Of a stretch of 64,000 nt of DNA, positions 1-64,000 are shown in pieces. The stretch is taken from NCBI GenBank assembly GCA_014695195.1, contig JACJNW010000019.1:186001-250000 (forward strand), in the 5' to 3' direction. Within the stretch, counting starts at the first letter, position 1. Every line of letters begins with the position of its first letter. The notes beneath the pieces are model-generated. The model saw only the letters and a program-made list of their open reading frames with translations, had not been told where the DNA came from and searched no databases. The stretch comes from Cyanobacteria bacterium FACHB-DQ100. GTDB taxonomy: Bacteria; Cyanobacteriota; Cyanobacteriia; Leptolyngbyales; Leptolyngbyaceae. The translations under genes were made by a program, and so were the position numbers.

Positions 1-192
1 AGCGGTGGTGTGGAGATTGAGGAGATATCTCTCTGTGTCTACGTTTAAATTAGCATTCCTAACCGAGCGTGGAGCACCCTTTTAATAGTTAAAGACCGAA
101 GTTAATACAAGTTAATCTTGTCTTAAACTGGGTACAAATTCGGCTCTAAGTTCGATCGACTACACTAGAATTATTAGCCTGAAAATTCTTTT

Positions 193-780
193 ATGAAAAG
201 CCACCTTGCTCGTCACTTTGTTGTCCCGCTGGGAATTTTCTTAGGTTCGATGGTCTCCAGCGTGGCGCTTCCGACCCAAGCTGTTCAAGTTCGCGGCACC
301 AGCTATTTCACGTCTCCGCCTCGATTGGTTGGCGCTTCCACCACTCAGAATTATGTTTATGCGTGGAGCGTGACGTATTATTTTACGCTGGATGTCCCAG
401 AGAATGCGGGAGAACCTTTGCAAAGAGTGACGATCGCCCAAAATGAGGGTGTGGATCGGGTTCGTTTTAATCTCAAAGACACCGAAGCCTTCGAGGGCGA
501 TCGCAACTCAAACCGCAAAATCGGCTTAGGAGAAGTCACTCAGGATGACAAAACCAGAGCGATCACGGTGAATTTCAATCCGCCTGTTGCACCCGGAAAA
601 CGAGTGACGATCGCGCTTGAGCCGTACCAAAATCCAGCTTATGGGGGCGTTTACCTGTTTGGAGTGACTGCCTTTCCGCAAGGGGAACCTGCTTACGGTC
701 AGTTTCTTGGCTTTGGGCGGATTTCGATCTACGAGAGCCATCATTCGCTATTCCGCTTTAGCCCCTTCTTCCGGCACTAG
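193..780 (+). CDS. DUF2808 secreted protein
   Basis: This 195-residue protein has an N-terminal signal peptide (hydrophobic stretch at about residues 9-24, ending near Ala30). The rest resembles the cyanobacterial DUF2808 family: a beta-rich domain with a YTF-like hydrophobic strand, a central FEGDRN segment and a C-terminal GVYLFGV/GFGRISIYE pattern. The function of the family is unknown; export to the periplasm or outer surface is inferred from the signal peptide. The ATG at 193 is the first in frame and begins the signal peptide, although no clear ribosome-binding site precedes it. Its 3' end overlaps the convergent tautomerase gene by 4 bp. Nothing upstream (1-192) is recognisable. Confidence 0.8.
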   Translation: MKSHLARHFVVPLGIFLGSMVSSVALPTQAVQVRGTSYFTSPPRLVGASTTQNYVYAWSVTYYFTLDVPENAGEPLQRVTIAQNEGVDRVRFNLKDTEAFEGDRNSNRKIGLGEVTQDDKTRAITVNFNPPVAPGKRVTIALEPYQNPAYGGVYLFGVTAFPQGEPAYGQFLGFGRISIYESHHSLFRFSPFFRH

Positions 781-1130
781 CCAAAGGTTGCACTGTTCCA
801 GCCCCACATATAACCTTTTGCATCTGCAAACTCGATGTAGATGCGATCGACAGGGACATTCAAGGACTGCTGAATTTGCTGACAAAAATCCTGGCTCATT
901 GATTTCGTTTGATCTGGGGTCATTGAGCCAACGCTTTTGATTTCGATGTAGCAGGTTGGATCAGTTGTGCCGCCAAAGGTCATGGGTACGCCGGACTCAA
1001 ATGCTGTCATTACATACGATTCTGGCTTGCGGGTGTGGTTTGCGAGGGCGGCAGACAGATGTTTGAGTAGGTCAGTGACTTGGCTCGAATCGGGATTCGC
1101 GATCGAGGTTTGAACTTTGATTAATGGCAT
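777..1130 (-). CDS. phenylpyruvate tautomerase / MIF-family protein
   Basis: This 117-residue protein begins Met-Pro-Leu-Ile-Lys. The Pro next to the initiator Met becomes the N-terminal catalytic base of the tautomerase/MIF superfamily after Met removal. Length and pattern fit MIF: a PDSSQV segment, a YVMTAFE strand at about residues 38-45, GGTTDPTCYIEIKSVG in the middle, and a C-terminal VDRIYIEFADAKGYMWGWN. The frame is open to 1202, but I chose the ATG at 1130 because only that start exposes Pro2. Known members tautomerise keto/enol substrates such as phenylpyruvate in vitro; the physiological role in cyanobacteria is unclear. It is convergent with the DUF2808 gene. Confidence 0.88.
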   Translation of the reverse strand: MPLIKVQTSIANPDSSQVTDLLKHLSAALANHTRKPESYVMTAFESGVPMTFGGTTDPTCYIEIKSVGSMTPDQTKSMSQDFCQQIQQSLNVPVDRIYIEFADAKGYMWGWNSATFG

Positions 1131-1264
1131 TGTTAAGGGTCTCGCACTCAATGAGAGCATTGTAATGCCCGTGCCACTTGTGGAACAGGAACAGTCCCTC
1201 AAAAAGTGAAGGTATCACTCGTCATACTGAAGATAAGCGGTGTTCAGAGTCTCTAGGAGTGAAT

Positions 1265-1687
1265 ATGATGCAAGCTTCTCTACGGTGGTCAATTTTTCCG
1301 ACTGCGATCGCAGCCGTTTTAGCAATATCCGGTATGGCTGCGGGTCAAATGGTGTCAGTTTCACCGAATACGCAGCCGATTACGCTCAATGGAACATCCG
1401 GTGGCACAAAGAAAGATTCTAGCTGTGCCGGATTTACTTCCGATCAGCCAAATCACACCGTCCAGGTTACGGCGGATAGTAATTTGAGGTTTACCCTGCA
1501 AGGAAGTGGTCAACCGACTTTATTAATTACTGGAGCGCAAGGACAGGCGTTTTGTGTTCAAGCCGATCGCTTATCGAATGGCAAGGTCGAAATACCGGGA
1601 CGCTGGACTAGAGGAACTTACTCGGTATTCGTGGGCGATCGCGCACAAAGTCAGAATCCTTACACTTTATCGATCGCTCCACAATAG
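1265..1687 (+). CDS. secreted protein of unknown function
   Basis: This is a 140-residue protein with a signal peptide (hydrophobic core at about residues 9-24, cleavage near AAG/Q). The mature part is short and rich in Thr, Ser and Gly, with two cysteines (about residues 54 and 97) that could form a disulfide in the periplasm. I do not recognise a family; the pattern of a polar ligand-type beta domain ending in YSVFVGDRAQSQNPYTLSI recalls pre-peptidase C-terminal-like beta domains, which is only a suggestion. The start is set by AGGAG at 1255-1259 in front of tandem ATG codons (1265 and 1268). A strong hairpin terminator follows at 1720-1753. Confidence 0.7.
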   Translation: MMQASLRWSIFPTAIAAVLAISGMAAGQMVSVSPNTQPITLNGTSGGTKKDSSCAGFTSDQPNHTVQVTADSNLRFTLQGSGQPTLLITGAQGQAFCVQADRLSNGKVEIPGRWTRGTYSVFVGDRAQSQNPYTLSIAPQ

Positions 1688-1719
1688 CGATCGATTAGCG
1701 GGTGATGTTAGAGCATTTG

Positions 1720-1753
1720 AAAAGCCAGACGTGAAACTTCACCTCTGGCTTTT
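1720..1753. terminator. bidirectional hairpin terminator between convergent genes
   Basis: AAAAGCCAGA (1720-1729) pairs with TCTGGCTTTT (1744-1753). Inside it GTGA (1731-1734) pairs with TCAC (1739-1742) around a 4-base loop, with one C/C mismatch between the stems. It has an A-run on one side and a T-run on the other, so it can end both the secreted-protein gene to its left and gltD to its right. Confidence 0.85.
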
Positions 1754-1756
1754 TGA

Positions 1757-3235
1757 TTAAGGCAAATCAGTTTCGCCCATGAGATAGCGATCGCATTCTC
1801 GTGCGGCTCCTCGACCTTCGTTAAATGCCCAGACGACTAGGCTTTGTCCGCGTCGGCAATCTCCCGCAGCAAACACACCCGGAATGGTAGTTGTGTATTT
1901 GCCGTATTCGGATTTGATGTTGCTGCGACTATCGCGATCGAGTCCCATTGCATCGAGTAACGGTTGCTCAGGGCCTAAGAATCCCATTGCGAGTAGAACG
2001 AGTTGCGCGGGAATGATCTTTTCAGTTCCTGGAATGTGCTTCGGAATGAATTGTCCTTGCTCGTTGCGCTCCCACTCTACCTCAACGGTATGAATGGCTT
2101 TGACGTTGCCGCTTTCATCGCCTTCAAATCGGGTTGCGGTTCTTAGATAAGCACGCGGATCAGAGCCGAATTTTGCAGCAGCTTCTTCTTGTCCGTAGTC
2201 CATTTTGTAGACTTTGGGATATTCGGGCCAAGGATTGTTGGCAGCGCGTTCTTCGGGTGGCTTTGGCAGAATTTCTAGCTGTACCACGCTATTACAACCA
2301 TGCCGAATTGAAGTCCCGACACAATCGGTTCCGGTATCACCGCCGCCAATGATCACCACGTCTTTTCCTTGGGCGGAAAGTGCTGGATCAGCTTGGTCTA
2401 AGACCGCTTGAGTGTTTGCGGTGAGAAAGTCCATTGCAAAGTGAACACCTCCCAGTTGACGACCTTCGATCGACAAGTCACGCGGCTTAGTCGCTCCGGT
2501 ACACAATACGACCGCATCAAAGTTTTTCAACAGATCCTCAGTCGTTACATCCTTACCGATTTCTGTATTGCAGACAAATTTCACGCCCTCGGCTTCGAGC
2601 ACGTTCAATCGCCGCATCACGACGTTTTCTTTGTCGAGCTTCATGTTAGGAATGCCGTACATCAGCAATCCACCCGGACGATCGGCCCGTTCAAACACGG
2701 TGACCCAGTGCCCTGCTTTGTTCAATTGAGCCGCAGCAGACAATCCGGCAGGGCCGGAACCGACGATCGCGATCTTTTTCCCGGTGCGCTTTTGTGGCGG
2801 CTCAGGAGTGATCCAGCCTTCATTCCAGCCTTTTTCAGCGATCGAGTATTCAATGTTCTTAATCGTCACAGGCGGATTGTGAATGCCTAACACACAAGCA
2901 CCCTCACAAGGAGCAGGACACACTCGCCCCGTGAATTCAGGGAAATTGTTGGTTTTGTGTAAGCGATCGAGCGCTTCTTTCCACAGTCCGCGATAGATCA
3001 GATCATTCCATTCAGGAATCAGATTGTTGATCGGGCAACCGCTTGCCATGCCGCTGATTACGGTTCCGGTATGACAGAACGGAATGCCGCAATCCATACA
3101 GCGTGCGCCCTGAGTGCGAAGATTCTCTTCGGGCATCGGCAAATGAAACTCATCCCAGTTGCGGGTGCGATCGATCGGGGAAAGTTCCGAGGGCAGTTCA
3201 CGCAGAAATTCGATAAATCCAGTTGGTTTTCCCAT
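1757..3235 (-). CDS. gltD: glutamate synthase small subunit (NAD(P)H-dependent)
   Basis: This 492-residue protein is the electron-input subunit of glutamate synthase. It takes electrons from NAD(P)H through FAD and iron-sulfur centres to the large subunit, which makes two glutamates from glutamine and 2-oxoglutarate. The N-terminal iron-sulfur domain carries Cys46, Cys49, Cys54 and Cys67, then Cys106, Cys110 and Cys114. A GSGPAG dinucleotide fold at about 159-164 binds FAD, and GGGDTGTDC near residue 300 fits the pyridine-nucleotide site. The C-terminal part has the usual [18 protein letters not shown] motif. Length is typical. It lies 124 bp downstream of gltB on the same strand, which identifies the pair as the NAD(P)H-type enzyme rather than the ferredoxin-only GlsF. 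It ends at the terminator at 1720-1753. Confidence 0.97.
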
Positions 3236-3265
3236 AATTCAAGAATGATTGTGTTTCATAATTCG

Positions 3266-3293
3266 GTAGAGACGCGATTAATCGCGTCTCTAC
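3266..3293. repeat. 28-bp perfect palindrome between gltB and gltD
   Basis: GTAGAGACGCGATT (3266-3279) is followed at once by its exact reverse complement (3280-3293). Palindromes of this GTAGAGACGCG type are a common dispersed repeat in cyanobacterial genomes. It lies between gltB and gltD, which are otherwise probably co-transcribed, and would form a hairpin in the shared transcript. It has no T-run, so it is not a classical terminator. Confidence 0.85.
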
Positions 3294-3359
3294 GATGTCA
3301 ATTCAAAATCGCGTTTGTCCGATCGGGCGATGCGATCCTCCGTATCCAATGCGGCTCAA

Positions 3360-6300
3360 TCAGCCCCCGCCAACCCGCGCTACATCCCGCGCATTTTCTT
3401 CAAACACAGCCGTCAGTGCATCATCGCCGCTCAGCCCCGATTGTTCCGCCCGTTTCAGCGCCTGTAGAACCCGCTTATAGTCCCTCGGCATCACCTTCAC
3501 AAAGCGCGATCGTACTTCCTCCCATTGCTCTAACAGTTCTTTGGCTTTGTGGCTATGAGTTAGCGTTGCGTGATTTTGAATCATTTGACGCACGATAGCA
3601 ATGTCTTCTGGATCGTCAAATGCTTCTATTGCAACCATTTGAGTGTTACACCGAGTTGCAAAATCGCCCGCTTCATCATAGATGTAAGCAGTTCCGCCAC
3701 TCATTCCGGCTGCAAAGTTGCGTCCAGTTTTTCCAAGCACGACCACTGTACCGCCTGTCATATATTCGCAGCCATGATCACCGACCCCTTCAACGACTGT
3801 CTTGACCCCAGAGTTGCGAACACAGAACCGTTCACCTGCAATGCCGCTAATGTAAGCTTCCCCTTGGGTTGCACCATAGAAGGCAACATTCCCCACAATG
3901 ATGTTTTCTGAGGCATTGAAGCTTGATTCGATCGGCGGATAAACAACAATCTTTCCACCGCTCAATCCTTTACCTACATAATCGTTAGCATCTCCTTCGA
4001 GTTCTAGCGTCACGCCTTTCGGTACGAATGCCCCAAAGCTTTGTCCCGCACTTCCTTTGAAGTGGAGATGCACTGTATCTTCAGGAAGTCCGTTCCAGTG
4101 CCGTTTGGTGATTTCGTTACCGAGGATTGTTCCTACCACACGATTGATGTTCTGAATCGGCAAGGTTGCTTTAACGGGTGTACCCTGTTCGATCGCATCT
4201 TTGCACAGATCCAACAGCACCGTCATATCGAGCGATTTTTCTAAACCGTGATCTTGAGAAATCTGACAGTACAATCCCACCGCCGGATCAACATTCGGCT
4301 GATAGAGAATCTTCGAGAAGTCTAAGCCTTTTGCTTTCCAATGGTCGATCGCTTGTTTCGGTTCTAAAACATCAGTGCGTCCCACCATTTCGTTCAGCGT
4401 GCGGAATCCAAGTTGTGCCATCAGTTCCCGCACTTCTTGAGCAATAAACCTCATGAAGTTTTCGGTGTACTGGGGATCGCCTGTGAAGCTCTCGCGCAGA
4501 TGTGGATCTTGAGTTGCAATCCCAACTGGACAAGTGTTCAGGTGACAAACGCGCATCATAATACAGCCGAGTGTGACCAGTGGTGCGGTTGCAAATCCGA
4601 ACTCTTCTGCGCCGAGTAATGCAGCCATCACTACATCGCGTCCGGTTTTCATCTGTCCATCAGTTTCAACTACGATGCGCGATCGTAGATTGTTCAAGAC
4701 TAATGTTTGATGCGTTTCAGCTAACCCTAACTCCCAAGGTAAACCTGCGTGTTTGATCGAAGTTTGCGGTGATGCTCCCGTTCCGCCATCGTAGCCAGAG
4801 ATTAACACCACATCGGCGTGGGCTTTCGCGACTCCCGCCGCAATCGTTCCAACTCCGACTTCTGAAACAAGTTTGACGCTGATTCGCGCTGCTCGGTTCG
4901 CATTCTTCAGGTCATGGATCAGTTCGGCGAGATCTTCGATCGAATAGATGTCATGGTGTGGAGGTGGCGAAATCAAACCGACCCCTGGGGTTGAATGTCG
5001 AACTTTCGCAATCCAGGGATAGACCTTGCGGCCCGGTAACTGTCCGCCTTCTCCGGGTTTCGCGCCTTGTGCCATCTTGATCTGGAGTTCTTTTGCCTGA
5101 GAGAGATACAAGCTTGTGACCCCAAAGCGACCCGATGCCACTTGTTTGATCGCACTGTTCTTAGAATCACCGCGATCGTTTGTCCAGGTATAACGATCGG
5201 GATCTTCGCCGCCTTCTCCAGTGTTGGACTTACCGCCGATGCGGTTCATGGCGATCGCCAAAGCTTCGTGCGCTTCTTTTGAAATCGATCCATAGCTCAT
5301 GGCACCTGTTTTGAAGCGGCTCATAATCGCTTCGATCGGTTCAACTTCTTCAAGTGGAATCGATTGACGATCTTTGAACTGAAGCAGTCCGCGTAAAGTA
5401 AAGTGCTGCTGGTTCTGTTCATTCACTAAAGCTGCGTATTGTTTGAACAGATCATAGCTGCCTTCGCGGACGGCTTTTTGTAAGGTGTGAATCGTTTGGG
5501 GGCTGAATAGGTGGGCTTCCCCTTCCTTGCGCCATTGATATTCGCCACCGACATCGAGCGTGTGTCCGTTCGTTTGACGCTCCGGAAACGCATGATGATG
5601 ACGCAACAATGCTTCTTTGGTGATTACTTCTAAATCAGCTCCTTCTACACGAGAAGCAGTCCAAGTGAAATATCGATCGATCACCGAATGATTTAAGCCG
5701 ATCGCTTCAAAGATTTGTGCGCCTCGATAGCTTTGAATCGTTGAAATCCCAATCTTAGACGCAACTTTGATCACGCCTTTGGTAATGGCTTTGATGTAGT
5801 TCTTACAAGCGGTTTTGTAGTCTACGCCGACCATTGAACCTTGAGCAATCATTGAACCGATCGTTTCAAATGCCAGATACGGATTGATTGCACCGCAGCC
5901 ATAACCGATCAACATAGCAAAGTGATGAACTTCACGCGGTTCACCGGATTCAAGCACTAAGCCGACCTTTGTTCTTGTGCCTGCTCGGATCAAATGATGG
6001 TGCAATCCAGACACAGCGAGAAGTGCAGGAATCGGAGCTTGCTCAGCATTCACACTTCGATCGCTCAAAATCAAAATATTCACACCCGATTCAATCGCTT
6101 GGTCGGCTTGCTTGCACAGATCCACGATCGTTTGCTCTAACCCAGTCACACCAGATTTCGGATCAAACACGATCGGTAGCACGATCGATCTAAACCCTTG
6201 TTCATTGATGTGTTTAAGCTTTGCTAACTCTTCATTGCTGAGAATTGGCGTTTTTAGCTCGATCAAATGACAGCTTTTGGGTTCAGGCTTGAGTAAGTTG

Positions 6301-7949
6301 CGCTCTGATCCGATCGTCGTTTCTGCTGAGGTAATGATTTCTTCGCGAATTGAATCGATCGGCGGATTTGTCACCTGAGCAAACAACTGTTTGAAATAGT
6401 CATACAGCAGCTTCGGTCGATCCGAAAGCACGGCTAACGGCGTATCGGCTCCCATTGCTCCGGTTGCTTCTACACCATCTCGCGCCATTGGGGTCAGCAA
6501 CAATCGCAACTCTTCAAACGTATAGCCAAAAGCGAGTTGACGCTGAATCACTGTGTTGGGATCAGTCTGTGGTAGTTCTAGTGCATCTTTGAAATCTGCC
6601 AGACTGACCATATGCTGATCTAACCATTCTTGGTACGGATGAGCAGTGCTAATCTCTTGCTTAATCTCTTCATCCGAAACAATCCGCCCTTGCTCCATAT
6701 CCACCAAGAACATTCGTCCCGGCTCTAAGCGTCCTTTCTGGGCAATATTCTCTGGTGCAATAGGTAGAACACCTGCTTCCGATGCCATGATCACAAAATC
6801 ATCTTTCGTGACATAGTAGCGCGACGGACGCAAACCATTGCGATCGAGTACCGCCCCCATCATCCGACCATCAGTAAACGCGATCGAGGCCGGCCCATCC
6901 CAGGGTTCCATCAAACAAGAATGATATTTGTAGAACGCTTTGCGCTCCGAATTCATCGATTCATGCGCTGTCCAGGGTTCTGGAATCATCATCATCACCG
7001 CATGAGGCAGCGATCGACCCGATAACATCAATAGTTCTAAAGCATTATCAAAAATCGTGGAATCACTGCCATCAATGTTAATAACAGGCTGAGCTTTTCT
7101 TAAATCGTCACCAAACAATTCGGATTCAAACAAGGCTTGTCGAGCATTCATCCAATTGATGTTGCCGCGCAAGGTGTTGATTTCGCCATTGTGAGCAATG
7201 TAGCGGTAAGGGTGCGATCGCTCCCAGCTTGGAAAAGTATTTGTACTAAAGCGGGAATGCACCAAGCCTAAAGCACTTTCGACATCCGGATCGCTCAAAT
7301 CCGGATAATATTCACTGACCTGCAACGGCATTAACATGCCTTTGTAAACGATCGTTCGGCAAGAAATACTGGCAGGATACCAATAACTATCGATACCCGG
7401 AGTCCGGATTGCACTGTGCGATCGCTTACGAATCACATACAGCTTTCGTTCAAACGCTAGATCGTCCGTCAAATCAGCAGCACGCCCGATAAAGGCTTGC
7501 TGCATAAAGGGTTCGCTTGACTTTGCGGTTTCGCCCAGCGTCGAATTGTTCGTCGGTACATCGCGCCAACCTAGAACCGTTTGTCCTTCTTCTGCCACAG
7601 TCTGTTCAAACACCCGCCGACCTTGTTCACGCGCAGCACGATCGGGAGACGAATAAATCATTGCAACGCCGTACTGTCCGGCATCCGGCAGAACGATATT
7701 CAACTCCGCTGCAACTCTTTGAAAAAATCGATGCGGCACCTGCATTAGAATGCCTGCTCCGTCTCCCGTGTTCGTTTCCGCACCGCAAGCCCCTCGATGC
7801 TCCAAATTCGCCAAAATCGTCAGCGCTTGCCGCACGATCGCATGAGACGCTTTTCCCTTCATCTGCACAATAAACCCGACTCCGCAGGCATCATGCTCGA
7901 ACTGCGGATCATACAAACCCTGCTTCGCTGGCAGTCCGTATCTAGTCAT
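3360..7949 (-). CDS. gltB: glutamate synthase large subunit
   Basis: This is the roughly 1,530-residue catalytic subunit of glutamate synthase. The class II amidotransferase domain starts after a short propeptide: Cys22 in the HDACGVGF context is the expected N-terminal nucleophile after cleavage, and releases ammonia from glutamine. A central domain, an FMN-binding synthase domain ([22 protein letters not shown] and [12 protein letters not shown] motifs), the 3Fe-4S cluster (Cys-x5-Cys-x4-Cys in [12 protein letters not shown]) and the C-terminal beta-helix GXGXG domain follow in the usual order. I prefer the second ATG (7949) over 7955 because AGGG lies 8 bases upstream of it but only 2 from the first. 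Adjacent gltD supplies electrons. I found no GTA-N8-TAC NtcA site upstream. Confidence 0.97.
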
Positions 7950-8199
7950 TATCATTACCCTATTCAGTGGCAGAGAGCGCGACGGCTAGAGTTCCGGTGA
8001 AGATATCTCTAGTTCTCTTGAAATTCTCTTACACACTTCCGAAATACCCCAAAGGTCTTAAGGAAATCGTCAGATCTGAAGAAGAGAATATTCAAGTCTC
8101 TTTCTTTATCGTGATGGAGTTTCGATCGTCTGTGTTTACTGTTAATTAAATTCAATATTTGATTCACGAAATTGGTGATTTTCAGCAGGTAAAAATATC

Positions 8200-8670
8200 A
8201 TGAAACGCGGACAACTTTACGCCTTTGTTACAGGCATTTTTTTCTTAGCATTAGCACTTCTAGGATTCATTCCTCAGCTACAACATCCAATTAATGCTGT
8301 GGAAGTCCACAACGGAATTCAAATTCAACTCGGTTATCTTTTTGGTCTGTTCCCGACCAACCCTATTCTGAATACTGTATATGCGATCGTTGGTATTCTA
8401 GGTTTAGTTAGCTCGATGGGTTTGGGTGGTGCGCGATTTTATGGTCGTGGCTTGTTCGAGTTGTTTGCAATTCTGGCAATTCTCGGATCGCTAACTCCGA
8501 CCAATACTTTCTTTGGCTTCATGCCTCTGTTTGGCAGCAATGCTGCTTTGTACGCAGCGGTATCGGCTATCTCGTTCTATTTTGGATTTATTGATTCGCC
8601 CGGACTGCTGGAAATTGCAGCGAAAGCGCCAGAAAATGCAGTTCAGCTTGATAACTCGGTTACTCACTAA
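8200..8670 (+). CDS. DUF4383 membrane protein
   Basis: This 156-residue protein has about four hydrophobic segments (residues about 8-26, 44-54 with the following loop, 61-78, and 87-130 in two parts). The layout matches DUF4383: an initial helix ending LLGF, a loop with the HNGIQIQLGYLFGLFP segment, then NTVYAIVGILG. The family is of unknown function and is presumed to sit in the cytoplasmic or thylakoid membrane. It is monocistronic here, transcribed away from gltB across a 250-bp intergenic region, with its own strong terminator at 8686-8735. Confidence 0.8.
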   Translation: MKRGQLYAFVTGIFFLALALLGFIPQLQHPINAVEVHNGIQIQLGYLFGLFPTNPILNTVYAIVGILGLVSSMGLGGARFYGRGLFELFAILAILGSLTPTNTFFGFMPLFGSNAALYAAVSAISFYFGFIDSPGLLEIAAKAPENAVQLDNSVTH

Positions 8671-8685
8671 TAGTTAATCTATCAT

Positions 8686-8735
8686 CGGTAAAATCGGGGC
8701 AATCTGAGTGATCTTCAGTGTTGTCCCGATTTTTT
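8686..8735 (+). terminator. rho-independent terminator after the DUF4383 gene
   Basis: AAAATCGGGGCAA (from 8690) pairs with TTGTCCCGATTTT (ending 8733), with one G-U pair, followed by further Ts. The stem is about 13 bp long with an 18-base loop, and lies about 20 bp after the stop codon. Confidence 0.85.
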
Positions 8736-8813
8736 ATGGTTTTGTGGCGGGGTTGATCGGGTAAAATAAATCTACGGTTATTCTATCGACTTTAAGTAAA
8801 TTGGAGAAAAGAG

Positions 8814-9089
8814 ATGCAGATCGCGACGAATGATGAGCGCACGACGGCGCAGCGAGTCCGCCTTCGCATTCCAAAGCACTACCACCAAGAGCCTGTGATT
8901 TCTCAGTTAGTCTCGCACTATGATTTAACGGTGAATATTGTTGCGGCAATTCTGGGCGCAAACGCAAATGGAGATGGCTGGTTTGATTTGGATCTCAAGG
9001 GCAGCCATGTGAATATTCAAGCGGCGCTGTCTTATCTCGATGAACTCGATTTAGAAGTGTGGCGCGGCGAAGAATCAGACGGCTGGTGA
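8814..9089 (+). CDS. NIL-domain protein
   Basis: This 91-residue protein fits the stand-alone NIL domain, the small ferredoxin-like fold also found at the C-terminus of methionine-import ATPases. Seen here are RVRLRIPKHYHQEPVISQL, VNIVAAILGANANGDGWFDLDL and a C-terminal ALSYLDELDLEVW. In fused proteins this domain is a small-ligand sensor; for the free-standing cyanobacterial form the partner is unknown. GGAGAAAAGAG directly before the ATG is a good ribosome-binding region and supports the start. The 320 bp that follow hold no gene but a long foldback repeat (9161-9319). Confidence 0.82.
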   Translation: MQIATNDERTTAQRVRLRIPKHYHQEPVISQLVSHYDLTVNIVAAILGANANGDGWFDLDLKGSHVNIQAALSYLDELDLEVWRGEESDGW

Positions 9090-9160
9090 GTCGATCGATA
9101 AGCCGTAAACCCAAGCAGAATCGTTAAGGATTAGCGAATTGCGAATAATCGAATGCTAGG

Positions 9161-9319
9161 CGCGATCGTGCTGATCTCCAACGAGGATGTTTGAGCGGTC
9201 TTCCTCATTGCCACATCCCGCCCTGAAATAAACTTAGGGCGGGAACGCAAGGCAGCAAAGGAACTATCTATACTGTTCAGACATCCTCCAGGTCTTGCTG
9301 GAGCATCAATGCGATCGCG
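9161..9319. repeat. 159-bp imperfect palindrome (foldback/MITE-like element)
   Basis: The two halves of this otherwise empty intergenic region are imperfect inverted copies. The outer ends CGCGATCG match each other; GAGGATGTTTGAGC (9183-9196) matches the complement of 9275-9288 at 12 of 14 positions; a TTCCT...TGCC block follows in both arms. The apex is a perfect 9-bp stem, TCCCGCCCT (9216-9224) with AGGGCGGGA (9236-9244), around an 11-base AT-rich loop. The right arm carries a small extra hairpin, CTCCAG (9286-9291) with CTGGAG (9298-9303). No ORF lies inside. It could be a non-autonomous mobile element or a structured RNA; sequence alone does not decide. Confidence 0.7.
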
Positions 9320-9410
9320 ATCATTACCATAGAACCCTGCAGTGATCAGGCATGTGTTGCAAATTCCGATGCTATACTCAAAACACTTTTGTTTGTAAAG
9401 AATTGCAACG

Positions 9411-10136
9411 ATGACAACAGCGCTAATTGTGGGAGCGAGTCAAGGAATCGGACTAGAATTTGCGCGACAGTTTCTCAATCGAGTTGATCGCGTTTACGCC
9501 ACTTACCGCAGTCCAGAATGTGACCTCTTCAACCTTGAGCATCCCAACTTAGAGCGCTTATCGCTTGATCTCACTGATGAAACTCAGATCGAGAAAGCGA
9601 TCGCCCATATCAAATCAGAAACACCTGAACTTCACTACGTAATCAACTGCGTCGGTGTTCTGCACGATGGCACGATGCAGCCTGAGAAAAGCTTGCGTCA
9701 TCTCAATGCAGATCAATTACTTAAATACTTTCAAATCAATAGTATTGCTGCCGCAGTGTTAGCAAAGCACGTCCAGCCCTTGTTAAAACATCGCGATCGC
9801 GCAATTCTTGCGACCATTTCCGCTAAAGTCGGAAGCATCGAAGACAATCAAATCGGCGGTTGGTATGGATATCGCGCCTCGAAAGCTGCCTTAAATATGT
9901 TCATGCGAACCACTGCGATCGAATTCAAGCGCACCTGTCCCAACGCGATCGTCGTCACCTTGCATCCTGGAACAACGGATACCAGACTATCGAAACCCTT
10001 TCAGCGCAATGTTCCACCGGAAAAACTATTTTCAGTCGATCGAACTGTTCAACAACTGATAGCCGTTCTCGACGAGCTACAAGCTAGCGATAGCGGCGAA
10101 TTCTTTTCCTGGGATGGCACAAAGCTACCCTTTTAG
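9411..10136 (+). CDS. short-chain dehydrogenase/reductase
   Basis: This 241-residue SDR-family oxidoreductase has the NAD(P)-binding GASQGIG motif at residues 8-14 and the catalytic Tyr154-x3-Lys158 (YRASK). The NCVG segment at about 79-82 takes the place of the usual NNAG, and ATISAK provides the likely catalytic Ser. The C-terminal ending GEFFSWDGTKLPF is typical of the C-factor/CsgA-like SDR subgroup. The substrate is unknown. It is a soluble cytoplasmic enzyme. It starts about 90 bp after the foldback element, and its 3' end overlaps the convergent DUF1818 gene by 4 bp. Confidence 0.9.
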   Translation: MTTALIVGASQGIGLEFARQFLNRVDRVYATYRSPECDLFNLEHPNLERLSLDLTDETQIEKAIAHIKSETPELHYVINCVGVLHDGTMQPEKSLRHLNADQLLKYFQINSIAAAVLAKHVQPLLKHRDRAILATISAKVGSIEDNQIGGWYGYRASKAALNMFMRTTAIEFKRTCPNAIVVTLHPGTTDTRLSKPFQRNVPPEKLFSVDRTVQQLIAVLDELQASDSGEFFSWDGTKLPF

Positions 10137-10516
10137 AAGCCTCCGGTTAGCTCTGCTGTGCCTAAAGGCAACGCGTTCAATGCCTGCCGCAACTCCAAAG
10201 CATTCTCCCAATACCCTTCTGCTCTACGCCCCGTCTGCACAATCAAGCGCAAACTGTAAGCATCGGGAAAACCCTCAGCCTCAAGCCAAATGCGATCGCT
10301 CTCCAATTCACAAGCAATCCGTTCTTCGTCCATCAGTTCTTGAGCAATCTGCTGCAAGGCTTCATGTAGTTGGTCGCTCAGACGACGAAAATCATTCCAT
10401 TCATCTTCAGTGAGTTCGATCGCCCAATCATTTCCACCGACTAAGCCCTTAAACTCAGGAGCCGCAGCATCCCAACCCAACCGCCAACCGTTCCCAGTTT
10501 TAAGAATTCGACTCAT
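10133..10516 (-). CDS. DUF1818 protein
   Basis: This 127-residue soluble protein matches DUF1818, a small family largely confined to cyanobacteria: GWRLGWD near the N-terminus, GLVGGNDWAIELTEDEW at about 24-40, a helical section ELMDEERIACELESDRIWLE, then GFPDAYSLRLIVQTGRRAEG. The function is unknown. Its start overlaps the stop of the upstream secreted-protein gene by 4 bp (stop/start overlap at 10513-10516), so the two are probably translated together. Confidence 0.85.
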   Translation of the reverse strand: MSRILKTGNGWRLGWDAAAPEFKGLVGGNDWAIELTEDEWNDFRRLSDQLHEALQQIAQELMDEERIACELESDRIWLEAEGFPDAYSLRLIVQTGRRAEGYWENALELRQALNALPLGTAELTGGF

Positions 10517-10977
10517 TGCTGACGAGTAAACACATTCACCAACGCTTGAACCAGCGCGTCGCGCTGTTTGCGATTGAGCTTTTTGATAATGGCTCGATCG
10601 CTCTCAAACGGATTCTTACGCAAATTATCCGACCCCGGATACGATTCAGCCTGCATCGGATCATTGATGCCTAAATAATCTGCGAGTGTATATTTCCAGT
10701 CGAGCCGAAAACTAACCGGACGACCCTTGATGAAGTAGTGATATCGAATCAAACGAGTGACCAGCGTATTGCTCGGATCGGCTTTGCCTGTCTCGCGATT
10801 GACATACTGATTTTCCAGCGCCAAATCGGGGACATCCTTGTACACTTGCTGCCACGCGTCCTGAATCCGAACCCGCCCGGGAGTCGGCGTGGTTTGGGCA
10901 ACAATAGTCTGAGCAACAACCGGACTCGCCCAGACCAACAGCGCCACCACACTTGTCAGAATTAAAAATCGCTTCAT
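10513..10977 (-). CDS. small secreted protein, function unknown
   Basis: This 154-residue protein has a clear signal peptide (MKRFLILTSVVALLVWASPVVA). The frame is open to 11013, but the ATG at 10977 starts the signal peptide and is preferred. The mature part contains VRIQDAWQQVYKDVPDLALENQYVN, then a TLVTRLIRYHYFIKGRP segment and a basic, helical C-terminus. I do not recognise a named family; similar proteins seem confined to cyanobacteria, from memory only. It is translationally coupled to DUF1818, with rpoZ upstream by 54 bp on the same strand, so rpoZ, this gene and DUF1818 may form one operon. Confidence 0.72.
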   Translation of the reverse strand: MKRFLILTSVVALLVWASPVVAQTIVAQTTPTPGRVRIQDAWQQVYKDVPDLALENQYVNRETGKADPSNTLVTRLIRYHYFIKGRPVSFRLDWKYTLADYLGINDPMQAESYPGSDNLRKNPFESDRAIIKKLNRKQRDALVQALVNVFTRQQ

Positions 10978-11031
10978 CGCTTCACTCGCTAAAAAACTGG
11001 GGCTAAAGATCACTTCTCTCGCCCCAATAGA

Positions 11032-11277
11032 TTATTCTCCAATAATTTCGGGCTGCGTCAGTTCATCTGACATCTCAATAATCGCCCGCATCACTGGCTT
11101 CATCATCGGATCATCGCCACTGTCAAAGTCTTCAAAACGACGACGTTTTGCCCGATTGGCAACTTGAACCGTAATCCGATAGCGGTTAGAAGCAGCGCCA
11201 ATCAAATCATCAGCGCGGCGCATCAGTTGAACCGTATCGAACGTAGGACGCTTGTGTAAAGAGCCAGATTTTGCCAT
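11032..11277 (-). CDS. rpoZ: RNA polymerase omega subunit
   Basis: This 81-residue protein matches the cyanobacterial omega subunit: [20 protein letters not shown] is the conserved core, followed by [25 protein letters not shown] and the terminal QPEIIGE. Omega binds beta-prime and helps assemble or stabilise RNA polymerase and, in cyanobacteria, influences sigma-factor recruitment. Length is normal. It is probably the first gene of an operon with the two small genes downstream. Confidence 0.95.
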
Positions 11278-11431
11278 TAGTTGTTCTCTCCCATAAAGAC
11301 TGACAGAAAGCTCGATCGTGACAGATTTCCAAACCTTGTGTAAAGTTTTGAGAAAATCCGTCTACAGTGATAAAGTCCGAGTTAGCTCAGACTCTATTAA
11401 TAACGCAGACCTGTCTCATTCGCACAGTTTC

Positions 11432-12124
11432 ATGCAAATATTGGTTTCTCCTTCGGCTCATTCAACCGTTTCTCCTACAGCTTCGCTGCGAATTTTGGCG
11501 ATCGGAGATAGCATCGTCTATGGATTTGGCGACCCAGTTGGAGGCGGTTGGGTCGAGCGACTCAGACGACGCTGGATGAGTCCCGGTGAGGCAAATCACG
11601 CGCTGTACAATCTGGGAGTGCGCGGCGATGGAGTGCGCCATGTGGCGCGACGGCTCGAAGATGAGTTTCGCCATCGGGGGGAGTTACGCAATCGGGTTCC
11701 AGACTTAATTATTCTGTCAGTCGGCGTGAATGATTCTCCCCGGTTAAGCAAGCCCGATGGTAAAAACGTGCTGCCGTTTGAAGTGTTCCAAACCGAGATT
11801 GCAGACTTGCTCGATCGCTCTCTGCGCCTCTGCCCGGTTCTCTTCGTTGGCATGATTCCGGTCGATGAAGCAAAAATGCCGTTCCTCGATTGTATGTACT
11901 ACAATCACGCCGATCAAATGCGCTACAACGAAGCGATCCGATCGACCTGTGAAGCACGTCAAATTCCGCACCTGAATCTCTTGGAAATTTGGCGATCGCG
12001 GGGGTTAGACTGGTGCAAGCAGCAATTCACCGAAGACGGCTTACACCCTAATGTCAGCGGATATCAGGCATTATTAGAAGATATTTCCAATTGGGATGCG
12101 TTTCGGCAGTGGATTGAACCATGA
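11432..12124 (+). CDS. SGNH/GDSL-type esterase
   Basis: This is a 230-residue hydrolase of the GDSL family. The block I motif is GDSIVYGFG with nucleophile Ser27; the conserved Gly, the Asn of the GVND motif, and the Asp-x-x-His of EDGLHPN complete the SGNH set. Such enzymes hydrolyse esters of lipids or carbohydrates; the substrate here cannot be told. No signal peptide is evident, so it is probably cytoplasmic. The frame is open upstream to 11318 without family similarity, so I chose the ATG at 11432; the ribosome-binding site is weak. The stop overlaps the rdgB start by 4 bp (ATGA at 12121), indicating translational coupling. Confidence 0.85.
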   Translation: MQILVSPSAHSTVSPTASLRILAIGDSIVYGFGDPVGGGWVERLRRRWMSPGEANHALYNLGVRGDGVRHVARRLEDEFRHRGELRNRVPDLIILSVGVNDSPRLSKPDGKNVLPFEVFQTEIADLLDRSLRLCPVLFVGMIPVDEAKMPFLDCMYYNHADQMRYNEAIRSTCEARQIPHLNLLEIWRSRGLDWCKQQFTEDGLHPNVSGYQALLEDISNWDAFRQWIEP

Positions 12125-12693
12125 CAGTTTTAGTAGTAGCGACCGGGAATCCAGGTAAAGTCAAAGAAATTGAGCCTTACTTAGCAGGGCTGAATTGGGA
12201 ATTGCACCTGAAGCCACCCGACTTAGAAATGGAAGAAACCGGAGCGACCTTCCGAGAAAACGCCGCTCAGAAAGCCACTCAAGTCGCGATCGCAACCGGA
12301 CACTGGGCGATCGCAGATGATTCCGGTTTAGAAGTCGCTGCGCTTGATGGCAGACCTGGTATTTACTCAGCCCGATATGCCGACTCGGATCAAGCGCGAA
12401 TCGGCAAGCTGTTAGGAGAATTAGAGGGAATTTCCGATCGACGAGCGCAGTTCGTCTGCGCGATCGCGCTTGCTAAACCCGATGGCACGATCGCGCTTCT
12501 AACTGAAGGAATTTGTCCGGGTGAAATTCTTACGGCTCCACGCGGCGAAGGTGGATTTGGCTATGACCCGATCTTCTACGTTCCTGAAAAGGGCATGACC
12601 TTTTCAGAAATGCCGCTAGAGATGAAGCAGGAAATTAGCCATCGTGGAAGAGCTTTTCAAGAGCTATTACCGCAGTTGAAGTCGTTAAGCTAA
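12121..12693 (+). CDS. rdgB: dITP/XTP pyrophosphatase (RdgB/HAM1)
   Basis: This 190-residue enzyme removes non-canonical purine nucleotides (dITP, XTP) from the pool by cleaving them to monophosphates, preventing their incorporation into DNA. ATGNPGKVKEI at residues 7-17, DDSGLEVAALDGRPGIYSAR at about 66-85, FGYDPIF near 143-149 and a conserved C-terminal SHRGRAF are all present. Length is typical. It is coupled to the GDSL gene by a 4-bp overlap and its stop abuts the convergent DUF3370 gene with no gap. Confidence 0.96.
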   Translation: MTVLVVATGNPGKVKEIEPYLAGLNWELHLKPPDLEMEETGATFRENAAQKATQVAIATGHWAIADDSGLEVAALDGRPGIYSARYADSDQARIGKLLGELEGISDRRAQFVCAIALAKPDGTIALLTEGICPGEILTAPRGEGGFGYDPIFYVPEKGMTFSEMPLEMKQEISHRGRAFQELLPQLKSLS

Positions 12694-14052
12694 CTACGGC
12701 AAGGTTTTTACCGTGAGAACTTGCGGCGGAGTTGCATCCGGCGGATAAAGGAAATCAAACTGCACTAAACGCCGTTCTTGCGGTTTCATCTGTAGCGTAA
12801 TCAGCGGGTCGCCTTGCTGCCCTCGTTGTTGTACGAGGTGGACATATTGAGTTCGAGGTAAGCCGCGATCGTCGTTGTACAACAGTCGCACCGTTCCGCG
12901 AAAGTTCATTTGCGGTCCGGGAGGCTGCAAGAAGCGCAGTCCTTGGTTTGTGTCTTCGCGTTTTAGCGGGGTTTCAACCGTCACCACAACGGTTTGCGCT
13001 CGATCGGTGGTATTTTTCAAAGGCATCGTGAGGCTGTACTGAATCGCGTAGTTTCCATGCGCTTGATAAGCCGTGTCCGGGTAACGCCGAATCAGTTTTG
13101 CGCTCTGGTTTTGGTTTGTGCCCAATGTGCCGCGATTCAAAGTCGCTAAACCGTATGAAATCCCTTTGCCGGGTTCGGGTGTGCTGAGAAAATCTTGCCC
13201 TTGATCCAAAATCCGCCCGTTCCATTGAGATCCAACCCCAACGCCTGCCACTCGTCCATAGATTACATTTCCCGTGGTCTGCTCGATCGGGGTGGGTACT
13301 TTGTCGCGAGGCGTTGAAAGAGTTGCAGTATCCAGTAGCGTTTCCCATTCCGCTAAACTCGGTTCGCGTTCGGTTCCGTCCGGATTTTGCTTAGCAAACA
13401 TTCCCAAGCTGGCAAGATAAACCGCTCCAGTGCTGCGGAGTCTCATCAACGTCGATCGACCGTTGAGCGGCGGTGTGAGCGGCTTAACCGGAATCGGCAG
13501 ATTCAACAGCATCCGACTCTCTCCCGGCGGAATCACAACCTGAGCCGGAAAGATATCTTGCCTCAGTCCGCGTAACACTTCACCGACAGCCCGACTTCCA
13601 GGGCCTGAAAACGCCTTACCGTCATTATTGTCCACCGCAGTCGGAAGCTTGATAAACGGGGCATCTGGCTGACTGAGATGGCTTGCTGCTTGCAAAATGT
13701 CGATCGTCACAGGCTCTCTGCCCGGATTGTTCGCAATCACTCCCAGATAAAGCGTTCTCAAATCAGTCGGTGTCACAGGTTTCGCAATGTGATGCGCGAA
13801 AATGTCAAAGCGTCCCGAAAAGACTTGATCGAGGTGAGCCGCAGGAGCTTGCTTTCCAGTTGGTGGAAAAGTTGATAGCAAAATCCCTTCAGTTTGCACC
13901 ACTTCAGGGCTGTTACTGTTAAACACCAGCACGGAATCGAGTTCACCGGGAAGAACGCGCATTTCTTGCGGCTGCACGATTGTTCGGGGAGACTGTGGAG
14001 AGGGTGAGGGAGTAGCTTGCGACACAATCAAACTAGAGAGAAGCGACAACAT
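12694..14052 (-). CDS. DUF3370 protein
   Basis: This 452-residue protein matches the cyanobacterial DUF3370 family. A short hydrophobic N-terminus (residues 1-14) may act as a signal or anchor, followed by a Pro/Ser/Gln linker and a large beta-rich domain. Characteristic segments are LPGELDSVLVFNSNSPE, HHIAKPVTPTDLRTLYLG, and the C-terminal QRGQQGDPLITLQMKP and DATPPQVLTVKT. Family function is unknown; repeated beta-sandwich-like spacing suggests an extracytoplasmic structural or binding role, which is inference. It is monocistronic, convergent with rdgB, and is followed upstream by a MITE. Confidence 0.8.
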   Translation of the reverse strand: MLSLLSSLIVSQATPSPSPQSPRTIVQPQEMRVLPGELDSVLVFNSNSPEVVQTEGILLSTFPPTGKQAPAAHLDQVFSGRFDIFAHHIAKPVTPTDLRTLYLGVIANNPGREPVTIDILQAASHLSQPDAPFIKLPTAVDNNDGKAFSGPGSRAVGEVLRGLRQDIFPAQVVIPPGESRMLLNLPIPVKPLTPPLNGRSTLMRLRSTGAVYLASLGMFAKQNPDGTEREPSLAEWETLLDTATLSTPRDKVPTPIEQTTGNVIYGRVAGVGVGSQWNGRILDQGQDFLSTPEPGKGISYGLATLNRGTLGTNQNQSAKLIRRYPDTAYQAHGNYAIQYSLTMPLKNTTDRAQTVVVTVETPLKREDTNQGLRFLQPPGPQMNFRGTVRLLYNDDRGLPRTQYVHLVQQRGQQGDPLITLQMKPQERRLVQFDFLYPPDATPPQVLTVKTLP

Positions 14053-14220
14053 AAGCTAAAGATAAGCCAAAGCAAAATCGGGAGCGGTGACAATCATACC
14101 GAAAAAGCGCGATCTTCAACGCAACAGCCCGGTTTCATCCCCACCACCATAGAACTTTTGGTTTCTTCCCACGTCAAAATCTTTGAAGCGATGGTTTTGG
14201 GCTGAATAGAACCGAGGTTA

Positions 14221-14414
14221 ACGTGAGTTCGACGTTTTTTTCGCTTCGTTCTTGTCGGCTTCTTGCCCCCTAAATCCCCCACGAGTGTGGGACTTAGAGA
14301 AAAGCGGTTCTCCAAACTCAAGAGATTCTCTTCCCTTCAAAGTCCCCCAGAATGGGGGATTTAGGGGGCTACCCGCAGATCCAAACGTAGCTAAGAACTT
14401 GTGTCGAACTCACG
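14221..14414. mobile_element. MITE, copy 1 (CCCCCTAAATCCCCC family)
   Basis: ACGTGAGTTCGAC (14221-14233) and its exact complement GTCGAACTCACGT (14402-14414) form terminal inverted repeats. Inside is a second inverted repeat from GCCCCCTAAATCCCCC (14265) to GGGGGATTTAGGGGGC (ending 14369). No coding capacity is seen. The left outer arm, with its TCGCTTCGTT segment, matches the inverted right arm of the copy at 55680-55812, so both belong to one family. It fills most of the gap between DUF3370 and ruvA. Confidence 0.8.
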
Positions 14415-14449
14415 TGGGGTTAAACCGGAGCGAGAAAACTCGTCTTCCG

Positions 14450-15076
14450 TTATTGACTCAACCAAGCGATCGCTTGTCGAATCCAGGCTTCTGCATCCCC
14501 AGATTTTGACAGGGCGGTATTTTGCCCGACCGCTTGCAGGGCTTGGGTAATTTCTTGATCGGTATAGCCCAATGCCAGCAGCGTCATCTCCACATCTTCG
14601 AGAATATTCGAGGCGGGGCCTGCACCCGGAGTCACCACAATTCCCGACTGTTGTCGCCATTCCGAGAGCTTCGTTTTCAGTTCTAAAGCAATCCGTTCTG
14701 CGGTTTTTGCACCCACACCCGGAGTCCGCGACAACAAGCGAGTATTGCCAGACACGATCGCCTGCACCAAATCTTGCAGCCCTAAGGTATCGAGCAGTGC
14801 CACCGCAAGCTGTGGGCCAATGCCGCTCACACTAACCAATTGCCGAAACAAATCACGCTCTGCTGCCGAGCCAAACCCGAACAGCGTCACTTGATCTTCG
14901 CGCATGTTTAAGTGAGTAAAAATCTGGGCTTGTTCGCCCTCAGACGGAAGCGACTGTAGTAAGCGCGGCACAACCTGCACATCATAGCCAACCTGATTCA
15001 CCTCAAGCGTTAAGGTGACGCGATTGTTTGTTGTTTTTTGAATTGCCGCGATCGTGCCTTTGAGATAACCAATCAT
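14450..15076 (-). CDS. ruvA: Holliday junction DNA helicase subunit RuvA
   Basis: This 208-residue protein binds Holliday junctions as a tetramer and loads the RuvB motor for branch migration in recombinational repair. The OB-fold domain starts MIGYLKGTIAAI; two helix-hairpin-helix motifs are VSGIGPQLAVALLD and TPGVGAKTAERIALELK; the C-terminal RuvB-binding domain ends with AWIRQAIAWLSQ. Length is typical. It lies 9 bp after the sucrose-phosphate phosphatase gene on the same strand, so the two are probably co-transcribed. ruvB is not in the window. Confidence 0.97.
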   Translation of the reverse strand: MIGYLKGTIAAIQKTTNNRVTLTLEVNQVGYDVQVVPRLLQSLPSEGEQAQIFTHLNMREDQVTLFGFGSAAERDLFRQLVSVSGIGPQLAVALLDTLGLQDLVQAIVSGNTRLLSRTPGVGAKTAERIALELKTKLSEWRQQSGIVVTPGAGPASNILEDVEMTLLALGYTDQEITQALQAVGQNTALSKSGDAEAWIRQAIAWLSQ

Positions 15077-15085
15077 GCCTTCATT

Positions 15086-15829
15086 CTAGCGAAACCCGAA
15101 GTATTCTAGCCCTTCGAGGATGCCAGCGGCACAGTAGGACTTCGCCAAATAGTGATGCGGAGCGGGATGATCGCGATGCCATGACCGCAATTCTGGTTGT
15201 GCATTGCCCACCATAATTCCACGCTCTGATCCAACCGCAAACAAGGCAATATCATTCCCAGAATCGCCACAGACGATCGTTTGCTCTGGTGCAAATCCCA
15301 AAGTCTGTCGCACGAAAGTCAGGGCTGATCCCTTATTAGCGTGACGTGGAAGGATATCTAAATCTCGTCCACTACTGTAAATCAGTTGGACATCTAGCTC
15401 CTGCTGTTTGAGTTGATAATCTAGCTGCGGTAAAAGCTCGATCGCGGCTTCTTCAGTCAAAAAGAAGCTCGCTTTAAAGTCACTCTGTTCGGTTTCGGCT
15501 TGCAGTACGAGATCTAAAAAATGGGCGGTAACAGCCATCACTCGATCGCGATTCCATCCGACCGTGAGCTTTTTTTGCCACTCTAAATCAGGCGCGCCAT
15601 CTAGCCGCGAGTAGATTGCTGTGCCCACCGACGCGATTAATAAATCGGGTTCGATCAGCGGGGCTTCGGCAGCAAGTTCTTGGTATCGAATCAGCGATCG
15701 ACCGGTGGAATAGACAATCTTACTTCCGGTTGATCGTGTTTGTTGGAACCATTCGTTTAGTTCCTCATGCGCGAAGTCATCGCCCACCAGAGTATGGTCT
15801 AAATCAGTCACAAAAAGGATCGGGGTCAC
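15086..15829 (-). CDS. spp: sucrose-phosphate phosphatase family HAD hydrolase
   Basis: This 247-residue HAD-superfamily phosphatase carries DLDHTLVGDD at residues 9-18 (nucleophile Asp9, acid Asp11), YSTGRSL at about 40-46 (motif II region), a Lys near residue 166 and GDSGNDIALF at about 188-197 (metal-binding motif). The length and pattern fit sucrose-6-phosphate phosphatase, which makes sucrose as an osmolyte from sucrose-6-phosphate. Sucrose-phosphate synthase is not in the window. A related mannosylglycerate- or glucosylglycerol-type phosphatase is possible but less likely. It runs into ruvA. Confidence 0.85.
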   Translation of the reverse strand: MTPILFVTDLDHTLVGDDFAHEELNEWFQQTRSTGSKIVYSTGRSLIRYQELAAEAPLIEPDLLIASVGTAIYSRLDGAPDLEWQKKLTVGWNRDRVMAVTAHFLDLVLQAETEQSDFKASFFLTEEAAIELLPQLDYQLKQQELDVQLIYSSGRDLDILPRHANKGSALTFVRQTLGFAPEQTIVCGDSGNDIALFAVGSERGIMVGNAQPELRSWHRDHPAPHHYLAKSYCAAGILEGLEYFGFR

Positions 15830-15988
15830 AATCTATCTCCCAAACGCCATGCTTGAGTTTAGAGTCAAATCAGAAGAATATCTTGATCCCCAAGATTGAC
15901 CCATATTGGAAATCCAAATTTCTTATAGCAAGATCCGACCCTAATCGCTTCCGTCTTTTAGAATCATGAGACTGGCTGGGATATTTTT

Positions 15989-17956
15989 ATGGTGATTGAT
16001 TTTGGGCGGGAAATTTGTGGCATCTTGCCGACCTCAGAAGCGCGAGAATGGCTCGTCACAAATGGAATTGGAGGATTTGCTTCTGGGACGATCGCGGGAC
16101 TCCTGACCCGTCGCTATCACGGACTTTTGATCGCAGCCTTAAACCCACCGCTCGATCGCACCTTGCTCACCACAAAGCTCGAAGAATCAGTTCAATACGG
16201 GACAGAGATCTATCCACTCAGCACAAATCGCTGGGTCGATCGCACTGTGAAACCCCAGGGATATAAACAGATTGAGCGATTTTTTCTTGAAGGTACAGTT
16301 CCCGTATGGCGCTATGCTTGCGGCGATGCAATTTTAGAAAAACGCATCTGGATGCAGCAGGGAGAAAATACAACCTATGTGCATTATCAGCTACACCGAG
16401 CAACACAACCGTTAACGCTAACGTTCAAAGCTTTTATCAATTATCGGGATTATCACGGCAATACTTCCGGTAAGGGTTGGCGGATGGAAACCGCAGCGAT
16501 CGCACACGGTTTACAAGTTTCTGCCCATCCCGAAGCAGTACCCTTTTATCTATTCTGTCGGGGCGCAACGCTCACCCCAACCCACGATTGGTATTACGGA
16601 TTTGATTTGGCGATCGAACGGACAAGAGGACTCAGTGATCTCGAAGACCACCTACACATCGCCACGTTTGAAGCCACACTATATCCGGGTCAATCGCTCA
16701 CATTTGTCACGAGCACCGAAACGGCTCCGAATCTGGATGGCGAGACTGCTTTGCGATCGCAGCGCAACTACGAGCAGCGAATATTCGACTGTTGGCGGCT
16801 CGATCGCGTGAAGCAAGTCGAAACCTCTCCTGCTTGGATTCGCCAATTGGTGCTGGCGGCGGATCAGTTCATCGTCAGTCGTCCTCCAAGCGGCAAAACG
16901 ATTATTGCAGGCTATCCCTGGTTCAGCGATTGGGGACGGGATACAATGATTAGCCTGTCAGGGTTAACGCTTGCGACTGGGCGAGTTGAAATTGCGCGCT
17001 CGATACTCTACACGTTCGCTCAGTATGTCGATCGAGGAATGCTTCCGAATCGCTTTCCTGATGCTGGAATCATTCCCGAATACAATACCGTTGATGCGAC
17101 CTTATGGTATTTCGTTGCGATTTTCGATTACTACAACGCAACTGATGACCATGACGTGATCGAAAACTTATTTCCGATGTTGACAGAAATCATCGACTGG
17201 CATTGTCGCGGTACTCGCTACAACATTCACCTAGATTCCGCAGATGGTTTGCTCTATGCGGGAGAACCCGGAACGCAACTCACCTGGATGGATGCCAAAA
17301 TCGGCGATTGGGTCGTTACGCCTCGGATTGGTAAGCCGATCGAGATTAATGCCCTCTGGTACAACGCGCTTCGCATCATCGCAAAGTTCGCCCGTCGCAT
17401 CGGTAAACCCTACCGCGAATACGATGCAATGGCAGAACGAGTGCTTGCCCGCTTTGAGCGCTTCTGGAACCCTGACACGGGCTACTGCTTCGATGTTCTC
17501 GATACCGAAAACGGGAATGATGCAGCGCTGCGTCCAAATCAGATTTTTGCCGTCTCGCTGCCAGAAAGTCCTTTAACGCAAAACCAGCAAAAAGGGGTGG
17601 TCGATGCCTGTTCTCGATCGCTGCTCACTTCTTACGGGTTGCGATCGCTCGATCCGCATCATCCAAACTATCACGGACATTATGCAGGCGACCCGCTGCA
17701 TCGTGACGGCGCTTATCATCAAGGGACGGTTTGGGGGTGGCTGATTGGGGCGTATGCGATCGCGCATTATCGAGTGTATGGCGACTCAACCAAAGCGCGG
17801 GAATTTCTTGAACCGATGGCAAATCACCTCCGCGCTCAGGGATTGGGAAGCCTGAGTGAGATTTTTGATGGCGATGCCCCGATGATGCCGCATGGCTGTA
17901 TTGCCCAGGCTTGGACAGTTGCAGAAGTGCTTAGGGCTTGGATGACGATCGGATAA
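15989..17956 (+). CDS. glycogen-debranching-type amylo-alpha-1,6-glucosidase
   Basis: This 655-residue enzyme has the two-part structure of bacterial and archaeal glycogen debranching proteins (GDE_N followed by GDE_C, GH133-like). The N-terminal domain (residues about 20-220) starts with EWLVTNGIGGFASGTIAG and has LLTRRYHGLLIAAL. The C-terminal alpha/alpha barrel has WFSDWGRDTMISLSGL at about 312-327, IPEYNTVDATLWYF and LTWMDAKIGDWVVTPR, where the catalytic acids lie. Such enzymes remove alpha-1,6-linked glucose or related branches; substrate range is uncertain. It is not obviously in an operon. The adjacent mannitol-dehydrogenase-family gene and the nearby sucrose phosphatase suggest a carbohydrate or osmolyte neighbourhood. 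Confidence 0.9.
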   Translation: MVIDFGREICGILPTSEAREWLVTNGIGGFASGTIAGLLTRRYHGLLIAALNPPLDRTLLTTKLEESVQYGTEIYPLSTNRWVDRTVKPQGYKQIERFFLEGTVPVWRYACGDAILEKRIWMQQGENTTYVHYQLHRATQPLTLTFKAFINYRDYHGNTSGKGWRMETAAIAHGLQVSAHPEAVPFYLFCRGATLTPTHDWYYGFDLAIERTRGLSDLEDHLHIATFEATLYPGQSLTFVTSTETAPNLDGETALRSQRNYEQRIFDCWRLDRVKQVETSPAWIRQLVLAADQFIVSRPPSGKTIIAGYPWFSDWGRDTMISLSGLTLATGRVEIARSILYTFAQYVDRGMLPNRFPDAGIIPEYNTVDATLWYFVAIFDYYNATDDHDVIENLFPMLTEIIDWHCRGTRYNIHLDSADGLLYAGEPGTQLTWMDAKIGDWVVTPRIGKPIEINALWYNALRIIAKFARRIGKPYREYDAMAERVLARFERFWNPDTGYCFDVLDTENGNDAALRPNQIFAVSLPESPLTQNQQKGVVDACSRSLLTSYGLRSLDPHHPNYHGHYAGDPLHRDGAYHQGTVWGWLIGAYAIAHYRVYGDSTKAREFLEPMANHLRAQGLGSLSEIFDGDAPMMPHGCIAQAWTVAEVLRAWMTIG

Positions 17957-18093
17957 ACCTATATTTTGGGATAAACATATATTTCTAGTCCTGATCATCT
18001 AGCTTTAGGCTGACTATGATCTGAAGTATTGAGCAATGTTTTGCTTTGTTAGGAAGCAGAAAACATTGTTATTCTCTCTACACCAATCAATCC

Positions 18094-19572
18094 ATGAGTC
18101 AGACCCACTCAGCTACCAAGCTTAATCAGGCAGCTTTATCTCGTTTATCAAAGACAATCCGTGTTCCAGAGTACGATCGCTATCTCCTGAAAAACGGCAT
18201 TGTGCATATCGGTGTTGGCGGCTTTCATCGAGCGCATCAAGCTTTATATCTGGATAACTATTTTCATCAAACCTCTGATTTTCGCTGGGGAATTTGTGGC
18301 ATCGGCTTGTTACAGCAAGACCGACGAATGCGCGATGCACTCCAGTCTCAAGATCATCTCTATACCTTAGTCGAGCGATCGCCCAACCACGATCGCGCTC
18401 GGATTATTGGAGCAATCGATCGCTATCTGTTCGCCCCTGAAGACCCCCAATCTGTGATTGCTGCAATGGCATCGCCTGACTGTCGAATTGTGACCCTGAC
18501 GATTACAGAAGGAGGATATTACTACAACGAAGCCAGCGGCGAATTAGAGATTAACCATCCCACCATTCAACATGATTTACAGCAGCCGGATCAGCCGATC
18601 GGCACTTATGGCTTTTTAGCAGCAGCATTGAATCAACGCCGCAAGCAAGGATTGGCACCGTTTACTGTGCAGTCTTGTGACAATTTACAAGGCAATGGCA
18701 ACATTACTCGAAAGATGCTAACGACCTTCGCCGAACTCCATGATCCAGCTTTAGGACAATGGCTCTCTGAACACGGAGCCTTTCCGAATAGTATGGTCGA
18801 TCGGATTACACCCGCCACGACGGATAGCGATCGTGCTTTGGTTGCAGATCAGTTTGGGATTGTTGATGATTTTCCAGTGATGGCGGAGCCTTTTCTGCAA
18901 TGGGTGATTGAAGATCAGTTCTGTGCAGGAAGACCGGAGTTAGAAACAGTCGGAGTGCAATTCACAACTAATGTGCATTCCTACGAATTGATTAAAATTC
19001 GACTGTTAAATGCAAGCCATCTGTTGATTGGTTATCTGGGAACATTGCTTGGTTATACCTATGTGCATGAAGTCATGGCAGATGTGCAATGCCGAAATGC
19101 AGTCACGGCATTCATGGAAGAAGTGACACCGACGCTTCAACCTGTTCCTGGATTAGATTTAACAGATTACAAGAGAACATTGATTGAGCGATTTGAAAAT
19201 CCTAAGATTCGCGATCGTGTCTCTCGTCTCTGCTCTAGTAGTTCTGTTAAAGTTCCTAAGTTTCTACTAGGTTCACTGCGCGATCTGCTGCAACAACAGG
19301 GTGAAATTAAATTTCTTAGTTTCACGATCGCGGCTTGGTTCTACTGTTTGATGGGACAAGACGACCAAGGACAAGCGATCGCCATTGAAGACCCATTATC
19401 GACTGTACTGACAGCGAGAGTTAACAAAGCCGATGTCCGTCCTTTACTCAGCTTAAGCGAGATTTTTGGTGATGATTTAGTACAATCTCTGCGATTTGTA
19501 GAAGCTACTGAAAGAGCGCTACGCCAACTCTCTAAAACTGGAGTTAGAGCAACGCTCGCTCAATCTCACTAA
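18094..19572 (+). CDS. mannitol dehydrogenase family protein
   Basis: This 492-residue long-chain dehydrogenase matches the mannitol 2-dehydrogenase/fructuronate reductase family. The NAD-binding N-terminus has IVHIGVGGFHRAHQALYLD at about 35-53; TLTITEGGYYYN is central; NSMVDRITPATTD at about 233-245 and the KIRLLNASHLLIGYLG segment near 303-318 hold the substrate and catalytic residues (Lys, Asn and His of KxxxxNxxH). The frame is open to 18046 but the ATG at 18094 gives the family's usual length. It would interconvert mannitol and fructose, or a related polyol or sugar acid. Such enzymes are not universal in cyanobacteria. The gap before it (17957-18093) carries two direct copies of GGATAAAC(C/A)TATATTT. 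Confidence 0.9.
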   Translation: MSQTHSATKLNQAALSRLSKTIRVPEYDRYLLKNGIVHIGVGGFHRAHQALYLDNYFHQTSDFRWGICGIGLLQQDRRMRDALQSQDHLYTLVERSPNHDRARIIGAIDRYLFAPEDPQSVIAAMASPDCRIVTLTITEGGYYYNEASGELEINHPTIQHDLQQPDQPIGTYGFLAAALNQRRKQGLAPFTVQSCDNLQGNGNITRKMLTTFAELHDPALGQWLSEHGAFPNSMVDRITPATTDSDRALVADQFGIVDDFPVMAEPFLQWVIEDQFCAGRPELETVGVQFTTNVHSYELIKIRLLNASHLLIGYLGTLLGYTYVHEVMADVQCRNAVTAFMEEVTPTLQPVPGLDLTDYKRTLIERFENPKIRDRVSRLCSSSSVKVPKFLLGSLRDLLQQQGEIKFLSFTIAAWFYCLMGQDDQGQAIAIEDPLSTVLTARVNKADVRPLLSLSEIFGDDLVQSLRFVEATERALRQLSKTGVRATLAQSH

Positions 19573-19620
19573 ACTTGTAATCGCTCCAGTGGTTAGTTCA
19601 GCAACGATCGCGGCTCAACT

Positions 19621-20136
19621 TCAACGAACAACCACTGGAGTTCCAACTTTTGCCCAATTGAATAACCACTGTGCGTGATCCACTGCAACATTCACGCAAC
19701 CATGACTGACAGGTGTACCAAAACGATTGTGCCAGTACGCCCCATGAATTCCGTAGCCTCCTGAGTAATACATGGTGTAAGGCACATCGGGAATATCATA
19801 GTCATCCCCTTGCATTCGGGCAACGCGATACTTCGATTGAATGCGAAACACTCCTTGAGGAGTCGGGGTGCTTGCCTTTCCGGTTGAAACAATCACCGCA
19901 TGAACCTGCTTTTTGCCTTCCCAAGCAATCAGTCGCTGCGTCGAGAGCCGAATCTCGATCCAACGTTGATTGGTATTTTTGTAAGTTGTCATTGCTCGTA
20001 CGGTAGGTTCGCTTCCCGTAGGGTTCGATCCTGTCGATTGAGCCTGCACTATCTGAGAAGGTGCAGCCGCAAAAACAGCAGTTGCAATAATGCACATCGA
20101 GCAACGAAATAAATTAGAGCGAATAAAATCTTTCAT
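19621..20136 (-). CDS. L,D-transpeptidase (YkuD domain)
   Basis: This 171-residue exported protein has a signal peptide (hydrophobic core at about residues 14-25, Ala-rich cleavage region near 32). A YkuD catalytic domain covers the rest: YxxG-like His131 region GIHGAYW and the SHGCVNV motif with His145 and nucleophile Cys147. These enzymes form 3-3 crosslinks or attach proteins in peptidoglycan in the periplasm. The start at 20136 matches the signal peptide. It is a single gene, convergent with the mannitol-dehydrogenase-family gene. Confidence 0.93.
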
Positions 20137-20486
20137 AATGCCAGCCCGAAATTAAGTGGGATGACAAGTGCAATTAGAATCGTCGATCGCAGTAGAGAGG
20201 CAGCCTGAAAAAATAGTTCAAGTTTTTGCAGCGTGAGTTCTATTTGCAAGCTTGTGGAGATCACTACAGTACAGTGAGCGCTATTCCGGAAAATTCCAGA
20301 AGCAAAATTACTCAGAAATCTTCTGATTTATAGACCGTACCCGTAAGATTACCCAATTAATTCTGTGATTCATAAAAAAGATACAGATATTCACGGAGTA
20401 TACGTAGAGAAACTGTTTGTAAACTATCGATGCAGTAGGCTTTGCCCTGATTTCACCCCACGAACAGTTCTGAAGCTGTGATCACT
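20137..20486. other. 350-bp intergenic region between divergent genes
   Basis: This space separates the divergent L,D-transpeptidase gene and the next plus-strand gene and must hold both promoters. It is AT-rich. I see no GTA-N8-TAC (NtcA) site, terminator-like hairpin or repeat element in it, and no supported small ORF. Confidence 0.5.
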
Positions 20487-21632
20487 ATGAAGGACAGACA
20501 ATTTATTCGACATTTTCGTATATCAACCTTCTGGATGCGTTGTTTTGCAGTTACTTTTGTTCTGGCGGGATTCGGAGGCGTTAAAATTGCAGCCGCAAAC
20601 GATTCGAGCAAAATCGCCTCAAAAGTAGCAGCGATCGCGTTAGAGGTTCCTAATGCCTCATGGCTAAAACCTGCTCAGGAAGTAAAGCCCAATCAAAAGG
20701 TAAAACCCGAACAGAGAGTAAAACCAGCAGTTGCCGCTCCAACTGTTCAAGGCGCAGCAATCGATCGGGAGCCAAAGATTATTTCAAGAGCAGAGTTTTT
20801 ACAGCAGAAGCCAGAAACCAGTGCTGAAAAACTCCTCAACTCACCCTCTGTTGCTGACTCCCCTATTGCTCAGGCTCCTGAAACTGGGAACTCTCAGGAT
20901 CTCCGTAGGCAATTGCTGATTGAACCTTTAGAAGAGCTTCGGATTCCTGCATATTCTCCGGGTTCTACTGTCGGTGTTCCAAGTGCGTTTGGCGCAAATT
21001 TTGGCGATGCGTTTGTGGGACTATTTTTCGCAAATCGTCGACCAAGAATTAATGAAGCCGATTCTGCACTCAGCTTTGGATTTGGTTTGGGTGACTCTGA
21101 ACGCGAACTTGGCTTAGAAGTCAACTTCAACATCGGTAGCCTTCGTCGCTTTGGTGCCAACGGTGAAGTTGGGCTAAAGTTACACCGCTCTCTTCCCGGC
21201 AAAGCTGCGATCGCGCTCGGATTTGATTCTGGCATCCGCTGGGGTGATGAAGCCAGCAGAATTGACTCGTCCCTGTATGGCGTTGCCAGCAAAATCTTTG
21301 ACTTACGCCCCGGAAACGTCGAAGATTCACTGCCTCTGACCTTAACGCTCGGTGTGGGAGGAGGACGGTTTCGATCGTATGACAACACTGTGAACGGACG
21401 CGGTGGCGTTGGAGTTTTTGCTAGTGCGGGTCTGCGTGTTGTTCCTCAAGCATCAGTGATTGGAAGTTGGACAGGACAAGACTTAAATCTGGGTGTTTCT
21501 TATGTTCCGATTAAAACAACGCCGTTGTTTCTCACGTTTGTTGTGGGTAATGTTCTGAATCGGAATGATAACAACACCGTGTTCTCTTTTAGCGTTGGCT
21601 ATGGGTTTAACTATCTCGGATATCAATACTAA
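20487..21632 (+). CDS. exported protein with beta-barrel-like C-terminal half
   Basis: This 381-residue protein begins with a basic N-terminus and a hydrophobic segment at about residues 12-30, consistent with export. Residues about 60-80 hold a short Lys-Pro repeat (AQEVKPNQKVKPEQRVKP), and a Pro/Gln linker follows to about 150. The C-terminal half alternates hydrophobic and polar residues with many Gly (LGLEVNFNIG, GEVGLKLH, AIALGFDSGIRWG, GVGVFASAGLRV) and ends in aromatic residues (GYQY), as in outer-membrane barrels. No family is recognised. A GTG at 20478 is also possible. It sits 1 bp before the next gene and upstream of the cyanoexosortase module, so a surface role is likely. Confidence 0.7.
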   Translation: MKDRQFIRHFRISTFWMRCFAVTFVLAGFGGVKIAAANDSSKIASKVAAIALEVPNASWLKPAQEVKPNQKVKPEQRVKPAVAAPTVQGAAIDREPKIISRAEFLQQKPETSAEKLLNSPSVADSPIAQAPETGNSQDLRRQLLIEPLEELRIPAYSPGSTVGVPSAFGANFGDAFVGLFFANRRPRINEADSALSFGFGLGDSERELGLEVNFNIGSLRRFGANGEVGLKLHRSLPGKAAIALGFDSGIRWGDEASRIDSSLYGVASKIFDLRPGNVEDSLPLTLTLGVGGGRFRSYDNTVNGRGGVGVFASAGLRVVPQASVIGSWTGQDLNLGVSYVPIKTTPLFLTFVVGNVLNRNDNNTVFSFSVGYGFNYLGYQY

Positions 21633-21633
21633 G

Positions 21634-22548
21634 ATGATGAAGCAAATTGCTGTTCTACTCAAGTCTACGACGGTGTTAGGAGCAATCTTTACGCTGTCGA
21701 TCGCAGCTCCGGTTGCTGCACACACCCCGACTGGAACTCCTGGCTATAATCCCGGCTCTGAAAAGGCTCCTCCATCTCTGCCGCAGCCTGGTTCACCTGC
21801 GGGAGGTCGCTTTATCGAGATTATTGGCGAGTTAAGAGCGATCGTATCTCAGCCTGCGGTGCCTCCGAATGAGCCGGGAGTTGAGGTTGAGCGTCCGGGA
21901 TTTGTGCGTTTAGACCTCAAGCGTGAAGGCAGTACACCTGCCAGTATCGCAGCACGGTTTTCGCGCTATGTAGATAGATTGAGCACTCAATCTGGACAGT
22001 TTACGATTTTTGGCAACGATCGGTTCGGAGTGACGCGCAACATTGAAGTTGTTCTGATTCCTAAGCTCGATCGCCAAGTTGAGATTCGATTTACCTCGAA
22101 CTCTGATGCGCTCAAAGGCGCAGACGGAAAACCGATAATTCAGTCGTTTACTGCACAGAATGCAAAAATTGCGGCGATTCTAGCAGGCGTTTTACCTGCT
22201 TTGGATGCTGCAAAAGTCTCACTACCAACGATGCAAACCGCAGCGAAGATTGTGCTTTCATTAGGCAATCTCAGCTTGAGTTCAACTGAGATTCTGCAAC
22301 TTGCTCAAGGGCTTGCAGAATCATTGATTGCGAGTGAGTCATTGTTAGCGGGCTGCGGTAGTGATATTGCTGCACCAACCTGTACGAATATCAGTAAGAA
22401 TTCACTCGCGATCGCGATCCGTGCTTACAATAATGTCGTTCTGACAACGAGAGAAGAAGTTTTGGTCACGTTGTCAAATAATTCAGAGTTTCAAACGCTG
22501 GGTAAGGTGTTACGCCAATCGCGCAATGCACGAGCTAAGGGCAATTGA
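21634..22548 (+). CDS. exported protein of unknown function upstream of exosortase
   Basis: This 304-residue protein starts with tandem ATGs (21634, 21637) 1 bp after the preceding stop and has a signal peptide ending near AAPVAA/HTP. A Pro/Gly-rich segment follows (about residues 33-60), then a beta-rich section with FVRLDLKREG, ARFSRYVDRLSTQSGQFTIFGND and NIEVVLIPKLDRQVEIRF, and a helical C-terminus with two Cys near 243 and 251. I do not recognise the family. The frame extends to 21565 inside the previous gene, but that start lacks a signal peptide. Coupling to the gene before suggests they act together. Confidence 0.68.
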   Translation: MMKQIAVLLKSTTVLGAIFTLSIAAPVAAHTPTGTPGYNPGSEKAPPSLPQPGSPAGGRFIEIIGELRAIVSQPAVPPNEPGVEVERPGFVRLDLKREGSTPASIAARFSRYVDRLSTQSGQFTIFGNDRFGVTRNIEVVLIPKLDRQVEIRFTSNSDALKGADGKPIIQSFTAQNAKIAAILAGVLPALDAAKVSLPTMQTAAKIVLSLGNLSLSSTEILQLAQGLAESLIASESLLAGCGSDIAAPTCTNISKNSLAIAIRAYNNVVLTTREEVLVTLSNNSEFQTLGKVLRQSRNARAKGN

Positions 22549-22572
22549 TAGGGTGATTGAGTTTTAGTATCT

Positions 22573-22660
22573 GTGCCCTCACCCCAACCCTCTCCCCAGG
22601 GAGAGGGAGCAAGAGTCTGGTTCCCTTCTCCCCAGGGAGAAGGGGTTAGGGGATGAGGAC
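22573..22660. repeat. imperfect palindromic repeat (CCCTCACCCCAACCC type)
   Basis: TGCCCTCACCCCAACCC near 22573 and its imperfect complement GGGGTTAGGGGATGAGG ending about 22658 flank two internal hairpins, TCTCCCCAGGGAGA-type motifs at both 22591-22606 and 22627-22642. This is a dispersed repeat type found in cyanobacterial genomes. It separates the two secreted-protein genes from the cyanoexosortase gene and could fold as a long hairpin in the transcript. Confidence 0.7.
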
Positions 22661-22718
22661 GAAGATCCCGGTATTAAGATTGGGATGCGATCGCAAATTA
22701 TTACGGAAAGTTAGCTTC

Positions 22719-23636
22719 ATGCGTTTGCTTGAGTATCGCGCCCGTTTTACCCAGATTGTCAATGATTCAAACTACTGGCTGTTGGCAATTGCACTGGGTT
22801 TGGTGGTACTGCACCTACAGCTATATTGGCGGTTGTCGGGCGATTTTAGTCATCTTTCGCTAGAAATGGTCGAATGGTCTGCGCTTGGCTACTCCCTATG
22901 GCAGAAGCGCGATCGTTTGCTGTTAAAGCGGGAAAAGCTCTCTCAATGTGTCGGCTGGTTTTTGATTGCGTTATTGCTAGTGCGAGGGCTAAATTATCAG
23001 GTCGGTTATACCCTTTTATTAGAGGTAACGCCCTTATTCATTGGAGGCGCGATCGGGTTAATTGCAGTCGGGTTTAGGCAGTTCAAGTATTATCGGCGTG
23101 AACTCTGGATTATCCTTGTGATGGTCATCCCGATTCATTTCTTGATGGTCATATCCGAAAGTCTGGTCGATTCGAGTGTGGTTACTGCAAAATACGCTCA
23201 CACTCTGATGTGGTATCTCGGCTTTTTGGTGGAGCGTCAAGGCACGAAGCTAATTATGCCGACTGGAGCTGTCCAAGTTTATTTGGGTTGCTCTGGGCTA
23301 GAGGCGATTCTAGTGACGTTAAAGGTGGCAGCTTTATTTTTGCTGATTTTTCCAACCACATCAAAGCAAAAGATTACGGTACCTGCGATCGCGATTCTGT
23401 CTGCATTCATCATTAATGGGTTTCGCGTCATGTTTTTGGCGTATCTCGTTTCAAAGAAAGATACGGCAAGCTTTGATTACTGGCATGGCACAGGTGGAGC
23501 ACAAGTCTTTTCGATGATCTCGATGACGATTTTCACGAGTTACTGTCAGTATTTGGTCGAATACAGAAAGCTAGAGCCAGAGGCTTCTATTGAGGCAACG
23601 GAAACTCCAGAAGAGCTAGAACACTCCTCGCACTAA
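22719..23636 (+). CDS. crtA: cyanoexosortase A
   Basis: This 305-residue polytopic membrane enzyme of the exosortase family recognises C-terminal sorting anchors and cleaves or transfers the protein during export. About eight hydrophobic segments are visible. The catalytic triad can be placed: Cys191 in LGCSGLE, Arg236 in NGFRV and His256 in DYWHGTGG. The ORF extends back to 22653, but that part lies in the palindromic repeat, so I chose the ATG at 22719. The two following genes are the usual partners of cyanoexosortase A. A candidate substrate with an exosortase-type C-terminus lies at 46981-47868, and the exopolysaccharide locus between fits the known association of exosortases with such loci. 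Confidence 0.93.
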   Translation: MRLLEYRARFTQIVNDSNYWLLAIALGLVVLHLQLYWRLSGDFSHLSLEMVEWSALGYSLWQKRDRLLLKREKLSQCVGWFLIALLLVRGLNYQVGYTLLLEVTPLFIGGAIGLIAVGFRQFKYYRRELWIILVMVIPIHFLMVISESLVDSSVVTAKYAHTLMWYLGFLVERQGTKLIMPTGAVQVYLGCSGLEAILVTLKVAALFLLIFPTTSKQKITVPAIAILSAFIINGFRVMFLAYLVSKKDTASFDYWHGTGGAQVFSMISMTIFTSYCQYLVEYRKLEPEASIEATETPEELEHSSH

Positions 23637-23653
23637 GTCTATGCACTAAGTTT

Positions 23654-24325
23654 ATGATTTCATCGAAGTCGCTGTATTTTCCGCTGCTCAGGCTAACTTT
23701 ATTTTGCACAGTTCTAGTGATTGGTAGAGCGGTGTTTGATCCGAATCTTGGTCAGTACACACCTTTCACGTTTCCGAGCCAGATGCTTTTAAAGCAGTCT
23801 AAGTTAGTCGAAGGCACTGCACTGGTGTTGAAACCGCTTCCAACTCAGGTCAATGCACCGAGCGCAAACGGCTATCAGTATAAGTATCAGGTCAACGATC
23901 GTGCCTTTAATGTTCAAGTCCACTATCTCACCACCACGCATGGAGATATTCCAGTTTATTTAGACATCTATGGCTTGAATCATCAGAGTGTAACGGTTAA
24001 TCCAACGACAAAACAAGGACAAACCGGATTCTACCAACTGTTTGAACACGATCGCACTGCTTATCTAAGTTCCTGTATCAATTCACAAGGTTCCAGTACA
24101 ATCAATCGAGAGCAATTTTTTGCGAATCGCAATGCTCATGATCTGACCGTCGATCGCATCTTACCCATTGTGCTGGGAGCTGAAGATGTGCGCGATACGC
24201 GGTGTTTGTGGGTGACGATTTCGACCCCGATCGACGATCGTTCGATGCAGGATGTTCATCAACAATTAGAAGCCGTTTGGCAAGATGTTTACGCTTGGTG
24301 GCTACCAAGATTTCCAAAGCTTTAA
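23654..24325 (+). CDS. cyanoexosortase A system-associated protein
   Basis: This 223-residue protein has one N-terminal hydrophobic segment (residues about 8-26) and a soluble remainder, likely facing the periplasm. Position directly after the exosortase (17 bp) and segments such as YQYKYQVNDRAFNVQVHYL, GDIPVYLDIYG, and a C-terminal CLWVTISTP fit the cyanoexosortase A-associated family, distantly like the EpsI-type proteins coupled to other exosortases. Its biochemical function is not established; a role in handling sorted proteins or the polysaccharide is inferred from context. Confidence 0.85.
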   Translation: MISSKSLYFPLLRLTLFCTVLVIGRAVFDPNLGQYTPFTFPSQMLLKQSKLVEGTALVLKPLPTQVNAPSANGYQYKYQVNDRAFNVQVHYLTTTHGDIPVYLDIYGLNHQSVTVNPTTKQGQTGFYQLFEHDRTAYLSSCINSQGSSTINREQFFANRNAHDLTVDRILPIVLGAEDVRDTRCLWVTISTPIDDRSMQDVHQQLEAVWQDVYAWWLPRFPKL

Positions 24326-24337
24326 TCGTGAGGATTT

Positions 24338-25051
24338 GTGATGCAGTTTGAGTCTACTTCGGCAGGTAAAGCAATCTCTGGGTTGCGCGTGATTGGTTAC
24401 GGTATTTTAGTGCTGTGTTTGTTTGATTTGGTTGATATCTTATATCCACTACAATTATTTAACTCAGGATGGGAGTTTAATACGGCTGGTAATTTGATTG
24501 AGCGAGTGGGTTTTCCGCTGATTGGGTTAGGTCTGATCTTTCTGGGTGAAGAGACGAATCGGACTAAGGCGGAACGGTTTTTGTTGAAGCCGTTGTCTTG
24601 GATATTGCTCGTGTATGCGATCGCGTATTTCCTGTTGGTGCCGCTGACGGTGAGTTCTGGCTGGCGGATTTATAATCAGAACAATGCGGAGATGGTTGCA
24701 CAGCTATCGCAGCAGCGTGAACGAGCAAAGTCGGCTCAGGAGCAACTCGGTAAGCTGAGTGATGAGCAGGTGAAAGAACTGGTAGCGCGATCGACGGTTG
24801 GAGGGTTGCAGAACTTCAATGCGAATGAGTTTCGTAAGCGCCAGCTAGAGGGACTTGAAACGGCGGCACAGCAGACTCAAGTTCAAGCAAAGGCAGCGTT
24901 GGAACAACAGACTAAGAATCTACTGAAGAAGGGGACGAAGTGGACATTAGGTGCGGTGATTTCGGGCGTTGTGTTTCTCTATCTTTGGTCTTTGACGGGT
25001 TGGGCACGGGTGAAGAAGGTTCGGAACCGTCCGATGGCTGCTACGCGATAA
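24338..25051 (+). CDS. HpsJ-like, cyanoexosortase A-associated membrane protein
   Basis: This 237-residue protein has hydrophobic segments at about residues 16-40, 55-70, 84-106 and 205-222, with a charged, Gln/Glu/Lys-rich, coiled-coil-like section (about 117-200) between the third and fourth. That layout and its place as third gene of the module match HpsJ-like proteins, named after a gene needed for hormogonium polysaccharide secretion in Nostoc. It would sit in the cytoplasmic membrane. It ends the three-gene unit with the exosortase. The precise function is unknown. Confidence 0.8.
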   Translation: MMQFESTSAGKAISGLRVIGYGILVLCLFDLVDILYPLQLFNSGWEFNTAGNLIERVGFPLIGLGLIFLGEETNRTKAERFLLKPLSWILLVYAIAYFLLVPLTVSSGWRIYNQNNAEMVAQLSQQRERAKSAQEQLGKLSDEQVKELVARSTVGGLQNFNANEFRKRQLEGLETAAQQTQVQAKAALEQQTKNLLKKGTKWTLGAVISGVVFLYLWSLTGWARVKKVRNRPMAATR

Positions 25052-25140
25052 TGAAAGCTTTTAGATAGAGAGTTGATTACCGTGGAGTGAGCGTTTTGCT
25101 TGCTCCATGTTTTTTTGGGCTTGCAATTGAGAGCGGATGC

Positions 25141-25190
25141 GTGCCCCCTAAATCCTTCACGAGTGGGGAACTTTGAGGAAAGGAAGAAAT
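25141..25190. mobile_element. MITE fragment, copy 3 (left half only)
   Basis: GTGCCCCCTAAATCC at 25141-25155, followed by TTCACGAGTGGGGAACTTTGAGGAAAGG, aligns with the left inner half of the MITE at 14221-14414 (CCCCCTAAATCCCCCACGAGTG...). The complementary right half is missing, so this is a decayed or truncated copy. It lies in the 335-bp gap between the HpsJ-like gene and the first glycosyltransferase. Confidence 0.65.
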
Positions 25191-25260
25191 TTGATCAAGC
25201 GCGATCGTCGCAGTTGTGCATTTCTCCTTCGAGTCCTTGATAGTGGGCGTTCAGCTTTCG

Positions 25261-25323
25261 GAAGTCACGGCTGAGTCTTTAGAAGTCGTGATTGAATCTT
25301 TGGGAGTCGCGGCTGAGTCTTTT
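25261..25323. repeat. three tandem 21-bp units
   Basis: Three imperfect copies of a 21-mer of the form GAAGTCACGGCTGAGTCTTTA lie at 25261-25281, 25282-25302 and 25303-25323. In one plus-strand frame (25216-25401) they encode heptads of the type SEVTAES/LEVVIES/LGVAAES, but that 61-codon ORF lacks a family match or ribosome-binding site and I do not call it a gene. The rest of the gap 25052-25386 holds nothing else I recognise. Confidence 0.7.
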
Positions 25324-25386
25324 TTGCTGACGATCGGGCTAAAACACTTCGGCGTTGATGAATTACACTTCACGCTCCATACTTCA

Positions 25387-26592
25387 TCAGACCTTTTCTA
25401 AGCTCCGATCGACGCATCCACAATCGCGATAAACCTGCAAGAGCGCTGCACCAACTCGATCGCTGTTAAATCGCGCGATCGCAGTTTGTCTAGCATTCTG
25501 TCCAAGCTGCTGCCGTTTTTGCGGATTCTGAATCAAGTGGATCAATGCTTGCGCTAGAGCATTCACATCTCCGGGCGGGAGTGCGATCGCATCATGCTGA
25601 TCTGTCACCAGTTCCGCTGCTCCGCCCGCATTCGCAATGATTACAGCCTTGCCAAACGCCATTGCTTCAGCAATGACTAATCCAAACGGTTCTGGTTGCG
25701 TACTCGCATGAACAACGATATCAAGATGGTTATAGATCGAAGCTGTATCTAATTGAAAGCCAACAAACCTAACAACCTGATCTAAACCGAGTTGAGCAAC
25801 ACGGCTTTGAAGTTCTGCCAGCGAAAACTGTGAGCCTTGAGTATTGTAGATTGGCGCACCCACAATTTGAAACTGAATCGACACATCTTTGAGTTCTGAC
25901 ATGACTTGTGCTGCTGCTTGCAGAAAGATGTCGTGTCCTTTCCAGCGCGCAAACGTCGCAACTAAACCAATTCGTAACACGTGCGATCGCACACTTTCTT
26001 CTCGGAAATAGTGGTGATTCACCGCCGGATAAATCACATCAATCGGCACCGGTGCAATCACAGTGTTGGCATCGCGTTTTACCGCATCAGACAGCGCGAT
26101 CGCGCTGGTGGTCGATCGACTTAATGTTCTCAAGACCTTTGCCATAATTGGGCGTGTACTGTAGAAGTCTTGGATATGCCAAACCACCGGACAATTAAGC
26201 CGACCGAGCAAACTCAATAAAGCATGGGCTTTTACGCCGTTTGAGTGAATCAGATCCGGTTCAATAGTCTGAATTGTTTGCCGCAATCTTCGTAAGTAGC
26301 GGAGCAGGGCATTAGCAGAGCCAGCAATTTGCGTTAAAGTCTTGAGTGTTTTCAAGGGCTTCCAGTCGCCTTTAAGATGGCTATCGCCTAACTGAGACAT
26401 TGAAGCGGGCATGGGCAAATAGATCACGTTAACGCCGAGATCAGTTGCCGCATCGATTAGAGCACCCGCAGAACCTGCGATCAGGATAATTTCAATTTCT
26501 GGGCAATGCGATCGAATCGATGCCAGTACATCAAGCAAAATTCGCTCTGCACCACCAATAAACCCGACATGATTAAAAAACAGTAGCTTCAT
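25387..26592 (-). CDS. GT4 glycosyltransferase
   Basis: This 401-residue GT-B fold transferase of family GT4 starts MKLLFFNHVGFIGGAER, where GGAER is the typical N-terminal acceptor-side loop. The C-terminal donor domain has VATFARWKGHDIFLQA and EPFGLVIAEAMAFG (the E-x7-E motif, at about 297-310). It would add one sugar to the growing repeat unit on the cytoplasmic face of the membrane; donor and acceptor are unknown. I chose the ATG at 26592, giving a 4-bp overlap with the stop of the upstream gene, over the longer frame to 26646. It is the last gene of the leftward unit. Confidence 0.92.
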   Translation of the reverse strand: MKLLFFNHVGFIGGAERILLDVLASIRSHCPEIEIILIAGSAGALIDAATDLGVNVIYLPMPASMSQLGDSHLKGDWKPLKTLKTLTQIAGSANALLRYLRRLRQTIQTIEPDLIHSNGVKAHALLSLLGRLNCPVVWHIQDFYSTRPIMAKVLRTLSRSTTSAIALSDAVKRDANTVIAPVPIDVIYPAVNHHYFREESVRSHVLRIGLVATFARWKGHDIFLQAAAQVMSELKDVSIQFQIVGAPIYNTQGSQFSLAELQSRVAQLGLDQVVRFVGFQLDTASIYNHLDIVVHASTQPEPFGLVIAEAMAFGKAVIIANAGGAAELVTDQHDAIALPPGDVNALAQALIHLIQNPQKRQQLGQNARQTAIARFNSDRVGAALLQVYRDCGCVDRSLEKV

Positions 26593-27692
26593 CGTGTTCC
26601 TAGTTGCCAATAAGCTTGAGTAATTGCTTGAGTATGCGCCTGCCAAGAATATTGACTGGCTTGAGTGAGGCGCAGTGCTGGCTCTGGTGCCTGTCTCGGA
26701 TCATCCAGCACCCCACCAATCGTTTTCACCCAAGCTGAAATGTCTGCCACCGGGCAGTACATTGCTGCCTCTCCAGCCACTTCGCGCAGTACGGGCAAGT
26801 CACTGGCGATCGTAATCGCACCACAAGCTAGCGATTCGATCAAGGGCAGCCCAAACCCTTCTGCTTCACTAGGAATCAACACCGCTTCAGCCTGACGATA
26901 CAAAGCTGCGATCGTCGCAGTTGGAAGATTGTGCAGGTGAATGATTTTAGAGCGAATGTTTAAACGATCGAGTTGTTGCTGTTGTTCAGGTGCCCAATCG
27001 CCCCCAACTTTCACCAGATGTAATTCAGCATCAGCCCGACTTAGCTCAGCAAACACATCAAGCAACACATCAATTCGTTTACGTGGAATACAGCTTCCAA
27101 CGTGTAGAACGAACGGAGCTTTTACGGGTACAGCAACATCTACATCAACCGAAAACTCGGACGAAATTCCATAGGGCGCATGAACTAAGCGTTCTGGATC
27201 GACTAATTGATACTGTTCTATCTGTTGTCGAACTGCCTGAGTCGAATAAAAGACGATCGCGGCTTTCTGTAATCCATCCAGAATCCGTTGAGACATTGCC
27301 CGATACCACCGTGGGCGCGGTTCTTGTTCGGGTTCAATAATCGATCGAAACGCATCAATATCATGACAGTACACTCCTGTTCGATGTGCAGGAAGTTCAT
27401 GCACTAATTGAGCATAAGTATGATCGCACACATGAAACACATCGAATCTCGTGGCCATGCGCTTGATGTAATTCGGATAGTCCCAGAAGCGATTGAGTAA
27501 GCGATCACTATTAAACGCAACCCTGCGATTTCCAAGTTTCGGCAGACGCGTCAGGCGATGTTGGAACGGTGGTCGCACTTGATCCAGTCGCCAGCCGTGG
27601 TCAGTCTGCCAGTTGTCTAGTAACATCTGAGCGCACAAATTCATACTGTGCCATTGTTCTTCTAGATAATCACAAATTAGAGCCGCACGCAT
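26589..27692 (-). CDS. GT4 glycosyltransferase
   Basis: This 367-residue GT4 transferase starts MRAALICDYLEEQWHSMNLC at the ATG 27692; the frame continues to 27734 but without GT similarity. YCHDIDAFRSI is in the N-terminal domain; VGSCIPRKRIDVLLDVFAEL begins the donor domain and EAEGFGLPLIESLACG holds the E-x7-E motif. It is translationally coupled to the next GT by a 4-bp overlap. Donor and acceptor sugars are unknown. An inverted repeat at 27722-27753 lies between it and the upstream GT gene. Confidence 0.92.
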   Translation of the reverse strand: MRAALICDYLEEQWHSMNLCAQMLLDNWQTDHGWRLDQVRPPFQHRLTRLPKLGNRRVAFNSDRLLNRFWDYPNYIKRMATRFDVFHVCDHTYAQLVHELPAHRTGVYCHDIDAFRSIIEPEQEPRPRWYRAMSQRILDGLQKAAIVFYSTQAVRQQIEQYQLVDPERLVHAPYGISSEFSVDVDVAVPVKAPFVLHVGSCIPRKRIDVLLDVFAELSRADAELHLVKVGGDWAPEQQQQLDRLNIRSKIIHLHNLPTATIAALYRQAEAVLIPSEAEGFGLPLIESLACGAITIASDLPVLREVAGEAAMYCPVADISAWVKTIGGVLDDPRQAPEPALRLTQASQYSWQAHTQAITQAYWQLGTR

Positions 27693-27721
27693 AGTTTCAA
27701 TCCAGTGAGATCGCCTAACGT

Positions 27722-27753
27722 GCAGAGACTCCAAGCTAAGCTAAAGTCTCTGC
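27722..27753 (-). repeat. 9-bp inverted repeat between two glycosyltransferase genes
   Basis: GCAGAGACT (27722-27730) pairs with AGTCTCTGC (27745-27753) around a 14-base loop containing AGCTAAGCTA. It lies between GT genes transcribed on the minus strand. No T-run follows on that strand, so it is a possible processing or attenuation hairpin rather than a standard terminator. Confidence 0.6.
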
Positions 27754-27793
27754 GCTTGTTTCTTCGGGAGCAATCGGAATATGCTGGTAGCCT

Positions 27794-28975
27794 TTAGCAT
27801 TTTTGGGCTTCTTCCGAAGATTGAAGGTATTGTTTATCCAAGATTGAATCGAAAAACTCTAGATGCTGTCTTGCAACAACTGACCACTGATAAACCGAAT
27901 GCGCTCGGTCAAGTCCTTTTTGAGCAAGCGTCGTGCGGAGTGCTGCATCTCCGATCAACATTGAGATGGCTTGAGTCCAGGCTTTCTCGTCTTTCTCGCC
28001 AATCACAACTCCTGCCTCTTCAATTACATAAGGAATCTCACCGCTATCACTGCCGATTACCGGAATTCCACAGGCAAACGCCTCAATCAGCATTCGCCCA
28101 AATTGTTCGCGCCATTTTCGCGTTGTCTGACTTGGCGCACAAAGGATATCCATTGCGTTGAGGTACTGTGGCACTTGATCATGAGTGACGGTTGTACAGA
28201 TGCGAACGCGATCGCCATAGCGTTCTGCCCACGATCGCAATTCTGCTTCCATTGCCCCTGTGCCGACAAACAAAGCTCTCCAAGGTTGAGCAACCTGATC
28301 CAGCACCCGCATCAACATCGTCAGCCCTTTTTCTGGAACAAATCGCCCCAAAAATCCAACGATCGGAGCATTCATTTGATCCCATTCCAAGCGGTGCCGA
28401 ATGCTTTGCTGCATCTCAGGAGCCGGAAAGAAATGCTCGACATCGACTCCATGCGGAATGATTCGCATGGGTCGATCGTAGCCTTGCCGATGTTTTAATG
28501 CAGCCACAACCGTTTGACCCGGTGCAATCCAGCCCGACGATCGCTGCATAGTCTGAGTTTCTATCCAGTTAAACGGCGGCGGATAGCGTTTGGAGTTGTT
28601 TTGAGCCGTAAAGTAAACTAAAGGAGTCTTGGTAGGAGCCTGCCGCGCAATTTGTCCACCTGACAAGACGTAAGGCTCCTCCCAGCAATGCACTAAATCC
28701 CAACCCTGCTGCAAAATTTCCCTCAGGCGATCGCGATAAAGTTTTAACTGTGGAACTCGATCAAACAAAACCGGAACTCCTTTGACTCCTGCGCGGTCGT
28801 GCAAATCGGTTTCGAGTGTCAGAGGACGCAAATCCCCTTTGAGTGTCGAGGGTGCCACGATCGTAATGTCCCAGTCCGCTTTTGCCACACGAGACATCTC
28901 ATTGGCAAGACGGCGATTCAGCGGAACAATGTACGAGTGCCCGATAGTTAAGAGCCTGCGCGGAGAAGACTTCAT
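27794..28975 (-). CDS. GT4 glycosyltransferase
   Basis: This 393-residue GT4-type transferase has an N-terminal domain beginning RRLLTIGHSYIVPLNRRLA and the donor domain motifs GFLGRFVPEKGLTMLM (about 201-216) and EQFGRMLIEAFACGIPVIGS (about 304-323, with E-x7-E). HCWEEPYVLSGG at about 96-107 is in the acceptor-side domain. The substrate is unknown; it belongs to the exopolysaccharide set by position. It is separated from its neighbours by 47 and about 100 bp, so it may have its own ribosome-binding region within a longer transcript. Confidence 0.92.
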   Translation of the reverse strand: MKSSPRRLLTIGHSYIVPLNRRLANEMSRVAKADWDITIVAPSTLKGDLRPLTLETDLHDRAGVKGVPVLFDRVPQLKLYRDRLREILQQGWDLVHCWEEPYVLSGGQIARQAPTKTPLVYFTAQNNSKRYPPPFNWIETQTMQRSSGWIAPGQTVVAALKHRQGYDRPMRIIPHGVDVEHFFPAPEMQQSIRHRLEWDQMNAPIVGFLGRFVPEKGLTMLMRVLDQVAQPWRALFVGTGAMEAELRSWAERYGDRVRICTTVTHDQVPQYLNAMDILCAPSQTTRKWREQFGRMLIEAFACGIPVIGSDSGEIPYVIEEAGVVIGEKDEKAWTQAISMLIGDAALRTTLAQKGLDRAHSVYQWSVVARQHLEFFDSILDKQYLQSSEEAQKC

Positions 28976-29022
28976 GGTTATTCAATGTCTGAATTAATGA
29001 ACAGCACGAGCAAATTTACCCC

Positions 29023-29970
29023 TTAATCTGCGCGACGAGCATAAGCCTGCAAATTGAGCGCTAACGGCGTATGCACTCCTCCGGGCAGCAATCGTCCAGC
29101 TACGTAAACTGAAGTTCTAAATAAACGAGATAGAATCGCACCGGACGACCACATCGGCGGTATTTCTGGGACACCAATTTGCAAAGACACTGCTTCAAAC
29201 CCAGCACGAGTTAGTGCCATCTTCAGTGATTTTGGATTGAAATGATTCACGTGAACCAGATTCGTTGCGATCGCGGCATCAGGAGCTTGACCGATCGCGT
29301 GTCGAAGTTGCTCTTTTCTCAGTTGATTGATCCCGCACGGAACCTTGACGGCAATCCAGCCTCCGGGAGAAAGCAGTTCTTTTAGCTCTGAGAGAATTGT
29401 CACTGGATCAGGAATATGTTCTAAAACATCCGTTAAAGTAATGGCATCATAACGACGATTTGTTTGTGCTAATTGATAGGCATTCATCGCATGAACGGTC
29501 ACACCCGTCTGTTCTGCCGCGAATCTTGCCACATCCGCATTCAGTTCAATCGCTTCTACTGCCCATCTCGCCTGCTTTGCGAAAAAGAGCATCCGCCCAA
29601 CATTTGTCCCAACATCGAGTAAGGTACGTCGCTCATGCGGTAAACGGTTGCCCAAATCGCTCAAAATACTCTGAAAAATCCAGTCTTTGTAGGGCCAAGC
29701 GTAGTGTGCTGCCATCGCTTCATCCGTGGGACTCTTTGAGTAGAGACAGTCAAAGAAATTTGAAGGCTCAGGTAAGCCCTCAGGTTGAATAAAGCCGCAC
29801 TGTGAACATTGATTTAACCAAAAAGTTTGACGATCGTAAGCGACAATTACCTCGTTGGTTTGATACTGCATATCAAAATGTTCTTGATTCACAGGAGTCA
29901 GATGTTCATTCCCACAAATCGCGCATTGGGACAGAGAAACGAAAGCTGGAGCAGTACAGGGCATCGTCAC
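29023..29970 (-). CDS. class I SAM methyltransferase with N-terminal zinc ribbon
   Basis: This 315-residue protein has an N-terminal four-Cys metal site (Cys16, Cys19, Cys55, Cys58) followed by a Rossmann-fold methyltransferase domain: LLDVGTNVGRMLFF at about 117-130 binds SAM, DAITLTDVLEHIPDP at about 173-187 is motif IV, and GGWIAVKVPC is a later strand. This arrangement is common in sugar methyltransferases of polysaccharide loci. It probably methylates a sugar of the repeat unit or a nucleotide sugar in the cytoplasm. The start could be Met1 or Met3. Divergent from the GT2 gene across a 258-bp gap in which I recognise nothing. Confidence 0.88.
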   Translation of the reverse strand: MTMPCTAPAFVSLSQCAICGNEHLTPVNQEHFDMQYQTNEVIVAYDRQTFWLNQCSQCGFIQPEGLPEPSNFFDCLYSKSPTDEAMAAHYAWPYKDWIFQSILSDLGNRLPHERRTLLDVGTNVGRMLFFAKQARWAVEAIELNADVARFAAEQTGVTVHAMNAYQLAQTNRRYDAITLTDVLEHIPDPVTILSELKELLSPGGWIAVKVPCGINQLRKEQLRHAIGQAPDAAIATNLVHVNHFNPKSLKMALTRAGFEAVSLQIGVPEIPPMWSSGAILSRLFRTSVYVAGRLLPGGVHTPLALNLQAYARRAD

Positions 29971-30228
29971 ACCTCGACAGCGGAGAACGGTATGATTAAA
30001 TGGAATGACTAAAACCGATCATTACAAGCACCGAGATTTGAGCAGCAATCAATCTTTGAAGGTAGTGAGATCGCAGTTTCAGTCAGTAGAACTATGCAAT
30101 GTTTATGCAATCTCACCTAGCGTAGAATCACGGAACTTAATCGACGATCGCATAAAAATAAAGCAGAATTACGGGCTCCTCTCTTGCCCTTATCAGTCAG
30201 AATTCAAACGAAATTGTAGACAATATCT

Positions 30229-31197
30229 ATGCTCTCTTTCACTTCTAGTGTTCTTATTCCCAGCTTTCGTCGCCCTGAGCATCTGAGACGGTGCTTGCTC
30301 AGTCTAGCGACTCAAACTCAACTTCCGGATGAAGTGATTGTGGTTTGGCAGGCAGACGACACGCCAACTCGTAATGTGGCTCAATCGCTTGTATCCTCGC
30401 TACCTTATGTGTTGCGAGTACTGCACTGTGCTGAAGCAGGAGTTGTGAGCGCAGAAAATTTAGCCTTAGAAGCTGCATCCTCAGACATCATTCTGTTGTG
30501 TGATGATGATGTAATTGCGCCTGAGACTTGGGTTGCTCGTCATTTGTCGTTCTATACGGATGCCACAGTGGGTGCGGTGGGCGGCTCGGCGAACAATCAT
30601 TATCCCGACTGTTCCAGTTTTCCGAAGCGATCGGTTGAACCGATTGGTCGATTAACGTGGTATGGCAAGAGTTACGGCAATATGTATGACCAAATTGAGG
30701 CTTGGACAGTGCGTGAGGCGATCGACTGTGATCATCTAGTCGGCTATAACATGAGCCTCAGACGAACTGCATTGGATCGATTTGAACCTGCACTAAAACC
30801 CTACTGGCAACAATTCGAACTCGATGCTTGTCTTCAGGTTAAAGCGAGGGGATACCGCGTTCTGTTTGATTTTGCCAATGTAGTAGCTCACTATCCAACG
30901 AATAAAGCTTATTGCGGTGGAAGGGATGGAGATTTACAGGTAAAAGTGTTTAATGCTTGCTACAACCAATCTTTTATTCTTGCAAAACACAGCCCTGCAT
31001 ATTTGCAGTTTTGGCGGCTTATCTATCTGTTTTTAATCGGTTCTGTGAATGCACCTGGGCTGATTGCAAGTTTACGAGCCATTCAACTGTACCGAAACCC
31101 ACATCAAGAACTCAGAATCCTACAATCCGCTTGGAAACAAAGGATTGCAGGATGGAAAGCCGGACTTCAGGCGCGAGAATTACGATCGAATCTCTAA
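30229..31197 (+). CDS. GT2 glycosyltransferase
   Basis: This 322-residue GT-A fold transferase has SVLIPSFRRPEHLRRCLLSL at its N-terminus, the DXD-type metal/nucleotide-sugar motif CDDDVIAPE at about residues 88-96, and an ED/FELDACLQ segment near 200 corresponding to the catalytic base region. A weakly hydrophobic C-terminal segment (LIYLFLIGSVNAPGLIA) may associate with the membrane. It would transfer one sugar to the polysaccharide or a glycolipid. It is the only plus-strand gene within the leftward part of the locus, so it has its own promoter. Confidence 0.9.
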   Translation: MLSFTSSVLIPSFRRPEHLRRCLLSLATQTQLPDEVIVVWQADDTPTRNVAQSLVSSLPYVLRVLHCAEAGVVSAENLALEAASSDIILLCDDDVIAPETWVARHLSFYTDATVGAVGGSANNHYPDCSSFPKRSVEPIGRLTWYGKSYGNMYDQIEAWTVREAIDCDHLVGYNMSLRRTALDRFEPALKPYWQQFELDACLQVKARGYRVLFDFANVVAHYPTNKAYCGGRDGDLQVKVFNACYNQSFILAKHSPAYLQFWRLIYLFLIGSVNAPGLIASLRAIQLYRNPHQELRILQSAWKQRIAGWKAGLQARELRSNL

Positions 31198-31233
31198 TTT
31201 AACGAATTAGAGATACAAACCGTGAATGCTTTT

Positions 31234-31284
31234 CACAGTGTTAGAGAGGTCACAGTGTTAGAGAGGTCACAGTGCTAGAGAGGG
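31234..31284. repeat. three tandem 17-bp units
   Basis: CACAGTGTTAGAGAGGT is repeated at 31234-31250 and 31251-31267, with a third copy differing at two positions at 31268-31284. The array ends directly against the stop codon of the flippase gene (31285-31287) and lies between convergent genes. Confidence 0.85.
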
Positions 31285-32814
31285 TTACAAATGCGGCAAT
31301 GGAGATAGCTGCATAACTCTCTTACGCCATTGATACCGTTCTTCTGGTTTGAGCAGGGTAAACCAAGCCAGCATCAAGAAAATAACTGCTGTAAACACCA
31401 TTGAGGCACCAAGCTCGATCCAGCTTTTGGGAGGATAAGAGTGAGCAAACCAGGCTACTTCAGGAACATACAGCGCTGCTAAAAGACAAGGGTGCACGAT
31501 CGCAGCAAGTAGGGCGCGAGGTGATGAGCCAAACTGGTGTTTGAGGTGATAAAGCATTCCCCAGAGATACAGCCCGAAAAAGGAGACAAATGTTCCTAAC
31601 AGCGGCCCGGTCAATTTCAAAGCAGGAGTCGCAAGTAGGCTGACTGAGATATTGAGAAGACTGGCAAACATGGACATTCTAGCAATCCTCGCTATATTTC
31701 CTGTTCCTGAGAAGCACCAACCCCAAAGGGATAACACTCCCATCGTTACAGCGTTGATTGCGGCAAGGGTACTGACTCCCATCCCTGCAAATCGCTCTGA
31801 GCCAACCCAAAGTTGCACAAACTGCGGATTGTATAGCAGAATCGGGATCATCAGCATCAAGCCGGATGTAACGACTAATTTTGTTAACTGAACAAGTCGA
31901 AGATTGAATTGACCCAGTTCACCTTTCGCATATAAGTCAGCTAGCCCTGACCAAGTTGCATTTCCAACACTCTGTACCTGTGATTGGGCGATCGCAAACA
32001 GCCGCTGAGTCATCACAAATGGAACCACGCTTGCAGGCCCTAAAAAATAGGCAATGACAAGATTGTCAGTGAATAAACCAATTTGTCCAGATAGGCTGTA
32101 AATCAGCGTCGGAATGCTTAACTTTTGAAGTTGCTTGCGAATGGGCTGCATTGCTTCAGTAGGAGCAGAAAACACTATCCTCAAAGCGCTTGGATACTGA
32201 CGTATGCTTTTCCAACTGATTAAGATTGTTGCAACGATGACACCGATTATTACTGCGAGGGCTTGCCCAGCCATTCCCATTCCTTGCGCTGCTAGATATA
32301 GAGAAGCACCCGTAATGATTAAGCTCTGTAGAACAAAAGAGAGGTTGACAATATCACTGCGCTGCGATGCTTCGGTTAACAAGCGAAAGGGAGTCAAAGG
32401 AAGTAAAAAGGAACCCAATACTCCGATCCAATAAGCCGCTTGTAGGTCAAGCGCTAAGGATGGCTGAACTGGGACGAGATGCAAAAGTGCAAAACTAAGC
32501 ATAACAGCGGCTCCCAGCATCAGAAGTAAGACTTTGCAGTAGGCTCGAATTCCAACTGCAACGGTCAATTCAACCTGAGCGCGATTTCCTTGAGCAACTG
32601 CGATCGCAAGCACGGGCAACAATGATCCGCCCAGTCCTAATTCTAAAATTTTCAGATGACCGAGCCAATCACCAGCAGAGCGGAGTGCCCCAAAGCGATC
32701 GTCACCCAGCCAATTTAAGATTAAGGGAGTACTAAGAATTCCGGTTGCTAAGGTAATCGCTTGCAGCAGTAATGATGAAGCATAATTGACAGCAGAGCGC
32801 TGTGTCCGGCTCAT
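31285..32814 (-). CDS. polysaccharide flippase (Wzx/MATE-like)
   Basis: This 509-residue membrane protein has about 12-14 hydrophobic segments spread over its length and begins with the pattern NYASSLLLQAITLATGILSTPLILNWLG typical of the oligosaccharide flippase family. It would move lipid-linked repeat units from the cytoplasmic to the periplasmic side before polymerisation. Its start overlaps the acyltransferase stop by 4 bp (32811-32814). The locus also has a polymerase-like gene at 38305-39672 and export genes at 40379-44099, which together fit a Wzx/Wzy-type route. Confidence 0.9.
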   Translation of the reverse strand: MSRTQRSAVNYASSLLLQAITLATGILSTPLILNWLGDDRFGALRSAGDWLGHLKILELGLGGSLLPVLAIAVAQGNRAQVELTVAVGIRAYCKVLLLMLGAAVMLSFALLHLVPVQPSLALDLQAAYWIGVLGSFLLPLTPFRLLTEASQRSDIVNLSFVLQSLIITGASLYLAAQGMGMAGQALAVIIGVIVATILISWKSIRQYPSALRIVFSAPTEAMQPIRKQLQKLSIPTLIYSLSGQIGLFTDNLVIAYFLGPASVVPFVMTQRLFAIAQSQVQSVGNATWSGLADLYAKGELGQFNLRLVQLTKLVVTSGLMLMIPILLYNPQFVQLWVGSERFAGMGVSTLAAINAVTMGVLSLWGWCFSGTGNIARIARMSMFASLLNISVSLLATPALKLTGPLLGTFVSFFGLYLWGMLYHLKHQFGSSPRALLAAIVHPCLLAALYVPEVAWFAHSYPPKSWIELGASMVFTAVIFLMLAWFTLLKPEERYQWRKRVMQLSPLPHL

Positions 32815-33512
32815 AGTTGATCAACTCCTTTCTGGGCAGCACCTAGTGCTGCTTCATGTAATCGCTCCGCATCTGTCCACACTACTCCCTCACGGATTAC
32901 TCGTGCAGGAACGCCAGCGAGAAGCGAGTGAGGGGGACAAGAGCGGGTCACAACGGCACCTGCTGCAACAACTGAACCCTCGCCGATCGTCACACCCTTA
33001 AGAATTGTGGCATTACAGCCAATCCAAACATTATCTTCGATACAAATTGGCGCTGTGTATGGAGGTAGGCCAAATCCATGACCATCATCGTCCAAAATAG
33101 TTACACCAAAGGAGATCGCGCATCTTCTCCCAATTTGAATAGAAGTACTTGCATAAATACGGCTACCATCAGCAATATACGTCCCTTCACCAATGCCTAA
33201 ATTAGATTTAGCTGCCACAGATAAGATAGTCCCCCGCCCAATGCAAACTTCTCCATCTAATGCCAAAATTGATTGAGAAGCACAAACAACGACTGTAACC
33301 GAATTTCTAGGTGTAGCATTGCCAAAATGAGTTATGCCAACATAGCAAGTGCCCTTAGGAGTTGTGATTGAAGCATCTTTCGCTAAGGACAATTGAATTC
33401 GTCCTCGACAGATAAATTTTCCTCTACTAAAAATTCGCCGATTGAGACGAAGCTCAGCAGGAAGATTAATACTTAGAATTTTATGAATAAAACTTGCTTC
33501 CACGACTGACAA
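32811..33512 (-). CDS. hexapeptide-repeat acyltransferase
   Basis: This 233-residue protein is a left-handed beta-helix acyltransferase: imperfect hexapeptide repeats cover residues about 75-205 (for example IGEGTYIADGSRIYASTSIQ, CIEDNVWIGCNATILKGVTI, GEGSVVAAGAVV). The ILDDDGHGFG segment holds the likely catalytic His. Its C-terminal SLLAGVPARVIREG is the usual cap. It probably O-acetylates or otherwise acylates a sugar of the polysaccharide using acyl-CoA. It is coupled to the flippase gene by a 4-bp overlap. Confidence 0.9.
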   Translation of the reverse strand: MSVVEASFIHKILSINLPAELRLNRRIFSRGKFICRGRIQLSLAKDASITTPKGTCYVGITHFGNATPRNSVTVVVCASQSILALDGEVCIGRGTILSVAAKSNLGIGEGTYIADGSRIYASTSIQIGRRCAISFGVTILDDDGHGFGLPPYTAPICIEDNVWIGCNATILKGVTIGEGSVVAAGAVVTRSCPPHSLLAGVPARVIREGVVWTDAERLHEAALGAAQKGVDQL

Positions 33513-33569
33513 TTCCTCAGTTATATCTCTTACTCTCGATGCCTAGACTGATAAGTCTGCAATGTATTG

Positions 33570-34247
33570 CTAAAGCTTCTGAGCGATCAGAACGATGTTT
33601 GCAGCGTAATCGTGTCCAAGCAAGCGAGTGATCATCAGTCGAGAGGCTAAGCTAGAAAACTTTTCAATCAAATTTCTGCTGGGCTTTCCAAAGATCACGC
33701 GGTATCCTTCTACTTTCAGCCCGAACGAAGTTAGATAAGCCCATAGATCATGAATGCTGTAGCAATGCAGATGAGTCATGTCCCAGCTTAATGGATTAGA
33801 GATACATCGTGCATTCGGGGTCTGAATTACAAGTAGTCCACCTGTCTCTACTCGATCGATCAATTGGTGAAGAAGTGCCAACCCTGGACGTAACTCTAAA
33901 TGTTCAATTGTGTCAAAACAAAGCACTGCTTCATACTTCTGATCAATTTCTTCCAAAGTTGAATAGGTGTAAGTAAACTCTTGCCCAATATCTTGAGTAT
34001 GATAAACGCCTTGAAATCCTGCGCGATAAAACTTCTGCTGAATTCGTAGATCGCCAGCGCCAACATCTAGAATTGTGGATTTAGCCTTAATGCGATCGAA
34101 AATGATTTGCTCAATTTCGGAGAAGGAGGAGTCTGCCCACCAATGCTTTGTTGGAAAATGAGGTGAATTTGCCAGTAATTCCTTACGCTTCCAATAGTTT
34201 GCGTAAGCTAAATCAGAGTTAATCGGACTGCTTGTAGAGTTGCTCAT
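33570..34247 (-). CDS. class I SAM-dependent methyltransferase
   Basis: This 225-residue protein has the SAM motif ILDVGAGDLRIQQKF at about 57-71, an acidic residue at the end of strand 2, and AVLCFDTIEHLELRPGLALL at about 97-116. The start at 34247 is chosen because GAAGGAATTTCTG, a good ribosome-binding site, precedes it. The frame is open for another 88 codons upstream (to 34511) but that part shows no methyltransferase similarity. It probably methylates a sugar or the reducing end of the polysaccharide. Confidence 0.85.
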   Translation of the reverse strand: MSNSTSSPINSDLAYANYWKRKELLANSPHFPTKHWWADSSFSEIEQIIFDRIKAKSTILDVGAGDLRIQQKFYRAGFQGVYHTQDIGQEFTYTYSTLEEIDQKYEAVLCFDTIEHLELRPGLALLHQLIDRVETGGLLVIQTPNARCISNPLSWDMTHLHCYSIHDLWAYLTSFGLKVEGYRVIFGKPSRNLIEKFSSLASRLMITRLLGHDYAANIVLIAQKL

Positions 34248-34750
34248 CAGAAATTCCTTCATCTGGTTTATGGGTGTGATTGGCTCGATCGCAGGGATAC
34301 AGGCGATGTAAATTTGCTCTTTTGAATTTGCTCTTTGATAGCATTTGGTCGCATCCTTAGCTATCAGTGGCTTAGGAAGAGTTATGCGATCGCTGCCGAA
34401 AAAGTATAGCTTCATCGCATATCTGCGAATTCTGGTAACTTGAAAGTTTTTGTACTTAAGGAAACGGAAGATCCACAGAAGATACTCTGACAGAGCTTGA
34501 GCTTTGAGCAAGACTTACAAGATACTAGCTAGAGCGACAGACATAGTATTATGAACTGCGCTTAAAGCCGCTTCTCAGCAGGATTACTGACTCAAATTCC
34601 AGTTCATTCAATCAGTAAGTCCGTGAAAAGTCGTCCGTAAGATTACGACTTCTTAGGACTTGCAGCAGGTCATTCCGCAAAACTACTGACTATTCTCTGA
34701 AAATAAGCTGAAAACTGATTTGATGAGTCGATCTTGATCATCCTAGTTGT
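34248..34750. other. 503-bp gap with competing hairpins
   Basis: This gap between the methyltransferase and the next GT gene has no supported gene. In 34574-34661 there are two overlapping structures. TTACTGA (34574-34580) can pair with TCAGTAA (34612-34618). Alternatively AAGTCC (34617-34622) pairs with GGACTT (34656-34661) and, nested inside, AAGTCGT (34628-34634) with ACGACTT (34645-34651). The two share 34617-34618, so they cannot form fully at the same time. No T-run marks either as a terminator. Confidence 0.5.
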
Positions 34751-35917
34751 TTAGCAGTCTGGATTAGCGAGGGATGCTGTACGCTTAAATGCTTGCGATT
34801 TGGTCGATCGACCCAAAGCACGCTCATAAACCTGAATTGTTGCTTGAGCAGTCTGCTGCCAGCTAAAATGCTGCGATCGCAACTTTGCTCGCTGTCCTAA
34901 GCTCGATCGATACTCCGGATCAGCGTTGATGTATCGCAGACAGTTCGACAATTCTTGTGTGTTCTCCAGACTAAATAAGATGCCTCCTTCTCCTAATACT
35001 TCAGGTAGACAAGTCGCTTGTGCTGCTAAGATTGGGCATCCGACTGCCATTGCTTCACACAGTTGTAATCCGAACCCTTCGTACTCACTGGCATACACAA
35101 AGCAGAGCGCACCCGCATACAGCTCAGGCAAATCTCGATCATCGACCCATCCTAGAAATCGAATGCGCTCAGCAATCCCTGAAGACTCCGCAAGCAGACG
35201 AAGCTGGTTTTGATCTTGACCTCCTGCAAGCACTAAATCAACGCCTTGTAAGTTCGCCTCAGCAAATGCTTTGACCAAAAAGGGAATGTTTTTGCGCTGC
35301 TCCAAACCACCGACATAAAACACATACGGTGATGCTAATTGATACTGCGATCGCACTGCATCCGCAATCGATCGATAAAAATGATCATCTGCCGCCTCAT
35401 AAATCACGCTCACCTTAGAGGCTGGAATCTTGAGATGCTCGACTAAATCACGTTTAGAGAACTCACTCACCGTAATGATGTGCGTCGATCGAGTTCTTGC
35501 AATCCAGTGATAAAGCTGACTTTGCCGATAAGCGAAGCTGAAACGTTGGAACAAAGACAGGTGTTTCGCATAGTAAACCTGATCGATCGCATCATGCAGC
35601 GTTAACACTTGAGGGCATGAATTAAAAGCAGGTAATCCAAAGTTCATTGGACAATGCAGCACATCGATTTGATCCTTCGAGCATTGCTGAGGCAACCAGA
35701 CTTGCTCCCATTGCAGATAGCGCATAGCGGGAGAAAGCCGCACCTGGTAAGCAGATTGCGGCAAGCGCTCTAGATGAGCGGGATGAATCGGACGATCGCT
35801 GTACAGAACTAACTGAACATCTAGCTGGGCTAATTCTGCTAATAGATTTGCAGTATAACGATTCCAGCCGCGCAAGGTCGGGGCTGTTAATAGCCGCGCA
35901 TTAAATCCAACCTTCAT
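34751..35917 (-). CDS. GT4 glycosyltransferase
   Basis: This 388-residue GT4 transferase has an N-terminus MKVGFNARLLTAPTLRGWNR, a VLTLHDAIDQVYY segment near 103-115, ITVSEFSKRDL near 149-159, and the donor-side motifs YVGGLEQRKNIPFLVKAF and SEYEGFGLQLCEAMAVG (E-x7-E). This pattern resembles mannosyltransferases that extend repeat units, but the donor is not provable from sequence. The start is set by the 4-bp overlap with the upstream GT stop (35914-35917). Confidence 0.92.
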   Translation of the reverse strand: MKVGFNARLLTAPTLRGWNRYTANLLAELAQLDVQLVLYSDRPIHPAHLERLPQSAYQVRLSPAMRYLQWEQVWLPQQCSKDQIDVLHCPMNFGLPAFNSCPQVLTLHDAIDQVYYAKHLSLFQRFSFAYRQSQLYHWIARTRSTHIITVSEFSKRDLVEHLKIPASKVSVIYEAADDHFYRSIADAVRSQYQLASPYVFYVGGLEQRKNIPFLVKAFAEANLQGVDLVLAGGQDQNQLRLLAESSGIAERIRFLGWVDDRDLPELYAGALCFVYASEYEGFGLQLCEAMAVGCPILAAQATCLPEVLGEGGILFSLENTQELSNCLRYINADPEYRSSLGQRAKLRSQHFSWQQTAQATIQVYERALGRSTKSQAFKRTASLANPDC

Positions 35918-37080
35918 GAATTTGCCTCGATGATCGCATCATAGACCTGCTCAACCTGCGTCACTGTCACGGTTGGGCTACAGACTTGTTCTAGAAGTTG
36001 TCGAGCATTGTGACGCTGAGTTTCTCGACGCGTCGGATCGTTGAGAAGCGCAACCGTTCTTTCAATTAGTCCACGATCGTCGATCGCAATTCCAGCATGA
36101 ATCCCGTCTTTGGCCGGTAAACCCTCGACTCCTTCGGGAGTTGTGACCACAGAAGTTCCAAACGCAAAAGATTCCATCACTTTCACTTTCATGCCGCTTC
36201 CGGCAGTCGGGGCATACAGTAAAACATCCATTTGCCGAAAGTACGGAGCAATATCGGGGACATCTTGATAAATCGCCAGATCAGAATGATTCTCGAAGGC
36301 TGCAAACCGAGTCCGAGCAGAGCGTCCCACCAGTTGAAGTTGAGCCGTCGGAACTTGAGCTTTAATCTCTGACCACAAACGAGTTAAAAGCCGCTCAGCC
36401 GCCGAATAAGTGGGCATCCAGCCGAAATTCCCAATCAAGCCAACAACCGGGCGGTTTTGCTGGGGTTTGATCTGGCTAAACGGTGAATGAGACAAATCAA
36501 ATCCAAGCGGAATGGTATGCGCGATCGCTCCAGGATGAAGCTCACAAATTCGATTTGCCAATCGATCCGACAGTGCGATAAATCGAGGCAATGATCGCAA
36601 CAGATAGCGTTCTGCGCCGTAGCTCCGCCACTTATAGATCTTTGCTCTCCAGTCGGAAGACTCAAAAGCACGATCCTCAGAAAATAGATAATGTACCGTA
36701 ACTACTGTTTTCTCTGGGTGACATAGCCCAAGCCAACTGCTCCAAAGCTGCTCTAGGTGCAATACATCATACGGAGCGGCTAAACGTTCTGCTAATGCTT
36801 GCTGAAACTCCGAACTAAAGACATAAGAGAAAGGACGGCGAAAGCTTTGCCACTTTCCACGCAGTCCTGCTGGTGGACGATAGAGATAACAGTGGAGATC
36901 ATAAGACGGAAATAAAGCCTGAGTTTGCTCGATTTCCTCAGTCGTTTCACACGCAACAAAAGCGGAAACTTGATGACCGCGATCGACCAGTTCTTTGAGT
37001 AAGACATAGTACCAATGGCTATCGGCTTTGCCGAAAGGAATCGGTGGCGATGTCATAACTAAGACAATCTTTTTGGTCAT
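35914..37080 (-). CDS. GT4-like glycosyltransferase
   Basis: This 388-residue GT-B protein starts MTKKIVLVMTSPPIPFGKAD. HLEQLWSSWLG at about 110-120 and VTVHYLF are in the N-terminal domain; VGLIGNFGWMPTYSAAERLL starts the donor domain. The usual E-x7-E is replaced by a GSGMKVKVMESFAFGTSVV form, in which the first Glu is Gly/Lys-like; this is common in the GT4 subgroup with the GxGxKxK pattern. The exact donor is unknown. It overlaps the next GT gene by 4 bp. Confidence 0.88.
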   Translation of the reverse strand: MTKKIVLVMTSPPIPFGKADSHWYYVLLKELVDRGHQVSAFVACETTEEIEQTQALFPSYDLHCYLYRPPAGLRGKWQSFRRPFSYVFSSEFQQALAERLAAPYDVLHLEQLWSSWLGLCHPEKTVVTVHYLFSEDRAFESSDWRAKIYKWRSYGAERYLLRSLPRFIALSDRLANRICELHPGAIAHTIPLGFDLSHSPFSQIKPQQNRPVVGLIGNFGWMPTYSAAERLLTRLWSEIKAQVPTAQLQLVGRSARTRFAAFENHSDLAIYQDVPDIAPYFRQMDVLLYAPTAGSGMKVKVMESFAFGTSVVTTPEGVEGLPAKDGIHAGIAIDDRGLIERTVALLNDPTRRETQRHNARQLLEQVCSPTVTVTQVEQVYDAIIEANS

Positions 37081-37144
37081 AAGTTAGGCTTTCCCAAAAT
37101 TCTGGAATTGCGATCAACTGAACAGAAGTTCAAACTTAGCGAAG

Positions 37145-38308
37145 TTAGACAGAAACAAGTGCACAATGAGCTGAATCATTGATCACATCAATAATCTGCT
37201 GTGCCATCGCATCCCAAGTTCCACTCCGTAGTAAATAAGAAACTTGCTTCTGCACCAACTGCTGATACACCCGTTGATGACTCTGCCAATGATACAGTAC
37301 ATCGATCAATTGAGCCATATCATTTGCATCGGATAACAATAACGGTCTTAACTCGTTTGGATATCGCTCTGCAACTCCCGCCGTTGCCGTAACGATCGCC
37401 GGAATTCCACAACATAATGCTTCATGCACCCCTAAACCATACGCTTCATACCGAGTAGGTGCCACTAAACAATCTGAAGCTCTCATTAGATCTGGAACAT
37501 CAGTGCGAAATCCAAGAAACTTGATACGATCGACCAATCCCGCTTCCACAAGGCGCTGCTTCCAGCTCGGCAACTCAGCACCGCCCCCAATCACAAGCAA
37601 TTGAGCATTCCAGGCTGAATTTTGGCATAATTGCTGCCATGCTTCAAACAATACATCAAACCCCTTGCGCCGATCTCCTAATGCACCAACAAACACTACG
37701 ATTGGGCAATCCAATGGCAAGCCCAACTGCTGACGTAGCGATCGTGCTTCTCCAGCCGTTGCAGGATAGAACGTGGTGGGGTCAATGCCATAGTAGATCG
37801 ATCGCACTTTCTCAGGAGTAACCAATCCATTCTTAATCACATCGGCTTTGGTTCGCTCTGAGTCGGCGATGACAAGTTGCGCTCGCTGCAAGCGGCGTTT
37901 TTCTGAGTGACGAAAATAGGCGTGAGTTGCTGCAATCTTTGCTTTTTGCAGCACATTGACCTTTGATTCTGGACGATAAGCGGCATGAACATAATGCACC
38001 CAGTTCACATCGCCCCAGTCACAGTTTCCTCCATTGACTAGCACTCGTCCGCCTCGCTGCGTAATCCGATGCGCCCAAAATCGTCCGACGCGATCGAGCA
38101 AAAATTCGCTGAGAAAGTACGATTTTGCCACCTTTGGTACGCGATGCCATATCAAGTTTTCGTAGCATTGTAGGTTCGGCTCCACACGATGGGAGACGAC
38201 GTGAACTTCCGTGCCCTGTCGAACGAGATAATCGACTAAAGCATAGTTTGCGCGATCCATTCCCCCCGTTTTCACCAAATCGCCTGTCACTAACAGAAAC
38301 AGTTTCAT
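37145..38308 (-). CDS. GT4 glycosyltransferase
   Basis: This 387-residue transferase begins MKLFLLVTGDLVKTGGMDRA, where the GGMDRA loop contacts substrates. VNWVHYVHAAYRPES follows at about 91-105, VIADSERTKADVI at about 146-158, and the donor domain has VVFVGALGDRRKGFDVLFEA and EAYGLGVHEALCCGIPAIV (E-x7-E). It overlaps the start of the gene by 4 bp with the polymerase-like gene upstream, so the two are translated in tandem. The sugar is unknown. Confidence 0.92.
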   Translation of the reverse strand: MKLFLLVTGDLVKTGGMDRANYALVDYLVRQGTEVHVVSHRVEPNLQCYENLIWHRVPKVAKSYFLSEFLLDRVGRFWAHRITQRGGRVLVNGGNCDWGDVNWVHYVHAAYRPESKVNVLQKAKIAATHAYFRHSEKRRLQRAQLVIADSERTKADVIKNGLVTPEKVRSIYYGIDPTTFYPATAGEARSLRQQLGLPLDCPIVVFVGALGDRRKGFDVLFEAWQQLCQNSAWNAQLLVIGGGAELPSWKQRLVEAGLVDRIKFLGFRTDVPDLMRASDCLVAPTRYEAYGLGVHEALCCGIPAIVTATAGVAERYPNELRPLLLSDANDMAQLIDVLYHWQSHQRVYQQLVQKQVSYLLRSGTWDAMAQQIIDVINDSAHCALVSV

Positions 38309-39672
38309 CTTCTTGCCAAATTTGAAACAACAATGTGTTGTCGATGGCTGTTCTGCGCTGCCACAAACAGAGTGGCATTAAGCAACCAGAATTCCATGCC
38401 ACTCTGACTGATAAATATAGGATAGTTAAAGGTTAGGGCGACCGCACCGATGTTGTACGCAAGGATAATTGCCCCCCACAATTGCAGCGAGGACTGTCGG
38501 TTGCTAACGACTTGCCAAACTCCAAAGCAGGCAGCAATCAATGCTCCTGAATAAGCAATAATCAAGGGAATGCCACCATCGAGCAACCAACCTGTCCACT
38601 GAATCTCAACCCACAGCGGCTGAGTGATCGGATTAAGATTATCGCCAAAGTAGCTATTGATCATTCCCCAGCGTCCCAAGCCTGCGCCGAGAGGAAACTG
38701 AGGCAGCAGTTCGGTAATCGTAGCTTCTAAAAAGTGACCACGACTTTGATAAACAACGGTGTCGGGAGACTCTGCAATCAGTGAGAGAAAGCGATCAGCT
38801 GTCATGTTCCCCCCGATCGTCATTGCCCAGCTTGTGGTCGCGATCGCAACCACGATCGCCGTACCAACCATCGATATCACCTGCCAAACTCGTTTGAGTT
38901 GAATCAAGACAAGAGCAATCACCAGTAAGCAAAGCAGCGACATAATCAGTGTAGAGCGTACCTGTGAAAGATAGATACAAAATAAGCCAGCTCCAACACT
39001 TGCAATGGCAAATAAGCGAAAGAGTAGATTGCGTTCTTGCAGAGCGATTCCGGTTCCAAGCAGTAGCGCATAGAAACCAGAAGAAGCTGCACCCCCTGGA
39101 ACATCGCTGAGTCCAGAGGGACGGAAGATCGCCGTTCCATTTGCCAAAATAATTTTTAACTGCTCTCCTTCAAATGCGCCTTCGGTTACCACTGAAGAAA
39201 CCGCAAACCGAACCGTTTCAGGATAATAAATTTGTAGTACCCCTACAATTGAACTCGCCGTGTGAAATCCCCACATCAGATAGATCAACCAGCGAAAATC
39301 ACGATCGTTCAGTTCGAGGCGAGTCACCCAAAACAGTGGTGCAAGAATCGCGAGATACATCAGACATTGTGCGACTCCCGCAGTCAGACTACTGAGATAG
39401 GGGTGCCAAAATAACTGCAACGCCATGATGCAAAGAATGACGATCGCCCAAGGTTTGGCTGGATGTTTGATGCCGGTTTTGGGAATTTTCCATAATAACC
39501 CCAAGCTCAGTGCAAACGCTCCAACTCGCATCACAATTCTAAACTGTGAAATTTCAGGAAAGAGCAACAGAATTTGTAGCAGAAATTGAATGAATATAAA
39601 GCCATGCAGCCATGAGAACTGTGGCAATCGAACGCGCCAAGCAGGAACTCGGACAGATTGAGGAGATTGCAT
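38305..39672 (-). CDS. O-antigen polymerase/ligase-like membrane protein
   Basis: This 455-residue protein has about 11-12 hydrophobic segments and one larger loop (about residues 285-345) between late segments, containing SRGHFLEATITELLPQFPLGAGLGRWG, as in the Wzy/WaaL superfamily. A conserved Arg-containing motif (QVRSTLIMSLLCLL) lies before it. It would join lipid-linked repeat units in the periplasm, or ligate them to an acceptor; position with a Wzx-like flippase makes polymerase the better guess. Such proteins vary greatly, so this rests on topology, one motif and context. Confidence 0.82.
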   Translation of the reverse strand: MQSPQSVRVPAWRVRLPQFSWLHGFIFIQFLLQILLLFPEISQFRIVMRVGAFALSLGLLWKIPKTGIKHPAKPWAIVILCIMALQLFWHPYLSSLTAGVAQCLMYLAILAPLFWVTRLELNDRDFRWLIYLMWGFHTASSIVGVLQIYYPETVRFAVSSVVTEGAFEGEQLKIILANGTAIFRPSGLSDVPGGAASSGFYALLLGTGIALQERNLLFRLFAIASVGAGLFCIYLSQVRSTLIMSLLCLLVIALVLIQLKRVWQVISMVGTAIVVAIATTSWAMTIGGNMTADRFLSLIAESPDTVVYQSRGHFLEATITELLPQFPLGAGLGRWGMINSYFGDNLNPITQPLWVEIQWTGWLLDGGIPLIIAYSGALIAACFGVWQVVSNRQSSLQLWGAIILAYNIGAVALTFNYPIFISQSGMEFWLLNATLFVAAQNSHRQHIVVSNLARR

Positions 39673-39693
39673 GAGATTGATAGAGACAGGGAA

Positions 39694-40356
39694 TTAGAAC
39701 ACTGGTCTTCTTGCTATACACAACAAGTTATCGCTAAACAAACGACCTCGAAACATTGAACTCGCTGGATAGTTCCGAGACGTAAATAGAATTCGTCCGC
39801 GATCGCTGTATTCCACCTGGATGTCAGTTAAACCACACTCTTGTGCAATCCGCCTAAGATCAATTTCGAGCAGCGCCGTAATGTGAGCCGGATAAAGTCC
39901 CGGAGCTTCTTGAAAGGCGTTAAACTGATCCTTCAACACCAACGTGAGTTTGCTCAGCAAACTCAACTGATTCGGGGTCGTCACAATGATATGTCCGCCT
40001 GGCTTAGTCAGCCGTACCAGTTCACGATAGAAAGCGCGCGGATTTTCCAAATGCTCGATCGTTTCAACTGACACGACTACATCGGCAAAACCGCCCTCAA
40101 GCTGAGTCATCGGTTCATCCAGGTTCTGAGCGATAAACTCTGTGCCTGCGGGGAATCCTTCATATCGAACCGCATCGATCCCAACATAGCGATCGCAGAA
40201 CTTTGAGACAAACGGCTTTAGGTTTCCAGCTCCACACCCCACATCTAACAGAACAGAGCTGTGTGGACAATCTGCCAAGGCTCGCGCAACCATTTGATAA
40301 ATCGCGACATTACTAATCCCTAAACTCTGTTCTGCGCGGGTAATCGTGTTCCTCAT
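39694..40356 (-). CDS. class I SAM-dependent methyltransferase
   Basis: This 220-residue protein has LLDVGCGAGNLKPFV at about 36-50 (SAM binding), VVVSVETIEHLENPRAFYRE near 92-111 and GGHIIVTTPNQL as the strand 5 region, the standard order of a class I methyltransferase. The frame is open to 40443, overlapping the upstream wzc-like gene, but the ATG at 40356 has AGAGG 8 bases ahead and leaves a 22-bp gap, so I prefer it. Probable target: a sugar of the polysaccharide or a lipid carrier-linked intermediate. Confidence 0.85.
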   Translation of the reverse strand: MRNTITRAEQSLGISNVAIYQMVARALADCPHSSVLLDVGCGAGNLKPFVSKFCDRYVGIDAVRYEGFPAGTEFIAQNLDEPMTQLEGGFADVVVSVETIEHLENPRAFYRELVRLTKPGGHIIVTTPNQLSLLSKLTLVLKDQFNAFQEAPGLYPAHITALLEIDLRRIAQECGLTDIQVEYSDRGRILFTSRNYPASSMFRGRLFSDNLLCIARRPVF

Positions 40357-40378
40357 GGTACAAACCTCTGGTGAAGAA

Positions 40379-42652
40379 TCAAGCTGTCTCGACGGCTGCT
40401 GTGTTGTAGTTGCGTCGGACGTATTCATGATATTTATGGGCAATGTGCGTTCCTGGCTTGAGGCAGTTCGCGACGACTCCTAACACTGGATTACCAGACA
40501 GTTGCAAGCCTCGTAATGCTTCGATCAATGCCGTTCGTCCCGTATTTCCTAACCCCACAACCAGCACACTGCCATCGGTTTGACCAGCGAGAATCAAGCT
40601 GTCCGAAAACCCCAAAACGGGTGGAGCATCATAAATAATCAAGTCGTAATGTTCCTTGAGTTCCTCCATCATCTGTTTCATCCGCGCGGAAGAAAGCAGG
40701 CGACTTGCATCGCTCTGAGCAGTTCCAGCCGTCAAAACAAACAGATTTTGCTCGATCGGCGAGGGTTGAATCAATTGATGCACCGAGATATCTGAAGTTA
40801 AGCATTGGCTTAACCCCTGTTCGTTCGGAACTTTTGCATAAGTGTGAATTTTGGAGCGGTACAAATCCGCGTCGACAATCAAAACCCGCTGTCCCATCGT
40901 TGCGGCTGCCAAGCCCATATTTAACGCAACCGTAGATTTCCCATCACTTGCCAATGCTGAAGCAACGACGACCGAATGCAATGGAGCCTGCAAGTTCGAC
41001 ATTGATAAGCTGAGGCTTAAACTCCGAAAGGCTTCTCGGAAAATTGCAGCATCTTCGCTTAAATCGATCGAGAAGGTTTGAGCAGGGTGAGTTGAAGCTT
41101 CGATCGACGCAGGCAAGTTTCGCAGCGATGTCATCGCAGGCAAGCTGAGTTCGCCCAAGTTTTTGTAGAAGGGAATTACGCTCAACAGCGGGAATTTTGT
41201 ATCCTGCTTTAGATCATCTGCTGAGTACAACACATCATCGAGCTTGTCTACCAGTAATGCCGTAAGCACCGCGAGAAATAGACTCCCCACCAGTCCTAAA
41301 CCTGCACTTTGCGGAATCGATGGGAAAATCGGGGCGGGGCGTTGACTCGGGGCAGCAATAATTTGCCAAGGCTGAGTATTTTGTGCGGCTTCGATTTGCA
41401 GACTCTCACGACTGGCGAGAAAGCGATCGAGACTATCGTTGGCGACTTTCAGTTCTCGCTGTAAATCGACATTCTGACGCACGAGCGCAGGAACCGTTCT
41501 CAGGCTGGCTTGAAGCTGTTCAGCCGTTCTCACTAGAGAAACATTCCTCGCCTCTAATGCTTTAATTTCATTACTCACGGTCACCAGTTGACGATTCAGT
41601 TCGATCAGCGCTCCGCTTAAGTTTCCTTGAGCTTGAGTCATGCCAGTCGTACTGAGGGTGCGCTTCGCTTCTCGCTCCATCTGCGCTAAAATGCCCTCTC
41701 GCCGCTTCATTAAAGCTTGTACTGGTGGAGCATCGGGAGTGAGCCGTTCTACATTAATTGAGAGCTGTGTCTCTATCTGCTGAAGCTGTTCGCGCAAGCC
41801 CTGGAATGTCTTTGATTCACTGAGAGCAGAGGACGCGATCGCGATTTCAGGACTATTGCCTACTTGCTTTCTCAGGGTAGTATATAGTGCTCTTAACTCA
41901 AATAACTTCGCTTGAGTCCCTTTCTGCTCTGACTCGATCTCTCCACTGAGCTTAATTAAGTAGCCTGCGCGATCTTCAGGATTGACAAGGTTGTTTTGTT
42001 CCCGAAACGACTCAAGTCTTCCCTGGATCTGGTTCACACGATCATAGAGATTAGGCAGTTGTTTCTCAACAAACTTAACGCCTTGCTGCAAATTGCGGCT
42101 TCGCAGTTGTTCCCCATATTGAAGATAGATTTCGGACAGCTTTTGAGCTACAAATAATCCTTGAGTTGCATCGTTATCCAGATAACTCACCTCAAGAATC
42201 TCGGTGTCTTTCAGACGTGTGAGCGAGAGATTACCCAGAAGTTGATCCGGTGTCAGCGAAGGATGGTCTTTTTTCAGTGAAGTTAACGCAGGTTCAAGTA
42301 TCTGTGCGCTTCTGAGCACTTGCATTAAGGTTGTATAGTTAATGCCCGAACTCTGCTCTCCTAAAGGCGTTCCGAATTGTTGTCCCGGACTTGACTTTGT
42401 CGGTTCAATTAATAATCTAAACGTACTCATGTAAATGGGCTTACGGGTGACTGCCCACGCCATCGTTGTACTGAACAATATCAGCGCCACCGTCCCAACA
42501 AATACTTTACGTCGCCGCACTACGTCCCAGACTTTTTTCAAATCGAGTTCAGGGCGATTATCAGTGCCTTTAAAGCTGAGAAAGTGCAGGGAGTTCCCCG
42601 TTTCTTGGCTCAGATCAGATTGATACAACTTCGACAAGGGATTCTTACTCAT
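40379..42652 (-). CDS. Wzc-type polysaccharide co-polymerase / tyrosine autokinase
   Basis: This 757-residue inner-membrane protein joins a Wzz-like chain-length domain to a bacterial tyrosine kinase domain. Hydrophobic segments at about 53-70 and 450-470 flank a long periplasmic, coiled-coil-rich region. The C-terminal cytoplasmic kinase has Walker A SDGKST near 570, Walker A' RVLIVDADLYRS and Walker B DLIIYDAPP. A short Tyr cluster (HKYHEYVRRNYN) near the C-terminus is the likely autophosphorylation site. It controls chain length and couples polymerisation to export with the Wza-like protein, whose gene is divergent 283 bp away. The start region is duplicated (see 42645-42690). Confidence 0.94.
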   Translation of the reverse strand: MSKNPLSKLYQSDLSQETGNSLHFLSFKGTDNRPELDLKKVWDVVRRRKVFVGTVALILFSTTMAWAVTRKPIYMSTFRLLIEPTKSSPGQQFGTPLGEQSSGINYTTLMQVLRSAQILEPALTSLKKDHPSLTPDQLLGNLSLTRLKDTEILEVSYLDNDATQGLFVAQKLSEIYLQYGEQLRSRNLQQGVKFVEKQLPNLYDRVNQIQGRLESFREQNNLVNPEDRAGYLIKLSGEIESEQKGTQAKLFELRALYTTLRKQVGNSPEIAIASSALSESKTFQGLREQLQQIETQLSINVERLTPDAPPVQALMKRREGILAQMEREAKRTLSTTGMTQAQGNLSGALIELNRQLVTVSNEIKALEARNVSLVRTAEQLQASLRTVPALVRQNVDLQRELKVANDSLDRFLASRESLQIEAAQNTQPWQIIAAPSQRPAPIFPSIPQSAGLGLVGSLFLAVLTALLVDKLDDVLYSADDLKQDTKFPLLSVIPFYKNLGELSLPAMTSLRNLPASIEASTHPAQTFSIDLSEDAAIFREAFRSLSLSLSMSNLQAPLHSVVVASALASDGKSTVALNMGLAAATMGQRVLIVDADLYRSKIHTYAKVPNEQGLSQCLTSDISVHQLIQPSPIEQNLFVLTAGTAQSDASRLLSSARMKQMMEELKEHYDLIIYDAPPVLGFSDSLILAGQTDGSVLVVGLGNTGRTALIEALRGLQLSGNPVLGVVANCLKPGTHIAHKYHEYVRRNYNTAAVETA

Positions 42653-42690
42653 GCAACTTAAGGATTTTTACTCATGCAACCTAGAAAGGG
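42645..42690 (-). repeat. duplicated start region with mini-ORF (MSKNP-stop)
   Basis: Two tandem 23-bp units on the minus strand each contain GTTGCATGAGTAA(A/G)AATCC. The downstream copy is the true start of the wzc-like gene (ATG at 42652, Met-Ser-Lys-Asn-Pro...). The upstream copy starts at 42675 and reads Met-Ser-Lys-Asn-Pro then TAA (42658-42675), ending 5 bases before the real start. This leaves a five-codon reading frame directly ahead of the gene. Confidence 0.85.
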
Positions 42691-42736
42691 TAATCCGTGA
42701 TGCCACCCGCGCACATCTGCTGACACATCACACTAT

Positions 42737-42778
42737 GATCAAGTTGCGCCTAGTATTGATCAAGTTGCGCCCAGTATT
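42737..42778. repeat. two tandem 21-bp units in the wzc/wza divergent region
   Basis: GATCAAGTTGCGCCTAGTATT (42737-42757, one base longer than can be quoted twice) is followed directly by a second copy with one change, C for T in the CTAG part (42758-42778). They lie in the 283-bp region between divergent wzc-like and wza-like genes, where both promoters must be, so they are candidate operators. Confidence 0.75.
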
Positions 42779-42935
42779 TCATACCGTTTTGCTTTGAGAG
42801 TCCGTAAGAGTACTGAACCTGCTCCCTTGGAATTACGGAGAATCTAGGGATATTACAGAGTGTGAGTCGGACACGATCGCTTACTGTAAGTCAGCCTCCC
42901 CTGATTCTTTCTTACTTCGTTGATGTGACTGCATT

Positions 42936-44099
42936 ATGAATGAAGCTCTCAATCGCTTGATGTCCCGCGTTTGTCTTGCGCTCACGGCAACCGCAGTCCA
43001 ACCGTTTGCAGCACTGGCACAGTCTCCGATACCGACTGCCCGATCGATGCCGCTGCCTGTGTTGCAATCGTCGCCTGTTCCTCCGGGAGTGCAGCCTGCG
43101 CCGACTGCTGCGACAGTTGCCGTACCTGTCGATAGCAGCTATAAGCTGGGTGCAGGCGATCTGATGCGGGTGGAAATGTTTGATATCCCTGAGTTGACCT
43201 TTGAGCCGCGATATACGGTTTTGCTGGATGGCGCGTTGAATTTGCCCTGGGTTGGTGGCGTTTCGGTACAGGGATTAACGATTGCTCAAGCAACCGAACA
43301 ACTGAAGGAGCGCTACAAGAAATTTGTGCAAAATCCGGTGATTACGGTCAGTTTGCTGGCACCTCGTCCTTTGAAGATTGGCATCATTGGGGCTGTGAAT
43401 CGTCCGGGGTCTTATATTGTGAACACGATCGGCAGCGAAATCACACAGTCCAGTTTGGCGCAGCGGAGTTCTTTTGAAGGGGGAAGCCAATGGCCCACCG
43501 TTTCTAAAGCGATTCAGACCGCAGGTGGAATTGCTCAGATGGCAAACATTCGGGAGATCGAAGTCCGTCGCCCTCAAGTCGATGGTTCACAAGAAACAAT
43601 CAAGATCAATTTGTGGAAGTATTTGCAAGCGGGTGAACTGGCGCAGGATGTACCGCTAAAAGACGGCGATACGATTTTTGTTCCAACTGCAACTAAACTT
43701 GATCCAACCGAGGTGAGCAGTATAGCCATGAGCAATTTCTCACCAGAGCAGATTCAGGTGAATGTTGTTGGTGAGGTGATGCGACCCGGAGGAGTGGCAG
43801 TGCGTCCGAATTCTACACTCATGCAAGCTGTTTTAGCTGCCGGAGGAATCAATCCAGGGCGAGGAAATCGAGCAAAGGTCGAGCTAGTTCGATTGATGCC
43901 GGACGGGAAAGTCGATCGGCGAGAGTTCAAGTTTGATGTGACAAGAGGATTAGACGAGGCTTCTAATCCGGCGATTCGTCAAAATGATGTCATTGTGGTC
44001 AATCGCAGTGCGACCGCGAAGGTGTCTGATTTGTTAGGTGCGGTTGTTAGCCCGATTACGGGAGCATTTGGACTATTACGGCTTTTATTAGGGAACTAA
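42936..44099 (+). CDS. Wza-type polysaccharide export protein
   Basis: This 387-residue protein has an N-terminal signal peptide (hydrophobic core at about residues 11-25, cleavage near AALAQ) and no lipobox Cys. A Pro-rich linker precedes the polysaccharide export domain (YKLGAGDLMRVEMFDIPEL at about 69-87) and two SLBB-type domains (GAVNRPGSYIVNTIG and VVGEVMRPGGVAVRPN), the second followed by AGGINPGRGNRAKVELVR. The protein would form the outer-membrane exit channel for the exopolysaccharide, working with the Wzc-like kinase. It is divergent from wzc and is followed by a terminator at 44119-44151, so it is probably monocistronic. Confidence 0.93.
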   Translation: MNEALNRLMSRVCLALTATAVQPFAALAQSPIPTARSMPLPVLQSSPVPPGVQPAPTAATVAVPVDSSYKLGAGDLMRVEMFDIPELTFEPRYTVLLDGALNLPWVGGVSVQGLTIAQATEQLKERYKKFVQNPVITVSLLAPRPLKIGIIGAVNRPGSYIVNTIGSEITQSSLAQRSSFEGGSQWPTVSKAIQTAGGIAQMANIREIEVRRPQVDGSQETIKINLWKYLQAGELAQDVPLKDGDTIFVPTATKLDPTEVSSIAMSNFSPEQIQVNVVGEVMRPGGVAVRPNSTLMQAVLAAGGINPGRGNRAKVELVRLMPDGKVDRREFKFDVTRGLDEASNPAIRQNDVIVVNRSATAKVSDLLGAVVSPITGAFGLLRLLLGN

Positions 44100-44118
44100 T
44101 AGCGGGTTCTACTGAGCT

Positions 44119-44151
44119 AAAAAACTCCGACTTAAAAGATCGGGGTTTTTT
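44119..44151. terminator. rho-independent terminator after the wza-like gene
   Basis: AAAAAACTCCGA (44119-44130) pairs with TCGGGGTTTTTT (44140-44151), with one G-U pair and a 9-base loop. The stem is followed by Ts, 20 bp after the stop codon. I see nothing further in the gap to 44490. Confidence 0.85.
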
Positions 44152-44490
44152 ACGTGATCGTTTGTGCGATCGTTGCTTTGCAATATGCCTACCCAGTTCT
44201 CAATGCTTCTACTCAGTTCAGACGCTGAATTGATAGGGCAGTGGTTGAGCTTGATCAGCACACTGTGAGAAACAACTAGAATTTTGAGCGATTTTTCGGC
44301 AAGCAGTTGAAATAACCGCACATTTACGTAGCTTCAAAAGAAAAGACACTCAGTACAATCCAATCACTGGAGTTCAAGCATCTACCAAGCTGCATTGTCT
44401 CTACAGCCGCCGCCTTGCTGCTTCTGTGTTGCATTGCTCTATTTTTTGCAATTTGCCTGTTGCCTACATTGTGACACTGCTATTCTTGCC

Positions 44491-45741
44491 ATGTCTTACT
44501 TGCCAACCTCAGATCACCTTGTATCGTCCCATTCTATTCGCGCTGTAGAACGTGATTCAAGTGCTCCACTTCGGATTTGTCACTTATCAAAATACTATCC
44601 ACCCCAGCCTGGAGGAATCGAAACTCATGTTAGAGCATTGGCAACTTCACAAGCTGGATTAGGCGCAAAAGTGGATGTTGTCTGTGTGAATGCGTGTGAT
44701 CAAACAGGTCAAGAAACGAGCCGAACGACTACCATCGAAGAAGTCGATCGCAATGTTCGCGTGATTCGCTTAGGGCGATTGGGAACAGTAGCACGGTTTG
44801 ATTTGTTTACTGCCTTTTCTCAGCACTTCAGCAGAAAGGATTTTTCCTATGATATTGCTCATTTACACGCACCCAATCCGGCAATGGCATTGCATTGGGC
44901 GTTAGCAAATTCTTCCGTGCCGCTCGTGGTGACGCATCACAGTGATATTGTGAAGCAGCAAGTCCTTAAGCATGTTGTAAATCCCTTATTAAACTATGTA
45001 TATGAACGTGCAGCGCGAGTTCTGGTCACGAATCCGAGCTATTTAGCAGGGTCAACTTTTTTGCGTCCGTACCAAGGGCGCGTTGAAGTGTTGCCATTAG
45101 GAGTTGATTTGTCGGTCTATCGACAACCAAGTGCGGCTGCGATCGCGTATGAGAGAAAGCTTAGGGCTACATATCCAGGCCCAATTTGGCTTTGTGTAGG
45201 ACGATTGGTTTACTATAAAGCGCTGCACATTGCAATTTCAGCCTTGCAAAAAGTCTCCGGAACTTTGATCATTGTGGGCAAAGGAGAGCTTGCTGAGTCC
45301 CTGCGGCAACATGCAATCGACTGTAGCGTAAGCGATCGTGTGGTGTTTCAGCGGCATGTCAGCCAGGATGAACTGATTGGAGCTTATCGTGCTGCGACCG
45401 CTTTATGGTTTCCGTCGAATGCTCGGAGCGAAGCATTTGGCTTGGTGCAAGTGGAAGCAATGGCGAGTGCTTGTCCTGTGATCAATGCAGCAATTCCGGA
45501 TAGTGGAGTCACTTGGGTGAGCCGTCATGAAGTTGAGGGATTAACCGTGCCAGTGAATGATCCCGACGCACTGGCGAATGCTGCGAATCGATTGCTGCGA
45601 GAGCCACATCTGCGTGGTAAGTTTGCGATCGCGGCTCAAACCCGATCGCAGCAGTTTGACCAAGTGTTGATGGCGGAAGAAAGTTTACGAATCTATCAGC
45701 GGGCAATTCATCAAGGAGTGGTACAGCCAATTTTGGTTTAG
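44491..45741 (+). CDS. GT4 glycosyltransferase
   Basis: This 416-residue GT4 transferase has ICHLSKYYPPQPGGIETHV at about 27-45 in its N-terminal domain, DIAHLHAPNPAMALHWAL at about 125-142, and donor-side motifs LCVGRLVYYKALHIAI and SEAFGLVQVEAMASACPVIN (E-x7-E). The YKAL form of the usual KG motif suggests the GT4 subgroup that has YKG/YKA. The frame is open from 44395, but the ATG at 44491 starts where homology begins. It is the first of two GT genes in tandem to the right of the terminator. Donor unknown. Confidence 0.9.
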   Translation: MSYLPTSDHLVSSHSIRAVERDSSAPLRICHLSKYYPPQPGGIETHVRALATSQAGLGAKVDVVCVNACDQTGQETSRTTTIEEVDRNVRVIRLGRLGTVARFDLFTAFSQHFSRKDFSYDIAHLHAPNPAMALHWALANSSVPLVVTHHSDIVKQQVLKHVVNPLLNYVYERAARVLVTNPSYLAGSTFLRPYQGRVEVLPLGVDLSVYRQPSAAAIAYERKLRATYPGPIWLCVGRLVYYKALHIAISALQKVSGTLIIVGKGELAESLRQHAIDCSVSDRVVFQRHVSQDELIGAYRAATALWFPSNARSEAFGLVQVEAMASACPVINAAIPDSGVTWVSRHEVEGLTVPVNDPDALANAANRLLREPHLRGKFAIAAQTRSQQFDQVLMAEESLRIYQRAIHQGVVQPILV

Positions 45742-45759
45742 ATGAAGAGAGAATAGGTG

Positions 45760-46911
45760 ATGAAAATTCTGCATTTGTATGCTGGAAATTTATTTGGAGG
45801 GATTGAGACCTATTTAGTGACATTAGCCAAGACTCAAACACTAATGCCACAAATGCAGCATGAATTCGGGCTGTGCTTTTCGGGGCGATTGATGAGTGAG
45901 CTTCAGCAGGCAGGCGCGATCGTGCATGAGCTGGGGGCGGTGAAAGTTCGCAAGCCTTGGACAGTGTGGGCAGCGAGATCGCGACTAAAAGCACTCTTGC
46001 GGCAAGGGTATTTCGATGTGGTGATTGCTCATGCTTGCTGGGTACAGGCAATCTTTGGAGCAGTGGTGAAAGCACAGAAACTGCCGCTAGTATTTTCTGC
46101 TCATGATACGGTATCGGGTCGTGGATGGTTAGAGCAATGGGCTAAAAGAACAGTTCCGCATCTAGTGATTGCGAATAGTGATTTCACTAGATCGACGCTC
46201 AAGCTTCTTTATCCATCGTCTCCTAGCTGCTTACTCTATCATCCGGTTTTAAATTCGGCTGATCCGGATCAAGCTTCATTGCGGCGATCGGTGCGATCGC
46301 AGTTTCAGACCCCCGATGATCAAGTTGTGATGATTCAGGCTTGCCGTTTAGAACCTTGGAAGGGGCATCGATTGTTGCTGTCAGCATTGGGACAACTTAA
46401 AGATGTGCCAAACTGGGAGACGTGGATTGTGGGAGGAGCACAGCGTTCGCATGAAAAAGCTTATCTAGCTTCGCTTCAGGCGGAAGCAAAAGCATTAGGG
46501 ATTGATGGTCGCGTGAAGTTTCTAGGTCAGCGATCGGATGTACCAAACTTGTTAGCTGCTGCTGATATTCATTGTCAACCGAATAGTGGAGGAGAGCCGT
46601 TCGGGATTGCTTTTATTGAAGCACTGTATGCTGGACTGCCTATTGTTACAACTGCGATCGGGGCTGCACCAGAAATTGTGAATGATACTTGTGGGTGTTT
46701 AGTACCTGCGGGAGATCCAAGCGCGATCGCTCAAGTTCTAAAGCGATTAATGACGGACGCAACAGAGCGCGATCGGCTGTCGCAAGGTTGTGTCGATCGA
46801 GCAGTCGCGCTTTGTGATCCAGCACAACAATTAAGTAAGCTATGTAAAATTCTCAGCCTAGAGCTTTCACTTGAAGCTCCGGTACAAACACCAAAGCTAA
46901 CGACTCGCTGA
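45760..46911 (+). CDS. GT4 glycosyltransferase
   Basis: This 383-residue transferase begins MKILHLYAGNLFGGIETYLV at the ATG 45760, just after GTG 45757, with AATAGG upstream. VIAHACWVQAIFG at about 88-100 and VIANSDFTRSTLKLL at about 137-151 lie in the N-terminal domain; IQACRLEPWKGHRLLLSAL and GEPFGIAFIEALYAGLPIV (E-x7-E) lie in the donor domain. It follows the previous GT gene by 18 bp, so the two are co-transcribed. Donor and acceptor unknown. Confidence 0.92.
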   Translation: MKILHLYAGNLFGGIETYLVTLAKTQTLMPQMQHEFGLCFSGRLMSELQQAGAIVHELGAVKVRKPWTVWAARSRLKALLRQGYFDVVIAHACWVQAIFGAVVKAQKLPLVFSAHDTVSGRGWLEQWAKRTVPHLVIANSDFTRSTLKLLYPSSPSCLLYHPVLNSADPDQASLRRSVRSQFQTPDDQVVMIQACRLEPWKGHRLLLSALGQLKDVPNWETWIVGGAQRSHEKAYLASLQAEAKALGIDGRVKFLGQRSDVPNLLAAADIHCQPNSGGEPFGIAFIEALYAGLPIVTTAIGAAPEIVNDTCGCLVPAGDPSAIAQVLKRLMTDATERDRLSQGCVDRAVALCDPAQQLSKLCKILSLELSLEAPVQTPKLTTR

Positions 46912-46980
46912 TTTTATGGTAAAGCTTTCTCTCAATGGGAAAACTACGATCGACATTTTGTATCGTTTTTGAGCACTTGC

Positions 46981-47868
46981 ATGAACAAACTACTCACAGC
47001 TACTCTTACCAGTGCCTTTCTGCTCTTAGGGGCGGCAAAAGCTTCTGCTCTTACCGTTCTCTACGATGGCTCTGCGGGCAATTTTCCAACGAATCAAGGC
47101 TGGTTTTCAAATGGAACTGGCTCTCAATCTTTTAGTAGTGGCGGCACAATTCTCGATACAAATGGTAGTAGTGGAACGGACTTTAGTATCCGAACTGGCT
47201 ACGCTCGGACTCCTGGTTTGGCTCCCTTGGGTGTCAGCTTAGACGCAAATAGCGGATTTAATTTGCGGTTTGATTTGGAATTGCTGAATGAGGCTCGTAA
47301 TAGCGCAGCGTCAAACAATACGGCAGTCGATAACACCGACGATCGTGCAGGTTTGAGCATTACTGTGATCAGTTCTGATGCTTCAAAAGCGATCGAGCTT
47401 GGATTTTGGACAGATCGAATTTGGGCGCAGCAAGATGGGGCAGTCAAAGCTGATCCAAGTACAACAAATCTTAATCCACCCACACCCATTAGCCCAAGTG
47501 GAACGCGGTTCACTCAAGCAGAAGGAGCTGCTTTTAATACGCAATCAAGCGTGAATCGTTATGACTTGTCGTTTTTAGGCAATAGCTATTTTCTCTATGT
47601 TAATGGCGATTACAGCACACCTCTACTCACAGGACGTTTGCGGGACTACCGACCCGAAGCTGCTTTTGGAGGAGTCTCAGCTATCTATGCAGCGCCTAAC
47701 TCTGTGTTTATAGGAGATAATACAACTTCTGCAAGAGGGAGCTTTAGGCTAAATCAGGTCGAGTATTCTCCAACGCCAGTTCCTTTTGCGTTTAATCCAT
47801 TGTTGGGGTTTGGTGTGATTGGACTGACTAGATTGCGTAAGATAATTGTCAAAAGGGCTAAACGTTAA
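46981..47868 (+). CDS. exported protein with exosortase-type C-terminal anchor
   Basis: This 295-residue protein has a signal peptide (MNKLLTATLTSAFLLLGAA, then KASA near 23), a Gly/Ser/Asn-rich beta domain, and a C-terminus with a Pro-rich motif PTPVPFAFNPLLG, a hydrophobic stretch, and a basic tail (LRKIIVKRAKR). That tripartite layout is the hallmark of exosortase substrates, here in the cyanobacterial PFxFxP variant rather than the classical PEP. The cyanoexosortase A at 22719-23636 is the likely sorting enzyme. A TTG at 46969 could be read, but the ATG starts the signal peptide. The fold resembles choice-of-anchor domains; I do not assign one. Confidence 0.85.
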   Translation: MNKLLTATLTSAFLLLGAAKASALTVLYDGSAGNFPTNQGWFSNGTGSQSFSSGGTILDTNGSSGTDFSIRTGYARTPGLAPLGVSLDANSGFNLRFDLELLNEARNSAASNNTAVDNTDDRAGLSITVISSDASKAIELGFWTDRIWAQQDGAVKADPSTTNLNPPTPISPSGTRFTQAEGAAFNTQSSVNRYDLSFLGNSYFLYVNGDYSTPLLTGRLRDYRPEAAFGGVSAIYAAPNSVFIGDNTTSARGSFRLNQVEYSPTPVPFAFNPLLGFGVIGLTRLRKIIVKRAKR

Positions 47869-47947
47869 GAGGGTTAGAAACGGTCAGCGCCCAAAGCTCT
47901 CAGCACAGATGCCAGGAAATCAAACCAAGCATCAGATCAAGTTAGCC

Positions 47948-48607
47948 TCACTTGGCGCAGGCTCCATCGTGGGAAAGCTGCGTTTCAATCACGATCGTTT
48001 CATAGTTTAGTTTTTGCAAAACTTCAGTGAGCAATTGTTTAGCGCTGTTGTTGGCTGATTCGAGAATATTGCTTTCACAAGCTTCTTGGCGGATGGCTGC
48101 GATCGCTTTGAGTTGCGCTTCTTCTTCCAGTTCGGCAGAGGCTTTGGGGGCAAACCATTCACTATAGTTTGCCAGAATGGTCGAATGTCCCACGTTTAGC
48201 CCGATGTCTCGAAGGTAAGGTGCAGGCAGCACTAGATGAACTTTACCCGGACTTACAGATTTCACTTGCAACTGTTTCAGATCAATCCCTGCTTGCACTT
48301 GGGATACGCCTTCGTAAACCAGGTTGGTTTGTCCAACTTGTAAGCCAAACACGTCACTCGGTTTTTCAATACGGATGGTCGCTTTAGCTGTCATTGTCGC
48401 TGAGGTGAGTTGATCTGCGTTTTGCAGTCCTGAGAAGATAAGATTTCTCAGCTCAACCGTGGTTGCGGAATGCGGTAGGAACTGTAAACCAAATAGACCG
48501 AGCATCAGAAGCACGATCGCGCTCACAATCAGCCACTTAAATTTCTCAACGATCGGATTGATCACCGTTTCCACACTTTGACTCAGCAACGCGTCCCAAA
48601 ACCGCAT
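47948..48607 (-). CDS. DUF4230 protein
   Basis: This 219-residue protein has one hydrophobic segment (about residues 25-46) followed by a soluble domain matching DUF4230: SATTVELRNLIFSGLQNADQLTSATMT, an EKPSDVFGLQVGQTNLVYEGV segment, and a helical C-terminus with two Cys near 178 and 217. The family is of unknown function and is anchored by the N-terminal segment, probably facing the periplasm. The ATG at 48607 is chosen because AGGAG lies 7 bases upstream; the frame is open to 48730. It is divergent from the oxidoreductase gene. Confidence 0.82.
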   Translation of the reverse strand: MRFWDALLSQSVETVINPIVEKFKWLIVSAIVLLMLGLFGLQFLPHSATTVELRNLIFSGLQNADQLTSATMTAKATIRIEKPSDVFGLQVGQTNLVYEGVSQVQAGIDLKQLQVKSVSPGKVHLVLPAPYLRDIGLNVGHSTILANYSEWFAPKASAELEEEAQLKAIAAIRQEACESNILESANNSAKQLLTEVLQKLNYETIVIETQLSHDGACAK

Positions 48608-48734
48608 AACCCTGCTCCTAAACTCCAGTGCTATTGGTGATTCTAGCTGAGAATAAGTTTGCCCGTTGTTAAGTACGCCGAGATCGATTCCATTTTGCAG
48701 TAGACTGAGCAAGACGCGATCGAACTTCAATAAA

Positions 48735-49826
48735 ATGACAGGCTCTAAGATTGGTGTAGCAGTTGTTGGAACGGGATTTGGGCAGAAAGTTCACATTCCT
48801 GGACTTCAAGCACATCCACGGACTGAAGTGGTTGCAATCTATCATCGAGACGCACAAAAAGCACAGGCGATCGCACACGCTCATCAAATTCCTCACGCTT
48901 GCTCAACGATCGAGGAAGTTCTGGCACTGCCAAACCTTGATGCTGTCAGCATCTCAACGCCGCCATTTTTGCATTTCGACATGGCAAAAACGGCGATCGA
49001 TGCCGGGAAACATTTGCTGCTAGAAAAACCCACCGCATTAAACGTGATTCAAGCAAAAGACTTGTATCGTCGATCGCTAAAGAATCGCGTTGTTACCAGC
49101 ATGAACTTTGAGTTCCGTTTCGTTCCCGCTTGGCAGCATTTCGCGGATTTGCTCGCGCAAGATTACGTCGGACAGAAACGCTTAATCAAAATCGATTGGC
49201 TCGTCTCTAGTCGCGCTGATGCCTCTCGCCCCTGGAATTGGTACGCCTGCAAAGATCAAGGCGGCGGTGCGTTGGGCGCACTCGGCTCTCATACGTTTGA
49301 TTACATCACGTGGCTGTTTGGTGAAGTCGATCGCTTAACTGCCAGTCTCAGTACCGCCATTTCGAGCCGTTTTGATCCCGCTACAGGCGAACTCAAACCC
49401 GTCGATTCCGATGACACTTGTAATGTCACGCTGGAACTGATAGATGGAACTCCCTGCCAAATCTGTATCAGTTCCGTTACCGCTCAAGGACGGGGACACT
49501 GGATTGAGGTGTATGGCGATCGCGGCACTCTCATTCTCGGCAGCGACAATCAGAAAGACTACGTTCACGGATTCAAGCTCTGGGGCGCCCCTATAGGACA
49601 AGAACTCGTAGAACTCGAAATTCCGCCGCACTTTGCGTTTAAGCAAGTGTTTGCAGATGGACGCATCGCGCCGTTTATCCGCGTCGTTGATCAATGGGTG
49701 TTGGGGATCGATCGCCAAGAGTCCCTTTCACCTTCCTTAAAAGAAGGCGTATATTCACAACTCCTGATGGATCTCGCGCACGAATCAAACGAGACTGGAA
49801 CTTGGGTGAACGTACCGCAATGGTAA
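48735..49826 (+). CDS. Gfo/Idh/MocA family oxidoreductase
   Basis: This 363-residue dehydrogenase has the N-terminal NAD(P)-binding GVAVVGTGFGQKVHIPGL at residues 6-23 and LLEKPTALNV at about 97-106, where the EKP Lys is catalytic. The C-terminal domain carries GGGALGALGSHTFDYITWLFG at about 177-197, whose His is also conserved. Such enzymes oxidise or reduce sugars and sugar derivatives. The substrate is unknown; position to the right of the polysaccharide locus might link it to nucleotide sugars, but that is weak. The frame is open to 48666; the ATG at 48735 fits the family's usual start. Confidence 0.92.
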   Translation: MTGSKIGVAVVGTGFGQKVHIPGLQAHPRTEVVAIYHRDAQKAQAIAHAHQIPHACSTIEEVLALPNLDAVSISTPPFLHFDMAKTAIDAGKHLLLEKPTALNVIQAKDLYRRSLKNRVVTSMNFEFRFVPAWQHFADLLAQDYVGQKRLIKIDWLVSSRADASRPWNWYACKDQGGGALGALGSHTFDYITWLFGEVDRLTASLSTAISSRFDPATGELKPVDSDDTCNVTLELIDGTPCQICISSVTAQGRGHWIEVYGDRGTLILGSDNQKDYVHGFKLWGAPIGQELVELEIPPHFAFKQVFADGRIAPFIRVVDQWVLGIDRQESLSPSLKEGVYSQLLMDLAHESNETGTWVNVPQW

Positions 49827-49831
49827 AGAGG

Positions 49832-50071
49832 TTAAATCTCCTCATCAGGTGCGACCTCTAAATACAAGCGAATGAACTCCGATGCCGCCTTCGGATTCAC
49901 TGACTTTAACGCCTTATAAATTTCAACTACAACTTCAGCTAATGGATCACGCTCACCCCGGAGCCAGCGACTGAAGTTCGATCGATTCACCCCCATCATC
50001 GCCGACAGTTGATATTGCGTGATGCTGTGGGATTCAAGCACCTGCCTTAATGCGCTCCCTGCTCTTGACAT
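49832..50071 (-). CDS. small XRE-family HTH regulator
   Basis: This 79-residue protein is almost entirely a Cro/CI-type helix-turn-helix: LRQVLESHSITQYQLSAMMG at about 9-28 and VNRSNFSRWLRGERDP at about 29-44 place the recognition helix, followed by a short helical tail. The ATG at 50071 is preferred over 50191 since the HTH needs no more N-terminal sequence. It probably binds DNA as a dimer. It lies 95 bp downstream of the AAA protein gene on the same strand and might regulate it, which is inference. Confidence 0.82.
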   Translation of the reverse strand: MSRAGSALRQVLESHSITQYQLSAMMGVNRSNFSRWLRGERDPLAEVVVEIYKALKSVNPKAASEFIRLYLEVAPDEEI

Positions 50072-50166
50072 AGTCTGCTCTGCATAACAGTGGATGCTTT
50101 GACTATATCGGTTTTTAACCTCTGTGCAAATAAATTGAATCGCACCTATGGTAGTCGAAGTATTTT

Positions 50167-51267
50167 TTAGGTGAGTCGATGTCTCAGCCACGCGCCCAAT
50201 AGCGGCAAGGCAATCCGATAGCCCAACTCAGCTCCGTACACCAAACCCTTCTGCTCTAAGCTTGCTAGCGCTCCTTGCAGCCCGCCCCCCCGCGACAGAT
50301 TGTGCTTCTGAATATACTCGCGGGCATGAGGGCTATCTGTCGGATCAAGCGCCAAGCTTTCTAGCACCCGGACTTGGCTATACGGCAACAGCAAAATCAG
50401 CGACTCAAACGTTACCGAAAGATCTTGAATCAGCCCGATCGCAGCGCGATCGACATGATGCGGCTGAATCACGGTGACTGGCTCAAAATTCTTGCGAACC
50501 GCTTCACGTTTGCCATACTCCAGCCAAATCCGCCGCGCCAGCGTAATCGCATCGCCAAAATGCCCCTGCACATAGTTGAGAAACAGCACTAAGCTCTCTG
50601 GTTCAAGCTCTAACCGCTCAGTCAGCATCGCTTGAGCAATCCAAGTTTGCATCGTTTTATTCGATATGGGACTTAGCGACACGACTGGCAATTCTTTCGT
50701 CTCTGTCCAACGCTCTGCCACAGTTGCGATCAGCGCATAGCTCACCCGACTCTGCCGCCGGACTTCCTGACGTAAATACTGCTCCCATTTATTCGACCGA
50801 TCGAATGACCTCAGATGCGGAAAGTTCAGAAATACAATCACCACCCGACTGTCAAACCATTCTGCTAGGGCTTGTGGCAGCCTCAAAAGCGCCTCAAACA
50901 AAGCCCATTCCTTACCCGGTGACGAATGCCAGATAATCTGGGATCTGCCGCCCGTCGATCGCAAAATGAACGGATGATCTTTACTCCAGCGATCGATAAA
51001 GGTCAGCTCTTCGGGAGATTCAAACGTCGTGACGATCGCGTCTGCAAGTAACTGCAAGAATCGGCAATAATTTGTAGCGCGGAGACAGTCGATTTCTAGC
51101 ACTTTTGCGCCACAATCACGAGCCGCCGCTCGAATCAGAGTACGCCGACCAATTCCGGGCACACCTGCTAAGAGCAGATCGCGATCGCTGAGCAAAATTC
51201 GACTGACTTGATCGAGTTCTTGATCTCGCCCGATTAACTGAGGGGGAAGAAACGGATGGCTCACCAT
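50167..51267 (-). CDS. AAA/STAND-like ATP-binding protein with altered P-loop
   Basis: This 366-residue protein starts with a short segment matching AAA-type proteins (FLPPQLIGRDQELDQVSRIL) and a P-loop-like motif GVPGIGRRTL at about 35-44, in which Arg-Arg replaces the normal Lys-Thr/Ser. VVIVFLNFPHL at about 142-152 resembles Walker B. The C-terminal third is helical and ends in a winged-helix-like region (GALASLEQKGLVYGAELGYRI). Loss of the P-loop Lys suggests weak or no ATP hydrolysis. I do not recognise a characterised function. It is likely paired with the XRE regulator downstream; a 16-bp tandem repeat lies upstream. Confidence 0.72.
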   Translation of the reverse strand: MVSHPFLPPQLIGRDQELDQVSRILLSDRDLLLAGVPGIGRRTLIRAAARDCGAKVLEIDCLRATNYCRFLQLLADAIVTTFESPEELTFIDRWSKDHPFILRSTGGRSQIIWHSSPGKEWALFEALLRLPQALAEWFDSRVVIVFLNFPHLRSFDRSNKWEQYLRQEVRRQSRVSYALIATVAERWTETKELPVVSLSPISNKTMQTWIAQAMLTERLELEPESLVLFLNYVQGHFGDAITLARRIWLEYGKREAVRKNFEPVTVIQPHHVDRAAIGLIQDLSVTFESLILLLPYSQVRVLESLALDPTDSPHAREYIQKHNLSRGGGLQGALASLEQKGLVYGAELGYRIALPLLGAWLRHRLT

Positions 51268-51289
51268 TATTTAAAGTCGCAAATCTGCA

Positions 51290-51337
51290 CTGCTCAATCT
51301 GTAACCTGCTCAATCTGTAACCTGCTCAATCTGTACC
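51290..51337. repeat. three tandem 16-bp units
   Basis: CTGCTCAATCTGTAAC occurs at 51290-51305 and 51306-51321, and a third copy with one change at 51322-51337. The array lies between the divergent AAA-protein and P-type ATPase genes, where promoters are expected. Confidence 0.88.
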
Positions 51338-51488
51338 TTCAGACGCTTCACACCGGTATCCTGAAACGGTATTGTCTAGATTTTATAACGGATTTGGAAA
51401 AAATACTAATTGCTAGTGCTATGCTTTGTCTGTTGGGCACTATGTTAAAGTGCCACACGGCAGTTATCCCATAACTTCTGAGTCTCTT

Positions 51489-54335
51489 ATGTCTGGTCAT
51501 TCACTTCCGTCGCCAACCACAGCTTGGCATACCTTAGATACCACCCAATCGCTCTCAACCCTGAAAAGCGATGTCCAGTCGGGTTTAAGTGAACAAGAGG
51601 CGGCACTCCGCCTGGATCAATACGGAACCAACGAGCTAGAGGAATCTGGCGGTCGTAGCCCGTGGGAAATCTTGATCGATCAGTTCAAGAACGTCATGTT
51701 GCTGATGCTGATTGGTGTCGCTCTCGTCTCTGGAATTCTCGATCTGATCGCACTAACGCAGAACAATCTCAAGCCTGGTGAAGTGCCTTTTAAGGATACG
51801 ATCGCGATTCTGGCGATCGTCGTGCTAAATGGTGCATTAGGGTATGTTCAGGAGAGCCGCGCTGAAAAAGCGTTAGCAGCACTTAAGCAACTTTCGTCGC
51901 CGAGGGTACGTATCCTGCGGGGAGGACGAGTCACCGAGGTCGATTCCAAGTATCTGGTGCCGGGTGATGTGATGCTGGTGGAAGCAGGGGTTCAGGTGGC
52001 GGCAGATGGGCGGATTCTCGAAGCGGCAAACCTGCAAATCCGAGAAGCAGCACTCACCGGAGAAGCCGAAGCCGTCAACAAAAACGCCAAGATTACGGTC
52101 AGAGAGGATGCGATGCCTGCCGATCGGATCAACATGATCTATCAAGGCACTGAAGTAGTCAACGGTCGCGGCACGGTGGTAGTGACCGGAACCGGAATGC
52201 GAACGGAACTCGGAAAAATTGCTGCACAAATTCAGGGTGTGGAATCGGAGCCGACTCCGTTGCAGAAGCGGATGGATCAGTTGAGTAAAGCGCTAGTGAC
52301 AGGGGCACTGGTACTGGTGGCGATCGTCGTGATCGGTGGCTTGATTATTACTCGCGATTTCAGCAAACTGCAAAACTTGCTGCAAACCTCGCTCAGTATG
52401 GCGGTGGCAGTCGTGCCAGAAGGCTTGCCTGCGGTCATTACAGTAACGTTGGCGATCGGAACTCAGCGCATGGTGCGTCGGCAAGCGTTGATTCGGAAGC
52501 TGCCTGCGGTAGAAACGCTGGGGTCTGTGACGACGATTTGTTCTGATAAAACCGGGACTTTGACCCAGAACAAAATGGTGGTGCAATCGCTGCATACGAT
52601 TAGCTCCAGTCCAAAGATTACAGGTGAAGGCTATGCACCCGACGGCGAATTTCTGCTCAATGGATCGAGAATTATTCCCGCAGATCAGCCGGAATTGAGA
52701 GCCTTGCTTCTCGCTTGTACCTTGTGTAACGATTCGATTCTGCAACAAGAAGGCGGACAGTGGATTATTATCGGTGATCCAACTGAGGGAGCGTTGTTAA
52801 CGGCTGCGGCGAAAGCAGGATTAGAGCGCGATCAGTGGAGCAGCAAACTTCCGCGGGTTTCAGAGTTTCCGTTCTCGTCCGATCGCAAACGCATGAGTGT
52901 GATCGTCAAAGATGCCGCAGGCTTACTGCAATCGGAAACAGACTTTCTCTCTACGCCTTTCTTGATGTTCACGAAAGGATCGCCAGAAATTGTTCTAGAG
53001 CGCTGTCATCAGATTCAGATTGGCGATCGCGTCGAGCCAATTACTCAAGCTCAGCGCGCTCAGATTCTTCAGCGCAACAATGAACTTGCTGGAAACGGTC
53101 TGCGGGTCTTGGGATTCGCTTACAAGCCTCTGAAAGAAGTGCCGCCAGAAACTGCCGACGAAGCTTCAGAGCAAGGATTAGTCTGGTTAGGCTTGGTGGA
53201 TATGCTCGATGCGCCGCGTCCTGAAGTGCGCGAAGCGGTGAAGCGATGCCGCACCGCAGGCATTCGTCCGGTAATGATTACTGGAGATCACCAACTGACC
53301 GCCAGCGCGATCGCACAGGATCTGGGCATTTCCAAACCCGGAGATGAAGTGCTAATTGGGCGCGAACTTGAAGTGATGAGCGACCAAGAACTCGAACAGA
53401 ACGTCGATCGCGTCAGTGTGTATGCGCGGGTTGCACCGGAACACAAGCTGCGGATTGTAAAAGCGCTCCAGCGTCGGGGACAAATTGCCGCAATGACCGG
53501 AGACGGAGTAAATGATGCCCCTGCACTGAAGCAAGCAGACATCGGGATCGCAATGGGAATTACCGGAACCGATGTGAGTAAAGAAGCTTCGGATATGGTG
53601 CTGCTGGATGATAACTTTGCGACGATCGTCGCTGCGACCGAAGAAGGGCGCGTGGTTTATACCAACATTCGCCGCTTTATCAAGTACATTCTGGGATCGA
53701 ACATTGGGGAAGTGATTACGATCGCCGCTTCAGTGGTGTTAATTCCAGCCGTCGCTGCCACCGGAAGCGTCCCGCTCACACCGCTACAAATTCTGTGGAT
53801 GAACCTTGTAACCGATGGGTTACCTGCGTTGGCGCTGGCGGTTGAACCGGCAGAACCGAACGTGATGAACCGTCCGCCGAACAATCCGGGAGAAAGCATT
53901 TTTGCGCGCGGCTTGGGGACGTACATGATTCGGATCGGGATTGTGTTAGCGATTCTCGCGATTTCAACGATGGTCTGGGCGTACAATTACACGACGACAA
54001 ACTTCGGCGGCAACTTGGATGCCGATCGCTGGAAAACGATTGTGTTTACGACTCTATGTCTCGCACAGATGGGACACGCGATCGCAATTCGCTCCAACAA
54101 TCGATTAACGATCGAACTGAATCCGTTTACCAATCTCTATGTTTGGGGCGCGGTGATTTTGACTTCGATTCTGCAATTGTTGTTAGTGTATGTTGCGCCG
54201 CTACGCGCCTTCTTCGGCACACACTATCTACCGTTCAACGAATTGATGGTTTGTGTGGGTGTGAGTGCATTGATGTTTGTGTGGATTGAACTAGAGAAGT
54301 TATTCTTCCGGTTCTATTTCAGCCAGAAGCGCTAA
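51489..54335 (+). CDS. P2A-type cation-transporting ATPase (calcium type)
   Basis: This 948-residue ATPase pumps cations, most likely calcium, out of the cytoplasm. It has the cation-ATPase N-terminal region, two hydrophobic segments (about 63-120), an actuator domain with [10 protein letters not shown], the P-type-specific [17 protein letters not shown], the phosphorylation motif CSDKTGTLT with Asp353, a nucleotide-binding domain with FTKGSPE, and [21 protein letters not shown]. Six C-terminal hydrophobic segments include [16 protein letters not shown]. This order fits PacL-like P2A pumps, although the exact cation is not proven. The frame continues to 51426; ATG 51489 suits the family's N-terminus. 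Terminator at 54357-54385. Confidence 0.93.
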
Positions 54336-54356
54336 GTTCAATTTCTCATCAGCCTT

Positions 54357-54385
54357 AAGCCGCTCTCAGATCGAGGGCGGCTTTT
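54357..54385 (+). terminator. rho-independent terminator after the P-type ATPase
   Basis: AAGCCGCTCT (54357-54366) pairs with AGGGCGGCTT (54374-54383), with one G-U pair, a 7-base loop and a following T-run. It lies 21 bp after the stop codon. Confidence 0.85.
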
Positions 54386-54457
54386 ATGCTTGATTTGATA
54401 CACTTGGGAAGAATTCGGGGATTATCCGAATTCCGAATGCTCAGTTCTGTCGCTTAT

Positions 54458-55585
54458 ATGTATCTGCGCTCCCTGCATCTTCGCAATTTTCGTAACTATC
54501 ACGACCAGCACATTGATTTTACGGCTGCAAAAACGATTCTGCTCGGCAACAATGCTCAGGGAAAGTCGAATTTGCTGGAAGCGGTGGAGCTATTGTCTTC
54601 GCTAAAATCGCATCGAACTTCCCGCGATCGTGATTTGATTTACGACGGTGAAACGCTGTCTCAAATCACCGGAAACTTAAAGCGCGAAATTGGAGAAATT
54701 GAGCTAAGCATGACGCTGCGCGAAAGTGGGCGGCGATCGGTCGCGCAAAATGGGGTATCAATGCGGCGACAACTCGATTTTCTCGGCACGTTAAACATGG
54801 TGCAATTTTCTAGCTTAGACCTGGACTTAGTGCGGGGAGGGCCGGATCAGCGTAGACATTGGATTGATGCGCTCTTAGTTCAACTTGAGCCGATTTATGC
54901 GTATGTGCTGCAACAATATAACCAAGTGCTGCGGCAGCGAAATGCTTTACTCAGAGCGCGATTAAAAGAGGAAAGTGAAGGCAGAGCCGTTTCATCACCG
55001 GATTTAGCGCTGTGGGATGCTCAGTTAGCGATCGCCGGATCAAGAGTAATTCGACGGCGTGCGAGAGTGTTAGGTCGATTAGCGCCGTTTGCGGAACAGT
55101 GGCATCAAGCAATTAGTGGTAGTACGGAAAAGTTAGAGATTCACTATGCGCCGAATGTTACTGCTGAGACGGATACGCCGGAAGCGTTGCAGCAGGCATT
55201 TTTAGAGAAAATTCAGGCAAGAGCGATCGCAGAACAACATCAAGGAACGACGTTAGTGGGAGCGCACCGGGATGAGGTGGAGTTTTTGATTAATCAAACG
55301 CCTGCTCGTCAGTATGGTTCACAGGGTCAACAACGGACTTTAGTTTTAGCGTTGAAGTTAGCAGAGCTTAAATTGATTGAAGATGTGATCGGAGAGCCGC
55401 CGCTTTTATTGTTAGATGATGTGTTGGCGGAATTGGATTTAAACCGACAAAATCAATTGTTAGAAGCGATTCAGGATCGGTTTCAGACCTTGATTACCAC
55501 AACACATCTAGGATCGTTTGATGCTCAATGGATAGATTCAGCACAGATTTTAGAGGTGAAGGCGGGACAACTTTATCAAGCGTGA
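54458..55585 (+). CDS. recF: DNA replication/repair protein RecF
   Basis: This 375-residue SMC-like ATPase helps load RecA on gapped [17 protein letters not shown] is the typical start; Walker [10 protein letters not shown] covers residues 30-38 with Lys36; the signature [19 protein letters not shown] and Walker [14 protein letters not shown] are near 285 and 312. The length is typical. I chose the ATG at 54458 for the family's N-terminus; longer frames begin at 54386. It is separated from the P-type ATPase by a terminator and followed by a MITE copy. It is not next to dnaA or dnaN here. Confidence 0.96.
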
Positions 55586-55679
55586 GCTGGGTTCTCTCAC
55601 TGCGTTTGAGTTGTCGGGAAACGAACTGATTGTATGAATCTCATACCAAATTGATCTTTAATCGCTACAGCTCTTGCAA

Positions 55680-55812
55680 GCCCCCTAGATCCCCCATTTG
55701 GGGGACTTCAAGCCAAAGAAGAAGATTGGATTCTCAAAGTCCCCCAAAATGGGGGATTTAGGGGGCACGACTGGACATCAACGAAGCGAAAAATCCGCCG
55801 AACTCAGGTATC
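55680..55812. mobile_element. MITE, copy 2 (CCCCCTAAATCCCCC family)
   Basis: GCCCCCTAGATCCCCC (55680-55695) pairs with GGGGGATTTAGGGGGC (55751-55766), and each arm has its own small hairpin (CCCCCATTTGGGGG at 55691-55704 and CCCCCAAAATGGGGG at 55741-55755). The right tail 55767-55812, with AACGAAGCGAAAAATCC and CGAACTCAGGT, is the inverted match of the left tail of the copy at 14221-14414. The left tail is not clearly preserved. It lies between convergent recF and the ABC transporter gene. Confidence 0.75.
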
Positions 55813-55814
55813 TA

Positions 55815-57614
55815 TTAACTCTCCAACATCTGCAAGTGATACAAGCTGGCGTAGAGTCCACCCAAATCTAAAAGCTCGTCGTGCGTTCCCGATTCGACAA
55901 GCTGACCGCGTTTTAATACCAAGATGCGATCGACATTCCGAATCGTCGAAAGTCGGTGAGCAATAATGATCGCAGTGCGATTCACTAGCAATCGTTCTAA
56001 CGCTTCTTGGATCAGGGCTTCGGTTCCGACATCTAAGCTGGCGGTCGCTTCGTCCAAAACGAGAATTCTCGGATCGCGGATCGCTGCGCGAGCAAATGCA
56101 AGAAGCTGTTTTTGCCCGCCAGAGAGATTCGTGCCGCGCTCCCGCAGCATGGTGTCGTAGCCCTGGGGCAATTGTTCGATCAAGCGATCGACATTGGTTT
56201 GCTCAGCCGCCGATCGAACTTGCTCAAAGCTGTAAGATTCTCCTAGCGTGATGTTGCTCTTCACATCCCCTGCAAACAGAAAGCCATCTTGCAAAATAAT
56301 CGCCATTCGTCGCCGCAGTTCTGCCTGAGGCAAATCGCGAATATCTACTCCATCCAGTAAAATTCTGCCTCTAGTGGGGTCGTACAACCGACTGAGTAAG
56401 CGAATGATCGAGCTTTTCCCGGCTCCGGTCGGTCCAACTAACGCAACTTGCTCACCCGGACGAATCGTGAAATCGAGGTTTTGCAGCACATATTCATCCG
56501 ACTTGTAGGCGAACGAGACGTTTTCAAAGCGGATTTCACCTTCGTTTTTAGAAGGAGGAATATGTCCGTCTGCCCGATCGCGAATCTCGATCGGTTCCGT
56601 CAAAATCTCGCTGACGCGCTCAACTGCGGTAAATCCGGCTTGAATTGCGGTGAATTTTTCGGCAAACTGACGCAACGGATCAAACAGACGTTGAGCATAC
56701 AGAATAAAGGTTGAAAGCACCCCAAAGTTGAGATTTCCACCTGTGACGAGCCAGCCACCAACCCCAAGAACGCCTGCGATCGCAACAAGCGAAACCCATT
56801 CCAAGGTGGCAGAAACCGCAGAATCGTGAAAGATCGTGCGATCGACTTCTTTGATATAGCGCTTATTCACAGTGCGATATAGTTCACTGTTAAATTGCTC
56901 TCGTCGGAACAGTTGCACCACTCCAATTCCAGTGATGTTCTCTTGCAACATCGAATTGAGTTCCGAAAGTTCCTCACGCGCTCGATAGTTCGCTTTGCGG
57001 TACTGCTGCTGAAAATACACAATCAATCCCGTCACCGGAATCAGCATGGAAATCAACAGTAACGCCAGTTGCCACTGAATCAGGAACATTGCGCCCGCGA
57101 TAAACAGCATCGTTGCCAGATCGCCAATGACCCCGATCGCACCTGTTGAAAAGACTTCTCCCAAAGCTTCGACATCACTGGTGAGGCGCGTGATTAACTT
57201 CCCAACTGGAGTGCGATCGAAGAATCGCACCGCCAACGAAGTCACATGAGTAAACAAATCACTCCGAATATTCGCAGTAATTCGCTGACCGACATTCTGA
57301 ACTAAGAAGCCCTGAGCCGCATCGAACACCAATCGAAGTAAGACGGTCGCAAGCAATAAAAGCGCTAGAGCATTTAATCCAGTTTCCAGAGAGAAGTCGC
57401 GCAAAAAACCAAAGGGAAAATCGAAGGCGGAAGGTTCACGCTTCAACAGAGAAACTGCTTTACCAATCAGAATCGGCTGTACGGTGCTGGCGATCGCTGA
57501 CGGAACCAGAAACACCAGCGACAGCAGCAAAAATCGCGCATTCCGACGGGCGTAAGGCGCAAGGCTGAGAAATAAACGCCAGTCAGTTTGTTGGGGGCGG
57601 CGAGAAGAAATCAT
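55815..57614 (-). CDS. ABC exporter (fused permease and ATPase)
   Basis: This 599-residue protein joins a six-segment membrane domain (residues about 20-310) to a nucleotide-binding domain with Walker [10 protein letters not shown] near 392, signature LSGGQ, Walker [12 protein letters not shown] and His-loop IIAHRLST. It is an MsbA/multidrug-exporter-type half transporter that would work as a dimer. [22 protein letters not shown] in the first coupling region is characteristic. The substrate (lipid, peptide or drug) is unknown. Its start overlaps the hisG stop by 4 bp, so the two are co-transcribed, though no functional link is evident. Confidence 0.93.
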
Positions 57615-58258
57615 ACGATCGCGGCAGTAAGTTGATTCCGAATTTGATCAATAACGTGACTCACGTTGTCCGTATCCAGCCGATAGCTTAAGGGGTGAGC
57701 AATCAGCCGCGCTGTACTGTGAAACAACACATCGATTTCGATCAGTCCGTTTTCTCGCAGAGTGTTTCCAGTGGCGACTAGATCGACGATCGCTTCTGAC
57801 ATTCCCGTAATTGGGCCTAACTCGACTGATCCGTAAAGCGGCACGATTTCGACCGGCAAATCTAAGTTCTCAAAATACTCACGGGCGCAGTGAACAAACT
57901 TAGATGCCACACGACCATGCAGCGGCAATTCTAACGACGATCGATAATGACTCGAAGCCTTCACCGCAACCGACATCCGGCACTGCCCAAACCCTAAATC
58001 CACCAGATGCGCCACATTCGGCGTTTTTTCTCGTAGCACGTCATAACCCACGATTCCAAGCTGTGCCTGCCCGTATTCGACATACACCGGAACATCTGCG
58101 TTCCGCACTAATAAGGCTTTCGCGGTTCCGGTTGGGTCTGTAATTTGCAGTTGTCGATTGCCAGGTTCGAGAAACGCGCTAAAATCTAGCCCGATCGCGT
58201 TTAATAACCGAATACTGTCTTTTAATAATCCGCCTTTCGGCAATGCAACCGTCAACAT
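57611..58258 (-). CDS. hisG: ATP phosphoribosyltransferase, short form
   Basis: This 215-residue enzyme starts histidine synthesis by condensing ATP with PRPP. It is the short form, which lacks the C-terminal regulatory domain and normally needs the HisZ partner. [19 protein letters not shown], the [21 protein letters not shown] segment at about 54-74, and the PRPP-binding [18 protein letters not shown] near 154-171 are all present. It heads an operon with the ABC exporter. hisZ is not in the window. Confidence 0.96.
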
Positions 58259-58336
58259 ACATCAAACTCTTTAAGAGAAATGTCAGAATCTATATCTTAG
58301 ATCCGGATCGATTCTTTTTCCTTTAAGTCTTGGGGC

Positions 58337-59017
58337 ATGAAAATTCTGCTGGTCGATGATGAAATTGAAATGGCTGAACCACTGAGCCGTTCGTTGACCC
58401 GTGAAGGGTATGAGGTGGATGTCGCGCAGGATGGCGATCGTGGCTTACAGCTTGCGTCGGCGAATCAGTATGATTTGTTGATTTTGGATTGGATGCTGCC
58501 GGGGCACTCTGGCTTAGAAATTTGTCGGCATCTTCGATCGCGCAGGGACGCGACTCCGGTGCTGTTTCTCACGGCAAAAGATACGATCGACGATCGTGTT
58601 CAGGGACTCGATGCCGGGGCAGATGATTACATCGTCAAGCCGTTTGAATTGCGAGAACTTCTGGCGCGGGTGCGGGCGTTGTTGCGCCGACCTACGACGA
58701 TCGAGCCTGCTGCTATCCCTCGATTGCGGGTCGATGGCTTGGAGTTAGATGTCCAAAATCAAGTGGCATATCGTAATGGTCGAGCGATCGAGCTTTCCGA
58801 AAAAGAGAGTCAACTGCTTGCCTATTTGATGCGGCAACCGAATCAGCTTCTGACGCACGAGCAAATTTCACAGTATCTCTGGAGCGAGAGTGAGAAACCG
58901 ACCAGTAATGCTTTGGTCGCGCAGATTCGACTACTCCGTCGCAAGATAGAAGCGAAAGGCGAAACTCCGTTGATTACGACTGTTTATGGTAAAGGTTATC
59001 GATTTGGAAGCGCTTGA
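58337..59017 (+). CDS. rppA: OmpR-family response regulator, RppA-like
   Basis: This 226-residue regulator has a receiver domain (acidic pair Asp7/Asp8, phosphoacceptor Asp51 in LILDWMLPG, Lys in the VKPFEL motif near 101) and a C-terminal winged-helix DNA-binding domain (about 127-224) with VYGKGYRFG. Its sequence follows the cyanobacterial RppA pattern (VDDEIEMAEPLSRSLTREGY, DATPVLFLTAKDTIDDRVQG). RppA responds to redox or metal signals with kinase RppB in characterised strains. No histidine kinase gene is adjacent, so the partner is elsewhere. The symbol is a homology-based guess. Confidence 0.88.
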   Translation: MKILLVDDEIEMAEPLSRSLTREGYEVDVAQDGDRGLQLASANQYDLLILDWMLPGHSGLEICRHLRSRRDATPVLFLTAKDTIDDRVQGLDAGADDYIVKPFELRELLARVRALLRRPTTIEPAAIPRLRVDGLELDVQNQVAYRNGRAIELSEKESQLLAYLMRQPNQLLTHEQISQYLWSESEKPTSNALVAQIRLLRRKIEAKGETPLITTVYGKGYRFGSA

Positions 59018-59064
59018 ACTTCATTAGGAAGATACTCATTTTTAGACTCATCTACTACAATTAA

Positions 59065-60003
59065 GTGCTCTCCAATCGTTGTTCGACGAGTCCCGACGTG
59101 CCGCAATCTGATTTATCTTCACAGACTTTTATCGATTGTATTAACAAGGTGAAAGCCCTATCGCTGCAAGAGTTCGATCGACAGATTCAAGCCCATCAAC
59201 TGTATTATCACACCCGCGATCATATTGTTCAGGTGCAGCGTCGATCGCAGTTGATTTATGAAGCCATTCGATCTGATTTGGGCGCAGATGCGATTGATCA
59301 AATTGAACGCTTGCTTGATCTTTGTGTGATTGCTCACGACATGGTGCAAGTGTTTGAAGTGCAGTTACAGCCTCATATGGCGAGATATCGATCGATAGGG
59401 GTGAGTGAGGCAGCAACGCTTGCGCGGTTGTTTGACTATCTTGATTTGCACTGTTCGACGGTTTCGATTGAAGGCGATCGATTCATCATTCGATCTGCGA
59501 TCAATGCAACAATTTGTAATTTTGATGTGAGAGAACAATCTATCTATCAGCCTGCTCTCAATCAACCCGACTTGCCGATCGTCGCTCGGATTCTCGCACT
59601 TGCGGATTTAGGTGCGTTAGGAATAGATGGAATTGCTATGTACAACCGGGAAGGCAGCCTATTGTTTTTGGAAGAAAACTTAGATGTGGTGCCATTGCTG
59701 CAATCCGGTGCGATCGTTGATCTTGAAGTGACTGATCCAGCACTTGCAGAGAACATTCGACAACGCTTGTTAAGACGCTGCCGATTTCAGGTGAATTTGG
59801 CAAAAAGTCGTTTGGCAAGGTTTGAGCAGGAGATCGAAGCGTTCCCGAAGGGTGCGATCGATAAGCTGCGTCGAGAGGTGTTTCAGTATCTAACTGCGGC
59901 AACCATTCAAGAAATAGAAGCGACGACACCGAGGAGCGATCGAACTTCGTTGAAAGAGTTGCTAGAGTTCTTTGACTTTGAACAGTATCTCAGTCGGACT
60001 TAG
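59065..60003 (+). CDS. HD-like phosphohydrolase-type protein
   Basis: This 312-residue protein has features of an HD-domain metalloenzyme: His49 and His53 in YYHTRDH, the His91-Asp92 pair in VIAHDMVQ, and Asp181 in LALADLGALG, spaced as in HD-type phosphohydrolases. The C-terminal third is helical and unassigned. Substrate and product are unknown; nucleotide-derived substrates are typical of the superfamily. No ATG suits the start, so the GTG at 59065 is used, with GTG 59098 as an alternative. It follows the response regulator by 47 bp on the same strand and its end overlaps the next convergent gene by 4 bp. Confidence 0.68.
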   Translation: MLSNRCSTSPDVPQSDLSSQTFIDCINKVKALSLQEFDRQIQAHQLYYHTRDHIVQVQRRSQLIYEAIRSDLGADAIDQIERLLDLCVIAHDMVQVFEVQLQPHMARYRSIGVSEAATLARLFDYLDLHCSTVSIEGDRFIIRSAINATICNFDVREQSIYQPALNQPDLPIVARILALADLGALGIDGIAMYNREGSLLFLEENLDVVPLLQSGAIVDLEVTDPALAENIRQRLLRRCRFQVNLAKSRLARFEQEIEAFPKGAIDKLRREVFQYLTAATIQEIEATTPRSDRTSLKELLEFFDFEQYLSRT

Positions 60004-60410
60004 GCTTCTGGAAGTTGTTTGCGGTTGCGATCGTAAATCTCGTAGAGGCGTTTGAGGACTTCGATCGGGATTCCGGCAACAGGAATGAGAACTTTGATGG
60101 CTTCGATTCCGCCTGCAAAAATGATGCTGAAGATATCTTGCCAGCGTTGCCAATTTTGCGGATCGTTTTGGGGCATGGTGGCGAAGCCGTTGATTAAGAT
60201 ATCGAAGATTTCTGCATCGGTTTTGGTTGGATATCTGGTTCGTAGTTTTGTCAGGAGATGGGCAAGCTGCTGATTCGCTTCAGTGTTTGGCTCTGGAGCA
60301 TGGTTATGCTGAATACCAATTTGATCACCTTGAATCGTGACATCACCGGAGTTAATATTACCGACTTGATTGATGTGGAAAACGGGATGGTTTTTGGAAG
60401 ATTCAGTCAT
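60000..60410 (-). CDS. small protein with Gly/Asn-rich beta tag
   Basis: This 136-residue protein carries at residues about 14-37 the segment NQVGNINSGDVTIQGDQIG followed by IQHNH. A closely similar segment ends the HEAT-repeat protein at 61374-64000. The remainder is predicted to be helical: a linker, a helix with LAHLLTKLRTRYPT, then two more helices (WQDIFSIIFAGGIEAIKVLI and IPIEVLKRLYEIYDRNRK). No known family. The ATG at 60410 is preferred over the longer 60446 frame. The shared tag suggests interaction or a common ligand with the HEAT protein, which is inference. Confidence 0.75.
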   Translation of the reverse strand: MTESSKNHPVFHINQVGNINSGDVTIQGDQIGIQHNHAPEPNTEANQQLAHLLTKLRTRYPTKTDAEIFDILINGFATMPQNDPQNWQRWQDIFSIIFAGGIEAIKVLIPVAGIPIEVLKRLYEIYDRNRKQLPEA

Positions 60411-60546
60411 GAGGTTGAAGAATCGATTTGAATTGGTTTGCAACAATGGCGATTTGAGCCTGCTGGAAGTTTTTCTGATTCAATATGTCCTGGAATGGTT
60501 GGGCGTTTGGGGTTAGATATTAGTAAAAGCGGTTTTAATCATCTTA

Positions 60547-61050
60547 TCAAATTTCAATATCAGAAGCTTCGTTCGCCTGAAGTAGAACTTGAGTATAGAG
60601 TGCAGAACTAACCCTGAAATAGGCTTGCTCGATTAGCGCGTCTAGAACGGGTCGAATTTGAGGAATTAATTGACGTTGTTTTGCAATCAACAGAATGCCT
60701 AAAATTCCAACGATCGAGATTCCTAGTTTTTCGGCTTCTCGTCGTCATTTGCGTTCATCAATCAGGAGTTCATCTGCCTGTTGCTCCAGAACTAAGACGA
60801 TCGCATGACATTCACCTGGATCAAGATTGCAATCTTGCTGTAGAGAAGCTGCCATTGATAGATTGTTAATTGCTTTCGTTTCTATCTAATCAGATGATAA
60901 GACTGTTTGAATGATCGGATTTGTAGCATTGCTCAGTTCTTGTGCGACGATCGCTGGAATTAAAACTCTGCCATAGATCGTTTGAAGTAACCAAAGATGA
61001 TTGACGATCGCAAGATTACACAAAGCGGAAGTGTCGCTCACGATGATCAT
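60547..61050 (-). pseudogene. DUF3368 (PIN-like) toxin, interrupted by two stops
   Basis: Read from the ATG at 61050, the frame encodes MIIVSDTSALCNLAIVNHLW, GRVLIPAIVAQELSN, then a TAG at 60886-60888 where the family usually has Trp (DWIE). It continues in the same frame as IETKAINN, LDPGECHAIVLVLEQ, ADELLIDERK, then TGA at 60745-60747 where a Gly/Ala precedes RREAEKLG, and on through GISIVGILGILLIAKQRQLI to a final TGA at 60547. All blocks are those of DUF3368 toxins (PIN-like nucleases paired with UPF0175). Two point nonsense changes and no frameshift are seen. The start overlaps the antitoxin stop by 4 bp. Confidence 0.85.
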
Positions 61051-61286
61051 AACCAGCCTCGATCGCGAAGATGCTGAACATCTTCTTGGAATTCTTCTAC
61101 GTCATAGTGGACGCAGATTCCGCGATCGCTAATCACTTTTTGAAAATCCATAACGTGCATTTTTGCGATTTTGCTGGCGCTGCCGATGCTGATGCGGTCT
61201 TGCTGGAAGAGAACGATCGCGAGTTCGAGTCGCAGATCGGCTTCGGTTAAGGAGCTGTAGTCAGGAAGATCGATTGTGATTTGCAT
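61047..61286 (-). CDS. UPF0175 antitoxin
   Basis: This 79-residue protein matches the UPF0175 family, with MQITIDLPD at the N-terminus and the helix-turn-helix-like LRLELAIVLFQQDRISIGSASKIAKM at about 18-43 followed by DFQKVISDRGI. UPF0175 proteins are the antitoxin partners of DUF3368 toxins. The reading frame is intact, unlike the toxin gene that follows with a 4-bp overlap. It may now neutralise toxins encoded elsewhere, or be a remnant; the gap 61287-61373 holds nothing recognisable. Confidence 0.9.
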   Translation of the reverse strand: MQITIDLPDYSSLTEADLRLELAIVLFQQDRISIGSASKIAKMHVMDFQKVISDRGICVHYDVEEFQEDVQHLRDRGWL

Positions 61287-61373
61287 GATGATGAATGGAG
61301 CGGCGGGAATAACTTGATTTTATCTTGGGAAAGAAGTGCGAACATTGGGTTGAGTGAAGCGATCGCGTCTCAG

Positions 61374-64000
61374 TTATGGATGATTGTGTTGCTCACCGAT
61401 TTGATTGCCTTCGATGTGAACAGTGCCAGGGTTGAGATTTCCTACAGATCCGATGTTGTAAATGGTGGTAGGTGAGCGATCGTTGTTTTGGGGAGTTTGT
61501 CGATCGACTTTCTGTGCTTCTAGATAAGCTTGATAGATTTCGTAGTTGTAGTATTTGCAGTTCTCTTGGATGGCAAGGATGACACGAAAGACATCTTGAC
61601 CGGAATCCGTTGGAATTAAGGTGAGGAGATGGGAAAGATGTTGAGCGATCGTGTCTGCGTATTTCTTTGCAACCTCGAGTAATTCGGCTGCTGCCATCCC
61701 ACGCACATTAGAGTCAGAATCTTTTAACAGCTTGAGCAAACCATCTACTGCTTGCTCAGTTCCAATCGTTCCTAATGCCGATGCTGCACTCCTACGCACA
61801 TTAGGGTCAGAATCTTCCAACCGCTTGAGCAAACCATTTACTGCTCGCTCAGTTCCAATCGTGCCTAATGCCGATGCTGCCCTCCTACGCACATCAGGCT
61901 CAGAATCTAACAGCTTGAGCAAACCATCTACTGCTTGCTCAGTTCCAATCGTTCCTAATGCCGATGCTGCCATCCTACGCACATCAGGGTCAGAGTCTTC
62001 CAACCGCTTGAGCAAACCATCTACTGCTCGCTCAGTTCCAATCGTGCCTAATGCCGATGCTGCCATCCTACGCACATCAGGGTCAGAGTCTTCCAACCGC
62101 TTGAGCAAACCATCTACTGCTCGCTCAGTTCCAATCGTGCCTAATGCCTCTGCTGCCCTCCAACGCACATAAGGCTCAGAATCTTCCAACCGCTTGAGCA
62201 AACCATCGACTGCTTGCTCAGTTCCAATCGTGCCTAATGCCGATGCTGCACTCCTACACACATAAAAGTCAGAATCTTCCAACCGCTTGAGCAAACCATC
62301 TACTGCTCGCTCAGTTCCAATCGTGCCTAATGCCTCTGCTGCACTCCAACGCACATAAGGCTCAGAATCTAACAGCTTGAGCAAACCATCTACTGCTCGC
62401 TCGGTTCCAATCGTGCCTAATGCCGCTGCTGCACTCATACGCATACCAGGGTCAGAATCTTCCAACCGCTTGAGCAAACCATCTACTGCTTGCTCAGTTC
62501 CAATCGTGCCTAATGCCGATGCTGCACTCCAACGCACATCAGGGTCAGAATCTTCTAACCGCTTGAGCAAACCATCTACTGCTTGCTCAGTTCCAATCGT
62601 GCCTAATGCCTCTGCTGCACTCCTACGCACATTAGAGTCAGAATCTTCCAACCGCTTGAGCAAACCATCGACTGCTTGCTCAGTTCCAATCGTGCCTAAT
62701 GCCGATGCTGCACTCATACGCACATCAGGCTCAGAATCTTCTAACCGCTTGAGCAAACCATCTACTGCTTGCTCAGCTCCAATCGTGCCTAATGCCGATG
62801 CTGCCCTCGCACGCACATCAGGCTCAGAATCTTCCAACCGCTTGAGCAAACCATCGACTGCTCGCTCAGTTCCAATCGTGCCTAATGCCGATGCTGCCCT
62901 CCTACGCACATCAGGCTCAGAATCTAACAGCTTGAGCAAACCATCTACTGCTTGCTCAGTTCCAATCGTGCCTAATGCCGATGCTGCCCTCATACACACA
63001 TAAAAGTCAGAATCTTCCAACAGCTTGAGCAAACCATCTACTGCTTGCTCAGTTCCAATCGTGCCTAATGCCGATGCTGCACTCATACGCACATCAGGCT
63101 CAGAATCTTCCAACAGCTTGAGCAAACCATCTACTGCTTGCTCGGTTCCAATCGTGCCTAATGCCTCTGCTGCACTCCAACGCACATTAGGGTCAGAATC
63201 TTCCAACCGCTTGAGCAAACCATCTACTGCTCGCTCGGTTCCAATCGTGCCTAATGCCGATGCTGCACTCCTACACACATAAAAGTCAGAATCTTCCAAC
63301 CGCTTGAGCAAACCATCTACTGCTTGCTCAGTTCCAATCGTGCCTAGTGCCTCTGCTGCACTCCAACGCACATAAGGCTCAGAATCTTCCAACAGCTTGC
63401 TCAAGCTATTAATGGCAATATCCGATCTCGTCTCTTCCAAAAACTTAACTTTTAGCCACGTCGGTACTTCCAGCGCATCCACACATTCAACCGTCCGCGC
63501 CTGAAACTCTGACCTCACTTCCCCCGCCAATCTTGCTCCCAACTTTCGATCGACCCCTAACGCCCATTCCACCACCCGAATCGCCAGCGCTTCATCTTCT
63601 ACCGTTGCCAGCATTAACGCCAATGGCTCCGTCCACTTCAAATAGTTGAAATAGTTTTGCTTGAGTTTGTCCCCCGTCAAATCTCGTAGCTGCTCCAATA
63701 GTGCTTCTGCTGCATAAAATTCCTGAATCAGTTGATGCCGAAACTCCAATTCTTCACGGTTCGTCCCGACCTGAATCAAATGATACTTCTGCAAATCCCG
63801 CAAACACTTCCGCGCAAAATCCTCTGCATACTGCACTTTTCCATCTAGAAATTGCGCGATCGCTCTCACCGCCTCTTCTCTCCGAATCGCTACTCGAAAC
63901 TCTGTCGGCTTCTCTCCCTGCATCATCACCCAAGCCAACTGTTGCAGCACAGGCTTCCACCAAGCCCGGTCGCTCTCAATCCTCACATCGTCTTTCAAAT
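61374..64000 (-). CDS. HEAT-repeat protein, probably NACHT/STAND type (5' end outside the window)
   Basis: The frame is open to the right edge, where no ATG precedes the first residues, so the N-terminus (and any NTPase domain) lies outside. The visible N-terminal part (about 110 residues) has KCLRDLQKYHLIQV and FRHQLIQEFYAAE, typical of the winged-helix region that follows NACHT domains. Residues about 200-780 are HEAT repeats: 18 almost identical 30/31-residue units of type DSDPDVRWSAASALGTIGTE plus a degenerate last one. After it a helical stretch leads to a C-terminal tag, IGSVGNLNPGTVHIEGNQIG then EQHNH. This looks like a STAND-type sensor of a bacterial conflict system. The NACHT assignment is inferred. 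Confidence 0.85.
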   Translation of the reverse strand, partial: LKDDVRIESDRAWWKPVLQQLAWVMMQGEKPTEFRVAIRREEAVRAIAQFLDGKVQYAEDFARKCLRDLQKYHLIQVGTNREELEFRHQLIQEFYAAEALLEQLRDLTGDKLKQNYFNYLKWTEPLALMLATVEDEALAIRVVEWALGVDRKLGARLAGEVRSEFQARTVECVDALEVPTWLKVKFLEETRSDIAINSLSKLLEDSEPYVRWSAAEALGTIGTEQAVDGLLKRLEDSDFYVCRSAASALGTIGTERAVDGLLKRLEDSDPNVRWSAAEALGTIGTEQAVDGLLKLLEDSEPDVRMSAASALGTIGTEQAVDGLLKLLEDSDFYVCMRAASALGTIGTEQAVDGLLKLLDSEPDVRRRAASALGTIGTERAVDGLLKRLEDSEPDVRARAASALGTIGAEQAVDGLLKRLEDSEPDVRMSAASALGTIGTEQAVDGLLKRLEDSDSNVRRSAAEALGTIGTEQAVDGLLKRLEDSDPDVRWSAASALGTIGTEQAVDGLLKRLEDSDPGMRMSAAAALGTIGTERAVDGLLKLLDSEPYVRWSAAEALGTIGTERAVDGLLKRLEDSDFYVCRSAASALGTIGTEQAVDGLLKRLEDSEPYVRWRAAEALGTIGTERAVDGLLKRLEDSDPDVRRMAASALGTIGTERAVDGLLKRLEDSDPDVRRMAASALGTIGTEQAVDGLLKLLDSEPDVRRRAASALGTIGTERAVNGLLKRLEDSDPNVRRSAASALGTIGTEQAVDGLLKLLKDSDSNVRGMAAAELLEVAKKYADTIAQHLSHLLTLIPTDSGQDVFRVILAIQENCKYYNYEIYQAYLEAQKVDRQTPQNNDRSPTTIYNIGSVGNLNPGTVHIEGNQIGEQHNHP
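61731..63395. repeat. 18 tandem 93/90-bp units coding HEAT repeats
   Basis: The start marker CTTGAGCAAACCATC recurs on the plus strand from 61731, at 61824, 61914 and so on to a divergent copy at 63396. The total of 1,665 bp equals fifteen 93-bp and three 90-bp units. The 90-bp units lack one codon (LLDSE instead of LEDSE). Differences between units cluster in the codons around DS(D/E)xxV(R/C)xxAA, while the ALGTIGTE and AVDGLL blocks are almost constant. The array is wholly inside the coding region. Confidence 0.93.

What the first reader, a model, noticed from the sequence alone, without database searches (positions are those of the whole stretch)
61731..63395. Near-identical HEAT array in a STAND-like protein: a repeat unit that may be diversifying
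Seen: 18 tandem units of 93 or 90 bp, constant over most of their length but varying at a few positions (the residues around DSxxxVxxxAA, for example PDVRW, FYVCR, SNVRR, GMRMS). Near-identity of DNA outside these positions implies recent expansion or ongoing gene conversion, while variation is confined to what is probably one face of each helix pair. Known: bacterial STAND/NACHT proteins with repeat sensors act in biological conflicts, and some show rapid repeat turnover. Inference: a fast-evolving ligand-recognition solenoid.
Basis: partly seen in the sequence, partly recalled or inferred. Interest (0 to 1): 0.78.

Follow-up and report, generated by a model that had tools for sequence, protein, structure and literature searches.

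The report
Hypervariable HEAT sensor in cyanobacterial NLR
A cyanobacterial immune-receptor-like protein carries 18 almost identical repeats that differ mainly at five amino-acid positions, positions that engineers also randomise to make binding proteins from this fold, and it appears to pass its signal to a neighbouring gene through a matching short peptide.

Summary
In detail: 18 tandem units (15 of 93 bp, 3 of 90 bp) at 61722-63386, minus strand, in a NACHT-HEAT (STAND/NLR-type) gene whose N-terminus lies beyond the window. Five of 30 codons hold 65% of nonsynonymous differences between units; they correspond to five of the six positions randomised in alphaRep binders. The concentration is significant in 33 of 35 homogenised arrays of the family, and in 19 of 19 cluster representatives nonsynonymous exceeds synonymous diversity there. 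In seven pairs of relatives with 94-98% identical receptor 5' DNA, at most two unit types are shared, never two in a row. No other copy of the unit was found in the assembled genome, so repeat recombination plus selection fits better than a retroelement. Beyond the finding: the receptor ends in a short motif repeated near the start of a small gene nearby (60000-60446). Of 21 motif-ended receptors tested, 19 have a matching neighbour, and both motifs switch together. I read it as a bacterial NLR with a fast-evolving alphaRep-like sensor and plug-in effectors, like fungal high-internal-conservation NLRs and bacterial amyloid signalosomes but with inverted topology. Ligand, immune role and amyloid nature are inferred.

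The parts
61374..64000 (-). NACHT-HEAT (STAND/NLR-type) receptor gene, C-terminal part (874-codon frame in the window); the ORF continues 913 bases beyond the window to an ATG (1179 aa in all; a likelier start is Met36, by comparison with relatives). Walker A GRPGSGKS and Walker B LLLFDGVNE lie outside the window.
61722..63386 (-). homogenised HEAT array, 18 units of 93 bp (three of 90 bp: 62925-63014, 62370-62459, 61908-61997); hypervariable codons 4, 5, 8, 9, 12 of each unit
61629..61721 (-). degenerate last HEAT unit (C-cap)
61464..61553 (-). linker after the array (YYNYEIYQAYLEAQKVDRQTPQNNDRSPTT), recognisable in many close orthologues
61377..61463 (-). receptor-side C-terminal motif M1 (IYNIGSVGNLNPGTVHIEGNQIGEQHNHP), in the low-confidence tail of the model
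60000..60446 (-). putative effector gene, 148 aa, no Pfam, PADLOC or convincing NCBIfam match; holds a glycine-rich hydrophobic stretch (maximum 19-residue hydropathy 1.99)
60300..60383 (-). effector-side motif M1 (VFHINQVGNINSGDVTIQGDQIGIQHNH), aligns with the receptor C-terminus (score 93)
60003..60287 (-). effector domain E1; 62.5% identical over 120 aa to the neighbour of the Myxacorys receptor; a domain of the same kind, by reading, ends the receptor L108
61047..61286 (-). UPF0175 (antitoxin-like) gene lying between receptor and effector; probably a passenger

Best explanation
It is a bacterial NLR. The NACHT ATPase is the switch and the HEAT solenoid is the sensor. The invariant residues of each 31-residue unit hold the fold, while residues 4, 5, 8, 9 and 12 (second helix) line the concave face and read a ligand, probably a protein from an invader. 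The array grows, shrinks and is shuffled by recombination between near-identical units; this also keeps the scaffold uniform, while selection favours amino-acid change at the reading positions. On ligand binding the receptor oligomerises and its clustered C-terminal motif recruits or templates the matching motif at the N-terminus of the nearby small protein, activating that protein's helical, perhaps membrane-active domain and killing or arresting the cell. Shown: gene architecture, array homogeneity, the five-position concentration, excess of nonsynonymous change, array turnover between close relatives, matching and co-switching of receptor and neighbour motifs. Inferred: ligand binding, concave placement (from alphaRep), defence role, oligomerisation, amyloid-type templating, membrane damage.
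For: Architecture: (NACHT, HEAT_PBS); Walker A and loose Walker B patterns in 84 of 84 family loci, window included. Sensor: the five positions are the top five of 30 for nonsynonymous change in the window array (exact p 7e-6). They hold 29-70% of nonsynonymous change in 35 homogenised arrays, against a mean 17% of synonymous change; p<0.01 in 33 of 35 and in 18 of 19 clusters. pN there exceeds pN at six helix-A positions that I took to be exposed in 35 of 35. By sequence, 22 PDB sequences match at 1e-10; the best is a synthetic fusion protein with alphaRep-like units (2.5e-106) and the next is named alphaRep (7.2e-81); Foldseek ranks 1-3 are alphaRep. alphaRep randomises positions 18, 19, 22, 23, 26 and 30 and in the A3/bA3-2 complex the concave variable faces make the contact (PMC3754942 passages). 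The model is a regular two-helix solenoid, ten-residue block pLDDT 71-95 over the array and mostly above 80. Turnover: within-array identity 0.91 against 0.63 to the closest of six other arrays compared; orthologue comparisons. Signalling: own neighbourhood matches for 19 of 21 motif-ended receptors, against 16 of 348 different-class and 23 of 1050 motif-less comparisons. Window receptor and effector carry M1, while the Myxacorys receptor and a 62.5% identical effector domain carry M3. A like domain ends the receptors L108 and L115; TIR in L046 and CHAT in L055 occupy the same C-terminal place.
Against: No ligand, phage or phenotype is known. PADLOC gives only HEAT-driven and weak ATPase matches. 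Hypervariable positions could be the most tolerant sites; a mean pN/pS of about 1.8 (0.378/0.214) argues against pure relaxation but is an uncorrected estimate on recombining repeats, and no codon model was run. Two of 35 arrays do not reach p<0.01 (L155 0.016, L169 0.072), and among the eight less homogenised ones two do not (L107 0.076, L148 0.016). Motif class labels were assigned by me from the tails; in the label-free ranking the receptor's own neighbourhood ranked first for only 5 of 71 loci, three of them not motif pairs (L168, L169 HEAT arrays; L048 linker residues), which I explain by classes being shared between loci. Two of 21 motif receptors (L141, L053) have no matching neighbour within 3.5 kb. 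In the window the effector gene lies about 930 bases away with UPF0175 and broken PIN-like frames between, so co-transcription is not assured. Amyloid formation is untested; the effector model is of low confidence (mean pLDDT 54).
Confidence: 0.68

Rival explanations
1. Scaffold protein with a tandem repeat expansion: units are simply recent duplicates, and the five positions vary because they tolerate change (relaxed constraint), with no selection for new binding.
For: Recent duplication is real (91% DNA identity). The alphaRep design took these positions as variable from a natural repeat collection (PMC3754942 passages), so they vary in this repeat family in general.
Against: pN exceeds pS at the five codons in 33 of 35 arrays and in 19 of 19 cluster representatives, whereas it does so at the other codons in 5 of 35; six presumed exposed helix-A positions vary less in 35 of 35. 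Synonymous change is not enriched at the five codons (mean 17% of synonymous change on 5 of 30 codons).
Confidence: 0.17
2. Diversity-generating retroelement target: the variable codons are written by error-prone reverse transcription.
For: DGRs do diversify STAND proteins of multicellular bacteria (PMC10907252 passages). The genome has one reverse-transcriptase domain match.
Against: A 93-bp unit matches only the 18 array copies in the assembled genome, so no template repeat was found at that sensitivity. The RT match is partial (positions 123-205 of 205, 110-aa frame) on another contig. Variation is spread over 18 internal tandem units.
Confidence: 0.03
3. The array is a scaffold for self proteins (for instance a phycobilisome lyase-like function), and its neighbour motif is a simple docking peptide rather than a death signal.
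For: HEAT_PBS repeats include CpcE, CpcF and NblB relatives; NCBIfam lists these models, each below its cut-off.
Against: NACHT fusion, exchangeable TIR, CHAT and metallophosphoesterase C-termini, and fast turnover are unlike a housekeeping scaffold.
Confidence: 0.08
4. Assembly artefact: short reads have mis-built the array, so number and order of units are unreliable.
For: The genome is a 44-contig draft; several relatives' contigs end inside the array or the motif (L045, L047, L057, L059).
Against: The reading frame is intact through all units and each unit is distinct. Comparable arrays occur on large single contigs (L055, on a plasmid record titled nearly complete, and L137 on a 9.0 Mb contig) and still share no unit type.
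Confidence: 0.04

Closest known systems
Fungal NLRs with high internal conservation (HET-E/HET-D/HNWD and the ANK and TPR NLRs of Podospora anserina; passages of PMC4986451, PMC12222747, PMC9815663)
   Same: STAND switch plus sensor of near-identical repeats; a few hypervariable positions per repeat, mapped there to the concave or ligand face; concerted evolution and unit turnover.
   Different: HEAT units of the alphaRep subgroup in a cyanobacterium. Signalling motif or effector sits at the C-terminus behind the sensor, not at the N-terminus. No within-species polymorphism data here; mean unit identity (83% protein) is just under the 85% used in PMC4986451.
Bacterial amyloid signalling sequences (BASS) with Bell effectors (Dyrka et al. 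2020, known here only through passages of PMC7889193, PMC8086366, PMC12261475)
   Same: NLR and nearby small effector share a short G/N/Q-rich motif; several motif classes; TIR and CHAT also occur as effectors; found in multicellular bacteria.
   Different: Topology is inverted: motif at the NLR C-terminus and the effector N-terminus. Membership of any of BASS1-10 and amyloid formation were not testable; the small effector domains tested have no convincing Pfam match.
alphaRep artificial binders (passages of PMC3754942)
   Same: Same 31-residue HEAT unit and same hypervariable positions 18, 19, 22, 23, 26; proline favoured at 18 and small residues at 23, as in the window units.
   Different: alphaRep is designed; its sixth randomised position (30, equal to unit position 16) is invariant Thr in all 18 window units. 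The window array is natural and sits in an NLR.
Effector-associated domains (EADs) of multicellular prokaryotes (passages of PMC7159879)
   Same: Homotypic adaptor copies on a core component and on adjacent effectors, at either end.
   Different: EADs are folded small domains; these are short motifs of about 20-28 residues, in low-confidence tails of the two window models.
DGR-diversified STAND sensors (passages of PMC10907252)
   Same: STAND protein with a diversified sensor in multicellular bacteria.
   Different: No template repeat found here; diversification appears to run by repeat recombination and point change in HEAT units, not in C-type lectin domains.

Membership tests
STAND/NLR (NACHT) protein | NACHT domain with Walker A and B | tested here: met
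   Pfam NACHT 1.4e-8, above gathering score; both patterns in 84 of 84 family loci, window included
STAND/NLR (NACHT) protein | superstructure-forming repeats after the switch | tested here: met
   HEAT_2, HEAT_PBS; solenoid model
STAND/NLR (NACHT) protein | ligand-induced ATP-dependent oligomerisation | not testable with these tools
   needs biochemistry
High-internal-conservation NLR (fungal type) | near-identical repeat units (over 85% in PMC4986451; over 80% to 100% for HNWD in PMC12222747) | tested here: inconclusive
   mean 83% protein, 91% DNA: inside the second range, just short of the first
High-internal-conservation NLR (fungal type) | a few hypervariable positions per unit with excess nonsynonymous change | tested here: met
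   simple pN/pS only, no codon model with recombination
High-internal-conservation NLR (fungal type) | hypervariable positions lie on the ligand face | not tested
   inferred from alphaRep equivalence; not computed on the model
High-internal-conservation NLR (fungal type) | unit number and order polymorphism within a species | not tested
   only species-level genomes were at hand; between species arrays differ in all eight pairs compared
BASS/Bell amyloid signalosome | shared short motif on NLR and nearby effector | tested here: met
   window pair aligns, score 93; 19 of 21 family-wide
BASS/Bell amyloid signalosome | motif at NLR N-terminus and effector C-terminus | tested here: not met
   positions are reversed; definition from PMC7889193 and PMC8086366 passages
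BASS/Bell amyloid signalosome | motif forms amyloid | not testable with these tools
   no amyloid predictor or assay
BASS/Bell amyloid signalosome | Bell domain (helical bundle with hydrophobic helix) | tested here: inconclusive
   helices and a hydrophobic stretch, low model confidence, no profile of Bell at hand
DGR target | template repeat plus nearby DGR reverse transcriptase | tested here: not met
   (assembled genome only)

The most novel reading that the evidence does not exclude
A clade of cyanobacterial NLRs works as a natural alphaRep library: recombination among near-identical HEAT units, faster than species divergence and perhaps within populations, keeps producing new concave binding surfaces on a constant scaffold, while an interchangeable C-terminal self-templating peptide lets any such receptor be plugged into any effector carrying the same peptide. 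This would be a two-cassette, antibody-like innate repertoire without a retroelement.
Probability: 0.3. Interest if true: 0.85.

Novelty: new variant of a known kind. Interest (0 to 1): 0.63.

Why it matters
It extends to bacteria, and to HEAT repeats, the fungal principle that immune receptors keep near-identical repeats with a few selected reading positions. The selected positions coincide with those of an existing binder-engineering platform, so the receptor's specificity code is directly readable and its binding can be tested with existing methods. The receptor-effector motif pairs, which switch in lock-step, give a genomic way to find and pair uncharacterised bacterial death effectors.

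Tried and rejected
DGR origin: one unit searched against the own genome, only the array matched; RT family search gave one partial match on another contig. Defence-system name: PADLOC gave HEAT-driven and weak ATPase hits, not a system. NCBIfam: HEAT models, all but one below cut-off (DVU0298_fam passes), read as repeat-driven. Pfam on six other small motif-bearing effectors: no hit or weak hits below cut-off, rejected. Super-repeat: TRF suggests a 462-bp period, but the lag analysis shows only a slight rise at lag 11 (0.943; the other lags 0.897-0.927) and none at lag 5, so I claim no clear higher-order unit. Linkage among variable positions: only 4-7 and 5-12 pass p<0.02 of 36 pairs tested without correction. 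Label-free ranking of receptor tail against own neighbourhood: first in 5 of 71 only, then tested with class labels that I assigned. One of the 19 successes there (L048) scored through linker residues, although the same locus also has an M2 neighbour. HEAT-array matches (L162, L168, L169) are resumed arrays, not motif pairs. The second structure job gave a low-confidence effector model and was not searched. Fold search of the array returned alphaRep and generic HEAT proteins.

Rows dropped: of 93 receptor loci, 84 are non-redundant and 77 have a closed 3' end; 71 had at least 600 bases downstream. For array statistics 43 of 84 had at least 5 units passing 18/30 identity to their own consensus, and 35 of 43 had mean unit identity at least 0.75. 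Units failing the 18/30 rule were left out of pN/pS, and the exact test treats the 30 codons as exchangeable. Of 22 receptors I labelled with a short motif, 21 had a testable neighbourhood (L054 had not); L045 and L047, which end inside the motif, were not labelled. Phylum and family searches scored only 4 and 7 candidates per genome, so those counts are lower bounds.

The JMB 2020 BASS paper itself was not seen; BASS features come from passages of later papers. No paper was read whole: passages only, others as search listings. Statements that something was not found in print rest on searches, 88 of an open-access library only.
Full report
1. The observation. The minus-strand gene holding the array was read with its missing N-terminus from the parent contig. 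It is 1179 codons from the first ATG. The 18 full units lie at window 61722-63386, and a degenerate 19th closes the solenoid at 61629-61721. Fifteen units are 93 bp and three (units 5, 11, 16) are 90 bp, lacking one residue before the next DS. TRF agrees (period 93, 18.5 copies). Mean unit identity is 91% DNA and 83% protein. Antisense ORFs across the array I take as mechanical frames.

2. Where the differences lie. With D-S as positions 1-2, unit positions 4, 5, 8, 9 and 12 carry 65% of all nonsynonymous differences. They are the top five of 30 codons and the best of all 142,506 sets of five. Synonymous differences at those codons are zero in this array; at the other 25 codons pN/pS is 0.49. 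The rest of the variation is mainly at 3 (E/D), 7 (R/C), 21 (Q/R) and 29 (R/L), so 'confined' is slightly too strong. Among the 18 units, 13 distinct five-residue sets occur.

3. What these positions are. Of 22 PDB sequences matching the array at 1e-10, the best is a synthetic fusion protein with alphaRep-like units (2.5e-106) and most of the others are named alphaRep or alphaRep binders (from 7.2e-81). Foldseek's first three hits are alphaRep, followed mainly by generic HEAT proteins. The alphaRep paper (PMC3754942, passages seen) names randomised positions 18-19, 22-23, 26 and 30, notes proline as commonest at 18 and small residues at 23, and reports that in the A3/bA3-2 complex the concave faces with the variable residues make the contact. 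The spacing xx-VR-xx-AA-x puts 18, 19, 22, 23, 26 on unit positions 4, 5, 8, 9, 12 (alignment plus reading). Position 30 (unit position 16) is Thr in all 18 units. The window units also favour Pro at 4 and Ser at 9. The AlphaFold model of the array, made without an alignment, is a regular two-helix solenoid, ten-residue block pLDDT 71-95 and mostly above 80 along the array, with a tail below 50. I could not compute solvent exposure on it.

4. Is this general? Searching the NACHT core (P0001) found relatives in 22 of 42 genomes of the order at E<=1e-60, 14 of 386 genomes of an even phylum sample at 1e-120, 13 of 20 genomes of one family at 1e-110 and 49 of 217 of another at 1e-120; these counts include the query or centre genome where it was searched, and the second and fourth are lower bounds, since few candidates per genome were scored. 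Named relatives include Phormidium tanganyikae, Myxacorys californica, Nostoc, Tolypothrix, Calothrix and Coleofasciculus. From 84 non-redundant loci, 43 have an array of at least five recognisable units and 35 are homogenised (mean DNA identity at least 0.75). In these 35 the five positions hold 29-70% (mean 47%) of nonsynonymous but on average 17% of synonymous differences, against 5/30 expected. The exact test gives p<0.01 in 33 of 35 and 39 of 43; the misses are L155, L169, L107 and L148. After clustering at 80% NACHT identity, 18 of 19 representatives have p<0.01 and 19 of 19 have pN>pS there; over all 35 it is 33. Mean pN and pS are 0.378 and 0.214 at the five codons, 0.103 and 0.176 elsewhere. 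Six helix-A positions that I took to be exposed (20, 21, 24, 25, 28, 29) vary less in 35 of 35. The five positions were recognised first in the window array, so the other arrays are the independent test. Estimates are uncorrected proportions on recombining repeats.

5. Turnover. Units are homogenised within each gene: 0.91 within the window array and 0.90 within the Myxacorys array but 0.63 between them, the closest of six other arrays compared, while the two NACHT cores are 74% identical in protein. At one locus in two species (L161, L164) the upstream flank is 98.4%, the first 1400 bases of the gene 95.7% and its end plus downstream 91.5% identical in DNA, yet only 2 of 17 distinct unit types are shared and no two consecutive units match. 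L130 and L131 (97.6% over the first 1400 bases; 96% protein; flanks not alike) share one type. L055 shares none with L133, L058 or L137, nor L058 with L060 or L133 with L137, although the first 1400 bases are 94-95% and the gene ends 94-97% identical. An eighth pair, L128 and L130 (87.9%), also shares none. L055 and L137 come from large contigs, so this is not only draft-assembly noise. Of the window species I have one genome, so polymorphism within the species is untested. A 93-bp unit has no match in the assembled genome outside the array and only one partial RT domain was found, so a DGR is unlikely; repeat recombination with selection fits.

6. Surroundings: the output side. After the array comes a linker (YYNYEIYQAYLEAQK..DRQTPQNNDRS) recognisable in many close orthologues, then a variable end. 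In relatives this end is a TIR domain (L046, Pfam 1.5e-16), a CHAT protease (L055, 2.3e-33), a metallophosphoesterase (L146, 8.9e-10), small domains like those of the neighbour genes (L042, L105, L108, L115, by reading), a short motif, or nothing that I could name. The window receptor ends in VGNLNPGTVHIEGNQIGEQHNHP (M1). The small gene at 60000-60446 has FHINQVGNINSGDVTIQGDQIGIQHNH (M1) near its start and continues into a domain without Pfam match. The same domain (62.5% over 120 aa) follows the Myxacorys receptor, but there both receptor end and effector start carry a different motif, M3 (NFYAPVDTVVGNVEGN and NFNAPVSGVAGNVEGD). In L108 a domain of the same kind ends the receptor itself. Over the testable loci that I labelled with a short receptor motif, 19 of 21 have a neighbour matching their own motif at alignment score 50 or more; other loci of the same class 66 of 72, different class 16 of 348, loci without a motif 23 of 1050. 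One of the 19 (L048) passed through linker residues but also has an M2 neighbour. Without class labels the own neighbourhood ranks first in only 5 of 71, as I would expect when classes are shared between loci. Effector domains recur with different motifs (by reading: E1 with M1 and M3; the KHYLEES type with M1, M2 and M5; the VGEHFAEN type with M2, M3 and M5).

7. Mechanism. NACHT switch, HEAT reader, C-terminal plug. Reading positions change and units shuffle while the scaffold stays uniform; activation clusters the plug, which engages the same peptide on the effector. The plug resembles, in composition and genomic logic, the amyloid signalling motifs of fungal and bacterial NLRs (PMC7889193, PMC8086366, PMC9815663 passages), but in those the motif is at the NLR N-terminus and effector C-terminus. 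That feature was tested and not met, so I do not file it as BASS; it may work like one. The effector's hydrophobic glycine-rich stretch suggests a membrane action, by analogy only; its model is poor.

8. Known and new. Fungal NLRs with high internal conservation show the same regime for WD, ANK and TPR repeats (PMC4986451 passages), and such repeats in WD40 proteins are said to be commonest in fungi and bacteria, with HEAT cases in fungi (PMC12222747 passages). In the listings and passages I saw no description of HEAT arrays of bacterial NLRs with selected alphaRep positions, nor of the inverted C-terminal motif pairing; most subscription papers are not in that library. I therefore call it a new variant of a known kind.

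Noticed in passing
window 60547-61286, minus strand: A UPF0175 antitoxin-like gene (61047-61286, Pfam 7.5e-19) followed by broken PIN-like frames (by reading) lies between receptor and effector; similar gene pairs recur near receptors in relatives (L044:3790-4517, its DUF3368 member confirmed; L042 and L048 by reading).
   Followed up: partly
L095 (G006:C298) 1966-3554: Same divergent 120-aa neighbour gene as in the window species, but the receptor is reduced to about 150 N-terminal residues followed by the C-terminal linker and M1; array and most of NACHT are gone.
   Followed up: partly
L046 (G003): Receptor with its own C-terminal TIR domain, and a remnant of the E1 effector (query residues 108-147, 62% identical, 50-aa frame) downstream.
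   Followed up: partly
L045 and L047 (G004; same contigs as L052 and L056, Cyanobacteria bacterium FACHB-63): Two receptor contigs both break inside the M1 motif DNA, which suggests near-identical copies of motif and following sequence in that genome.
   Followed up: no
L048:1473-1859 and L096:2276-2878: Another motif class (DLRGANIGNLAETVQGDQI) at the N-terminus of a TIR protein and of a short ORF; resembles the receptor end of L130 and, loosely, the published BASS3 peptide.
   Followed up: partly
receptor ends of L043, L048, L113, L119 and their neighbours: Motif class NFPNATEVKIFENVDxYHE at receptor ends and NFPNAQKVQIFEQVDxYIE at neighbour starts; to my eye more helix-like than M1, so the coupling peptides may not all be amyloid-type.
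   Followed up: partly
L162, L168, L169: Receptor frames end inside the HEAT array and the next ORF resumes HEAT units near its start, so these receptors may be split or frameshifted.
   Followed up: no
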